IMG/VR virus record: IMGVR_UViG_3300050030_000129
Coordinates: 1-33,680 of that record
DNA length: 33,680 bases
From: a virus
Reading direction: 5' to 3' (one strand)
Part shown: positions 1 to 33,680 of the stretch, in pieces
Layout: every line of letters begins with the position of its first letter
How positions within the stretch are numbered: the first letter of the stretch is position 1
Program-made: the position numbers and the translations under genes
Notes under the pieces: generated by a model
What the model saw: the letters and a program-made list of their open reading frames with translations, nothing else
Told to the model about the DNA's origin: nothing
The model's database searches: none

Positions 1-351
1 TCATGGTTTCGCCAGGTCAAATAGTGAGAGCTTCGGTTGGCCCTCTACCGCCAGCTCTTGACGCACGCGCTTGGACGGCCTTTGACCTTCCTTGAGCCCA
101 CGCAGCTCCCGAAGGAGCGGAGAGTCGTGAACCGGCTGATCGCTTGGAACCAGTCGGTACTCCTCCCAGCGCACGCCGTCGATTCTCGTCTCTCGTGACG
201 CGACGTTTCGTCCCTTGCGCTTCAGATCATATATCCTTCCGGATATTCGGGTGATTCCGGTCTTGTCCATCAATTCACGGGTGCTGTGCCAGCGGTAGTC
301 GAACAGCAGTTCCAGGACGCGTTCGCATTGTGTGGATCGGTGGCGGTTCAT
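1..351 (-). CDS. small helix-turn-helix phage protein (HTH_39-like)
   Basis: This 116-aa protein has an N-terminal winged-helix pattern at about residues 8-60. A helix ending near LLFDYRW is followed by STRELMDKTG, then the recognition-helix-like RISGRIYDLKRKG, then a short basic wing. This is the layout of the short phage HTH proteins in the HTH_39 class, in which the second helix carries an RI(Y/W)DLR-type motif. The C-terminal half is basic and probably disordered. It likely binds DNA as a regulator, but its target is unknown. The ATG follows the stop of the upstream 47-aa gene by one base, so the two are probably translationally coupled; no strong SD is visible. The stop codon is the first three bases of the window, so the gene is complete. 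The fold is a family-level match by eye, and the role is inferred. Confidence 0.7.
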   Translation of the reverse strand: MNRHRSTQCERVLELLFDYRWHSTRELMDKTGITRISGRIYDLKRKGRNVASRETRIDGVRWEEYRLVPSDQPVHDSPLLRELRGLKEGQRPSKRVRQELAVEGQPKLSLFDLAKP

Positions 352-352
352 C

Positions 353-496
353 TCAAGATAGCACCGTCAATACCAGATGGAATATCCCCAGCCCCAGCGC
401 TACGATGAACAGCGAGAAGAACAGGCACAGAATGACAATCACTATTTTGGAGAACAGGTCTAGCGATTCGTCGTCGTCTTCGTGGAATGGGGTCAT
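353..496 (-). CDS. 47-aa single-pass membrane protein
   Basis: The minus strand reads MTPFHEDDDESLDLFSK and then an uninterrupted hydrophobic stretch of about 28 residues reaching LGIFHLVLTVLS. The product is therefore a single-pass membrane protein with an acidic N-terminus. The start lies inside the end of the upstream 113-aa gene in an ATGA overlap, and the stop lies one base before the ATG of the downstream HTH gene. AAAGGAG is present about a dozen bases upstream. The tight packing on both sides supports a real gene despite its size. No family is recognised. Small acidic-tailed membrane proteins of this type in phages include holin-like and host-modifying proteins, but nothing here decides between them. 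Confidence 0.65.
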   Translation of the reverse strand: MTPFHEDDDESLDLFSKIVIVILCLFFSLFIVALGLGIFHLVLTVLS

Positions 497-834
497 TCCT
501 TTGTCTCCTTTGAGGGGTGGGAGAATCCGATAAGATTACGTTCAATTTGTATCCATCCACCAATACGGTTCAGGGTATCAAGTGCGCCTACTGAAGTTTC
601 TGGTATTTCATTGAGCATCTTTTCCAAATTGTCTTGGCAATATAGTCTACCCTCTCTAACACCATCGCTTTTTACCCTCTCCATCTCCTCCTGATGTTTC
701 TGGGTGAGGCTTGCGAGAATGGAGCGGATGAAGTAGATGTCGGGTTCAATGAGTTTACCTGCGTAACACATTCCGTCATCACTGATAACCATAAATATCT
801 TCTTCTCCCAGTCCTTCTCTTGTTGGTCGGTCAT
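493..834 (-). CDS. hypothetical protein, 113 aa
   Basis: The protein is soluble and mixed alpha/beta, with an N-terminal stretch IFMVISDDGMCYAGKL and a charged, probably helical middle (SLTQKHQEEMERVKSDGVRE). No family or catalytic motif is recognised. It sits in the short leftward operon between two membrane mini-genes and overlaps the downstream 47-aa gene by an ATGA. The start has no SD; the upstream spacer is TAA followed by CCCCCAACCCAA, which matches the A/C-rich upstream element shared by many genes here. The TAA is the stop of the upstream 54-aa gene. It is probably real because of operon packing and codon composition; its function is unknown. Confidence 0.6.
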   Translation of the reverse strand: MTDQQEKDWEKKIFMVISDDGMCYAGKLIEPDIYFIRSILASLTQKHQEEMERVKSDGVREGRLYCQDNLEKMLNEIPETSVGALDTLNRIGGWIQIERNLIGFSHPSKETKE

Positions 835-846
835 TTGGGTTGGGGG

Positions 847-1011
847 TTAGCGCTTCTTGGCCAATGCCACGATTGCGAAGGCGATCGTGTAGAAGGCGAG
901 GATCACTCCCCACCCGATCGCTGCCTCATAGTCGTACCTGTTGTTCCATCCGATGCTGCCCGCGATGGTGGTGCCCGATATGACGAGCGCGATGATTGCG
1001 AGTGCTTTCAT
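847..1011 (-). CDS. 54-aa two-pass membrane protein
   Basis: Translation from the ATG at 1011 gives MKALAIIALVISGTTIAG, a short polar loop NNRYDYEAA, and then a second hydrophobic stretch (GWGVILAFYTIAFAIVALA) ending in AKKR. This is a small membrane hairpin with a positively charged C-terminus. It fits exactly between the stop of the 3D-domain gene (13-nt gap) and the next gene (12-nt gap). The start has no SD; the spacer reads TAACCGACCAACACGT. A small-holin or membrane-stress role is conceivable because the neighbour upstream is a predicted secreted 3D-domain protein, but this is inference. Confidence 0.6.
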   Translation of the reverse strand: MKALAIIALVISGTTIAGSIGWNNRYDYEAAIGWGVILAFYTIAFAIVALAKKR

Positions 1012-1024
1012 ACGTGTTGGTCGG

Positions 1025-1492
1025 TTACTTGATAAGTGTTACGAGTAGGTTCTTGGCTCCGTGTTCGAGTGCCGTCTGCTGATCGTCCCCGAACCACACG
1101 TCTGCGTCTGTGTTCTGGTCGGTCGTCCCGATCACGTCATACGTCTTGTCATAGGCCGCGATGTAGACCTTCGACACCTTGCCATACTTGGCGTTGAGCG
1201 CGATCTTCTGGCCCCGTGGCTGTCCGGCGTTCGCCTTGCACCACGTCGTATGACACTCAACCGAGGAGAAGCCGGTCACGCGCATCTTGTAGCTATTGTC
1301 AGGCACGAGTACCCCTGTAACCTCGCTCTCCTGTTCTGAATTGACGTTCTCCTGCACGTTTGCGGTTCTTGCGGTGTATGAGACACTTTCCGCGTCCTGG
1401 GGCGTTGTGGGGGCTAACAGGAACGCTGCGATTGCTGCCACCCTGAGGATCGGGCAGTAGTTTTGTAGCACCTTCTTTGTTTTGTCGGTCAT
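1025..1492 (-). CDS. secreted 3D-domain (double-psi beta-barrel) protein
   Basis: The 155-aa product begins with a charged N-region (MTDKTKK) and a hydrophobic segment at about residues 15-27 (ILRVAAIAAFLLA), consistent with a signal peptide or membrane anchor. A polar linker follows, then a C-terminal domain from about residue 70: MRVTGFSS, a basic/Gly-rich turn near GQPRGQKIALNAKYG, the Asp cluster TTDQNTDADVWF, and the closing ALEHGAKNLLVTLI. This order matches 3D domains, named for conserved aspartates, which occur in peptidoglycan-acting proteins such as MltA and RpfB-type enzymes. A role at the cell wall is likely but not proven. It lies outside the lysis module, in the early-type operon. 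The start lacks an SD and has TAACGACCAACCCA immediately before the ATG. Confidence 0.7.
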   Translation of the reverse strand: MTDKTKKVLQNYCPILRVAAIAAFLLAPTTPQDAESVSYTARTANVQENVNSEQESEVTGVLVPDNSYKMRVTGFSSVECHTTWCKANAGQPRGQKIALNAKYGKVSKVYIAAYDKTYDVIGTTDQNTDADVWFGDDQQTALEHGAKNLLVTLIK

Positions 1493-1510
1493 TGGGTTGG
1501 TCGTTATTGG

Positions 1511-1648
1511 TCAATCTAGTTTCTGCCCCCCGTCCGAGCGCCCATGGCGCTCTCGAACCACAGGCGACGAGAGGCAGGAATCAGACTCCATCTCCCCCCA
1601 TCCGTCCGATCCGGGCCGAGCATGAGCACAGCGTCGGTCGGACGGCAT
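1511..1648 (-). CDS. possible 45-aa hypothetical protein
   Basis: The reading frame from the ATG at 1648 encodes a short Arg/Ser/Gly-rich, probably disordered peptide (MPSDRRCAHARPGSDGWGEM...). Support is indirect. It fills the only sizeable gap in this compact operon, begins 16 nt after the stop of the upstream annealing-protein gene with a spacer TAGCCCCCAACC resembling that of neighbouring genes, and ends 18 nt before the next ATG. Its composition is unlike a folded protein, and it could be an untranslated spacer. No function can be assigned. Confidence 0.35.
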   Translation of the reverse strand: MPSDRRCAHARPGSDGWGEMESDSCLSSPVVRERHGRSDGGQKLD

Positions 1649-1664
1649 GGGAAGAGGTTGGGGG

Positions 1665-2327
1665 CTATTGGGGAACGTCTGCATCCGTGAACTCAGGCAC
1701 GGTTTCCGTCTCACCTTCCGGCAAGGTCGGCTGCGCTGGTTCCTGCTTCGGTGTCGCCATAAGCTTTTGGATGAGGGTGTTTGCCTCGAAGCTGGTCATT
1801 GTCTCTAGGTTCTCGCCAAGGGGCATTGGCAAGAGCTTTTCCTCACGCAGCTTGCCTATGAGCGTGATCTGCTGAGGGGATGCCGGTCTCTTGTCAGGCA
1901 CGGTCGCTGGTTGGGCCGGTGTTCGCTTTACAACGTAGGGCGTGGCCTTCCGTGCTGGCTGTGTTGGAGCGTCGGCCAGCCGTTCGCCTTCGTCAAGCTC
2001 CGGCGTGAATTGAGTGCCGTAGCCGCACATGGCAAGAGCTCGTCCGATGGCTCCGGTTTCAGCCTTCTCAATAAAATCGGGGAATCCCTGCACGTCCTCC
2101 TGTTTGACCGCCGTTGCTATCTGCCGTCCGTTCTCGTCCTTGATGTAGGCTCGCATGACCGCGTGCTTCTCGTTCACCTCGATGATTTCCGTGTCGATCA
2201 TCCAGTCAGCGTGCTCTTCACGGAACCAGACGAGCCGATGGGCTACTTGCAGGTAGGCTCGGCCTTTGATGTCGGCTAGGGGTAGCTCGGTGCCTTTGGG
2301 GGTTTTGAACGTCCGCTGTTTAGTCAT
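1665..2327 (-). CDS. Rad52-like single-strand annealing protein (putative)
   Basis: The 220-aa protein has an N-terminal domain of about 120 residues with KGRAYLQVAHRLVWFREEH, IATAVKQED and EKAETGAIGRALAMCGYGT. This combination is typical of small phage annealing proteins related to Rad52 (Sak-type), where the EKAETGAIGRAL helix is the best conserved part. A Pro-rich linker follows, then a second small helical domain (SPQQITLIGKLREEKL ... FEANTLIQKL) common at the end of phage recombination proteins. It would anneal single-stranded DNA during phage recombination. The coiled-coil gene directly upstream is a frequent partner in such modules. The start has no SD: TAATCACCACGACC precedes the ATG, and its TAA is the stop of the upstream gene. 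The exact subfamily is uncertain. Confidence 0.65.
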   Translation of the reverse strand: MTKQRTFKTPKGTELPLADIKGRAYLQVAHRLVWFREEHADWMIDTEIIEVNEKHAVMRAYIKDENGRQIATAVKQEDVQGFPDFIEKAETGAIGRALAMCGYGTQFTPELDEGERLADAPTQPARKATPYVVKRTPAQPATVPDKRPASPQQITLIGKLREEKLLPMPLGENLETMTSFEANTLIQKLMATPKQEPAQPTLPEGETETVPEFTDADVPQ

Positions 2328-2338
2328 GGTCGTGGTGA

Positions 2339-2950
2339 TTATCTTACTGCCAGTTGCTCTTCCTCGAATATCTCGATGCCTGGGATGTCGCGGGCACCTT
2401 CGCGAACGGCCTTTCGGACAAGTGTCGGCTCGACGATCAGGTACTCTCTCGGCACTTTCGCCTCATCCACGATGCGGTAGCTCCACACCTTCCGTGCCGT
2501 CACACTCCCGATAGTTTTGTCCTGATAGCTCACAACAGAGGGAATGATGGGTGCCGGGACAGGTGCTCCGGTCTCCTCCGCCTTTTTCTCCGCTCGTTCC
2601 ATTCGCGCCTCGGCCAGCCTATTCAGTCGTTCTTGTTCCTTGCGTTCACGCTCCGCTACCTCCTGCCGGTAAGCGAGTATCTTGCCTCTCACTATCACGT
2701 CCGCCTCCTCCGCGGGTGCCGCGATGGCCTTGAACATGTCATTGATTTTGGATACCTGGTCGTTCAATGGCTTGACGAAGAATAGGCGCATTGCCGTCAG
2801 GCTCTTCTTCGCTCCCGCAAGACTCTTGAGGATGCCCGATGCGTCCTCTACATCCTGGGCCGACGCGATGACGACGGCTCCCGCTTGGACGACAATCGCA
2901 GATACATTCTCCCTTACTTCGATGAGTTCTTTGGATTCCTCTATTTCCAT
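2339..2950 (-). CDS. phage coiled-coil protein of recombination module
   Basis: The 203-aa protein is mainly helical. Its N-terminal half (about residues 1-85) has a regular helix pattern, and residues 90-135 form a highly charged coiled coil (AERERKEQERLNRLAEARMERAEKKAEE). A compact C-terminal domain carries TARKVWSYRIVDEAKVPREYL and ends AREIPGIEI-like (ARDIPGIEIFEEEQLAVR). Proteins of this architecture are common in phages next to annealing proteins and exonucleases, as here, but their biochemical role is not settled; Gam-like end binding and nuclease accessory roles have been considered for look-alikes. The start lacks an SD; TAACCACGACGACC sits directly before the ATG, its TAA being the upstream stop. 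Confidence 0.65.
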   Translation of the reverse strand: MEIEESKELIEVRENVSAIVVQAGAVVIASAQDVEDASGILKSLAGAKKSLTAMRLFFVKPLNDQVSKINDMFKAIAAPAEEADVIVRGKILAYRQEVAERERKEQERLNRLAEARMERAEKKAEETGAPVPAPIIPSVVSYQDKTIGSVTARKVWSYRIVDEAKVPREYLIVEPTLVRKAVREGARDIPGIEIFEEEQLAVR

Positions 2951-2961
2951 GGTCGTCGTGG

Positions 2962-3228
2962 TTAGTTTTCAGTCTGGCAAGTAAAACACCTCACCGCGTC
3001 CGGCGCGTTACTGCCGTACTTGAAGTCTCGCAGCGTCACCTCTCCACCGCAGGACACGCAGACGATCCGCCGCACGCCGACATTCTCCAGCGTGAACCAT
3101 GGGTCGTTCAGTATGGTCACGACAAGCGTGAAGGTGTTGATCTGCGGCATGACTTTGCGAAGGTACTCAATCCAGTAGGCGGCTGCCTTGGTGTTGTGAT
3201 ATTGGTGCTCTTGGACGGCTGGTTTCAT
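2962..3228 (-). CDS. 88-aa zinc-ribbon-like protein
   Basis: The N-terminal 50 residues are helical (AAAYWIEYLRKVMPQINTF). The C-terminal half has two cysteine pairs, CVSCGG and CFTC, 24 residues apart, the spacing of a zinc ribbon. It probably binds zinc and perhaps nucleic acid or a protein partner. It lies between the coiled-coil gene and an unknown gene in the early-type operon. The ATG comes two bases after the stop of the upstream gene (TAGCCATG), suggesting termination-reinitiation coupling. No specific family is recognised. Confidence 0.6.
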   Translation of the reverse strand: MKPAVQEHQYHNTKAAAYWIEYLRKVMPQINTFTLVVTILNDPWFTLENVGVRRIVCVSCGGEVTLRDFKYGSNAPDAVRCFTCQTEN

Positions 3229-3230
3229 GG

Positions 3231-3467
3231 CTAGGCTATCAGGTGAATCAGGGCGTTCAGTCTCGCTGCCTCTAGGTCACGGTCGGCGTCCTCAATGGCC
3301 AGACCGACCTTTTCGCGGCCTTCGGGGGTGTTTAGGTCGTCAGTGCAATAATCAAAGCCCAGCACGACCTGCTTGGCGAGCTTGGCGTCTTGGTAGCCTT
3401 GGAGTGCCTTTTCTGTTCGGGCTTCGGTTAGACTTTCGTTGAACCGTTCTGTTGCTGGGTGAGACAT
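3231..3467 (-). CDS. hypothetical protein, 78 aa (first gene after promoter)
   Basis: The small, acidic, probably all-helical protein (RFNESLTEARTEKALQGYQD ... GLAIEDADRDLEAARLNALIHL) has no recognised family. It is the first gene downstream of the strong leftward promoter at 3598-3626, with a leader of about 130 nt. The ATG has no SD; TAACCAGCTCTCAC occupies the 14 bases before it and is not derived from an upstream stop codon, making this a clean example of the shared upstream element. The following zinc-ribbon gene is coupled through TAGCCATG. Confidence 0.6.
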   Translation of the reverse strand: MSHPATERFNESLTEARTEKALQGYQDAKLAKQVVLGFDYCTDDLNTPEGREKVGLAIEDADRDLEAARLNALIHLIA

Positions 3468-3481
3468 GTGAGAGCTGGTTA
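3468..3481 (-). promoter_or_regulatory. TAACC-type upstream element of the 78-aa gene
   Basis: Read on the minus strand, the 14 bases before the ATG are TAACCAGCTCTCAC. No open gene ends here, so the TAA is not a used stop codon. The same TAA(C/T)C start with 14-nt spacing occurs before genes at 1492, 2327, 2950, 18804, 19170, 27960 and 30139. Confidence 0.5.
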
Positions 3482-3501
3482 CTGATATGAACTAGTTGCG
3501 A

Positions 3502-3511
3502 CGGCATGCCG
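3502..3511. repeat. 10-bp perfect palindrome in early leader
   Basis: CGGCATGCCG is its own reverse complement. It lies in the roughly 130-nt untranslated leader between the promoter at 3598-3626 and the gene starting at 3467. It could be an operator half-site pair or a short stem; a palindrome this short can also arise by chance. Confidence 0.35.
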
Positions 3512-3597
3512 GATGTTCCGTTTCCGGTGTGTAAGTCGGGGCCGGATTATTCCCCTTCCTATGCCGCCTCAATCAGTCCATTTCTAGGTACAAGGGA

Positions 3598-3626
3598 AGT
3601 ATAACGCAGTCTCGGAATCACGTCAA
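3598..3626 (-). promoter_or_regulatory. sigma70-type promoter for leftward early operon
   Basis: On the minus strand TTGACG (3626-3621) is followed by a 17-bp spacer and TATACT (3603-3598). Both hexamers match the sigma70 consensus at five of six positions, and the spacing is ideal. It lies in the gap between the zinc-finger gene (ending at 3649) and the gene starting at 3467 and would drive all genes down to base 1. The bases before it read CCCC, a context shared with the TTGAC sites at about 28012-28017 and 29588-29593. Confidence 0.75.
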
Positions 3627-3648
3627 GGGGAGTTATACACAGCTATTA

Positions 3649-3849
3649 TCATTCGTTGATATCGACGCTGAAGCTGCACTCTGGATAACGGCTACATCCT
3701 AGAAATGCCTTGGTGTGTCCTTGTCGCCTGACCAGCCGTCTACGACGCCCCAGCTCTGTACACCACGGGCAACGATCGCCAGCATAATACATGACCGTAG
3801 AGGGCTCTGGGTTGTCTCTGAGTGCCAATAGTCTATCTATGAGAAGCAT
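3649..3849 (-). CDS. 66-aa topoisomerase-type zinc-finger protein
   Basis: The protein carries CPWC at residues 28-31, a basic stretch (GRRRRLVRRQGHTK), then FLGCSRYPECSF near the end. This C4 pattern, with the GCSxYPxC signature, is that of the C-terminal zinc fingers of type IA topoisomerases, here as a free-standing mini-protein. Such fingers bind single-stranded DNA or RNA, so a nucleic-acid binding role is likely. It stands alone between a promoter-rich non-coding region and the promoter at 3598-3626. No SD is visible (CAAACCTT before the ATG). Confidence 0.7.
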   Translation of the reverse strand: MLLIDRLLALRDNPEPSTVMYYAGDRCPWCTELGRRRRLVRRQGHTKAFLGCSRYPECSFSVDINE

Positions 3850-4060
3850 AAGGTTTGAATTGACCCCGCCCCTCTTCCCCGGTAGGAGACAAGAGGCTAT
3901 AAGACGTGCGAGGTAGGCGAATGATTGGGATCATAGACAGTCCGGGGACCCCCGTTGCGGGGCGGTAGGGGCAGAGCGGGGGATTTTTGACTATCTACGA
4001 ACAGCCGGTTTTGTTGTCGGGGACTCGCTGACTACCCCGCGCCTAACTATTTATCAAACA

Positions 4061-4102
4061 CAAAGACCCGCGCCCCTGTTGCGCAGAGGGCGAAGGTCTT
4101 TG
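4061..4102. terminator. strong intergenic hairpin, possible terminator or attenuator
   Basis: CAAAGACC (4061-4068) pairs perfectly with GGTCTTTG (4095-4102), and inside it CGCCC (4071-4075) pairs with GGGCG (4088-4092). That gives 13 base pairs around a 12-nt loop with a 2x2 internal mismatch. No long U-run follows on either strand, so intrinsic termination is uncertain. An RNA processing site or attenuator ahead of the zinc-finger gene is equally possible. Confidence 0.5.
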
Positions 4103-4142
4103 TACTCGAGCATTGAAAATGTGTGCGCAACATACTGACCTC

Positions 4143-4170
4143 AGTTTACCTCTCTAACAGAATACGTCAA
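4143..4170 (-). promoter_or_regulatory. candidate promoter (TTGACG-16-TAAACT)
   Basis: On the minus strand TTGACG (4170-4165) is followed after 16 bp by TAAACT (4148-4143), which matches the -10 consensus at four of six positions. It points towards the zinc-finger gene ending at 3649. Its -35 lies in one copy of the repeated AATACGTCAA. Confidence 0.4.
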
Positions 4171-4207
4171 GAGCCCACGATAACGTACTGTTCAGGACGG
4201 CCGCCTT

Positions 4208-4237
4208 GTTATCATGCCGACGCCGGCAATACGTCAA
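4208..4237 (-). promoter_or_regulatory. candidate promoter (TTGACG-18-GATAAC)
   Basis: On the minus strand TTGACG (4237-4232) begins within the T-run of the terminator just upstream and is followed after 18 bp by GATAAC (4213-4208). It would restart transcription directly after the late terminator. The -10 is a moderate match only. Confidence 0.35.
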
Positions 4238-4268
4238 AACCCGTACCCATGTTTAGTGGATACGGGCC
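4236..4268 (-). terminator. rho-independent terminator of lysis/late transcript
   Basis: On the minus strand CCCGTATCCA (4266-4257) pairs with TGGGTACGGG (4249-4240) through nine pairs and one A-C mismatch, with a 7-nt loop CTAAACA. TTTT follows directly on the minus strand. It lies 22 nt beyond the stop of the 34-aa gene (stem start at 4266, stop at 4288), the expected place to end the long leftward transcript. Confidence 0.65.
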
Positions 4269-4287
4269 TTTGGCGGCTGAAACAATA

Positions 4288-4392
4288 CTATGTAGGTTTC
4301 TTCGCTGATTCTACTGGTATCGGTTGGGGCTTGATTACGGGTTCGATTACGGGCTCGACTACGGGCTCGTCCTTCTTTGGTTCGTCGTTCAT
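4288..4392 (-). CDS. 34-aa acidic Pro/Val repeat microprotein
   Basis: From the ATG at 4392 the frame reads MNDEPKKDEPVVEPVIEPVIKPQ and so on, with three EPV(V/I) units in a row encoded by imperfect 12-nt direct repeats at about 4333-4368. The product would be an extended, disordered Pro-rich peptide. AAGGA lies about 12 bases upstream, a rather long SD spacing, and the terminator follows closely. No family is recognised. It may be a genuine last gene of the late transcript, or the repeats may be kept for another reason. Confidence 0.45.
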   Translation of the reverse strand: MNDEPKKDEPVVEPVIEPVIKPQPIPVESAKKPT

Positions 4393-4422
4393 GGATTATC
4401 ACATCCTTTCATACTGATTACG

Positions 4423-5181
4423 TCAAGTCGCCCTACGGGTAGTCGCCACTATCTCCTCACCCGCCATGACAGCTTTTCCTTTGATGATGGGAAGCAGGTG
4501 AACGGCGAAGCGCGAATCCCCCTTCTCAAAGAAACCATATGCTAAACCGTGTCCCCAGTCCATGACCGCGCCCTCGGCGTATTCCGGATCGAGCGAACAG
4601 AGACAGCCACACTCCGTCCAAGAGAACATCCCAGCCATGTTGCGCTTGTAGATTTGACTCAAACGGTGGGAGTGTCCGCTCAGGCCCGACCTTCCCAATT
4701 TTTCTAATTCCCCTGTAGCCGTGTAGCCGGATCGGGACCGGATGAGGTTGCCATGCTTCACCATGTAGCCGTGGAAGTCCATGATGCCGCTCTCGACGTA
4801 TTCGATCTTGAGGATCTTGAGGTGCAGAAGCTCGGGCACCGATAGGCTCCGTAGGCTCGCCAGTGAGTCCGCGACCGTCCATAGGTACTTGGTGAGCCTG
4901 TGGCAGTGATTCCCCTTCAGGAACCAGATCTTAGCCTTGGGGACAGCCTCACGCACGCGGTACAGGTGGTCGGTGCAGTCATCCAGGTCGGCTTGGAGCG
5001 AGTACCGGCGGGCGGGGTCACGGGAGAAGCGGCTGACCTGGTAGAAATCAGCCCAGTCCCCCATCAGAAACACGAACTCCGGCTTGAAGTACCGGAGGAA
5101 TGCCAGAGCGGTTGAGAAAGCCGTCTCGTCGGTGAACGGGGCATGAACATCGGCCAGAAATGCAGACCGCTCGTAGGTCAC
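4423..5181 (-). CDS. calcineurin-like metallophosphoesterase
   Basis: The 252-aa protein has the ordered metallophosphoesterase motifs: DxH (D11, H13 in ADVHAPF), GDxxD (G41-D45 in GDWAD), GNH(C/D)xR (residues 90-95, GNHCHR), a metal-binding His in KHGN (143) and GHSH (169-172). It should hydrolyse phosphoester bonds with a two-metal centre; phage relatives can act on nucleotides, RNA or proteins, and the substrate is not visible here. The aspartate usual in GNHD is replaced by Cys (GNHC). Translation starts at a GTG overlapping the upstream stop in a GTGA, so it is coupled to the 86-aa gene. It belongs to the end of the late transcript. Confidence 0.85.
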   Translation of the reverse strand: MTYERSAFLADVHAPFTDETAFSTALAFLRYFKPEFVFLMGDWADFYQVSRFSRDPARRYSLQADLDDCTDHLYRVREAVPKAKIWFLKGNHCHRLTKYLWTVADSLASLRSLSVPELLHLKILKIEYVESGIMDFHGYMVKHGNLIRSRSGYTATGELEKLGRSGLSGHSHRLSQIYKRNMAGMFSWTECGCLCSLDPEYAEGAVMDWGHGLAYGFFEKGDSRFAVHLLPIIKGKAVMAGEEIVATTRRAT

Positions 5182-5438
5182 ATCCGTCGCATCTTACGGA
5201 TCAGCGCGCGAGGTATCTTGGTGAGGTTGCCCCAGTCGCCGTCAGATGACCGCTGGCTGGCGAATAGGACATACTTCTTGGTCACGGCCACCTTGTAGCC
5301 CACCTGTTCCACCAGCGTGGCCGGCTTGAAGCACTCTGCTACTTCCCTGCCGTCTACCCAGCGCGGATCATCCGTCACGTCCTCCCAGACGACAAACCAG
5401 ACCGGCTGTTTGGGGCGGTCGAGTGGTTTGCGTGGCAT
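5178..5438 (-). CDS. conserved phage hypothetical protein, 86 aa
   Basis: The small basic protein has WEDVTDDPRWVDG near the N-terminus, FKPATLVEQVGYKVAVTKKYV in the middle, and IPRALIRKM at the end. This arrangement resembles small phage proteins of unknown function found near lysis or replication genes. No catalytic motif is visible. The start follows TAACCACATCCCC, whose TAA is the stop of the upstream mini membrane gene, and there is no SD. The end overlaps the metallophosphoesterase start in a GTGA, suggesting the two proteins are made together. Confidence 0.65.
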   Translation of the reverse strand: MPRKPLDRPKQPVWFVVWEDVTDDPRWVDGREVAECFKPATLVEQVGYKVAVTKKYVLFASQRSSDGDWGNLTKIPRALIRKMRRM

Positions 5439-5448
5439 GGGGATGTGG

Positions 5449-5571
5449 TTAGATCAATTCACTACCAACCCACAGTGCTAGACCAAGCGGGAGGAAATCG
5501 ATCGGAAAGTGAACCTTGAAGCAGGCGAGAACGAAGGCGATCAATGCCGCTATTTTCAATGCTTTGCTCAT
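5449..5571 (-). CDS. 40-aa membrane protein with very strong RBS
   Basis: The peptide MSKALKIAALIAFVLACFK plus a second apolar stretch (PIDFLPLGLALWVGSELI) is a small membrane protein with one or two short transmembrane segments. The start at 5571 is fixed by GGAGGTGA ending 5 nt before the ATG, one of the best SD sites in the window; an upstream in-frame extension is therefore unlikely to be used. It follows the M23 endopeptidase gene, so a role in lysis (holin or spanin-like helper) is plausible but only inferred. Confidence 0.6.
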   Translation of the reverse strand: MSKALKIAALIAFVLACFKVHFPIDFLPLGLALWVGSELI

Positions 5572-5632
5572 GTATATCACCTCCCTACTCCGAGTGTGGA
5601 TGTCCATTGTACTTTGGTGTTTAGTGATGAAT

Positions 5633-6295
5633 CTATTGAAGCGGCGCTCCCTCTTTGAACTTGGACCACTGGTCGCTAGTGACGCCATGCGAGACGGCCG
5701 CCAGCAGGGCTTGAAACTTGCCCTTGTCGTTCTGGGCCACGCGGATCGTGCCGTCGCGGGACAGGATACCCACCTTGCCCGCGTCCTTGCCTACCGTGAC
5801 GATGAGGGTTCTCACGCTGTCACTGGCGGCGGGCTGCTTGAAGATTGTCTCTGTGATCTGTTCCATGCTGTTCTCCGTGAAGAATGATTCTGGGTCGATG
5901 AAGTTGTCGATGTTGTTGAGTTCGAGCCTGCCGTTGCGGGACAGGTCACAGTGGAGATGGGCGCCCGTGCTGAGCGGTCCGGCATTGGGCTGATCGTGGG
6001 GGTCGCCGCCGGTCAGGGCCAGTACCTCACCCTCGGATGCCTGTCCGCCGGTCTGTTTGACTTGGTGTAGGTGCAGGAAGCGCACCAAGGGGCCACTGTT
6101 GAGCCTGTAGTGCATGGTAAGGCCACCCTGCGGTAGAACTCCCGTGAAGACCACCGTACCGGCCTCTGGGGCGAGAATAGGGGTTCCGGTGGGGCAGGTG
6201 AGATCAAGACCTAGGTGGTGTGCGCTGTACGATGTTTTCTGAAGGAAGCGGTAGCCACGGTGGAGGGTTGCCCAGTTGGCAAGAGGTGGTTGCAT
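5633..6295 (-). CDS. M23 family peptidoglycan endopeptidase (endolysin)
   Basis: The 220-aa protein has a LytM/M23 domain at about residues 20-140: HLGLD (H27, D31), the beta-strand motif GTPILAPEAGTV, and the second metal motif HLH (H113-H115 in GAHLHCD). These are the zinc ligands and catalytic His of M23 peptidases, which cut peptide crosslinks in peptidoglycan. The C-terminal 75 residues (from about SMEQITETIF) form a separate basic domain, perhaps for wall binding. The start MQPPLANW at 6295 was chosen because it follows the stop of the XhlA-like gene by 7 nt (TAAACCACCCATG); a longer frame would overlap that gene. With the XhlA-like protein it forms the lysis module. Confidence 0.87.
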   Translation of the reverse strand: MQPPLANWATLHRGYRFLQKTSYSAHHLGLDLTCPTGTPILAPEAGTVVFTGVLPQGGLTMHYRLNSGPLVRFLHLHQVKQTGGQASEGEVLALTGGDPHDQPNAGPLSTGAHLHCDLSRNGRLELNNIDNFIDPESFFTENSMEQITETIFKQPAASDSVRTLIVTVGKDAGKVGILSRDGTIRVAQNDKGKFQALLAAVSHGVTSDQWSKFKEGAPLQ

Positions 6296-6302
6296 GGGTG
6301 GT

Positions 6303-6605
6303 TTAGAGTTTATCCTGTACCAAATTGATGACGACGGTGGCGACAATGGAACCAGCAAAAGCGGCGACCGTAGCAATGACAGCGAACCGCCCACTCATAT
6401 TATTCTTCCACGTTTCGAGTGCGGTTATCCGTACCTGAAGCTCTGCGTGAAGTCTGGCCTGTTCTACGCGCTCAGAATTGAGACTATCATTGATGGTGGT
6501 CAGTCGTTCGTGAACACGAATCAAAAGGTCGTGGTCTGACTGAGAACGGTCAAACTCTTGCTGATGATTTAGTGCGGCTTCTCGGTATGTCTCTGCCTGT
6601 TCCAT
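6303..6605 (-). CDS. XhlA/holin-like coiled-coil membrane protein
   Basis: The 100-aa protein has a charged helical N-terminal part (about residues 1-68, with HERLTTINDSLNSERVEQARL and ITALETWKNN) and one hydrophobic C-terminal segment (FAVIATVAAFAGSIVATVVINLV) followed by QDKL. This order, a coiled coil then a single membrane span near the C-terminus, is that of haemolysin XhlA-type phage proteins, which help release the endolysin. It directly precedes the M23 endopeptidase. The start has no SD. A tail-associated anchor is an alternative. Confidence 0.65.
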   Translation of the reverse strand: MEQAETYREAALNHQQEFDRSQSDHDLLIRVHERLTTINDSLNSERVEQARLHAELQVRITALETWKNNMSGRFAVIATVAAFAGSIVATVVINLVQDKL

Positions 6606-6631
6606 TCAGATAGTATGAGTTGGTGGGTTCA

Positions 6632-7969
6632 TTATAGTCTTATCCTTGGATTGCTGTCTTCGTTTCCGAACCTTAGACGACTAGGTGCGAGGGACACCTG
6701 TCTTGGCGGCCCACCAGTCGCCGCTGTAAATGTCACTTCAAGATATGGCCTCCATGCGGCGTTAGAATTGTCTTGTGAAGCGATATGGATATAGGCCGAT
6801 GAAGCAGGACTCGCATACCACACCGCGTCAATCGCCACATTTGTCCAACCTGACTTGTTGATCTGAGTTAGACTGCCAGCACCGAGAGTAAGAAACTTTG
6901 CGCCAGCATTTATGTTTATGGGGGTCGCTTTCCAACCAAATGCTGTATACACACCGTTCGTCTTGATTGTATTCAAGTCTGCGCCCTCAATCGTCGAACC
7001 GGCATCGCCATCGCAGAAATAGATGTTCAGATAATCAATGTAGCTTGAGTCACTATCGGCCGCGGTAACCCAAAAGTACAATTTGCACTTACTTATCGTC
7101 GAGCCAGCCCCAATCGCTGAGGTGTCGAAATAGAGGCACATATTGAACTCATACTGATTGTCAATACTCTGGGAAGATTCCGACCCAACCACATTGGTCT
7201 GTCCCGCTTTGTCGTTTAGGGTTGTCCCGTAGATGTCTCCGTCTTCCGTACTTCCATTGATAATCGTTGTCCCGTGAGCGGCGAATGTCCAACCCGTATT
7301 ACCTTCGATGTCGTATGAATCAGCGTCAGCGTTGAATGTCCCTCCGCTGGCGTGACAGTTTCTGATGATAGCACTGGCCACCGCCACGTTTGCGGTGCTG
7401 ACAAGAGTGAATATCTTTGTCCCTGATGACGAGCCGATTATACATCCCGTTCCCAAGACCAACGCTCCGAGAGTAAAGGATTCGTCGATTATCGAAGATA
7501 CACCAACAAAACTATTATTTCCATACGTCAGCGTTCCGGAAATGTTGACCGTTTCTCCAATAATTACGGAATTGTTCCCCAGGGTAACATTTGTCGCCGT
7601 CACGCTTGAGCCGACAATGTCAAAACCCACACTTTTTCTGACAGCGGAACTCCCTGTGATTGTTGTTGCGATGATGGTTTTTATGTCGAGGTAACAAGCG
7701 GTAGACGAACCTAAGTCGATCGTCGTGGCGGTGAAGGAATAGTTGGTACCAACCCCCTCAATGAAACAATCGCCCGTCGTTCGGTTATTCTGAAATGCGG
7801 CAACGCTGGCGTTCACGTCCAGAGTAACAAAGGGGAGGCCAGAATTGTCAAAGATCGCCGTATCTAAAACCCCAGGCATAGTCGCACCACCAGCCCCACC
7901 CGATGTCGTAGACCAGTGCGCAGTGTCTGACCAATTTCCACCATTACCGATTCTGTAGCGATTAGCCAT
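6632..7969 (-). CDS. tail fibre/spike protein with beta-helix and DNRLRE-like domain
   Basis: The 445-aa protein starts MANRYRIGNGGNWSDTAHWS, an opening common to phage adhesins. Residues about 40-235 are a run of short beta strands rich in T, V, S and N (for example ATNVTLGNNSVIIGETVNISGT), suggesting a right-handed beta-helix. The segment ends with DIEGNTGWTF. Residues about 240-420 resemble a DNRLRE/galactose-binding jelly-roll (MCLYFDTSAIGAGSTISKCKLYF ... WRPYLEVTF). A basic tail follows. It is probably a receptor-binding fibre. The start at 7969 is set by GGAGGAAAG before the ATG and overlaps the end of the nucleotidyltransferase gene by 8 nt. Confidence 0.75.
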   Translation of the reverse strand: MANRYRIGNGGNWSDTAHWSTTSGGAGGATMPGVLDTAIFDNSGLPFVTLDVNASVAAFQNNRTTGDCFIEGVGTNYSFTATTIDLGSSTACYLDIKTIIATTITGSSAVRKSVGFDIVGSSVTATNVTLGNNSVIIGETVNISGTLTYGNNSFVGVSSIIDESFTLGALVLGTGCIIGSSSGTKIFTLVSTANVAVASAIIRNCHASGGTFNADADSYDIEGNTGWTFAAHGTTIINGSTEDGDIYGTTLNDKAGQTNVVGSESSQSIDNQYEFNMCLYFDTSAIGAGSTISKCKLYFWVTAADSDSSYIDYLNIYFCDGDAGSTIEGADLNTIKTNGVYTAFGWKATPININAGAKFLTLGAGSLTQINKSGWTNVAIDAVWYASPASSAYIHIASQDNSNAAWRPYLEVTFTAATGGPPRQVSLAPSRLRFGNEDSNPRIRL

Positions 7970-8606
7970 CTTTCCTCCAGTGCAATAAATTGCCGTCTCT
8001 GTCCCAATAGGCACTCTCGTAAAAAGGTGGAATTATTCTGCCGAATCTGTCCGTACTCTCTCTGGAATACACCTCGTATTTACCTGTGTGAGGATCGTAC
8101 TTACGATGATAGGAGGACAGTCTAACCGCCGACCGATTGTAGAGCTTCCTGTCTCGCAAGGAATAGCACTCGTTGTATTCTTTGTTATTTGAATGTGAAA
8201 AGCACAGTTCAATCGCTATCTTCATCCTGTGCGACAATTCCGCGACTCGTTGCTTCCACCAGATATAGTCCGTGTTGATAATCGTTTGTAGCTTATCCTG
8301 TTGCGCCCTATTCCCTGTAGACAGTTGGATATCCAAGTCTGACCACCACGTTTGATTTCCAAAAGCATCCGAACCGCAGATTTCATAATCCCTGATCAGT
8401 TCGGCAAGATGCTGGCCATAGTGTTCCTCGGCTACTCGAATAAACTCATCAATAGCGTCGCTCAAAGTGCGGTGTTGTTCGTCGGTCATGTTCTCGATAA
8501 GACCGCGCGGCCATTCCCAGAATGTCCCACGCTTCCCCATCCAGCCATTCGGATTGTCCATCGCTGGATGTGGTTGTTCTCGTTCTGTTAGGCGAACTTC
8601 TATCAT
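7962..8606 (-). CDS. nucleotidyltransferase-like (Pol beta superfamily) protein
   Basis: From the ATG at 8606 the protein is 214 aa. Residues 78-92 read GSDAFGNQTWWSDLD, matching the Pol beta/MNT signature GS followed about 10 residues later by (S/D)DxD; D90 and D92 would bind metal, and E133 in KIAIELCF is a candidate third acid. The N-terminal 70 residues are helical and polar, and the last 50 residues carry YD and RD turns. It may transfer a nucleotide to a small molecule, protein or RNA. It is sandwiched between two tail genes, overlapping the upstream one by ATGA and the fibre gene by 8 nt, so it is strictly co-expressed with virion proteins. The third acid and activity are uncertain. 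Confidence 0.5.
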   Translation of the reverse strand: MIEVRLTEREQPHPAMDNPNGWMGKRGTFWEWPRGLIENMTDEQHRTLSDAIDEFIRVAEEHYGQHLAELIRDYEICGSDAFGNQTWWSDLDIQLSTGNRAQQDKLQTIINTDYIWWKQRVAELSHRMKIAIELCFSHSNNKEYNECYSLRDRKLYNRSAVRLSSYHRKYDPHTGKYEVYSRESTDRFGRIIPPFYESAYWDRDGNLLHWRKDG

Positions 8607-10123
8607 ATCGCCGTAGTTGTGTAATTCAATATCTTGCCAGCCGAAGCGCAAAAGAAGAACGGGGAATTGTTGGCCGCACACATCATCGTCACTGTTCCAC
8701 CGGCCTTTGCCAAAAGAATTCCACCTGAAGTGAGGGTGGCAAATCCCCAGTACATATCCGTATCTGAATTATTGCAGTAAGTAACAAGAAAGGCGACGTT
8801 CGGCTCAGTGATTTGATAAGCGGTAGTGGCACTTGTCAGAGTAAGAGTTCCAGACACATTGGTAGCCAATGGAAGAGCCGTCTGTTGCACCGCAAATGTT
8901 CCTGCATTCGTCACTGCTCTCGAAGCGGGCGTCTGCTCCATGTAGGAAATCTGTTTCAAGACCTGCATCGCCGTGATTGCCGTTGTATCTGTGGCAGTGG
9001 ACTTAGCATCAGCCTTTGCTCCGAGCGTGACGATTGCGCCATCGGCGACTGAACCAGATGCTAAAGCTCCCGACGCAATTCCACCCGAAGCGACATTGAC
9101 CTTTACGGCGGTACCATTAGCGGCGTGGTTTGCCAAAGACACCTGAAGCGGATTACCTGCCGCTACAGCCGCGCCGCCTTGATACGCCTCGGCTTGTGCT
9201 TTGAGGTTAGTGGCCGTACCCTGTTGAACCGTGACCGTTCCAGTAATTGCTGGCATGAAGGACACCCGAACGGAATCGAGATTGCCTGTTTTCTCCCAGA
9301 CATGCAGGTATAGACTGAAGCCCGTTTCGGGCGCGCCTGGTGTGACTCGGATGTATCTTGTGGTCACGGGCGCATAGCACCCCATGTAGGTCTCAAACGA
9401 TGAGGTGGGCGCTGGGCCGCCATCCGAATAGGCGTTCAGGGCAATCCAATATATCCCATCATCAGAACCCTCAAGCGAATAGTAATCTGGGTCGCCTGGG
9501 CCATTCGCGATGATTGAAAACCAGCGATAACCCTTCAAATCAAGCGCACCGAATACTGGGGTCGTTGAAGCGATGGCAATAGTCTCTTTCTGAATGATGT
9601 CATTCTTAATCACTGTGACGTTGTGTCCGTCAGCAAGTTGCAGGGCTGAGGTGGCGGCACCGGATGGCAACGGCAGGGTAGCAACGGATATGGGCTGTAG
9701 TGCCTGCCAGAATGTGCCGGTGACGGGAACGGTGGCCAGTGCGGAAACGATATCGGCCAGTGTCTTGGCGCCAGCCCCAGTACCAGCCAGTGCATCCCGA
9801 AGGGCAGTCATGGCTAGGTCGAGGTTGTCCGTCTTGCCTTTGATCGAGGCGAGGTTTCCGTCTTCCTTCGCAGGGTTGATCGGTGTGTCGGCGGTGTCCT
9901 TCAGACCAACCGGATCAACCCCGGTTCCACCGCCGGGGGTAATTTCGCCAATGGCAGTAATGATGTCGTCCTGCTTCTCCTCTGTTGCCGGATTGATCGT
10001 GTCCTCAGCGACGTTCTTGAGGCCTACGGGGTCAACACCAGTGCCGCCCACTCCGCCTATGGTTCGGAGGGCGTGGTCGTCCGGGTCGTGTACGTCGTTC
10101 AGGATGTCGGTCTGGGAGGCCAT
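8603..10123 (-). CDS. large beta-rich tail/virion surface protein
   Basis: The 506-aa protein contains two near-identical N-terminal blocks, GGTGVDPVGLKNVAEDTINP and GGTGVDPVGLKDTADTPINP (from about residues 26 and 66), then helical segments (DNLDLAMTALRDALAG). A discoidin-like domain at about residues 190-285 has YRWFSIIANGPG, YYSLEGSDDGIYW and TRYIRVTPGAP. A long Ala/Gly/Thr/Val-rich beta region follows. This is typical of a modular tail or baseplate adhesin. The start follows the stop of the 1076-aa gene closely (TAGCCCATG). The gene ends in an ATGA overlap with the nucleotidyltransferase-like gene. Confidence 0.7.
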   Translation of the reverse strand: MASQTDILNDVHDPDDHALRTIGGVGGTGVDPVGLKNVAEDTINPATEEKQDDIITAIGEITPGGGTGVDPVGLKDTADTPINPAKEDGNLASIKGKTDNLDLAMTALRDALAGTGAGAKTLADIVSALATVPVTGTFWQALQPISVATLPLPSGAATSALQLADGHNVTVIKNDIIQKETIAIASTTPVFGALDLKGYRWFSIIANGPGDPDYYSLEGSDDGIYWIALNAYSDGGPAPTSSFETYMGCYAPVTTRYIRVTPGAPETGFSLYLHVWEKTGNLDSVRVSFMPAITGTVTVQQGTATNLKAQAEAYQGGAAVAAGNPLQVSLANHAANGTAVKVNVASGGIASGALASGSVADGAIVTLGAKADAKSTATDTTAITAMQVLKQISYMEQTPASRAVTNAGTFAVQQTALPLATNVSGTLTLTSATTAYQITEPNVAFLVTYCNNSDTDMYWGFATLTSGGILLAKAGGTVTMMCAANNSPFFFCASAGKILNYTTTAI

Positions 10124-10126
10124 GGG

Positions 10127-13100
10127 CTAGGGGGTAGGGTTGGTAAGGATTGGGACCAACTGCTTCGTCTTCACGAGTGTGCGAATCTTACTGACCGCGC
10201 TATCAATCAACTTCTGCTTCTGCTCATCGGATGACAACGCATATATGGGGGTCGCGAGTAACCTGTTGAGTATAGCTGTCACCTGACCACCGCTCTCGCT
10301 CTCTAATGCGTTGAGTTGCTTGGGGGTCAACGTGACCTGCTTACCAGCAAGCGATTGCTTGTTGCCCATCTTCGATGGTGTCGCGGATAGCCCGGCGATG
10401 TAGAGTCGAGTCAGCTCGTTCACAAGGGGATTCTTGACTGGCGCCTTGGAGTTGAATATGTCGATGAACGGGGCTAAGCCGGTTGTTTCGTTCGGCAGAG
10501 TTTGACCGAGTACGTTGCGCCTCGGGGGAAGCAGATTTCGTAGCCCGGGAAGGCCGGACTGGACGGTCTCAGAAACGCTGTTAGCCTCCCTTTGAAGCGG
10601 GTCGAACGACTTGCCCAGGTCTTTTAGAATGTTCGGCACGAAGGAGCCGAGAGAACTGCCGACATACCGTGATGGTTTGTACCTGACAGGATCGGTGAGC
10701 ACGTTCAATGGCTGCTGTACGCCGGCCAGGAATGTCTGGTTCGTGAATACCTTGCTGAGATAGGCGGCAGTGTTCAGTAGCTTCTCCGCAGAAGATGCCT
10801 TGTCGGTCCCTTGCCTGCCTAGCTCCCCGCCGGCAAGAGCAATGATCGCCTCTGGACCGACGGAATTAATGGACCGCCATTTGCCACCAATCAGTACTGA
10901 ATTGGCCTGCTTCCCCTCAAGCTCCCACTGGTCCCGCTCTTTTTGGTCCTTCGGTTCTCCAGTGAGAAGCCCTTTCTTGGCAAGCGCAGCACCGGCGGCC
11001 AATATCCCGGTACCCACCAGCCCACGTCCCACCTGTTGCGAGGCGGCGCGTTGCAGGGCCGGATTAGTAGAGTTACCGAAAAGCACCTTTACATCGTTCA
11101 CGAGCCCTTGAGTAAGACCGATAGGCGAATAGGCCGCTATCTCTCCGGCAATGGATGACGGCACGCCGGTGAAGGGGGCGACGAACTCGGAAATGAACTT
11201 GGTCGCCTCGTTCTTGTTGAGGGATCGCTTTGCAGCCGACGCCAATTCCCGCAATACATTGTCATTCTGAAAGACCGATCGTTGGGCATCCCCGACGGCC
11301 GTCTTCATCATCTGATCGGTCGGCGCCTTGACCAGCGATTCGACGAACGCTGCATCCCCCTGCCTTCCGGCATTGATGGCAGCAGCCCCCGCCTGGTCAT
11401 AGAGAGAGCGCCCGAGGGCATAATTGTATGGGATCTTGTCCGATGCAGAGAGTGAACGGTAAACAAAGTCCGTACCCTTCTTCAGAGCTTGTTGAACAGG
11501 GGTATTGTCCCAGGTGACATGACGCACGTCGAATTTCTCCAGCGTCCTCTCCGGATCATACCCACGAGTCATTATGTCCTTGGCTGCCTGGACTCCCTTT
11601 TTCCCATATTCACCCGATTGCAAGCTGAAGGTCGTTGTCCGCTCTCCCGTCTTCGCGCCCAACATTATATCGTTGGCAACGGCGAATGGGTCCTTTACGA
11701 TCTCCGCCGCTCCATGGATTGCATTACCGAGGACGTTGCGCTCATGGGTTCGCAGTGAGGTGAGCAGCCCGGCCTTCCAGACGGTGATCGCTTTGTCTCC
11801 GACACTCGAAGGGATGAGATTGTGGATCTCCTCCATCAGATCGTTGGTGGCGATATTCCTCTCGCGCCCTTCGGCCATCTTCTGCACCTTCTCAGCGCGG
11901 GTAAAGAGACTCTGTACCTGGGTGTCGGTGATGCTGAGCGGTTTGTCGGGGTGGATCTTGTTGTATGAGTTGACATTCGATTGCGCGAACTTCAACGCTC
12001 CACCAGGGGTATCCTTTGCGTAGTTGGAAAATGCTTGGACCGCGCGTCCGAACTCAGTACCTGATTCTGCCATCGACTGTGTGAGTGCCGCTGCCTTCTG
12101 CGTCTGTCCCGTAGTTGCATAGTGATTCAATAATTCATTCCCAACCTGAACATGAACGTCACTGGTTGGGTTGATAGCAAGTTGTTCCGCGAGTGCTGGA
12201 TCTTGAAAGATCAAGTCGCGCGCAGCCTTGGTGAGCTCACCCTTCGCCTTCGGCACATACGTCCCGGCTACAACAGCCTTGAGTTGTTCTGGGGTACTCG
12301 CTGACTCCTTAACGTGAGTGATGAAGCCGCGTTCTGCGGGTTGGACACCCTTGAGCCTGTCGGCGACACCCTTGACAGTTTCTGGTCCCCGTGCTAGTGG
12401 TTCTGTATATGAAACACTCTGTTGTGCTGTTGGAACTTCTGAGGATGGTACTCCTTGGGACCGTGGGGACGCTCCTGCTGGTGGGGCTCCTGCTTGGAGT
12501 GGCGGTTCTATTTGGCGGCCCGGTATAGCCGCGGGCGCTGGAACGTCTCCGACGTAGGTTCCTGTATCCTCTGCCAAAGCGATTGGAGATTTCTTGTTCA
12601 TCCTCTGTGCCACTACGCCGAGAAGCGCCGAAAGTGCAGCACCGGTCGCGGCTCCCGTCCCAGCTCCGATGAGGCCGCTCTTGGCGATATCGCCCAGAGA
12701 CTTGTTCTTCTGAAGCGCGCCGGATGTACCGAATAACGCCCCATAGAGTCCGCCCGACTTCGCGCCGGCGAGGGCTGTCTTTCCAATGCCGAGCTTTTGC
12801 GCTCCTCTTGCCAGTTGTGCGCCTTTCGCGAACGACGCCAGTTCAGCCGCGGAACCAAGCGCCTGACCGCCGATCTTCTTCAGTCCCTCCCCGGTTGACG
12901 ACACTGAACCCGCCTCAGCGAGGATGTCTTTGAAGTTGCCACCTTCACGCTTGATGTCTTCTGTGAGACCAAGAAGAACGGCCCTGAGCCGGTCATGTGC
13001 GGGGTCGTCTTCCGGAGTGTCCTTGAGACGACGAATAAGCTCACTCTGCTGTGCGATGAGAGCCGGAAGATTGCCGCCCTCCACCTGTCGGCGCACGTTC

Positions 13101-13357
13101 GGATCAGTGTGGTAAGCGATGGCCTCGCCTATGGTCTTTCCTGCGGTGTTGACGAGGTTCTGGGTGTTCTTGGTGAAGAAGTCTAAAATCCCTCGGCCGA
13201 CACTGACGGCCGCCTGGGGGGCCTCCTGCAACACCTGTGTGAATCCAACACGAGGAGCCGACGCGCTAGACATGGGGCCACTAGGCGAAGCAGACTCCGG
13301 AACCGGCGCGGCCGTCGCCTGTTTGCCCGGACCGTATTTGTCCCAGTTATAACCCAT
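10127..13357 (-). CDS. 1076-aa probable internal virion / DNA-ejection protein
   Basis: This is the largest gene in the window. The N-terminal 120 residues are polar with helices (VSVGRGILDFFTKNTQNLV). Residues about 195-250 are Gly/Ala-rich and zipper-like (SGLIGAGTGAATGAALSALLG). A Pro-rich linker follows near residues 270-310, then long helical domains including WKAGLLTSLRTHERNVLGN, characteristic of very large phage structural proteins. A second apolar segment is GLVGTGILAAGAALAKKGLL at about residue 800. Membrane-active Gly zippers inside a large helical protein fit the ejection proteins that short-tailed phages place inside the head and inject. No enzyme motif was recognised. The position among tail genes supports a virion role; the specific assignment is inference. 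Confidence 0.6.
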   Translation of the reverse strand: MGYNWDKYGPGKQATAAPVPESASPSGPMSSASAPRVGFTQVLQEAPQAAVSVGRGILDFFTKNTQNLVNTAGKTIGEAIAYHTDPNVRRQVEGGNLPALIAQQSELIRRLKDTPEDDPAHDRLRAVLLGLTEDIKREGGNFKDILAEAGSVSSTGEGLKKIGGQALGSAAELASFAKGAQLARGAQKLGIGKTALAGAKSGGLYGALFGTSGALQKNKSLGDIAKSGLIGAGTGAATGAALSALLGVVAQRMNKKSPIALAEDTGTYVGDVPAPAAIPGRQIEPPLQAGAPPAGASPRSQGVPSSEVPTAQQSVSYTEPLARGPETVKGVADRLKGVQPAERGFITHVKESASTPEQLKAVVAGTYVPKAKGELTKAARDLIFQDPALAEQLAINPTSDVHVQVGNELLNHYATTGQTQKAAALTQSMAESGTEFGRAVQAFSNYAKDTPGGALKFAQSNVNSYNKIHPDKPLSITDTQVQSLFTRAEKVQKMAEGRERNIATNDLMEEIHNLIPSSVGDKAITVWKAGLLTSLRTHERNVLGNAIHGAAEIVKDPFAVANDIMLGAKTGERTTTFSLQSGEYGKKGVQAAKDIMTRGYDPERTLEKFDVRHVTWDNTPVQQALKKGTDFVYRSLSASDKIPYNYALGRSLYDQAGAAAINAGRQGDAAFVESLVKAPTDQMMKTAVGDAQRSVFQNDNVLRELASAAKRSLNKNEATKFISEFVAPFTGVPSSIAGEIAAYSPIGLTQGLVNDVKVLFGNSTNPALQRAASQQVGRGLVGTGILAAGAALAKKGLLTGEPKDQKERDQWELEGKQANSVLIGGKWRSINSVGPEAIIALAGGELGRQGTDKASSAEKLLNTAAYLSKVFTNQTFLAGVQQPLNVLTDPVRYKPSRYVGSSLGSFVPNILKDLGKSFDPLQREANSVSETVQSGLPGLRNLLPPRRNVLGQTLPNETTGLAPFIDIFNSKAPVKNPLVNELTRLYIAGLSATPSKMGNKQSLAGKQVTLTPKQLNALESESGGQVTAILNRLLATPIYALSSDEQKQKLIDSAVSKIRTLVKTKQLVPILTNPTP

Positions 13358-13363
13358 GTGATG

Positions 13364-14290
13364 TTAGTCTCCGGTTTGACCGCCGGGGGTATTTACGGAA
13401 TTGTTCACAAGCTGTTCAATCCAACTCGCCGACTTCGGTTTCAACAGGTAGGCGAACGGCGCATTATGCGGGTCACTGCGGATTGTCGAGAAATCGGTCA
13501 TTCCGGCATCAATCATTTGTTGAGCTTCTTGATAGTCACGGTAGATTCTCTGTGGGTCCACGCTCATGTTGTCCGGTAGTGTGACCTCCTTCAAGAAATC
13601 CTCGTAGTTCTTAGTTCCCTTGTCTCCGTAGAGCGCGTTCGCAACCGCCTGCGTATCGTTGGGGTCCACACCATTCGCTAATGCTTGAAGAAATTGAGTA
13701 GTGGAGAGTTTAGGAGTAGTTGCGCCACCTCCTGAGCCGCCACCACTTCCCCCCATCTGCTTGAGCGCCGCCTGTCTGGCAAAGTCGGCTTCCTTCTCCC
13801 GTGCCGCCTGGATGCCTTGGAGCGTTCCCGCCGCGTCCTCAAGCGCGAACTGTCGAGCCGTCACATCCTTTCCGAATAGCTGCCCGGCCCTGTCTGCGGC
13901 TTCCGCTACGTTCGCGTGGTAACCCCTGCGCTCACGGTCGGCGACGGCGATACGGACATTAGGGTCAACGTAGGACGACGAATTAGTGTCGGAGTATTTG
14001 GGATCGTCGAAGCGCGCCATGATCTCGGAACGCGACAGGCCGAAGTTGGGGTTGGTGTCCTTGGCGGCCTTCTTGAAGAGCGCGGGTAGATCGGTCTGAT
14101 CGAGCAACCCTGCGCGGTAATTCTTCTGGGCCTGACCGTAGGTGTCATTGGCCGCGGTCAGCTCGTCCTTGGGATTGAAATAGATGCCGCCGTCCTTACG
14201 TTCAAAGAAGTCTGCAAAGTTCGAGGGGCCAACTTTGTATTTCTGTCGGAGCTCGTCGTATTCTGCTGGTTTTAGTGCGCGCGCTGGCAT
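13364..14290 (-). CDS. virion-associated helical protein, 308 aa
   Basis: The protein is predominantly helical, with polar segments such as LTAANDTYGQAQKNYRAGLL and RERRGYHANVAEAADRAGQLF. A Gly/Ser linker (GGSGGGSGGG, about residues 180-190) divides it into two halves. The C-terminal half has PNDTQAVANALYGDKGTKNY and ends disordered. No family is recognised. Its place between the repeat-rod protein and the 1076-aa protein suggests it is another internal or ejection protein, by analogy with the three-gene ejection sets of podoviruses. The start has no SD; TAACCCACAATCACC precedes the ATG, with the TAA being the upstream stop. Confidence 0.6.
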   Translation of the reverse strand: MPARALKPAEYDELRQKYKVGPSNFADFFERKDGGIYFNPKDELTAANDTYGQAQKNYRAGLLDQTDLPALFKKAAKDTNPNFGLSRSEIMARFDDPKYSDTNSSSYVDPNVRIAVADRERRGYHANVAEAADRAGQLFGKDVTARQFALEDAAGTLQGIQAAREKEADFARQAALKQMGGSGGGSGGGATTPKLSTTQFLQALANGVDPNDTQAVANALYGDKGTKNYEDFLKEVTLPDNMSVDPQRIYRDYQEAQQMIDAGMTDFSTIRSDPHNAPFAYLLKPKSASWIEQLVNNSVNTPGGQTGD

Positions 14291-14302
14291 GGTGATTGTG
14301 GG

Positions 14303-15190
14303 TTAGTAACCGTAGCCAAGGTCAGGGAACATTGAGTACGGGTCTGAGGCGTAGTTTTCGATGGCACCGGAGCGAGAGCGGTTGATGCCGCGGATCGCGC
14401 GGTCATTTGCGATCTTGCGACCACTGGCATCAAAGGTGAAGTCCTCGTTGTATCGGCTGGTGCCCCGGTCAAGTGCGGTACGCTGCAAGTTGGCATCCTC
14501 ACCGAATCTGGACTGCTGCGTTCCAAGTGCCGTGCGCTGTAGTCCGATGTCCTCACCGAAACGGCTCCGTTGCGTGCCGAGTGCAGTCCGCTGTAACCCT
14601 ATATCCTCGCCGAATCTGCCCTGTTGCCGCCCTAGGCCGGAAAAGGCGTCTCGCATACCAAGGTTCTGCTGTTGCTGAGTGTTGGCTAAGTCCTCGCGCT
14701 GGTAGTTTCCAAGTCCGCCGGATGAGCCAAGGCCTTGCTGAGCTAGTTGTTCGCGCTGAGTCGCACCGGCGATCTGCTGGCTGCGACCGAGCTGACCTTG
14801 CTGACGGTTGAGTAGGCCGCGCTGGACGCCGAAGTCTTCCATTCCGCGTCCGTAAGAGCGGTCGATGGCCTGACCCTGGGTATCGAAGTCAGCCATTCCG
14901 CGTGTGTTGCTCCGGTCGATTGCTTGACCCTGGACTCCGAAGTCAGCCATGCCTCTGTCGTAATTCCGTATGATCCCCTGCTCAGCTAATCCGGCATCTT
15001 GAAGGTAACGATTACGTCCGGTCTGCGCTTGCTGGTTCGCTCGACCGTAGTCGATACCTACGTCGCCGGTTTGCTCGTTGTAGAGCGGATTGAAAAGCCC
15101 CTGTGCTTCCGTGAGCAGGTCGGCGCGACTCCTCGGCTGCTGGAGGCCGTTCTGAGCGTATTGGTTGATGAAGTCTTGGAAGGTGGACAT
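14303..15190 (-). CDS. 18-residue-repeat helical rod protein
   Basis: The 295-aa protein is Gln/Arg/Gly-rich with two blocks of 18-residue repeats: RGM(A/E)DFxxQ... at residues 79, 97 and 115, and RFGED(I/A)xLQRTAL at residues 192, 210 and 228, with a degenerate RYNED copy at 246. Eighteen residues equal five turns of alpha helix, so the repeats would put the same residues on one face of a long helix. The N-terminal 40 residues (FQDFINQYAQNG ... FNPLYNEQ) look like a small capping domain. It lies between a fibre-like gene and two probable internal proteins, so a virion needle or ejection role is likely. MSTFQDF at 15190 is chosen because the longer frame runs into the upstream gene. Confidence 0.6.
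   Translation of the reverse strand: MSTFQDFINQYAQNGLQQPRSRADLLTEAQGLFNPLYNEQTGDVGIDYGRANQQAQTGRNRYLQDAGLAEQGIIRNYDRGMADFGVQGQAIDRSNTRGMADFDTQGQAIDRSYGRGMEDFGVQRGLLNRQQGQLGRSQQIAGATQREQLAQQGLGSSGGLGNYQREDLANTQQQQNLGMRDAFSGLGRQQGRFGEDIGLQRTALGTQRSRFGEDIGLQRTALGTQQSRFGEDANLQRTALDRGTSRYNEDFTFDASGRKIANDRAIRGINRSRSGAIENYASDPYSMFPDLGYGY
14444..14617 (-). repeat. 54-bp coding repeats, RFGED block
   Basis: Three close copies and one degenerate copy of an 18-codon unit beginning with codons for RFGED, with nucleotide similarity retained between copies (CTGCGTTCCAAGTGC-like segments recur). The retained DNA identity suggests recent expansion or ongoing gene conversion. Confidence 0.7.
14816..14956 (-). 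repeat. 54-bp coding repeats, RGMxDF block
   Basis: Three copies of an 18-codon unit starting with codons for RGM(A/E)DF occur in phase with each other. The first two also share the following GQAIDRS. The period equals that of the second block at 14444-14617. Confidence 0.7.
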
Positions 15191-15200
15191 ATTGGTAGCG

Positions 15201-15788
15201 CTAATCAACTGGGTATTCAATCGTCAGATAGGCCGTTACGCCTTCGTTGACCATCGGCAATGCGGCCATTGTGTCGTTATCCAGTGTCTGAAAGATATAG
15301 ACCTTGGACAATCCGGTACTGACAGCACAGGCTATTGATCTCGCGGCATCGTTTATATTTGCACCGGACAGAGCAATACTACCCATTGCAGCCAAGTCGG
15401 CGTGAAAGGTTCCAGCGGCAATCGGCAGAGAGCATTCCCAGTTGCCAGTGCCGGTGTGATTGGAGTAGCTTACTTCGATTATTGCGGTTACCTTCTTGGC
15501 CAGCTTCATATACCAGCCCTTCTGGCTCGAATATGTACCTGTTCCAGCCGCCGTTCCTCCGGTGACAACCGGAGTGTAGGCAGTCCATGGGGTGTAGTCA
15601 GACATGCTGGCGGCGGTGATCTTCTTCGAGTCAGTACCGTCGTGATCGTGGCCGGTCGTGACATTCGTCAGCTTGGTGTCCGTGTCATTGTGGCCGGTCT
15701 GAAGCGCCGTGAAGGCGTCAGCGATCGGTTCGGGAATTCTGTCCTTCCCGCGAGCGATGCCGGCGAGATCGAGTGAGACTTGAGACAT
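15201..15788 (-). CDS. short tail fibre / receptor-binding-like protein
   Basis: In this 195-aa protein residues 1-60 are helical with IPEPIADAFTALQTGHND and the metal-binding-like motif TTGHDHDGTDSKKI. From about residue 68 there is a beta-sandwich pattern (WTAYTPVVTGGTAAGTGTYS ... AKKVTAIIEVSYSNHTGTG). This HDHDG-plus-beta layout is frequent at the ends of phage fibres. The start has no SD; TAACCAGAAACCCCT precedes the ATG. Its position after the stabilisation protein fits a fibre attached to the short tail. A head-fibre is an alternative. Confidence 0.6.
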   Translation of the reverse strand: MSQVSLDLAGIARGKDRIPEPIADAFTALQTGHNDTDTKLTNVTTGHDHDGTDSKKITAASMSDYTPWTAYTPVVTGGTAAGTGTYSSQKGWYMKLAKKVTAIIEVSYSNHTGTGNWECSLPIAAGTFHADLAAMGSIALSGANINDAARSIACAVSTGLSKVYIFQTLDNDTMAALPMVNEGVTAYLTIEYPVD

Positions 15789-15800
15789 AGGGGTTTCTGG

Positions 15801-17366
15801 TTAGGTGTAACTTTCTAATTCTTCTTCCTCGTAGGCGACGCCGTAGAAGACAAGAGGTGTGTCGATGGCTACTTTACGAACGCGGAATTGAATCGAGTAT
15901 GATGTAAAGAAGAAATCTTCGAATATGCCGGACTTTTTGCCGAGCGACGGCCACTTGTCGCCGTCCTCGCCCCAGACACCCGTGTCCTCCCACTTGTCGA
16001 TTGGGGCATAGGTATCAATATCGAGTGACCGCCATGAGTCGGAAGCGTCCGCACGGTAGGACAGATCAATGATGCCATCCTGACCGGATACCAGCGCTGA
16101 CAGACAGTCGAGCGAGTAGACCAGACGCTTGTAGTTCTTCGGCTTGGCCTTGCGGGCGCCGCGGTTGATAAAGGAACACCAGTAGGAGTCCATGGCCGCG
16201 CCGTTCTTACTCCAACAGGTAGCCGTCTCATCCTCGCGGTATCGGCGCATCGCCTTGGAAGTCGTGGTCGAACCCATGATGAGGTTCAGGTTGCCGAGAC
16301 CATCCTCGAACGTGGCGAACTCCGACACGGTCCAGTCATACTTGTACCATCCGCGCAATGAACCATCGGGATTACGACCGAAGTCCAGACAGAATAGGGC
16401 ATTGTTTTCGGTGGCGTTTCCGAGCGGCAGGGCCAGCCAGAGCTTGTTGTCGAACCAGTGCATCCGTACCTTGCCGAGCTGTCCGGCCGTGATGCTCTGA
16501 ATCGTCGGGGTGATGTTCTCGGAAAGCAGGGTGTCCTGCTGAGAACCACCGCTGTTCATCCACACGCCGTCTCGGTTGAAAAACGCCACGCCGCCGTAGG
16601 GCAGGACGCAGACCGCCTTAGGAGCACTCGCGCCCGCGCCGTAGATGGAACGCAGGCCGGTCGTGCCGAAGGTCAGGCCGTCCCAGGTGAACTTACCGCT
16701 ACCACCGTAGCCCTTGATGGTGAGGAGGGGGCCGAAGCAGGGAACGACACCCTTTACGTCTGAGCCGTCCTCTGGGGCCACGGGCAGATAATCGTTCGCG
16801 CCCCAGGTCTCATACGCCCCGCTTCCTGAAAAGTAGACGCGACTCGGGTTGGCCAGTGAGATGCCGATCAGTCGATCAACTGCCGGAAGGTAAGCGATGT
16901 GGGTGAAGACGGCGGGGGTCGCCACGTTGGCCGTGGAGGTGCTGCCGGCATACTTCTCCATGCCCGCGTGCGCTCCGTCCACGATGTAGAGGAATCCGCC
17001 CGCCATGACGCCGGAAACGGAGGTGGCCGTACTGGCGGTCGTGTAGGTATGGATGTCAGCCCAAGTGCTTCCGTCCCACTTGATGAGCTTGTAACCAGCG
17101 GCCTTGATGAGATGGCGCGTCGCGCCGTTGATGTAGGGCAACAGGCCGAGCACCTTCGTTGTACCGGCATCCGTGCCTAGCTCGACGTAGCCCTTGGCTG
17201 TGCTGATGGCACCGTCTGAGGTCGCTTCAACATTGAGCAGGTCGGGTGACTGGTTCGGGGCCAGCTCCTCGGGCTTGTCCTTGGTGTTGAGGCCACCGTT
17301 GAATTGTGAAAAGAACTCGACGGGGACGGCGTTTTCGACAACCGGGATATTCGGTACTTTGCGCAT
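15801..17366 (-). CDS. tail stabilisation protein (P22 gp10-like)
   Basis: The 521-aa protein opens with FFSQFNGGLNTKDKPEELAPNQSPDLLNVE, an N-terminal signature of podovirus tail-hub stabilisation proteins. It continues as repeated beta-propeller-like blades, seen as recurring YxVDG, WDGxTF and LWLALPLG strands through residues 60-400, and a beta-rich C-terminal domain ending in GVAYEEEE. Such proteins cap the adaptor ring and hold DNA in the head. It lies directly after the adaptor gene, as in P22-like phages. No SD is seen; a short hairpin lies 8 nt before the ATG. Confidence 0.75.
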   Translation of the reverse strand: MRKVPNIPVVENAVPVEFFSQFNGGLNTKDKPEELAPNQSPDLLNVEATSDGAISTAKGYVELGTDAGTTKVLGLLPYINGATRHLIKAAGYKLIKWDGSTWADIHTYTTASTATSVSGVMAGGFLYIVDGAHAGMEKYAGSTSTANVATPAVFTHIAYLPAVDRLIGISLANPSRVYFSGSGAYETWGANDYLPVAPEDGSDVKGVVPCFGPLLTIKGYGGSGKFTWDGLTFGTTGLRSIYGAGASAPKAVCVLPYGGVAFFNRDGVWMNSGGSQQDTLLSENITPTIQSITAGQLGKVRMHWFDNKLWLALPLGNATENNALFCLDFGRNPDGSLRGWYKYDWTVSEFATFEDGLGNLNLIMGSTTTSKAMRRYREDETATCWSKNGAAMDSYWCSFINRGARKAKPKNYKRLVYSLDCLSALVSGQDGIIDLSYRADASDSWRSLDIDTYAPIDKWEDTGVWGEDGDKWPSLGKKSGIFEDFFFTSYSIQFRVRKVAIDTPLVFYGVAYEEEELESYT

Positions 17367-17374
17367 AGGGTTTG

Positions 17375-17393
17375 CGGTTCGCCGTCGGAACCG
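17375..17393 (-). promoter_or_regulatory. hairpin just upstream of stabilisation-gene start
   Basis: CGGTTC (17375-17380) pairs perfectly with GAACCG (17388-17393) around a 7-nt loop. Its base is 8 nt from the ATG at 17366, where an SD would normally sit. It could hide or replace the ribosome landing site. A second imperfect stem (AGGcAGGG with CCCTaCCT) lies just further upstream. Confidence 0.4.
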
Positions 17394-17442
17394 TCAGGCA
17401 GGGTGCGGAGGACACGCCCTACCTAACGATGCCGAGGGCCAA

Positions 17443-18054
17443 TCAGTAGCGTCTTGGATAGAACTCTTCAACGTGCGGAATACGTCTGGCTTCGCCTTTG
17501 ACCGGCTTGTTGTCCTGCGCTACCAGCCCTTCCATCATCGACTCAGCCTGTTGCATGTGGTTGGACGCCTTGCCGAAATTTCCCTCACGCTGCCATAAGA
17601 GACCGACGCCCATTTGGGTGAAGAACGGGTCAAAGTAGTCGGGGAAGATCGAGGCGGTAGCAACGGCAGTCGGATTGGCGACCGCCTGAATATAGGTCAG
17701 AGCGACGTTGCTTGAGCCGCTGGCGTTGGAGTAACCGGGAAAGCCGATCTGGCTGCCGAGGATGTAGAACGTCCGGGGGTTGCAGCCTGTGCCGTACTTG
17801 TCGCGGTCGAGGTACTCGCACCGGGAATACACGTCGCCGTCAACCCTTACCTCCCAGACCTTGCGGAAGTTGGCGGGCAGGTCGATTGGCGTTTCGTCCG
17901 TCACCGTGAGGGTCGTGGTCTCTTCCAGGAACCGCCAAGCCTTGCGTGATTGGGCGTCCTGGTAGACCAATTCGTACAGCAAGAGCCCCTCGGTGTTGCC
18001 GAGCATTTTGCGGTGGAAGAACGCGACTTTGCTGATGAACTCTGCGGGGGTCAC
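17443..18054 (-). CDS. head-to-tail adaptor protein (gp4-like)
   Basis: The 203-aa protein has an N-terminal helical region (MTPAEFISKVAFFHRKMLG ... LLLYELVYQDAQSRKAWRFLE), a central beta segment with TPIDLPANFRKVWEVRVDG and YILGSQIGFPG, and a C-terminal helix rich in polar residues (LLWQREGNFGKASNHMQQAESMM). Helix-strand-helix adaptors of this size sit under the portal in podoviruses. The GTG start at 18054 directly follows the TAA of the glycosyltransferase gene (TAAGTG), with AAAGGG upstream, so the two are coupled. The identification rests on layout and position more than on a motif. Confidence 0.6.
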   Translation of the reverse strand: MTPAEFISKVAFFHRKMLGNTEGLLLYELVYQDAQSRKAWRFLEETTTLTVTDETPIDLPANFRKVWEVRVDGDVYSRCEYLDRDKYGTGCNPRTFYILGSQIGFPGYSNASGSSNVALTYIQAVANPTAVATASIFPDYFDPFFTQMGVGLLWQREGNFGKASNHMQQAESMMEGLVAQDNKPVKGEARRIPHVEEFYPRRY

Positions 18055-18804
18055 TTACGACCCTTTCGTTTCCTCCGGTGGTAAGACCTCCATGCCGGTC
18101 TTCTTGACCAGCTCCTCCTGGTAGAACATGTAATCCTGCTCGCCGAACATTTGGGTACCCTTGTGGAGGATGGAGAGGCCGGTGTCGCAGTAGACCTTCA
18201 GACCCGCTTCCTTCACCCGCCAACAGAAGCTCGTGTCCTCCGGCAGGTCGCCGCCACTGGGGAGCGGGATGATCTGGAACATGCCGACAGGGCCGAACTT
18301 GGCTCTAACCGCCTCCAAGGCTCTCCGTGAGATCAGCGTGAAGGCCATGCCGATGGTGTCCACTTCCGTCACCGCGTTCTCAGGGTAGGTCAGCCTGGTC
18401 GCCACTCCCTTGACGCTGCCGTCGTCATTCTTGACGATCGAGCCGATGGTCGGCAGGAACGGCGGCTGGCGCATGGTGCAGAGTGCTCCCACCACGTCTT
18501 GTCCGGTGGCAATCAGCCGATCCATGCCGTCGTGCGGGAACTTCATGTCACCGTCGATGAAGAGCATGTAGTCGAAGTCGTCTTTCAGAGCCTTCTCAGC
18601 CATGGACGACCGCGCCCGATAGATGAGCGAGGAAGTCTTGAACATGACCTGATAGCTCTGCTTGGTGGTCATCATCAGGTTCAAGAGTGAGGTGACGGTT
18701 TCTACCTCCGGCTTGTCGTAAACCGGAATACAGATCAGCACCTTCTTCGACTCTCCGATGATGGGCGTCTTGACTCCCTTGATCTTCGAGAATGGGATTC
18801 CCAT
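18055..18804 (-). CDS. GT-A fold glycosyltransferase within the head operon
   Basis: The 249-aa protein has KVLICIPVYDKPEVETVTSL (residues 21-40) typical of a nucleotide-sugar binding strand, FIDGDM with the metal-binding DxD at 84-86, GMAFTLISRRALEAV, and the late motif EDTSFCWRVKEAGLKVYCDTGL. Together these describe a GT-A glycosyltransferase of the family 2 type. It would transfer sugar to a phage protein or to a host surface sugar; the acceptor is unknown. It lies between the small head protein and the adaptor, and its stop touches the adaptor GTG. GGAGG is present but only two bases from the ATG; TAACCACGGAGGAC fills the 14 bases before the start and is not part of an upstream stop. Confidence 0.8.
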   Translation of the reverse strand: MGIPFSKIKGVKTPIIGESKKVLICIPVYDKPEVETVTSLLNLMMTTKQSYQVMFKTSSLIYRARSSMAEKALKDDFDYMLFIDGDMKFPHDGMDRLIATGQDVVGALCTMRQPPFLPTIGSIVKNDDGSVKGVATRLTYPENAVTEVDTIGMAFTLISRRALEAVRAKFGPVGMFQIIPLPSGGDLPEDTSFCWRVKEAGLKVYCDTGLSILHKGTQMFGEQDYMFYQEELVKKTGMEVLPPEETKGS

Positions 18805-18828
18805 GTCCTCCGTGGTTATGAATGAACG

Positions 18829-19170
18829 CTAGAGCGGATTGACTGCTGTTGACCGTGCCCCGTGCCGCTGTTTCGGTACGACCACAGGCGGTTCAGTCGG
18901 TGCTTTCGGGCCTTCCTGCGGGACGGGATTCTGCGAGGCCTTCATATCCGATTGTTCCTCGAAATAATCCAGACCGTAGCGCGGGCGTTCCCGTAACCAG
19001 GCAATCATCTCCGGGTCCGACGTTTGGTACTTGCCCCTGTCGAACTGAGCTGATGCTGATTTCGTCCAGACGAATTGATTACCCACCTGAAGACGGGTGG
19101 ATGCGTCCTTGACGATTCGGAATGATCCGAACTTCGAGTAAAACGTGACTGGCTTCTGTTCGTTGGTCAT
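18829..19170 (-). CDS. small head-associated protein, 113 aa
   Basis: The N-terminal half is a compact beta unit (VTFYSKFGSFRIVKD ... FVWTKSASAQFDRGKYQTSDPEMIAWLRERP). The FxxGxYxTxDPExIxWL pattern is common in small phage proteins encoded after the major capsid gene. The C-terminal third is Pro-rich and disordered. It may sit on or in the head (decoration or completion), as judged from position. The ATG has no SD; TAACCCATAGGTCT precedes it, and the TAA is not a stop of the capsid gene. Confidence 0.55.
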   Translation of the reverse strand: MTNEQKPVTFYSKFGSFRIVKDASTRLQVGNQFVWTKSASAQFDRGKYQTSDPEMIAWLRERPRYGLDYFEEQSDMKASQNPVPQEGPKAPTEPPVVVPKQRHGARSTAVNPL

Positions 19171-19203
19171 AGACCTATGGGTTACTATTCTTGCCGCTCC
19201 GAC

Positions 19204-19220
19204 CCCCGAACGAGTCGGGG
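19204..19220 (-). promoter_or_regulatory. post-capsid hairpin
   Basis: CCCCGA (19204-19209) pairs with TCGGGG (19215-19220) around a 5-nt loop in the 90-bp gap after the capsid gene. No U-run follows, so it is more likely an attenuator or RNA 3' end stabiliser than a full terminator. Such elements often raise capsid mRNA relative to downstream genes. Confidence 0.45.
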
Positions 19221-19260
19221 ATCGAGAGTGGGAAGACTAGATTGTGACTAGGGTTAGCCC

Positions 19261-20412
19261 TTACTGAACGCAATCATATAAGACGGCGTGGCACTTCTCT
19301 TCTGCCACTTCCAAACCGGCTTCCGTGATGTATTCACCTTTGACGGTGTCTTCGTCCGTGTTTTGGATGTTCATCTTCATCCTGGTGTCTCGATTCTGGA
19401 GCGGCCGGTAGGACAGCTTCTCTAGGTCGAGCAGGAAGCCCCAGCCGGAGTAACCGGTCTGAAGTCCGCCTGTGCCTTCGAGCATGTCGTGCGGGATGAT
19501 CTTCACGACGCCTTGCGGAGAAACATACTCCGTAAGGGCGATCCCGTATGACGACTCGCCGCTCTTGGTGATGAGCTTGCCCTGCGCCCATGCGCTGATG
19601 AGCGAGACGATCAATCGCGAGCAGAAAAAGTACTTGGTCTTACTGCCGTACCGGAAGGCTGAGCGCAAGAATGTCTCGAACTCGGCTTCGGTCAGGGTTC
19701 CGCCTGCGTCCGTCACGTTGGTCGTGATGAAACTTTGCAGACCTTTGGTGTACCGAAGGGGATGAGTTCCGCCGGTATTGATTCCAAGTTCACCGAAGAA
19801 GAACGACCGTTCGAGCTTCTGGGCGTGTTCGATGGCTTTCTTGGCCTGTTGGGTGGACAAGTCCCGGCCCGTGTAGAGGTCGGTATTGTTCTCGGTCTCG
19901 GTAACTTCGAACGGTGTTCGGAAGATTTGCGCGTAGTTGTAGACTTCCGACGCATTGGTCGAGTTCATCTCTTCCGAGTCTTCGCCTTCATAGGCGGCTG
20001 AACCGATGATCCACAAAGGATCGTTGTTTGAGATTGCCGCGGCTGCGGTTGAGCCGACTCCACGGGTAAGCTCGATTGAGGTCGTCCCGACGGACGCGAC
20101 CCGCATGACTTCTGCGGTGACCGCGTTCTTCACGACATCGCCGACGGAGAAATACGTTGCATTGTCAACAGTGATCGACGTAGCGGTTGTCGCGTACGCG
20201 GTCGTGTAGTTGACTGCATCAATGTATTCGCCGTAGACATCCTCGAACCACGAGAATTTCGGGTTCTTGGTGACCTTTTTTCGGAGCTTGGCCGTGAGGG
20301 CGACGAGCGGGGATTTGTTGGCGTCAAGGATGTAGAGTTTGTTATCTACATCAGGGACAATCTGGGCCGCCGTGATGTTCCCTGTGCCGCGCGCTACTTG
20401 TAGATGCGCCAT
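19261..20412 (-). CDS. major capsid protein (DUF5309-like)
   Basis: The 383-aa protein has the features of SU10/DUF5309-type HK97-fold capsid proteins: an N-terminal arm ending near LYILDANKSPLVALTAKLRKK, KNPKFSWFEDVYG, a beta-rich insertion (SITVDNATYFSVGDVVKN), the long central helix region TGRDLSTQQAKKAIEHAQKLERSFFFGE, and a C-terminal half with TKYFFCSRLIVSLISAWAQ and GFLLDLEKLSYRPL. The length is normal for the family. It follows the scaffold gene, as usual. No SD is seen; TAATCAACCATTACAGCT lies before the ATG. It should be the most abundant virion protein. Confidence 0.85.
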   Translation of the reverse strand: MAHLQVARGTGNITAAQIVPDVDNKLYILDANKSPLVALTAKLRKKVTKNPKFSWFEDVYGEYIDAVNYTTAYATTATSITVDNATYFSVGDVVKNAVTAEVMRVASVGTTSIELTRGVGSTAAAAISNNDPLWIIGSAAYEGEDSEEMNSTNASEVYNYAQIFRTPFEVTETENNTDLYTGRDLSTQQAKKAIEHAQKLERSFFFGELGINTGGTHPLRYTKGLQSFITTNVTDAGGTLTEAEFETFLRSAFRYGSKTKYFFCSRLIVSLISAWAQGKLITKSGESSYGIALTEYVSPQGVVKIIPHDMLEGTGGLQTGYSGWGFLLDLEKLSYRPLQNRDTRMKMNIQNTDEDTVKGEYITEAGLEVAEEKCHAVLYDCVQ

Positions 20413-20462
20413 AGCTGTAATGGTTGATTAGGGGAATGAGGGCCGCGGTCAGTCGTGCGAGC

Positions 20463-21302
20463 CTACGGGAGCCTTAGATTGCGCTCCTGGTAGTTCGTGA
20501 CCAGTTTGTCGATGGGGTTGGCATTCGGCGCTGCTCCGGCCGCCGATGATCCTTGTGAGGATTCGGCGTTCTGGAGTCGTCGGGCACCTGCCCGCTTCGA
20601 CAATTCGTCACTCGTCCTTATTTCCCTGTCCTTGCTGGAAGCTAACGTATGCAGCTCCTCAAGCGTCAGCCGTTCGCCGGTTCGCCGGTCGATCTCGGCC
20701 ATCTGCGTTCGATAGCTCTTCGCATCGGGGTTCTTTTCGAAGAATGCTCCAACCTCCTGCTTAGTCGTGTTGGCGTAGATCGGGGCAACCGCACGGCTGG
20801 TTTTGATATCAGCCGCTTCAGTCGCTATCTGCACCATCAGATCGACCACCTGTTTCGCCTGCGGAGTCATCGTTCCATCGTCGAGCTTCAAGCGTCTCAG
20901 GACTTCTCCTCTGATGTCGGAGGAATCCGTGCCGCTTTCGGACTGGACGGCGGGAGCGCGTAAGTCAGGAGCTTGATCGGCAGGTTTCTGCTTCAAGGCC
21001 TGGGTCTTGCGCGTGTACGATCCCTGCATGGACTTCCAGGTAGCGAGCAGTTTTGCTTTCTGCTCTTCGGGAAGGTCGTCGGGAATTTCGGACGGGTCAA
21101 AGAACTGTTCCTCCGTTTCCGTCTCCGTCTGCTCTGACTTCGCCCCTTCTTCAGAGGCATCAGAGTTCTGCGAGTCGGTTACGGCCCCTTCACTATCAGT
21201 TTCGTTGGCTTGGTCGGCCCCGGTGTCTTCGTGTGCGGTGTTATCCGCTTGCACGTCAGCGTCGGTATCGACTGCCTCGGAAGTGCTGGTTGATTCAGCC
21301 AT
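20463..21302 (-). CDS. scaffolding protein
   Basis: The 279-aa protein is extremely acidic and disordered for its first 70 residues (Asp/Glu/Ser/Thr-rich), then helical (LPEEQKAKLLATWKSMQGSYTRKTQALKQK) and polar to the end, with a basic C-terminal segment (NYQERNLRLP). Acidic N-terminus, helical middle and basic end directly upstream of the capsid gene is the standard appearance of a phage scaffold that guides procapsid assembly. The WKSMQGSYTRKTQAL motif is common in podovirus scaffolds. No SD is seen; TAACCGAGAACAACC precedes the ATG and no gene ends there, as a 142-bp structured gap lies upstream. Confidence 0.8.
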   Translation of the reverse strand: MAESTSTSEAVDTDADVQADNTAHEDTGADQANETDSEGAVTDSQNSDASEEGAKSEQTETETEEQFFDPSEIPDDLPEEQKAKLLATWKSMQGSYTRKTQALKQKPADQAPDLRAPAVQSESGTDSSDIRGEVLRRLKLDDGTMTPQAKQVVDLMVQIATEAADIKTSRAVAPIYANTTKQEVGAFFEKNPDAKSYRTQMAEIDRRTGERLTLEELHTLASSKDREIRTSDELSKRAGARRLQNAESSQGSSAAGAAPNANPIDKLVTNYQERNLRLP

Positions 21303-21327
21303 GGTTGTTCTCGGTTATGAACGAAAT

Positions 21328-21442
21328 GAGCGTCCCGCGGTGGAACGCTCTGATAGAAGACCTACGAGAACACGCTGCTCCACAGACGCGCCCCCGTAGG
21401 CGTTCTGTCGGAACGCACCACGGTCGGTGTTGTGTGGAGCAG
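21328..21442 (-). promoter_or_regulatory. structured leader region upstream of scaffold gene
   Basis: The gap between the 112-aa gene and the scaffold gene holds nested inverted repeats. CTGCTCCACA (21375-21384) pairs perfectly with TGTGGAGCAG (21433-21442). Inside lies a second stem, GCGTTC (21400-21405) with GAACGC (21411-21416), loop 5 nt. A separate stem, GAGCGT (21328-21333) with ACGCTC (21345-21350), sits near the scaffold start. CCTACG (21361-21366) can alternatively pair with CGTAGG (21395-21400), so two folds compete. No promoter or U-run was seen. It may be an RNA processing site or attenuator that separates the packaging genes from the scaffold and capsid genes. Confidence 0.55.
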
Positions 21443-21444
21443 GG

Positions 21445-21783
21445 TTAGGAAGGTTCGGTCTCTAGCTTCTTCCTCAATTGTTCACTCTTTTTACCGAAAC
21501 TGTCAACCTGCGCCAGGATAAAGCGTATGGCATCGGCCCGTTCGTCGAGGACGATGTAGCGCAAACCGATCTCATCCGGCTTCAGGGGCCACGACCTCAC
21601 CTCTGCCGTCTTGGGGTCTTGCGACCAATCCGTGCGCGGTATGCGCGCTTTCTCCTGGTCGATGGCCGCAAGCGCCTTCCCCATACTCTCGACAAACAGC
21701 TTCCAGCCCTGCGACTGCTTCATTTCGTCGATTGACGACGCCTGGTCGAGGATCTGCTCTTCTTCGGTCGTTGGTGCTCGCAT
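21445..21783 (-). CDS. hypothetical protein, 112 aa
   Basis: The helical protein has EEQILDQASSIDEMKQSQGWKLF, a central WSQDPKTAEVRSWPLKPDEIG loop and a helical, Lys-rich end (FGKKSEQLRKKLE). No family is recognised. It sits between the portal/decoration genes and the scaffold and may be a minor head or assembly factor. The ATG follows the stop of the upstream gene by 5 nt (TAAACCCTATG). A structured region begins directly after its stop codon. Confidence 0.6.
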   Translation of the reverse strand: MRAPTTEEEQILDQASSIDEMKQSQGWKLFVESMGKALAAIDQEKARIPRTDWSQDPKTAEVRSWPLKPDEIGLRYIVLDERADAIRFILAQVDSFGKKSEQLRKKLETEPS

Positions 21784-21788
21784 AGGGT

Positions 21789-22169
21789 TTAGGGTAGTTC
21801 GTGAGCTTTCTTGTCGTTGTAGATCTTGGCGATGGGGTCTTTCTCGTCGGCCATCTCCTGCAAGGTTGCTATCAGGTCGGTCATGGTCTCACGGAACGCT
21901 GGCTCTACTTCACTCCCCTCTTCGATGAGCTTGCGGCAGGCGTCCTGGGCTGCATGAGTCGCCTCGCAGACTGAGGAATAGAGCTCACCGGCCTGATCGG
22001 TCTGCTCGTTCTCCTTCATCTGGGCTTTGACCAGATTCTCGTCGGGCTTGTCGGTCTTCGTCTCAGGCGCGTCCTTGGTACCTTCGATCATGGCCGCTCG
22101 CTGTTGATCGGTCGCGCCTGCGAGCTCGTCCTGTTTCTCGATACTTTTCGCTGTCTGTAGGGTATTCAT
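21789..22169 (-). CDS. hypothetical helical protein, 126 aa
   Basis: The acidic, Gln/Glu/Lys-rich protein probably lacks a beta core. The first 55 residues look disordered (EGTKDAPETKTDKPDENLVK), followed by helices (ELYSSVCEATHAAQDACRKLIEEG ... MTDLIATLQEMADEK). No family is recognised. Its position next to the portal and head decoration genes suggests a head assembly role. The start follows the upstream stop by 15 nt with an A/C-rich spacer and no SD. Confidence 0.6.
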   Translation of the reverse strand: MNTLQTAKSIEKQDELAGATDQQRAAMIEGTKDAPETKTDKPDENLVKAQMKENEQTDQAGELYSSVCEATHAAQDACRKLIEEGSEVEPAFRETMTDLIATLQEMADEKDPIAKIYNDKKAHELP

Positions 22170-22184
22170 CGTGGTTGATAATAG

Positions 22185-22508
22185 TTAGCGATACGTTACG
22201 GTAATATCGGGAGCGTTCGTTCCGTCTATACCGACGGCCAGGCCGGTGGTAAAGGCAAGGTCGTAGAGTCGGCGTCCGAGGGAACCGAGGCCGGTATTAA
22301 TAGTAGCGATGATAGCGCCGTCGTCCGCATCAGTGTTGTTATAGAGCACTACCGTTGATCCTGTGCCTATCGTGTTGACAACTAGAGAGTGTAGCAGACC
22401 CGGGCCTTCCTTGATGGTAAAGAGTTCCTTGGCCGCCATATTCTTGTAGGTAAATGCGCTTTCCGCTCGCAATACGTTATTGTCGAAATCAGCGCCGGGA
22501 TTAGTCAT
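22185..22508 (-). CDS. possible head decoration protein, copy 2
   Basis: The 107-aa beta-rich protein starts MTNPGADFDNNVLR. It aligns along its whole length with the neighbouring 105-aa protein: PGADFDNNV near the start, (F/S)YKNxA, GxLHS(L/I)xVN, ATIN, LYDxAFTTGL and (I/A)DITxTYR at the end. This is a tandem duplication that has since diverged. Small beta proteins in this position next to a portal are often head decoration or fibre-base proteins; that role is inferred. Its ATG lies three bases after the stop of copy 1 (TAAGCGATG), so the two copies are translated together. Confidence 0.6.
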   Translation of the reverse strand: MTNPGADFDNNVLRAESAFTYKNMAAKELFTIKEGPGLLHSLVVNTIGTGSTVVLYNNTDADDGAIIATINTGLGSLGRRLYDLAFTTGLAVGIDGTNAPDITVTYR

Positions 22509-22511
22509 CGC

Positions 22512-22829
22512 TTAGCGGTAGGTTATAGTAATATCAGCCGCCCCGGTAGCAATGTCGATAGTTAGACCAGTGGTGAACGCGCAGTCATAGAGGTAGGAGG
22601 TCAGCGTAGAGACGGCATTGATTGTCGCAATCTTCGTAGTGGCTGCGGAAGTATTATCGTAGACAGTGACGACCGCGCCAGTAGCACCTTTGTTGACGGT
22701 AATGGAATGCAATACACCAGCCCCGCTTTTGAGGGTGGTCGCGGCGACATCAGCTAGATTCTTGTAAGAGAAGCGCTGTTCTACCCGCTGAACGTTGTTG
22801 TCGAAATCTGCTCCTGGAGTCGTTGGCAT
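22512..22829 (-). CDS. possible head decoration protein, copy 1
   Basis: The 105-aa beta-rich protein MPTTPGADFDNNVQRVEQ is the paralogue of the 107-aa protein that follows it. Shared features are PGADFDNNV, SYKNLA, GVLHSITVN, ATINA, LYDCAFTTGL and ADITITYR. The middle loops differ most (TGAVVTVYDNTSAATTK here), as expected if the core is kept and the exposed surface changes. The gene starts six nt after the portal stop (TAAACCACCATG) without an SD. Heteromer formation or functional specialisation between the copies is possible. Confidence 0.6.
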   Translation of the reverse strand: MPTTPGADFDNNVQRVEQRFSYKNLADVAATTLKSGAGVLHSITVNKGATGAVVTVYDNTSAATTKIATINAVSTLTSYLYDCAFTTGLTIDIATGAADITITYR

Positions 22830-22835
22830 GGTGGT

Positions 22836-24779
22836 TTAGACGGTTAATGCTTGGCCTGAAATATTGCCTGGGGTTGGTGAGGACATGGGCGGCGGGCCTC
22901 CTGGTTCCGGTGGCATCGGGCCTTCGGGCGGTATCCCTCCATCCATCGGCGGCCCTTGCAGGGGCATAGGCGGTGGAGGTGGTGGCGTGAAGACAGCCGG
23001 AAATACCTCGTCCATGTTGATTCTCAGCTCATCGAACGTCTTGACGACTTCCCGCACGACCGGACGCAGATTCATGCCGGCGAACTGCGGGTCGTTGGGC
23101 GGGAGCTTGGAGAGAGTACCAATCAGCTCCATACCCTGCTTCCGCACCACTTCCTTGGTCGCCATGACCGGACGCACGTCGTACATGAAATCGAAGTCGC
23201 CCTGGAACTCCAATGGATCGAACTCCTTGAAGTCAACGGCTCCGTCCGGCCCCATGATGCGGGCGAGCTGCATCGTATCCCAGTTGGCCTGGTAGAGCTT
23301 CAGGATCATCTTACCTCGACGATTGAGTACGCGGTTGAGACCGCGGATCACGCCGTCCAGCTTCTCGCCTGATGAGCCCACAACCGCTGAAATCTCGGTG
23401 GCCGATCGGTCGCCGCTCGGTCTGGTGCCCATGGTGTAGTCGCTGGAGGCTGAGGCACGCTGGCCGTCACGGTCGATCATCTCCTCTTCGCGTACGCTGG
23501 AGCCGGTCACGTCGGGGCGCACCAGGGGCTTGAAGGCGTTGACGTTCGATAGGCGGATGATGTTGTTCGGAAAGGCCGTGAACTCGTCGTCGTCCGCTTC
23601 CTCGTTGGACTGGAGAATCCCCATGCCCTGGATGATGATGTCCACGTTGTCGAGTCGCTGGTCACGCTGCTTCTTCTTGTAGAGGATGACCTTCTCCATT
23701 TCCCTCACCAGCCCCATGCCTCGCAGGTGATAGGTGTCGGTGAGTGGCGACCACACGTTGAACGGCAGGTCGCCGTCGGGTGTCGGGTTCTCGATGTCGC
23801 GCAGTACGGTCTTGTCGTTGGCGATGGTGATGAGGCGACCTTTGGGATACTTGGCGTTTTTCCTGACGTAGATTTCGAGCAACTGTACCTTGTAGTCGTC
23901 CTTCTGGTTGCCGACCTGCTGATCGTTTATCGAAATACTGGTGCTGTTCTGATTCGCTTCGGTATCGGTCTCCAAGGGTTCGGGGAACTCTCGGATGCGA
24001 AGCCGGTCGGCTTTGTAGTCAACGGGGGTGAATTGTCCACCCTTCGACCTGTCTAACTCGGCCAGGGCTTCGGGGGTATAGAGCTTCTCGTCAATCTCGG
24101 AACGCCACTTGGTAATCCTGTTAGCCGCCCATGGCAGGGTCTCGATGGTGGCGTAGCCTAGCGGGTAAATGAAATCGGTGTTATCCAAGAGCTCCGATAC
24201 CGGGCTGTTGTAGATGACTTCCTGACGGGTGACGGTCTTGGTGACAATCTCGCTGCCGTACTGAACACCTAGGAAGGTCTTTGGCACTTCCTCCTGGACC
24301 TCTTCGGTCACTTCGGTCGTCTCGGTCTTCCACGTGATCTTCTCTGTCGCGAAATCCATCCAGACTCCGCGCTTCACGAACCTCTCAAAGAAGGCGTCGA
24401 AGTCCATTTCCTGATCGGCGTAGAGCGCAAGCTGTTCAACATTCTGGGTACGATCCAGGAGCAGGTTGGCCTGCTCCATCGTCGTCCCTTGGTTGATACG
24501 CGGGATGACCCGAAGGCTCGGCCTGCCCTTGGTCATGCGAGGCGTGGTGGATTCGACTATCGCATGGCCGTCCGGTGGGACGTAGTTGTTGCGAAAAGGA
24601 CCGGAGCGCGGCGACCACATCCACCAGTATTCCCAGAGCCGCTTCTCCAGCTTGAAATAGGCCTCAAGGTTGTCGGAGGCCTTCTTGACGCGCTCAACCC
24701 ATTCGGTCGCCAGCGCGTTCTTGTCGTTCGGTTGTACGGTTTGTACGTCGGGTTTCTGCTCTTCGGGGGAAGTGGTCAT
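22836..24779 (-). CDS. portal protein
   Basis: The 647-aa protein follows the large terminase and has the appearance of a podovirus portal: an N-terminal acidic helical part (WVERVKKASDNLEAYFKLEKRLWEYW), an aromatic segment at WMWSPRSGPFRNNYVPPDGHA, the central GVWMDFATEKITWKTET region, the stem and clip region around ILYKKKQRDQRLDNVDIIIQG, and a C-terminal helical region. The last 60 residues are Pro/Met/Gly-rich and disordered. It would form the dodecameric ring for DNA entry. It starts in an ATGA overlap with the terminase stop. No alternative family fits as well. Confidence 0.8.
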   Translation of the reverse strand: MTTSPEEQKPDVQTVQPNDKNALATEWVERVKKASDNLEAYFKLEKRLWEYWWMWSPRSGPFRNNYVPPDGHAIVESTTPRMTKGRPSLRVIPRINQGTTMEQANLLLDRTQNVEQLALYADQEMDFDAFFERFVKRGVWMDFATEKITWKTETTEVTEEVQEEVPKTFLGVQYGSEIVTKTVTRQEVIYNSPVSELLDNTDFIYPLGYATIETLPWAANRITKWRSEIDEKLYTPEALAELDRSKGGQFTPVDYKADRLRIREFPEPLETDTEANQNSTSISINDQQVGNQKDDYKVQLLEIYVRKNAKYPKGRLITIANDKTVLRDIENPTPDGDLPFNVWSPLTDTYHLRGMGLVREMEKVILYKKKQRDQRLDNVDIIIQGMGILQSNEEADDDEFTAFPNNIIRLSNVNAFKPLVRPDVTGSSVREEEMIDRDGQRASASSDYTMGTRPSGDRSATEISAVVGSSGEKLDGVIRGLNRVLNRRGKMILKLYQANWDTMQLARIMGPDGAVDFKEFDPLEFQGDFDFMYDVRPVMATKEVVRKQGMELIGTLSKLPPNDPQFAGMNLRPVVREVVKTFDELRINMDEVFPAVFTPPPPPPMPLQGPPMDGGIPPEGPMPPEPGGPPPMSSPTPGNISGQALTV

Positions 24780-26476
24780 GCGTGTGATGAAAATTGACCA
24801 AGAAGCTGCCTCCGCTTCAGCTTCCTCCGCTTGTGTTGTTCGGGATCGACGATACGATGAAGCTTCGCCACCTGGAGCGCGATCATCAGCGCAATCGCAA
24901 TGTCGTCATAGCATGAAACGTTGGCACCTGTCGAGCCGTCATCGTGCACAACGTATGAGAGAAGCTCCTCGACCGCCTCTTGTGACGGCAGGAACAACGA
25001 CTCATCGCGTAGTGCCGCGCGCAGGTCGTTCTCCATTCTTTGCTTCGACTTCGTGTCCGTAAGCCAACCGAGTTTCTGCACTTCGACGGACGGATCAGTC
25101 GGGCTGAGTACGGTGCGATAGAAGACATTGCCGTAACGCTTTTTTAGCGTCGTGATGGCCGTATCGTACTTGTTGATTTCGACCCCGATGACGGCCTCGT
25201 TGAAATACCAGCCGAGTCGGTACAACTCGTCCGAAAACAGATCGGGGTCGATACGACCGTGCCAGAGCCCCACGACGCTGTAGGTCGTCAGATCGAGCAC
25301 GACGCCCGCCGAGAAGTCCCCGCCGGCCAACCCTTCGGCCACATCCCCGCCGATGCCGTAGATGTGCTCGGGTTGCGGTAACTCCCATAGTCTCAGTCTG
25401 CCTTGCGGGTCGTCGCGGAACAGTATCGCCCCGTCTTCCCTCTCGGTCAGCTCTCCCCGCCACTTGGGCGGTTTGCAGAGCGCCAGTAGCTCCCTCAGCC
25501 TGCGGACCGGAAAGACATGCTGGCCGCTGGTCAGGAAGCACTCGATGTCGTTCTCCGGATACTCCTGCCAGAACAGCTCGACCGTATCGAACGTCTTGAT
25601 CTTCTCCTGCCGCCAGTGAAGCTGCTCGTCGGTCAACTTGTAGGACTTCCGGGCGGTCAACGGGCTACCAGACTCCGGGTCATCGGTCAGTGTGTCCAGA
25701 AAGGTCTTGCGTGCCTCATCGGATGCAAAGGTCAGGCTGTATTCAGGATGGATGTACCACGGGATGAATATGGCCTTGTAGCCGTTCTCCCCACGTTTGG
25801 CGGCCTCGTAGAGCCGGTGGAAAGGCGTACCGAAGCCGTTGGCTGTCCCTTCCCAGACGATCGACGTACGGGGCAGAAACGGGACCGACTGCTCGATACC
25901 CGTGCGAAGACTCACCAGGTCGCCATAGAGCGGCGCCTCCGAGCCATGGACGTGCTTCAGCGTCTTGGAACGTCCAGCCCTGATGTTCTTGGCGTAGGCG
26001 ACGGACAGACGGCTTCGTAGTCCAGGTCGGTCGCTTCGGGTGGCTTGGTCTGGGTTCTCGAACACCAGCTCGCGCTTGTTGGAGTAGCGCTGCATCGGCT
26101 TCAATCCGTCGGGCAGCATGTCGTAGAACAGCTTGACCATCGAAAACAGGTGGCTCGTCGAGTCCTCATCGTGGCTGATGATCTGACTGCGGACGTTCTT
26201 GTGGGTGGCCGTGTCCTGAAATAGAAGTGAGTCAATGCAGGTCGAGATACCCTGCTGTCTCGCTTTCAGGACGACATGGCGGATCGGGTTGCCTGCTTCC
26301 CAGTCGGGCTTCCAGTAGTTCTCGAAGTAGTAGGCCTGGCTCGGGTACTTCGAAAAGTCCAGACTGACCGTCCGGTTGTCTTTCGTGATGATCCAAAGGA
26401 ACCGCTGAACATACCAGCGGGCGTCGTCCCTAATCCTCCTCAGTATCCGCTGGGCTTTCTCCGTCATCGAGGTCAT
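24776..26476 (-). CDS. terminase large subunit
   Basis: The protein of about 567 aa has an ATPase domain with Walker A-like KARQQGIST (residues 71-79) and an adenine-binding region near KYPSQAYYFENYW. A C-terminal RNase H-like nuclease has GIGGDVAEGLAGGDFSAGVVLD, VIGVEIN and DDIAIALMIA, giving the acidic residues of the active site. It packages DNA through the portal. The translation start is uncertain: ATGs at 26476 and 26467 are in frame, and a TTG lies directly before the first. All overlap the end of the small-subunit gene by 38-50 nt, so translation is probably coupled. Confidence 0.87.
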   Translation of the reverse strand: MTSMTEKAQRILRRIRDDARWYVQRFLWIITKDNRTVSLDFSKYPSQAYYFENYWKPDWEAGNPIRHVVLKARQQGISTCIDSLLFQDTATHKNVRSQIISHDEDSTSHLFSMVKLFYDMLPDGLKPMQRYSNKRELVFENPDQATRSDRPGLRSRLSVAYAKNIRAGRSKTLKHVHGSEAPLYGDLVSLRTGIEQSVPFLPRTSIVWEGTANGFGTPFHRLYEAAKRGENGYKAIFIPWYIHPEYSLTFASDEARKTFLDTLTDDPESGSPLTARKSYKLTDEQLHWRQEKIKTFDTVELFWQEYPENDIECFLTSGQHVFPVRRLRELLALCKPPKWRGELTEREDGAILFRDDPQGRLRLWELPQPEHIYGIGGDVAEGLAGGDFSAGVVLDLTTYSVVGLWHGRIDPDLFSDELYRLGWYFNEAVIGVEINKYDTAITTLKKRYGNVFYRTVLSPTDPSVEVQKLGWLTDTKSKQRMENDLRAALRDESLFLPSQEAVEELLSYVVHDDGSTGANVSCYDDIAIALMIALQVAKLHRIVDPEQHKRRKLKRRQLLGQFSSHA

Positions 26477-26867
26477 CAATCAGATCATCGAAGCTGTGGT
26501 GCGCCTCGATCTTCTTCGCCGCTTCCAGTCCCTTGATCTTGGTGGCACTGTCGAAGAACTTGTGGCGAGTCGAATGGTCGGGCACGTCCATGAAGTCCAT
26601 GGTCTTGCCGGTAGCATCCGTTCCGACCACTGCTCGGTTAGCCTTCAGCCCCTCATCCATGACCTTCGCCAGCCGGTCATCCGTGATGCCAGCTTTGTCC
26701 ATCGCAGCTAGAAAAGCCTCACGAACATTAGGTTTCGCAAGTGTCTGCGATGCCTGACTTTCGGCTGTTTTCGGGCTGAAGCCTGCCTCGATCCCAGCCT
26801 CTTTGCGCTTCTTTCCCTCAACGGTGAGCTTGATGAGCTTGCGCTGTCTGATGTTTAGATCAGCCAT
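26430..26867 (-). CDS. terminase small subunit (putative)
   Basis: From the ATG at 26867 the protein is 145 aa. The first 55 residues form a helix-turn-helix (NIRQRKLIKLTVEGKKRKEAGIEAGFSPKTAESQASQTLAKPNVREAF), the usual DNA-recognition part of small terminases. An oligomerisation region (RLAKVMDEGLKANRA ... RHKFFDSATKIKGLEAAKKIE) and an acidic tail (DDLIDDLDDGE) follow. It would recognise packaging DNA. The start overlaps the end of the glycosyltransferase gene (ATGGCTGA). The 3' end overlaps the large-subunit start. Confidence 0.78.
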   Translation of the reverse strand: MADLNIRQRKLIKLTVEGKKRKEAGIEAGFSPKTAESQASQTLAKPNVREAFLAAMDKAGITDDRLAKVMDEGLKANRAVVGTDATGKTMDFMDVPDHSTRHKFFDSATKIKGLEAAKKIEAHHSFDDLIDDLDDGESPADTEED

Positions 26868-27606
26868 CGTCGAGCGCCCCCCATTCCCTGTCCTTGTTAC
26901 GGACATGGTCGATGTATCCCTGCGCCCACTGGGCCGTCTTCATGTTGTAGAGCGATGACATTTCCGACGTTCCCTCAGTTAGTCGGATGTGATCTTGGTG
27001 CAATCCGAAGATGTCGTGATGCCAGAACGGCGTCAGCCCAAGCCCCTTGGTCAGCCGGTCGAACAGGTCGGTGTCGTCATCGCCGTACATCGTGAAATCC
27101 TCATCCATTCCCCGGATGGCCTGAATGTGCTCGGTACGGTAGGCGGCAAGCATTGGGATAGGACGCTGTGCTGTCGGCCCGCAGTACTCGCAACCCATTT
27201 GTCCGTCCTTCCAGTTGACGACGCGAGCAAAGGCGAACTGGTCGGGATGCTCCTTGAGTACGGCCACGAACTGCCGGATGCAGTCGGTCTGATGGATGAT
27301 CTCAGCGGACTGCATGATGCAATACTCGCCCGTCGCACGTCTGAAGCCGACGTTCATCGGACGGCTTGGGTTAGTCCAGCCTTCCCGTCCCTTGGCGATG
27401 CGGTTGAAGATGATCTGCGGGAACTCATCCTTGATCTTCTCGGTGCCGTCGGTCGAGCCGTCGTCCGTCACGAATACTTCAAGGTTCGGGTACTGCTGGC
27501 GATAGATGGACTTCAAAGATTCCCTAAGCAAGGGCAGGCGGTTGAACGTGGAGATGACGATCGAAACCCTAGGCTCCGTTGATTGTGACGGTGAGTGTTT
27601 TGCCAT
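26860..27606 (-). CDS. family 2 glycosyltransferase next to terminase
   Basis: The 248-aa protein has VSIVISTFNRLPLLRESLKSI and VTDDGSTDGT (residues 14-55), the nucleotide-sugar binding part of GT2 enzymes, and a later segment GMDEDFTMYGDDDTDLFDRL with the catalytic acid region. The usual DxD metal site is replaced by QSAE (residues 99-102), a variant also found in a GT2 subgroup with QN(P/A)E-type motifs; metal use may therefore differ. The acceptor is unknown; candidates are virion proteins or phage DNA. The gene overlaps the upstream 58-aa gene by 38 nt and the small terminase by 8 nt. It is the second glycosyltransferase in the window and is not close in sequence to the first. Confidence 0.82.
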   Translation of the reverse strand: MAKHSPSQSTEPRVSIVISTFNRLPLLRESLKSIYRQQYPNLEVFVTDDGSTDGTEKIKDEFPQIIFNRIAKGREGWTNPSRPMNVGFRRATGEYCIMQSAEIIHQTDCIRQFVAVLKEHPDQFAFARVVNWKDGQMGCEYCGPTAQRPIPMLAAYRTEHIQAIRGMDEDFTMYGDDDTDLFDRLTKGLGLTPFWHHDIFGLHQDHIRLTEGTSEMSSLYNMKTAQWAQGYIDHVRNKDREWGALDDG

Positions 27607-27745
27607 CGTAGGTGAATGACTTGACCATGCGGACGTTGAACATATGCGAAGACAAGTTCATCCAGCCGATGTGCTGGCCGACACGATCCTTGATCTCAAC
27701 GCTTATGCTGTGGAGAGGGCCGTCCTCCGTTGCCTTCTTGGCCAT
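27569..27745 (-). CDS. 58-aa hypothetical protein overlapping glycosyltransferase
   Basis: Reading from the ATG at 27745 gives a small, well-formed alpha/beta protein (MAKKATEDGPLHSISVEIKD ... VRMVKSFTYDGKTLTVTINGA). It starts two bases after the stop of the upstream membrane gene (TAGCCATG, identical to the junction at 3228-3231) and ends 38 nt inside the glycosyltransferase gene in another frame. Packing and the protein-like pattern of hydrophobic residues support it. No family is recognised; position suggests a packaging or head role. Confidence 0.55.
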   Translation of the reverse strand: MAKKATEDGPLHSISVEIKDRVGQHIGWMNLSSHMFNVRMVKSFTYDGKTLTVTINGA

Positions 27746-27747
27746 GG

Positions 27748-27960
27748 CTACTGTTCCGGTGTTGGTTCAGACGGCGTCTCAGGCTTCGCAAACATCTTGT
27801 CGAGCGTGCCGATGCCGGTCACGGTCGCGAGCCAGATGGCTACCGTATCGAAGAAGAACTGCAGGTTCGGGATGTAGTGGGCGGCCAAGACGGACAGCGT
27901 GCCCAACGTGATGAGCCAAAAACGAATAGAGCTTAGGAGACTGAGCAGTTTCTCTTTCAT
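27748..27960 (-). CDS. 70-aa two-pass membrane protein (holin-like)
   Basis: MKEKLLSLLSSIRFWLITLGTLSVLAAHY is followed by a second hydrophobic segment, LQFFFDTVAIWLATVTGIGTL, and a Pro/Glu-rich tail. Two membrane spans with a short loop and a charged tail fit small phage holins. It is far from the endolysin gene but is the first gene of the leftward packaging transcript, where small holins also occur. The ATG has no SD and is preceded by TAATCACCCGCCCC, with no upstream gene ending there. Confidence 0.6.
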   Translation of the reverse strand: MKEKLLSLLSSIRFWLITLGTLSVLAAHYIPNLQFFFDTVAIWLATVTGIGTLDKMFAKPETPSEPTPEQ

Positions 27961-28022
27961 GGGGCGGGTGATTACTGGTCAACACTCTCAGTGAAGCACT
28001 TGCAGGAATTCGGTCAAGGGGA

Positions 28023-28049
28023 ACCAGCCGGACTGCACGTCAGGCTGGT
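28023..28049 (-). terminator. hairpin at the end of the right-hand module
   Basis: ACCAGCC (28023-28029) pairs with GGCTGGT (28043-28049). After one mismatch GAC pairs with GTC, giving a tight 5-nt loop. The stem starts about 9 nt after the stop of the DUF932-like gene, and the minus strand continues TCCCCTTGACC rather than with a U-run. It is placed as a terminator or boundary element between the plasmid-like module and the packaging genes. Confidence 0.5.
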
Positions 28050-28057
28050 CGAAAGGG

Positions 28058-28807
28058 CTAGCTGAGGATCACCTCGCGGAACAGTGCGCTCAAGGCGAGC
28101 GTACTGTCCATTTGAGCCCGGGGTGATCTACTTTTCGTCACCTCAGTGAATGCGTTGTAGAGGGACCACACGACCCGTGGCGCGAATTCGGGATACTTCG
28201 GCCGGTCGTACGCTTCGATTACCCGGGGCAATGACGAAGCGGGCAGGATATCCCTGCGGACGGATTCGACCAGCAAGTGATCGGCGGCCGCCACGTCCAG
28301 CGCCAATGTCTTCATCCGTCGGATCTCGTCGGCATGACGAGAGTTGAGCCCCGCCACTGACGAGAGCATCCGGTAGATCATCTCCGGCAGATCCCGGAAG
28401 ACGTGAAGGGTGTGCTTGCGGGACACCTCCGCCTCCCCGCTGAACGCGAGGTTATCGCAGCAGAAGACTCGGCTGCCGGCGCAGAGATTGACGCTGAAGC
28501 TCTTGTCGTAGCTGTTGCGCAACCCGATGGCCACGCAGTACTCGCCGTCCCCCGATGCCGCCTGACAGGACAGGACACCGAACAGCTGGGCGCCGTCGCG
28601 GGCCAAGGCGTAGGACTCGTCCATGACCTGAAGACCGAACCTAGGTAGGTGCAGCCGCACCTCTTCCACCAGTCGGGGGTGAGGCACGGGAATATAACTC
28701 CCGTCCTCGATGGGAACCGGAACCGCCCGTATGTCGGCTTCGGTCGCTATCCACCCGCCCCTGTGGGCAATGAGCTGCCCCTGGGCGGCCTCGTTCCATT
28801 CATTCAT
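28058..28807 (-). CDS. DUF932-like protein
   Basis: The 249-aa protein has the central motif GLRNSYDKSFSVNLCAGSRVFCCDNLAFSGE followed by RKHT. This matches DUF932 proteins of phages and plasmids, in which SxDxS(M/F/)xx(G/A)xRVxC(x)N is the best conserved region. The C-terminal half is helical and ends in the ordered RAQMDSTLALSALFREVIL. The biochemical function of the family is not established; it is a marker of plasmids, phages and integrative elements. GGAGGG precedes the ATG, a conventional SD. It is the last gene of a transcript that includes the RadC-like gene. Confidence 0.72.
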   Translation of the reverse strand: MNEWNEAAQGQLIAHRGGWIATEADIRAVPVPIEDGSYIPVPHPRLVEEVRLHLPRFGLQVMDESYALARDGAQLFGVLSCQAASGDGEYCVAIGLRNSYDKSFSVNLCAGSRVFCCDNLAFSGEAEVSRKHTLHVFRDLPEMIYRMLSSVAGLNSRHADEIRRMKTLALDVAAADHLLVESVRRDILPASSLPRVIEAYDRPKYPEFAPRVVWSLYNAFTEVTKSRSPRAQMDSTLALSALFREVILS

Positions 28808-28821
28808 CTTCCCTCCTGAGG

Positions 28822-29247
28822 CTAGAGGATTCCGGCCTCTCTGAAGCTGAAATGACTCTTGCCTCCGATGATGACGTGATCCAGTACTTCGATTCCGACG
28901 GTCTCGCCGACTCGCGCCAGCCGTTGCGTCATCTCCACATCGTCCTCGGACGGTGTAGGTTCACCCGATGGATGGTTGTGGACGAGCAGGACCGAAGCGG
29001 CCGCGTGCCGGATAGCCTCTCTGAACACCTCCCTCGGATGAACGATGCTGGAGTTCAGGCTTCCGATTGACAGGACAGTCAGCCGGTAGACCATGTGGCG
29101 AGTGTTGAGAAGCGCGACGATGAAATACTCGCGCATCTCCTTGCCCACCGCGTCCCGAACGACCGGCACCAGGTCTTGAGGCGTGCGGATCGGCCCCGGT
29201 CTGGTTCGCAGAGTCAGACTCGCATGCTCGGTGATGTAGAGCTTCAC
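28822..29247 (-). CDS. radC: RadC-like JAB/MPN-domain protein
   Basis: The 141-aa protein has the JAMM pattern: E40 in MREYFIVALLNTR, then HNHPSGEPTPSEDD (H90, H92, D103), the metal site of RadC/JAB proteases. It lacks the N-terminal UPF0758 helix-hairpin-helix half of chromosomal RadC and corresponds to the plasmid and phage single-domain type. The function of these is not settled; links with recombination and antirestriction genes are common. A GTG start is chosen because it has GGAGG four bases upstream and overlaps the stop of the preceding gene (GTGA). Confidence 0.85.
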   Translation of the reverse strand: MKLYITEHASLTLRTRPGPIRTPQDLVPVVRDAVGKEMREYFIVALLNTRHMVYRLTVLSIGSLNSSIVHPREVFREAIRHAAASVLLVHNHPSGEPTPSEDDVEMTQRLARVGETVGIEVLDHVIIGGKSHFSFREAGIL

Positions 29248-29501
29248 GATCCCTCCTTGCGCTTCCAGGCGAACGCTCTTGGCTTCTGTCCTGCGTCACC
29301 GTTGCCTCCCACGGTGCGGACGGACAACTTGCCGTTGGCATAGGACTGCTTCATGCCTTCCTCGAACAGGCGCCAGCAGTCGGCTTTCCATGCCTTGAGA
29401 AGCTCCGGGACTTGCTCGGCGGATTCGATCTTGCCGAGCTCCTCCTGAAGCCCATCGACCAGCTCGCCGAGCTTGGTCTTTTGCTCCGACAGGTAGGACA
29501 C
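29244..29501 (-). CDS. hypothetical protein, 85 aa
   Basis: The protein is largely helical (SEQKTKLGELVDGLQEELGKIESAEQVPELLKAWKADCWRLFEEG), with a basic, Gly-rich end. No family is recognised. The start is a GTG with GGGAGG seven bases upstream. The stop overlaps the radC-like start by GTGA, so the pair is co-translated. The leader contains a hairpin at 29536-29554. Confidence 0.65.
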   Translation of the reverse strand: MSYLSEQKTKLGELVDGLQEELGKIESAEQVPELLKAWKADCWRLFEEGMKQSYANGKLSVRTVGGNGDAGQKPRAFAWKRKEGS

Positions 29502-29535
29502 GGGGATACCTCCCTTCGTGTTGTGACGGTACGAT

Positions 29536-29554
29536 GAGAGCGGACATCGCTCTC
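29536..29554 (-). promoter_or_regulatory. 7-bp perfect hairpin in leader of 85-aa gene
   Basis: GAGAGCG (29536-29542) and CGCTCTC (29548-29554) form a perfect stem with a 5-nt loop, located between the candidate promoter and the SD of the gene starting at 29501. It could be an operator or a leader hairpin. Confidence 0.4.
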
Positions 29555-29561
29555 TCTGCTT

Positions 29562-29593
29562 TACATACGGGGATGGTTGGAATGATTCGTCAA
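29562..29593 (-). promoter_or_regulatory. weak candidate promoter for the radC operon
   Basis: TTGACG (29593-29588) is preceded by CCCC on the minus strand, as at the strong promoter 3598-3626. The best -10 is TATGTA (29567-29562), but the spacing is 20 bp, which is too long for a normal sigma70 promoter. The shared CCCCTTGACG context is the main reason for listing it. Confidence 0.3.
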
Positions 29594-29597
29594 GGGG

Positions 29598-29768
29598 TCA
29601 GACGATGTAGACAATCTTGCCACACCGAAAATATTGAATATGCGGTACTAACGGCCAGCCCTCAAACAGGGGCTTACCAGCATATGTCGCGATAGCAGAA
29701 CGCGCCCAATGACGCTTACAACACCTCGGGCATTTCACCAGCGACTTTCTTGGTTGCTTTGAAGTCAT
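29598..29768 (-). CDS. 56-aa zinc-binding-like mini-protein
   Basis: Translation from the ATG at 29768 gives MTSKQPRKSLVKCPRCCKRHW ... HIQYFRCGKIVYIV. CPRC near the N-terminus and RCG near the C-terminus give three or four cysteines in zinc-ribbon order. The start overlaps the stop of the YopX-like gene in an ATGA, which supports translation coupled to that gene. No specific family is recognised; a nucleic-acid or protein binding adaptor is likely. Confidence 0.6.
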   Translation of the reverse strand: MTSKQPRKSLVKCPRCCKRHWARSAIATYAGKPLFEGWPLVPHIQYFRCGKIVYIV

Positions 29769-30139
29769 TGCTCTAGTAGGTCAGCATTCTCGTAGATGTT
29801 GCCGATGATTGTTACGTAATTCTCGGCCTGTGACCTGGTTATTACTTCTGGCATATTTGCGCCCTTACCACCAATACCCCAGCGGGCGTATTTGTCGCTC
29901 CACTGCACAACAGATACGCGACCATACCTTTCCACCACGTCCCCCCCATAAATCTCTTTCCCGTTCTTGTCCTTGAGGCCGGTGTACTGCATGAGAACAA
30001 CATCATTGAGTGGTTGATACCACCCTTTGCCTGTGAGAGGATGGCGCATGTCTACGCCGTCCTTGCTGAAGTCGATTAGTTCGACCGTCATCATCGTGCC
30101 CTTTGTCTTATCCCACGCTCTGAACTTGATTGGTGTCAT
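29765..30139 (-). CDS. yopX: YopX-like phage protein
   Basis: The 124-aa protein begins IKFRAWDKTKGTMM and has VVLMQYTGLKDKNGKEIYGGDVVE in the middle, the hallmarks of the YopX family of phage proteins. It ends VTIIGNIYENADLLE, also typical. The biochemical role of the family is unknown. It is preceded by TAACCAGAACGACC, not an SD, and by a strong hairpin at 30156-30192 that separates it from the upstream gene. It looks phage-type inside a module otherwise rich in plasmid-type genes. Confidence 0.88.
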   Translation of the reverse strand: MTPIKFRAWDKTKGTMMTVELIDFSKDGVDMRHPLTGKGWYQPLNDVVLMQYTGLKDKNGKEIYGGDVVERYGRVSVVQWSDKYARWGIGGKGANMPEVITRSQAENYVTIIGNIYENADLLEQ

Positions 30140-30153
30140 GGTCGTTCTGGTTA
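30140..30153 (-). promoter_or_regulatory. TAACC-type upstream element of yopX
   Basis: The 14 bases before the ATG read TAACCAGAACGACC on the minus strand. The upstream gene ends at 30175, so this TAA is not its stop codon. The sequence resembles the elements before 2327 (TAATCACCACGACC) and 2950 (TAACCACGACGACC), which lie more than 27 kb away. Confidence 0.5.
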
Positions 30154-30155
30154 GG

Positions 30156-30192
30156 CAACAACCCCCGATTCCGGCTAAGGATGGGGGTGTTG
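30156..30192 (-). promoter_or_regulatory. long hairpin enclosing a stop codon
   Basis: CAACaACCCCC (30156-30166) pairs with GGGGGTGTTG (30183-30192) with one bulged A, and the inner ATtCC pairs with GGAT, giving about 14 base pairs with a small loop. The stop codon of the upstream 66-aa gene (30175-30177) lies in that loop. No U-run follows. A ribosome finishing the upstream gene would have to open the hairpin, so it could couple or block translation of yopX. Confidence 0.55.
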
Positions 30193-30375
30193 TCGGAGTA
30201 AAAAAGCGACGGATTCAGGTGACTTGTAGTTCAGTGCCCGCATTATCTGGCGGAAACTGAACCCGTTATCCCGCATTGCCCGAGCTGCTGCACGTCGCGC
30301 AGATACTAGCGATTCACGAGCATGGAATGGTTCTTCTAGTTCTCCGGAACCTTTGCACATTGGACAGATAGTCAT
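30175..30375 (-). CDS. 66-aa zinc-and-HTH regulator-like protein
   Basis: CPMCKGSGELEE at the N-terminus (one Cys pair, as in DnaJ-type or half zinc-ribbon proteins) is followed by a C-terminal helix-turn-helix, DNGFSFRQIMRALNYKSPESVAFLL. It likely binds DNA and could control the yopX cassette or neighbouring genes. The predicted -10 of the promoter at 30382-30409 ends six bases before the ATG, so the transcript would start at or next to the start codon (leaderless). There is no room for an SD. Confidence 0.65.
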   Translation of the reverse strand: MTICPMCKGSGELEEPFHARESLVSARRAAARAMRDNGFSFRQIMRALNYKSPESVAFLLRQHPHP

Positions 30376-30381
30376 AATACT

Positions 30382-30409
30382 ATGATACGCCGTTATACAA
30401 AACTGTCAA
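30382..30409 (-). promoter_or_regulatory. sigma70 promoter predicting a leaderless mRNA
   Basis: TTGACA (30409-30404) is a perfect -35. A 16-bp spacer is followed by TATCAT (30387-30382), which matches the -10 at five of six positions. The -35 overlaps the stop codon of the ATPase gene (30406-30408). The ATG begins at 30375, only six bases after the -10. Confidence 0.75.
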
Positions 30410-31890
30410 GCCCTGCGCCTCGGTGCCCTCTTCACCTTCACGTCTTCAATCTCGGCCTCTTTACGCTCCTGTTCCATCTCAGCGATGTGCTCCCTGCGGC
30501 GTTTGTAGGCGTCTCGGCAGGACTCTATCGACACCAGATTGATCCGCGCGTTCGTTTCCATGAAGGCCGCGATGTGCTCGGCTGGCACTCTCGGTGGTGG
30601 AGTGCTAAGCGGCGTCCTCAGCCAGTACGTCTTACCTTCGTCGGCGTAACAGGCCACGGCCTCCCCGACGCGCTGACTCTTGATCTGGTTCGCGTAGTGC
30701 GCCAGCTCCTCCCCTACCGACCAGTACGACGGCTCCCCTGTCGGGACAGGCACAATTCCCCACAAGCGTTCCGCCTTCTGGCGCTTGATGCGGTCGCCCC
30801 TGAGCGGGAACAGTTGCCGCGCCATTTTCTCGGCGTCTTCGTAGTCGCCCAGGCTGAACGCGATCCGCGTGCCGCAGTTGCCCATGATGGCCGACAGCAA
30901 TTTCCAGTCGATCTGGGCCCTGTTCTGGTGGAACACACAGAGGCCCAGCCCTCGCTTCTGCCGGCGGGACATGATGCGGTGAACGCAATCCGACGGGTAC
31001 TCCTGAAACTCGTCGAGGAATGTGATGTAGGTGCTGGCGCCTTCCTGCCGCTTGGCCGAATCCAGCTCGATGCGTGCCAGGAGCAGCGTCGCCAGCAGGG
31101 GCAGTTGGTCGCCGAGCCTGTCCTCCTCCAGCCGAATCAGCACGGTCTTCCCGTCGTCCATGAGCTTGGAGAAGTCCACGCACGTCTCTGTGGAAAACAT
31201 GGGGGCAAGGTAGGGGCTGCTGAGGATTTCGCTGACCTTGTTGCGAGCGCTCTCGATCCATTCCCGAAACCGCGTCTTGGCGAGCTGGGCGCGGTACACC
31301 GTCCAGAACTTCAGGGCCGGTTGCTTGGAATGGAAGGCCAACGTCTCGGCGAACCGCGGATCGAGAAACAAGTCGTCGAACTCCTGCACACTGAGGTGCT
31401 GCTCACCGAGCACGAGAAAGGCTGATCTGAAAACGTCCTCCATCCTTGCGCCCAAGGCGAACTGCTCCGGCCAGACGCGCTTGAGGGCGGCGATGAAGTA
31501 CTGGGCGGTCTCGAAGAGGCTGTAGGAGGCGTCAGGAGCTAACCAGTTGAAGGGGATGACGCCTGAGTCGTCCGTAGGGCAGAACACCGCGTAGCGGCTA
31601 CAGGCGGGCTCGTAGCGCCGACCTAGCGGCACCTTCGGGTATTTCCGGTCGGCATCGGCCACGATGAGCCGGATCAAGTGGTCTTGGGTGCTGCCTTCGA
31701 GGTCGAGGGAACAGAACGGTACTCCGAGCGCGAGGCATTGGCTCATCAGATTCTTGGCTAGGTTGGTCTTACCGGAACGGCTGGAGCCTTGGCAGTAGAC
31801 GCCGCGCTGGAGCTGGCGGTCGGTGAGTGTCAGCCTTTTCTTCCGGCGTCCGTCGTACTCAACGCCCTCCCCCAGATGCAGACTTGTCAT
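30406..31890 (-). CDS. HerA/VirD4-like ATPase (conjugative coupling-type)
   Basis: The 494-aa protein has Walker A GSSRSGKT (residues 35-42), Walker B TYITFLDEFQEY with D293/E294, and the later HQNRAQIDWKLLSAIMGNCGTRIAF, the sensor region of FtsK/HerA superfamily DNA translocases. The N-terminus lacks transmembrane segments, but two multi-pass membrane proteins are encoded just upstream, so it may dock on them as VirD4/TraG-type coupling ATPases do. The C-terminal 60 residues are charged. A DNA-pumping role in transfer, packaging or segregation is possible. The start at 31890 was chosen for GAGG seven bases upstream; it lies inside the end of the upstream gene (32-nt overlap). Confidence 0.8.
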   Translation of the reverse strand: MTSLHLGEGVEYDGRRKKRLTLTDRQLQRGVYCQGSSRSGKTNLAKNLMSQCLALGVPFCSLDLEGSTQDHLIRLIVADADRKYPKVPLGRRYEPACSRYAVFCPTDDSGVIPFNWLAPDASYSLFETAQYFIAALKRVWPEQFALGARMEDVFRSAFLVLGEQHLSVQEFDDLFLDPRFAETLAFHSKQPALKFWTVYRAQLAKTRFREWIESARNKVSEILSSPYLAPMFSTETCVDFSKLMDDGKTVLIRLEEDRLGDQLPLLATLLLARIELDSAKRQEGASTYITFLDEFQEYPSDCVHRIMSRRQKRGLGLCVFHQNRAQIDWKLLSAIMGNCGTRIAFSLGDYEDAEKMARQLFPLRGDRIKRQKAERLWGIVPVPTGEPSYWSVGEELAHYANQIKSQRVGEAVACYADEGKTYWLRTPLSTPPPRVPAEHIAAFMETNARINLVSIESCRDAYKRRREHIAEMEQERKEAEIEDVKVKRAPRRRA

Positions 31891-32242
31891 CGGGCGGCCT
31901 CGGCAGTCCGGCGTAGATCCAGAGGAACGCCCAGAGGACACCGACAATCCCGGAAGCCATGCCGGCCGTTCCGTAGCAACGGGTAATCAGGACTCCTCCG
32001 GCCTTGAGAAGGGCACAAAATCCCACTATGCCGATGACCCAGCAGGGCCAGCCGCCCCTGGTCATTGGAATGACAATCAGATGCCTCCAGAGCCAGAGCC
32101 CAATCCGTCCCAGAAGCCACAACAAGTCTTGGGACAGCATGACCGCGCCGCGAACAAGCCTGCCCTTGCCGCGCAGCATGGCCAGAACGAACAGAAGAAT
32201 GAGGGATTGAGCGATAAGGTAGTGACTGGTGTTCGCTGTCAT
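31859..32242 (-). CDS. 127-aa multi-pass membrane protein
   Basis: The protein has about four hydrophobic segments: LIAQSLILLFVLAML near the N-terminus, LWLLGRIGLWLWRHLIVIP, WPCWVIGIVGFCALLKAGGVLI, and ASGIVGVLWAFLWIYAGLP, ending in a polar tail. No family is recognised. It is co-transcribed with, and overlaps, the HerA/VirD4-like ATPase gene, which suggests a membrane anchor or channel partner for it. The start has no obvious SD. It follows the preceding gene by 18 nt. Confidence 0.65.
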   Translation of the reverse strand: MTANTSHYLIAQSLILLFVLAMLRGKGRLVRGAVMLSQDLLWLLGRIGLWLWRHLIVIPMTRGGWPCWVIGIVGFCALLKAGGVLITRCYGTAGMASGIVGVLWAFLWIYAGLPRPPDDKSASGGGR

Positions 32243-32260
32243 GCCGGTCGGATACTGCCA

Positions 32261-32617
32261 TCAGCGACGCCTTTCCGGCAAGGGCCGCGAACGTTTCGGC
32301 TTCCGGTGGAACTTCTTGAAGACCCAAACGACGACCCAGACCCAAATGCCGGCCAACAGCACGGCCACGACCGGATGGGTTTCCTTGGCCCAAACTTGAT
32401 TGGCAAGTGTGAGAAGAGCGACCGCCCCGACCAGCACGGCGAGCCAGGCGACCCAGCCGAAGACGTTGGCCGGCGCGGTCACCGACTGACGGAGGAGGAA
32501 CCGGAGACCGCCGAACACGAGGCGACTTGCCGCGCGGACGACGCCCCCGCTTCCTCCTTTCTTCGTCCCCTTCCGCAGCATCAGCAGGCCGACGGCGATG
32601 ACGGCCAGTGTCAGCAC
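32261..32617 (-). CDS. 118-aa multi-pass membrane protein
   Basis: Three hydrophobic segments are visible: the N-terminal VLTLAVIAVGLLML, FGWVAWLAVLVGAVALLTLAN, and PVVAVLLAGIWVWVVVWVFKKFH. They are followed by a very basic end (RKPKRSRPLPERRR). A GTG at 32617 is the preferred start because it overlaps the stop of the zinc-ribbon gene (GTGCTGA) with AGGG upstream; a longer frame would overlap that gene by 118 nt. Together with the 127-aa protein it may form the membrane part of the ATPase system. Confidence 0.6.
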   Translation of the reverse strand: MLTLAVIAVGLLMLRKGTKKGGSGGVVRAASRLVFGGLRFLLRQSVTAPANVFGWVAWLAVLVGAVALLTLANQVWAKETHPVVAVLLAGIWVWVVVWVFKKFHRKPKRSRPLPERRR

Positions 32618-32802
32618 CGGAAGTCCCTGTAGCCACGCTGTCCGCAGTTGAGGCAGCGGTATAAACGGCGCTGCCGGTAGTTGCTGATGGGATACTCGCC
32701 CTTTCTCTCTATGCGCGTGGAGTGACAACGGTTACAGCGCAGCACTATCCTCGGCTTGGACGGGCTGAAGAACGTCCTGGTGATCTCCTTGAAGTAACCC
32801 AT
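32611..32802 (-). CDS. 63-aa zinc-ribbon protein
   Basis: The protein has CNRCHS and CLNCGQ, 27 residues apart, a classical zinc ribbon, on a basic background (RKGEYPISNYRQRRLYR). The fold usually binds nucleic acid. It lies in the same transcript as the membrane proteins and ATPase and starts two bases after the stop of the upstream gene (TAAGCCATG), with no SD. Confidence 0.7.
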   Translation of the reverse strand: MGYFKEITRTFFSPSKPRIVLRCNRCHSTRIERKGEYPISNYRQRRLYRCLNCGQRGYRDFRC

Positions 32803-32805
32803 GGC

Positions 32806-32982
32806 TTACTTCTTGGACGCGGCGTCGAGAGCCGCTCCGATCAGGGCGATGACCGTGACGGTGCCGACGAACTCCAGAAAGCCCGAAGGGGCCTTCTCGA
32901 TACGACGGCTCTTCTCGATGCAGACGGTTCGGGGCCGCGGATGGTAGATGACCTTCCGCTCGACCAGGTACTTGTCAGGCAT
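32806..32982 (-). CDS. 58-aa single-pass membrane protein
   Basis: MPDKYLVERKVIYHPRPRTVCI is a basic N-terminal part, and LEFVGTVTVIALIGAALDAA is a C-terminal membrane segment ending ASKK. The ATG at 32982 has GGAGG five bases upstream, which sets the start; an in-frame extension further upstream lacks support. It is the first gene of the leftward membrane/ATPase transcript and lies across a 242-bp gap from the divergent plus-strand gene. Confidence 0.65.
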   Translation of the reverse strand: MPDKYLVERKVIYHPRPRTVCIEKSRRIEKAPSGFLEFVGTVTVIALIGAALDAASKK

Positions 32983-33128
32983 TTCAGCCTCCCTTCCGGG
33001 CGCCAACGCGACGCCCTGTGACCTAGGCGTGATTTCCGGCGGGGAAGGTGAAATGGAGGTTGATTGCCGACACACCACAGCGGGACAATAACGGCGGGTA
33101 GCTTGGGGTCATCAACCGTGGCTCCCAT

Positions 33129-33209
33129 GTGAAGTGCCCGCCTCTGATCTTGGGTCAGGGGGGACACGACAAGCATTCACAGGCTATCCTCTTCTCTCGG
33201 GCACTTCAC
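33129..33209. repeat. 12-bp perfect inverted repeat, possible operator pair
   Basis: GTGAAGTGCCCG (33129-33140) recurs in inverted form as CGGGCACTTCAC (33198-33209), separated by 57 bp. The second copy ends five bases before the SD of the plus-strand gene. The pair could be two regulator-binding sites controlling the divergent genes, or could fold in RNA to hide the SD. CCATG lies next to each arm as well. Confidence 0.55.
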
Positions 33210-33224
33210 TTCATGGAGGAATCC

Positions 33225-33680
33225 ATGGAGTGGCAGGATCGACGGAGGTTCGAGAGCTGGTACCGGAAGGTCGAACGGTATGCGACAACTGTCCATGACC
33301 ACGTCAATGCTCACGTCCTTCTCAGAGGAGTCCTTATGGGACGCCTCGGAGAAACGGGTATCGGCGAGGCTCTCTACCGCGAACTCATCGCGGCGAACGG
33401 GAACGGACGAATTATCGGTAAGTCCCGTTTCTTTGAGCGCCTCGGCACGATCGACTATGACTTCTACGACGGCGAGGCAATTCTCCATGTTGCAGCCGTC
33501 GCAGTCGCCGAAAAGGACGAGCTTGGCCGATATCTGGCGGCCGACACATACCGCAAAGCACACCCGATCGCGCTGCAAATACTCGGAAAGAGGCACGCGA
33601 TTCGGGCAGTACCGGACGGAAACAAGGGCAAGACCAAGTATGTCCTGATTCCGTTTGTTCTCGAACGCTACATCAGGTAG
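33225..33680 (+). CDS. hypothetical protein, 151 aa, divergent
   Basis: This is the only convincing plus-strand gene. The ATG at 33225 has GGAGGA four bases upstream; an earlier in-frame ATG at 33213 lacks an SD. The product is basic at the N-terminus (RRRFESWYRKVERYATTVHDH), with a helical centre (GIGEALYRELIAANGNGRIIGKSRFFERLG) and a C-terminal part containing GKTKYVLIPFVLERYIR. No family is recognised. Its divergent position next to an inverted repeat is typical of a regulator, but no helix-turn-helix is evident. It ends exactly at the last base of the window. Confidence 0.6.
   Translation: MEWQDRRRFESWYRKVERYATTVHDHVNAHVLLRGVLMGRLGETGIGEALYRELIAANGNGRIIGKSRFFERLGTIDYDFYDGEAILHVAAVAVAEKDELGRYLAADTYRKAHPIALQILGKRHAIRAVPDGNKGKTKYVLIPFVLERYIR

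Follow-up and report, generated by a model that had tools for sequence, protein, structure and literature searches.

A predicted MNT-like nucleotidyltransferase gene paired with a conserved, virion-like partner gene in phage structural regions

One gene in the structural operon of a 33,680-base virus record from IMG/VR (the whole stretch of DNA analysed, hereafter the window) very probably encodes an MNT-like member of the Pol-beta nucleotidyltransferase (NTase) superfamily, and there is equally high confidence that it forms, with the gene that follows it, a conserved and translationally coupled pair. What is new here is this context, in which the NTase is paired with a partner gene whose product carries a distinctive domain (the EDG domain). 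The position of the NTase directly before a virion-like protein in all five members of the family suggests, without proving it, that these phages may attach a chemical tag to a component of their own virion. The features on which the argument draws are as follows.

8603-10123, minus strand: upstream fibre-like protein of 506 amino acids, with a sub-threshold F5/8C-like stretch at residues 209-272
8603-8606, minus strand: ATGA overlap between the stop of the upstream fibre-like gene and the start of the NTase gene
7962-8606, minus strand: predicted MNT-like NTase gene (P0001, 214 amino acids), with its start at 8606 and its stop ending at 7962
8331-8375, minus strand: GSX10DXD motif, G78-S79-D-A-F-G-N-Q-T-W-W-S89-D90-L91-D92
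8208-8210, minus strand: E133, proposed third metal ligand, on the strand IAIELCF; Asp in four of four relatives
8139-8165, minus strand: family block YSLRDRKLY, in which Y148, S149 and K154 are invariant in the five members
7962-7969, minus strand: 8-nt overlap between the 3' end of the NTase gene and the start of the downstream gene
6632-7969, minus strand: downstream fibre-like protein of 445 amino acids, the conserved operon partner
6632-7294, minus strand: C-terminal 'EDGDI' domain, predicted to be beta-rich, common to the partner gene in five of five contigs
6745-6743, minus strand: codon of the Tyr that is invariant in the partner domain, residue 409 of the 445-amino-acid protein

The reading frame is almost certainly a genuine gene. 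Almost every gene of the window lies on the minus strand, and the plus strand of 7962-8606 is full of stops. A sequence-only reading of this DNA had placed the gene correctly at these coordinates, giving no strand, and had correctly described overlaps with both neighbours: the ATG at 8606 shares four nucleotides (ATGA) with the upstream stop, and the 3' end runs eight nucleotides into the downstream gene, the ATG of which (at 7969) is preceded by GGAGGAAAG, containing a good ribosome-binding site (GGAGG). The surrounding structural operon is podovirus-like, with a portal of the SU10/P22 type. The same reading called the neighbours tail genes, which holds to the extent that both the 506-amino-acid protein, with repeated units at its N-terminus, and the 445-amino-acid protein are fibre-like by sequence; this is annotation by resemblance rather than proof. 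The GC content of the NTase gene (47%) and of its downstream partner (49%) is below the window average of 57%, and both are AT-richer than most of the surrounding genes.

Several other genes of the window and of a related locus were seen in passing. Directly after the portal gene, 22185-22508 and 22512-22829 (both minus strand) form a tandem pair of paralogues with 54% identity across 106 amino acids (blastp E 1e-33), and both products start with PGADFDNNV. The 513-amino-acid product of 30406-31947 (minus strand) is ATPase-like, with a match to the TraG/TraD C-terminal family PF12696 (E 9e-6), and lies near RadC (28822-29247) and DUF932 (28058-28807) genes, such that conjugation-type genes occur in a virus record. 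Inside the structural and packaging operon, 18055-18804 and 26860-27606 (minus strand) are glycosyltransferase-like (a sub-threshold Anp1-like match and a GT2 match of E 7e-22, respectively). In a related podovirus (L003 7427-8014; MW202801.1 28634-29221), the structural operon includes a gene with the annotation L7/L12-serine acetyltransferase, which would be a second candidate for a protein-modifying enzyme in this kind of position.

The motif positions of the sequence-only reading, G78-S79, S89-D90-L91-D92 and E133, are correct. In its strict form, G[ST]x[AVSG]x[GT]x5[ST]D[LIVM]D, the motif arises five times per million shuffles of the window protein, and the remaining ORFs of the window lack it, as do those of the loci related to its neighbouring genes (L002-L010). 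The loose form, G[ST]x6-14Dx[DE], arises in 12% of shuffles, so that the signal is carried by the specific spacing.

Searches with the window protein alone returned little. There was no match in Pfam or NCBIfam and only chance matches in PHROGs, and no relative was found among 50,697 phage records and 72,556 plasmids, in IMG/VR by exact peptides, or in GTDB genomes; loci L002-L010 carried no NTase. Relatives, all metagenomic and none from a cultured phage, were retrieved from IMG/VR by DNA motif patterns, two stricter scans having found nothing before the patterns were relaxed. The pattern GSxAxGxxTxxSD(hyd)D(hyd) gave 107 NTase ORFs, among which L075 matched the window protein best, and a second pattern with AFG gave L131, L132 and L138. 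In a phmmer comparison covering about 125 viral NTases, the latter three match the window protein at E-values from 2e-19 to 4e-15, and L075 joins the family through L138 (E 2e-10). A scan of bacterial genome contigs with the family alignment found no relative. Two phage matches, one in a Mycobacterium phage (E 0.4) and one in a Streptomyces phage (E 0.8), were regarded as chance. The independence of the members is limited, because three of the five come from one sample series (3300037264).

Conservation of the GS and DxD residues in homologues, which the sequence-only reading had named as one of two tests of its claim, is present in all four relatives, but by construction: the relatives were retrieved with that motif, and its conservation among them is not evidence. 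Three of the four nevertheless match the window protein when residues 74-95 are masked (L132, 8e-10; L138, 5e-9; L131, 1.5e-4; among 15,595 ORFs). The position of E133 is occupied by Asp in every relative, lies on a predicted strand, and is outside the retrieval pattern; the YS(F/L)xxxxK block is likewise outside the search bait. The family also has an aromatic, RWxxxxxKW-like C-terminal segment.

Assignment to the superfamily is supported by PF01909 (NTP_transf_2), which L075 matches with 22.3 bits against a curated cut-off of 21, with L138, L131 and L132 below it at 15-18 bits. When compared with a target set of viral MNT-like NTases from which L075 was left out, the family profile gave a probability of 92.9 and a score of 50, versus at most 19 in 100 column shuffles. 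These two matches, and the acidic residue conserved as E133 or Asp, support the earlier assignment of the protein as an NTase. The family profile also scores 47 against RlaP-like viral NTases, with the similarity confined to the palm, and the basis for the MNT-like placement within the superfamily is therefore the size of the protein together with weak matches to MntA, to PDC-S09 and in structure. Against PDB sequences, the A1 profile listed DrrA, MNT, 2rff, MntA and HI0073, each weak; the DrrA match in the family-profile search covers the palm and is not significant (E 0.13).

Structure prediction is in keeping with this assignment. Folded alone, the window protein reached a pLDDT of 43, at which PDB matches are meaningless. 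A model of L138 from the five-sequence alignment has a mean pLDDT of 65 and a core of about 80, the core being its only confident part, and shows a helix, a strand ending in GS, a strand with DxD, a long helix and a strand with the third Asp, in the order expected. The first eight Foldseek matches of this model in the PDB are all NTases (MntA, 2rff and MNT entries; E 0.03-0.19), and in VIA-align NTases reach a Z of 5-6, tied with KH/RbfA-like folds. Given those E-values and that tie, the fold is supported by the sequence and only compatible with the model. In BFVD, the same model matched uncharacterised phage proteins of 300-812 amino acids (probability 1.00, E 7e-4 to 2e-3), one of them named an amidoligase; these larger proteins may hold the same domain fused to others.

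The NTase is likely to be catalytically active. An alternative explanation is that the fold has been kept in a catalytically dead protein, serving as a chaperone or as a structural part of an appendage, for which the strict pairing with a virion-like protein and an aromatic C-terminal segment that could bind the partner might be cited. However, all three acidic positions are kept across members that are only about 25% identical, the third of them not selected by the search pattern, and the dN/dS of 0.15 between the L131 and L138 NTases indicates purifying selection, making a dead enzyme very unlikely.

The arrangement of the genes is suggestive of coupling on both sides of the NTase. Its start overlaps the preceding stop in five of five contigs, as TAATG in three, TGATG in one and ATGA in the window, and the distance from its stop to the start of the partner gene is -13, -8, +3, +3 and +3 nucleotides. 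The setting is more variable. In L131, L132 and L138 the order is a gene for a 120-amino-acid protein, the NTase, the EDG protein, a small gene, a scaffold-like gene and a major-capsid-like gene; in L075 the NTase lies between a terminase-like gene and the EDG protein, and in the window between the 506-amino-acid fibre-like gene and the 445-amino-acid gene. No homology was found between the upstream fibre of the window and the upstream protein of L131, L132 and L138, the two sharing only a short EGSDDG-like stretch (hhalign probability 1), and a three-gene cassette is therefore claimed for L131, L132 and L138 only, and a two-gene pair for the five contigs together. In a comparison of L131 with L138, the three genes of the cassette show 78-85% identity (dS 0.9-1.0), versus 52% for the capsid protein (dS 1.8). 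The cassette is found at three different spots in the structural region, and this different placement in otherwise unlike genomes indicates that its genes move together. A literature search that reached few subscription papers turned up no account of a cassette of this kind. In a further locus, L152 (1360-1785; MW202742.1), a gene near a homologue of the L131/L132/L138 upstream protein and a pectate lyase fibre is annotated as a 'general glycosylation pathway protein'; its 141-amino-acid product looks structural and beta-rich.

A profile built from four EDG proteins recovers the C-terminal half of the 445-amino-acid gene of the window (E 4.8e-6) as its sole non-member match among 15,595 ORFs. 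The EDG(I/V) domain is encoded by the next gene in five of five family contigs, whereas it is missing from all 86 of the other viral NTase loci that have 700 nt or more of downstream sequence. In L131, L132 and L138 the EDG proteins are 190-198 amino acids long and begin with TT(A/P)EDG(H/F)(V/I). No relative of the partner domain was found among PDB sequences up to E 5, and the partner proteins have no match in Pfam or PHROG. From its operon position and the character of its sequence, which reads as beta-rich, the partner looks like a virion component. The domain has nine invariant positions, of which one is a hydroxyl residue, the Tyr at 409 in the window protein. This residue could be an acceptor, and could equally be a core residue on a buried strand. 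The EDG proteins of L131 (2605-3180), L138 (12755-13330) and L132 (1530-2126) also share a conserved arginine-rich tail, RRRGRR.

What such a pair might do can be framed by MntA, which relies on its GSX10DXD motif to adenylylate a Tyr of the neighbouring HepT (PMC7641770). By the same logic, in which the protein of the neighbouring gene is adenylylated, the NTase would be made late, alongside the structural proteins; D90, D92 and E133 would bind Mg-NTP; and a nucleoside monophosphate, most likely AMP, would be transferred onto the co-encoded appendage protein, with nucleotidylation perhaps altering the surface charge of that protein, the way it binds receptors or how well it withstands host attack. 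On this analogy, the operon partner may be the substrate of the NTase, at a confidence a little short of even. The explanation as a whole, an NTase nucleotidylating its coupled EDG-domain partner, is put forward tentatively and a shade less firmly. More speculative again is the broader proposal that the phage NTase modifies its own virion, that appendages carry AMP or another nucleotide, and that enzyme and substrate spread together as a cassette. The earlier suggestion that the fibre is the substrate remains plausible, and is strengthened by the conserved partner gene, with the substrate itself reached only by inference. That suggestion had come with a proposal to look for the gene beside fibres in other phages; in the four relatives, all from uncultured viruses, the NTase directly precedes the EDG protein.

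The conserved pairing also bears on the possibility that the NTase is cargo that nucleotidylates a host target (a protein, a tRNA or a signalling nucleotide), for instance in counter-defence or reprogramming, with the structural operon providing late expression only. Adjacency in the operon is compatible with such a role, the weak matches to PDB sequences include the protein AMPylator DrrA, NTases of other kinds are known in phages, and the cassette moves between unlike genomes and has an atypical GC content. For a host-directed enzyme, however, there would be no reason to expect one partner domain in every family contig and in none of the controls, or coupling on both sides, and this explanation is considered unlikely. 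A small-molecule or glycan NTase of the aminoglycoside/lincosamide type, acting on a cell-surface sugar, a fibre decoration or an antibiotic, is less probable again: the structural comparison lists AadA with a Z of 5.2, and the two glycosyltransferase-like genes in the window operon make virion glycans conceivable, but the AadA score is no better than that of unrelated folds and there is no family-level match to such enzymes.

Modification of the EDG partner is preferred over these alternatives, and the case is of interest given how little has been charted of the ways in which enzymes modify phage particles. A small NTase found with one constant EDG partner in unlike viruses represents a specific and cheaply testable example. 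If the proposal is true, the MntA principle, whereby an NTase modifies the protein of a neighbouring gene, would reach beyond the control of toxins into the chemistry of virions, and would matter for receptor binding and for escape from host defence.

One further explanation is that the phage carries the gene as an MNT antitoxin or as part of a defence system, of either the HEPN/MNT or the PADLOC PDC-S09 kind. GSX10DXD is present, four of the five members have weak MntA matches, and there are weak matches to PDC-S09 (E 0.0055 for the window protein and 7e-5 for the best member) that cover the shared motif region. However, no HEPN toxin adjoins the NTase in any member. None of the partner proteins contains the HEPN signature RX4-6H (RX4HXY), of which there is a single instance in an upstream protein, no HEPN Pfam match was found among the neighbours in the window or its relatives, and the NCBIfam MntA model scores 14.4 bits with L138, far below its cut-off of 60, and does not match the window protein. 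Since a HEPN partner was sought and is absent, the pair is not read as a HEPN/MNT toxin-antitoxin system, and an antitoxin or defence role of either kind is rated as highly improbable.

Comparison with known systems shows partial likenesses. The CCA-adding tRNA nucleotidyltransferases of Autographiviridae (PMC7693777), and that of SU10, are likewise nucleotidyltransferases in podovirus genomes; they are described as CCA/tRNA enzymes, the SU10 one is listed among early gene products, and enzymes of this kind have no profile match to the window family. RlaP and T4 nrdC.11 (COG3541) are also Pol-beta-superfamily NTases of phages, but the similarity is limited to the palm, neither is tied to fibre genes in the sources examined, and Pfam searches of the window and its relatives up to E 10 gave no RlaP match. 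The DrrA/SidM family is known to AMPylate proteins, and the N-terminal AMPylator domain of DrrA/SidM gives the palm match to the family profile mentioned above, with a different architecture and biology. MntA (HEPN/MNT, type VII TA, PF01909; PMC7641770) is also a small stand-alone GSX10DXD NTase beside a conserved partner gene, and is among the nearest solved structures in the Foldseek list of the L138 model. Here, in contrast, the partner is of the EDG type, predicted to be beta-rich and virion-like rather than a HEPN toxin, and the NTase of the window lies in a phage structural operon and carries extra N-terminal and aromatic C-terminal segments.

Follow-up and report, generated by a model that had tools for sequence, protein, structure and literature searches.

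A coupling-protein-like ATPase encoded with separate small membrane proteins in an SU10-type phage: a candidate membrane-tethered DNA translocase

The cassette described here consists of five tightly packed minus-strand genes (32982-30406) in a window that spans the full length, 33,680 bases, of a linear IMG/VR record. The original prediction had placed five overlapping or nearly touching genes at 30406-32982, and all of these open reading frames were recovered on the minus strand (Table 1). A 3-nt gap separates the 58-aa gene from the zinc-ribbon-like gene, which overlaps the 118-aa gene by 7 nt when the GTG start of the latter is used. After a gap of 18 nt comes the 127-aa gene, overlapping the ATPase gene by 32 nt. 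The ATPase start was taken as the ATG at 31890 (494 aa) rather than the TTG at 31947, and the 118-aa gene most likely begins at the GTG at 32617 rather than at the TTG at 32728, which would give 155 aa. A Shine-Dalgarno-like GGGAGG precedes the 58-aa gene. Third-codon-position GC was 0.70-0.83 in the five genes compared to 0.71-0.79 in the phage's own genes, and the cassette reading frames are thus unlikely to be chance frames.

Table 1. Positions of the cassette genes and of a promoter-like match in the window
Feature	Position	Strand	Remarks
58-aa protein, basic N-terminal half and one transmembrane (TM) segment (34-52)	32806..32982	-	First cassette gene; third-position GC 0.83
63-aa four-cysteine protein (CNRC...CLNC), zinc-ribbon-like	32611..32802	-	Two CxxC pairs
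Membrane protein of ~118 aa, 2-3 TM segments, very basic C-terminus	32261..32617	-	Hydropathy
127-aa membrane protein, ~4 TM helices	31859..32242	-	3' end overlaps ATPase start
494-aa VirD4/TrwB-like P-loop ATPase	30406..31890	-	Walker A GSSRSGKT 35-42, Walker B FLDEF; profile and fold
Strong sigma-70-like promoter match TTGACA-16-TATCAT	30382..30409	-	At ATPase stop; 11/12 consensus positions; consensus match only

Hydropathy analysis gave one TM segment in the 58-aa protein, two to three in the 118-aa protein and about four in the 127-aa protein, in agreement with the two multi-pass membrane proteins and the basic-plus-membrane protein that had been predicted. No TM segment was found by hydropathy in the 494-aa ATPase. 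The 63-aa protein had been called a zinc ribbon; its two CxxC pairs fit this, but the Pfam zinc-ribbon matches were all sub-threshold (best E 0.029), so that we refer to it as zinc-ribbon-like. Profile searches gave no convincing family match for the 58-aa protein and none above cut-off for the 118-aa protein. The 127-aa protein was modeled by AlphaFold as four helices with low confidence (pTM 0.32), and no relative was found in named phages or IMG/VR. When the four small proteins and two neighbouring genes were compared by phmmer with all frames of the related loci, there were no matches. Because the promoter match lies at the ATPase stop, the downstream genes, encoding a 66-aa Cys/HTH protein and YopX, may form a transcript apart from the cassette, as far as sequence can suggest. 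DUF932, RadC and YopX genes lie downstream of the cassette (28058-30139), and several ATPase-carrying phage contigs likewise have homologues of DUF932 and YopX. Upstream, a divergent plus-strand gene of at most 183 aa (33129-33680) had no convincing family match.

The surrounding genes are those of a tailed phage of the SU10 type, with matches to the SU10 major capsid protein (1.6e-48), the SU10 portal, the SU10 adaptor and a terminase small subunit. The virion genes are of podovirus type, and the window also encodes a terminase large subunit (phrog_2, 7.6e-14; Terminase_2 in Pfam) and a large internal virion protein. This 1076-aa protein (10127-13357) has homologues in two contigs, G011 and G019, both of which carry the ATPase and Replic_Relax. 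Scans for tRNAs and Rfam families returned nothing. The record ends exactly on stop codons, that of a minus-strand gene at 1-3 and that of a plus-strand gene at 33678-33680. It therefore appears to have been cut out of a longer contig at gene boundaries, and further genes may exist beyond its ends.

To the ATPase the original prediction had assigned the motifs GSSRSGKT and FLDEFQEY, both of which are present, and a HerA/VirD4-like identity, of which the VirD4/TrwB side stood. The ATPase matched TraG-D_C (PF12696), by which TraD/TraG coupling proteins are recognised, with 26.1 bits against a cut-off of 22 (E 8.6e-6). It also matched phrog_5156 (E 5.5e-19; 9.9e-21 by genome search). A search of the PDB with its sequence gave no match, and an AlphaFold model was built with 15 homologues (pTM 0.76). 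Foldseek found TrwB of R388 (1e9s) as the best PDB match to this model (E 2.3e-10, TM 0.51/0.59), with an rmsd of 8-9 Å; Sulfolobus HerA, the Legionella coupling complex (6sz9) and HerA-type defence motors were also among the matches. The best viral match in BFVD was phage G gp156 (E 7.5e-18). With TM-scores of about 0.5-0.6 and high rmsd, the fold match gives the superfamily and the side of it, not the detail. As in coupling proteins, where an all-alpha domain occupies this place, a helical region lies between Walker A and B. Taken together, sequence profile and modeled fold give good support for a VirD4/TrwB-type coupling-protein-like motor.

Several other motors were considered. The HerA part of the predicted identity was dropped, as PF01935 was matched neither by genome search nor by hmmscan, even if Sulfolobus HerA was still a fold match. 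A HerA-NurA pair was rejected because the NurA nuclease was not among the Pfam matches of the window proteins scanned, and Zot/pI of filamentous phages because the Pfam scan of the ATPase gave no PF05707 match. The ATPase is not the phage's only packaging motor, since the phage has its own terminase. HerA-type defence systems (TdpAB, SIR2-HerA, DUF4297-HerA, Mads) were set aside after no PADLOC or Pfam effector match was found among the cassette proteins.

The window ATPase is very divergent. Its identity to the nearest relatives found was at most 27-28%, and in its tree it had the longest branch and was placed in no starred clade. Some 17 residues beyond the Walker B acids, the window ATPase has a glutamine, flanked by arginine, in place of the near-invariant arginine of the family (alignment position R311). 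We take this position to be roughly the site of the TrwB arginine finger. The ATPase activity of the window protein is thus not assured, and the neighbouring arginines might substitute for the lost residue.

Close relatives of the ATPase were found neither among the INPHARED phages nor in a first GTDB scan, and a profile scan of IMG/VR gave relatives on 17 contigs, 11 of which carry a phrog_2 terminase. Named phages in the family include SPO1 (gp27.4, followed by the Replic_Relax protein gp27.3), phage G (gp156) and Bacillus phage JL. Replic_Relax (PF13814) was present on 10 of the 17 contigs and lay beside or near the ATPase in seven (G011, G012, G016, G017, G019, G020, G021). In an eighth case, L001, a 274-aa neighbour of the ATPase falls short of the PF13814 profile, although it can be aligned with family members. 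The homologue of a B. subtilis plasmid of 24.7 kb (NZ_CP032854) is next to Replic_Relax, with ParM, TcpE and conjugal-transfer genes in the vicinity. Four phage contigs (L001:2037-7321, L028:4188-9202, L023:7956-12913, L032:1-3732) encode a pair of coupling-protein-like ATPases, which a Replic_Relax-like gene either adjoins or separates. A distinct group (L021, L024, L026) encodes ATPases of about 1000 aa, each downstream of a related protein of 171-246 aa, which in two of these contigs has two TM segments. A link to the PD-(D/E)XK nuclease fold has been made for MOBC relaxases; in alignment A6, the Replic_Relax proteins of L022, L031, L023, L028, L032, L029, L034, L009 and L001 mostly share PD...E-x-D/E-R followed by Lys, a pattern reminiscent of these nucleases.

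As had been predicted, no relaxase or mating-channel gene was visible: relaxases (PF13814, PF03432) and PF19044 gave no match in the 33.7-kb trimmed record that was searched. Neither VirB4 over cut-off nor a PF03432 (MobA/VirD2-type) relaxase was found in the window and 18 related phage records (19 in total). The predicted membrane DNA-translocation or secretion unit was consequently narrowed. A translocase-type ATPase with dedicated membrane genes does occur in a phage, but secretion goes beyond the evidence from these 19 records.

The frequent pairing of ATPase and Replic_Relax in related phages does raise mobilisation, in which a plasmid-like prophage would be moved by conjugation. A Replic_Relax/MobC-type relaxase would be encoded beyond the trimmed ends of the record, and a co-resident plasmid would provide the channel, as for CloDF13 MobB/MobC. 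PF13814 has been treated as the MobC relaxase superfamily (PMC5357655), G011 also carries ParA, and in tyroviruses a type IV secretion protein, Replic_Relax and ParM occur in regions that resemble plasmids (PMC9703825). In CloDF13-type MOBC1 elements (MobB and MobC) a coupling protein likewise sits on an element without its own channel, but MobB carries its own TM domain and MobC/Replic_Relax is not in the window record. Against mobilisation, the window gave no match to a relaxase, Replic_Relax, ParA or a tyrosine integrase, no convincing oriT-like repeat stood out, and homologues occur in SPO1 and phage G. We consider this explanation unlikely.

A second GTDB scan, with four phage homologues as query, yielded 80 kept loci, mostly from Patescibacteria. 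In many of these bacteria (L060-L139) the orphan VirD4-like ATPase stands behind a gene for a 400-500-aa protein that often has a TM segment at its N-terminus, and this partner had no Pfam match in the one example scanned. The ATPase homologues are often preceded by a one-TM gene. A survey of Patescibacteria reported 5,713 VirD4 homologues, few of them near virB4, and its authors leave exaptation open (PMC12102498). We count the location of these genes, mostly away from virB4, in favour of an exaptation reading. The Patescibacterial proteins share the family of the window ATPase; in contrast to it they are cellular genes, and their 400-500-aa partner was compared with the 118- and 127-aa proteins by size and TM count alone.

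A TM segment in the ATPase N-terminus or in the next upstream gene was detected by script in 8 of the 17 contigs, compared to 19-23% of other genes (p ~0.01-0.03), and adding two contigs read by eye (G002, G021) raised the count to 10 of 17. The test is a weak one, and the linkage gives modest support for membrane association of the ATPases. A partial parallel to the window cassette was found in L001, where a protein with two CxxC pairs and two TM segments is encoded shortly upstream of the ATPase. As the membrane and four-cysteine proteins of the window have no detectable relatives, it is gene order that suggests a role as tether.

The nearest relative found, G001, has structural genes syntenic with the window and a major capsid protein that is 72% identical. 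There was no ATPase match in the G001 record, which is a fragment, and the window proteins from 28822 rightwards had no match there, so that an insertion site of the cassette is not definable. The lack of a match makes the cassette a probable accessory element, although the comparison was with a fragment.

An accessory cassette would suit a superinfection-exclusion device, or one directed against plasmids or phages, in which a membrane-bound translocase blocks or mishandles incoming DNA. HerA-type motors act in defence, the PDB fold matches include TdpAB, SIR2-HerA, DUF4297-HerA and DndH, and the ATPase gave a weak Mads8 match (1.1e-10). However, the PADLOC match is a general superfamily match that the L001 ATPases also give, the best fold matches are conjugative coupling proteins, and the cassette has no nuclease, SIR2 or other effector partner. 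Such a device appears decidedly unlikely.

The podovirus-type virion genes with their large internal virion protein, whose homologues occur in the ATPase-carrying G011 and G019, raise another explanation, namely that the cassette helps to pull in the phage's own genome after partial ejection. A comparable role in DNA injection was suggested by the authors for the FtsK-like protein of podophage Pony (PMC3853050), while replication or concatemer resolution was suggested for the motor of phage AP-20-A (PMC13299392); both are hypotheses about related or similar phage motors. The gene would, however, have to be expressed before it could be of use, and there is no indication of the end from which the genome enters. 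G001 shares the virion type without an ATPase match, and the ATPase family is also present in the myovirus SPO1. We regard second-step internalisation as very unlikely.

The explanation that we favour, at a little short of an even chance, is that the five genes encode a coupling-protein-like DNA translocase that is tethered to the membrane and acts on phage DNA inside the infected cell. We infer that the separate TM proteins tether the ATPase and that the ATPase forms hexamers. The small membrane proteins would supply, in trans, the anchor that is missing from the ATPase, which would hexamerise at the inner membrane, on its cytoplasmic side, and pump double-stranded DNA. The substrate would most likely be the phage's own genome in the infected cell, with the pump either finishing genome entry or serving to tether, move or segregate DNA that is being replicated. 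Its origin would be a mobilisation or coupling module of a plasmid, now no longer attached to a mating channel. The homologue in SPO1 counts for such an in-cell pump, because conjugation would be an odd function there, whereas the finding that only about half of the related contigs show a linked TM gene counts against it.

A comparison with known systems showed where the cassette departs from them. The window ATPase resembles VirD4/TrwB coupling proteins in TraG-D_C over cut-off, the TrwB fold, Walker A and B and the all-alpha-like helical region. In contrast, those proteins usually, but not universally, carry an N-terminal TM domain in the same chain, where the window ATPase has none and is preceded by separate TM genes. 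They also work with a cognate relaxase and a type IV secretion channel, neither of which was found in the window's 33.7-kb record, and they hold the near-invariant arginine that is glutamine here. Separate accessory subunits around a coupling ATPase are known from Legionella DotL-DotM-DotN (PDB match 6sz9), which serves as an analogy only, with no sequence relation shown for the accessory proteins. The orphan phage ATPases of phrog_5156 share the family of the window ATPase and its occurrence in tailed phages. SPO1 gp27.4, phage G gp156 and the JL protein are, however, chains of 800-900 aa with a long N-terminal extension, whereas the window ATPase is short and accompanied by small membrane and four-cysteine genes. 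Next to SPO1 gp27.4 stands Replic_Relax, and phage G gp156 is preceded by the VirB4-like gp155; adjacent Replic_Relax is frequent but not universal in the phrog_5156 group, and the window lacks PF13814.

It had been asked whether the ATPase is a standard family member fully described in phages. Phage homologues are indeed on record (SPO1, phage G and many contigs), and coupling-protein-like ATPases in phages were thus known already. Yet we found no experiment or tested function for any phage homologue, and no description of a coupling complex split into small membrane, four-cysteine and motor subunits. The separate membrane and four-cysteine genes and the extreme divergence of the window ATPase set the cassette apart from those homologues.

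More broadly, although this is less likely than not, tailed phages may have repeatedly taken over conjugative coupling complexes and, leaving relaxase and channel behind, turned them into a DNA pump at the inner membrane that serves the phage genome; the separate small membrane, four-cysteine and motor subunits seen here would then be a minimal coupling complex. That coupling-protein-like ATPases occur in many tailed phages, SPO1 included, raises the question of what phages use a conjugation pump for. In this cassette the motor, the membrane parts and the four-cysteine protein are separate, small and co-encoded, which opens that question to co-expression and knock-out, and the cassette bears on the exchange of DNA-transfer machinery between plasmids and phages.
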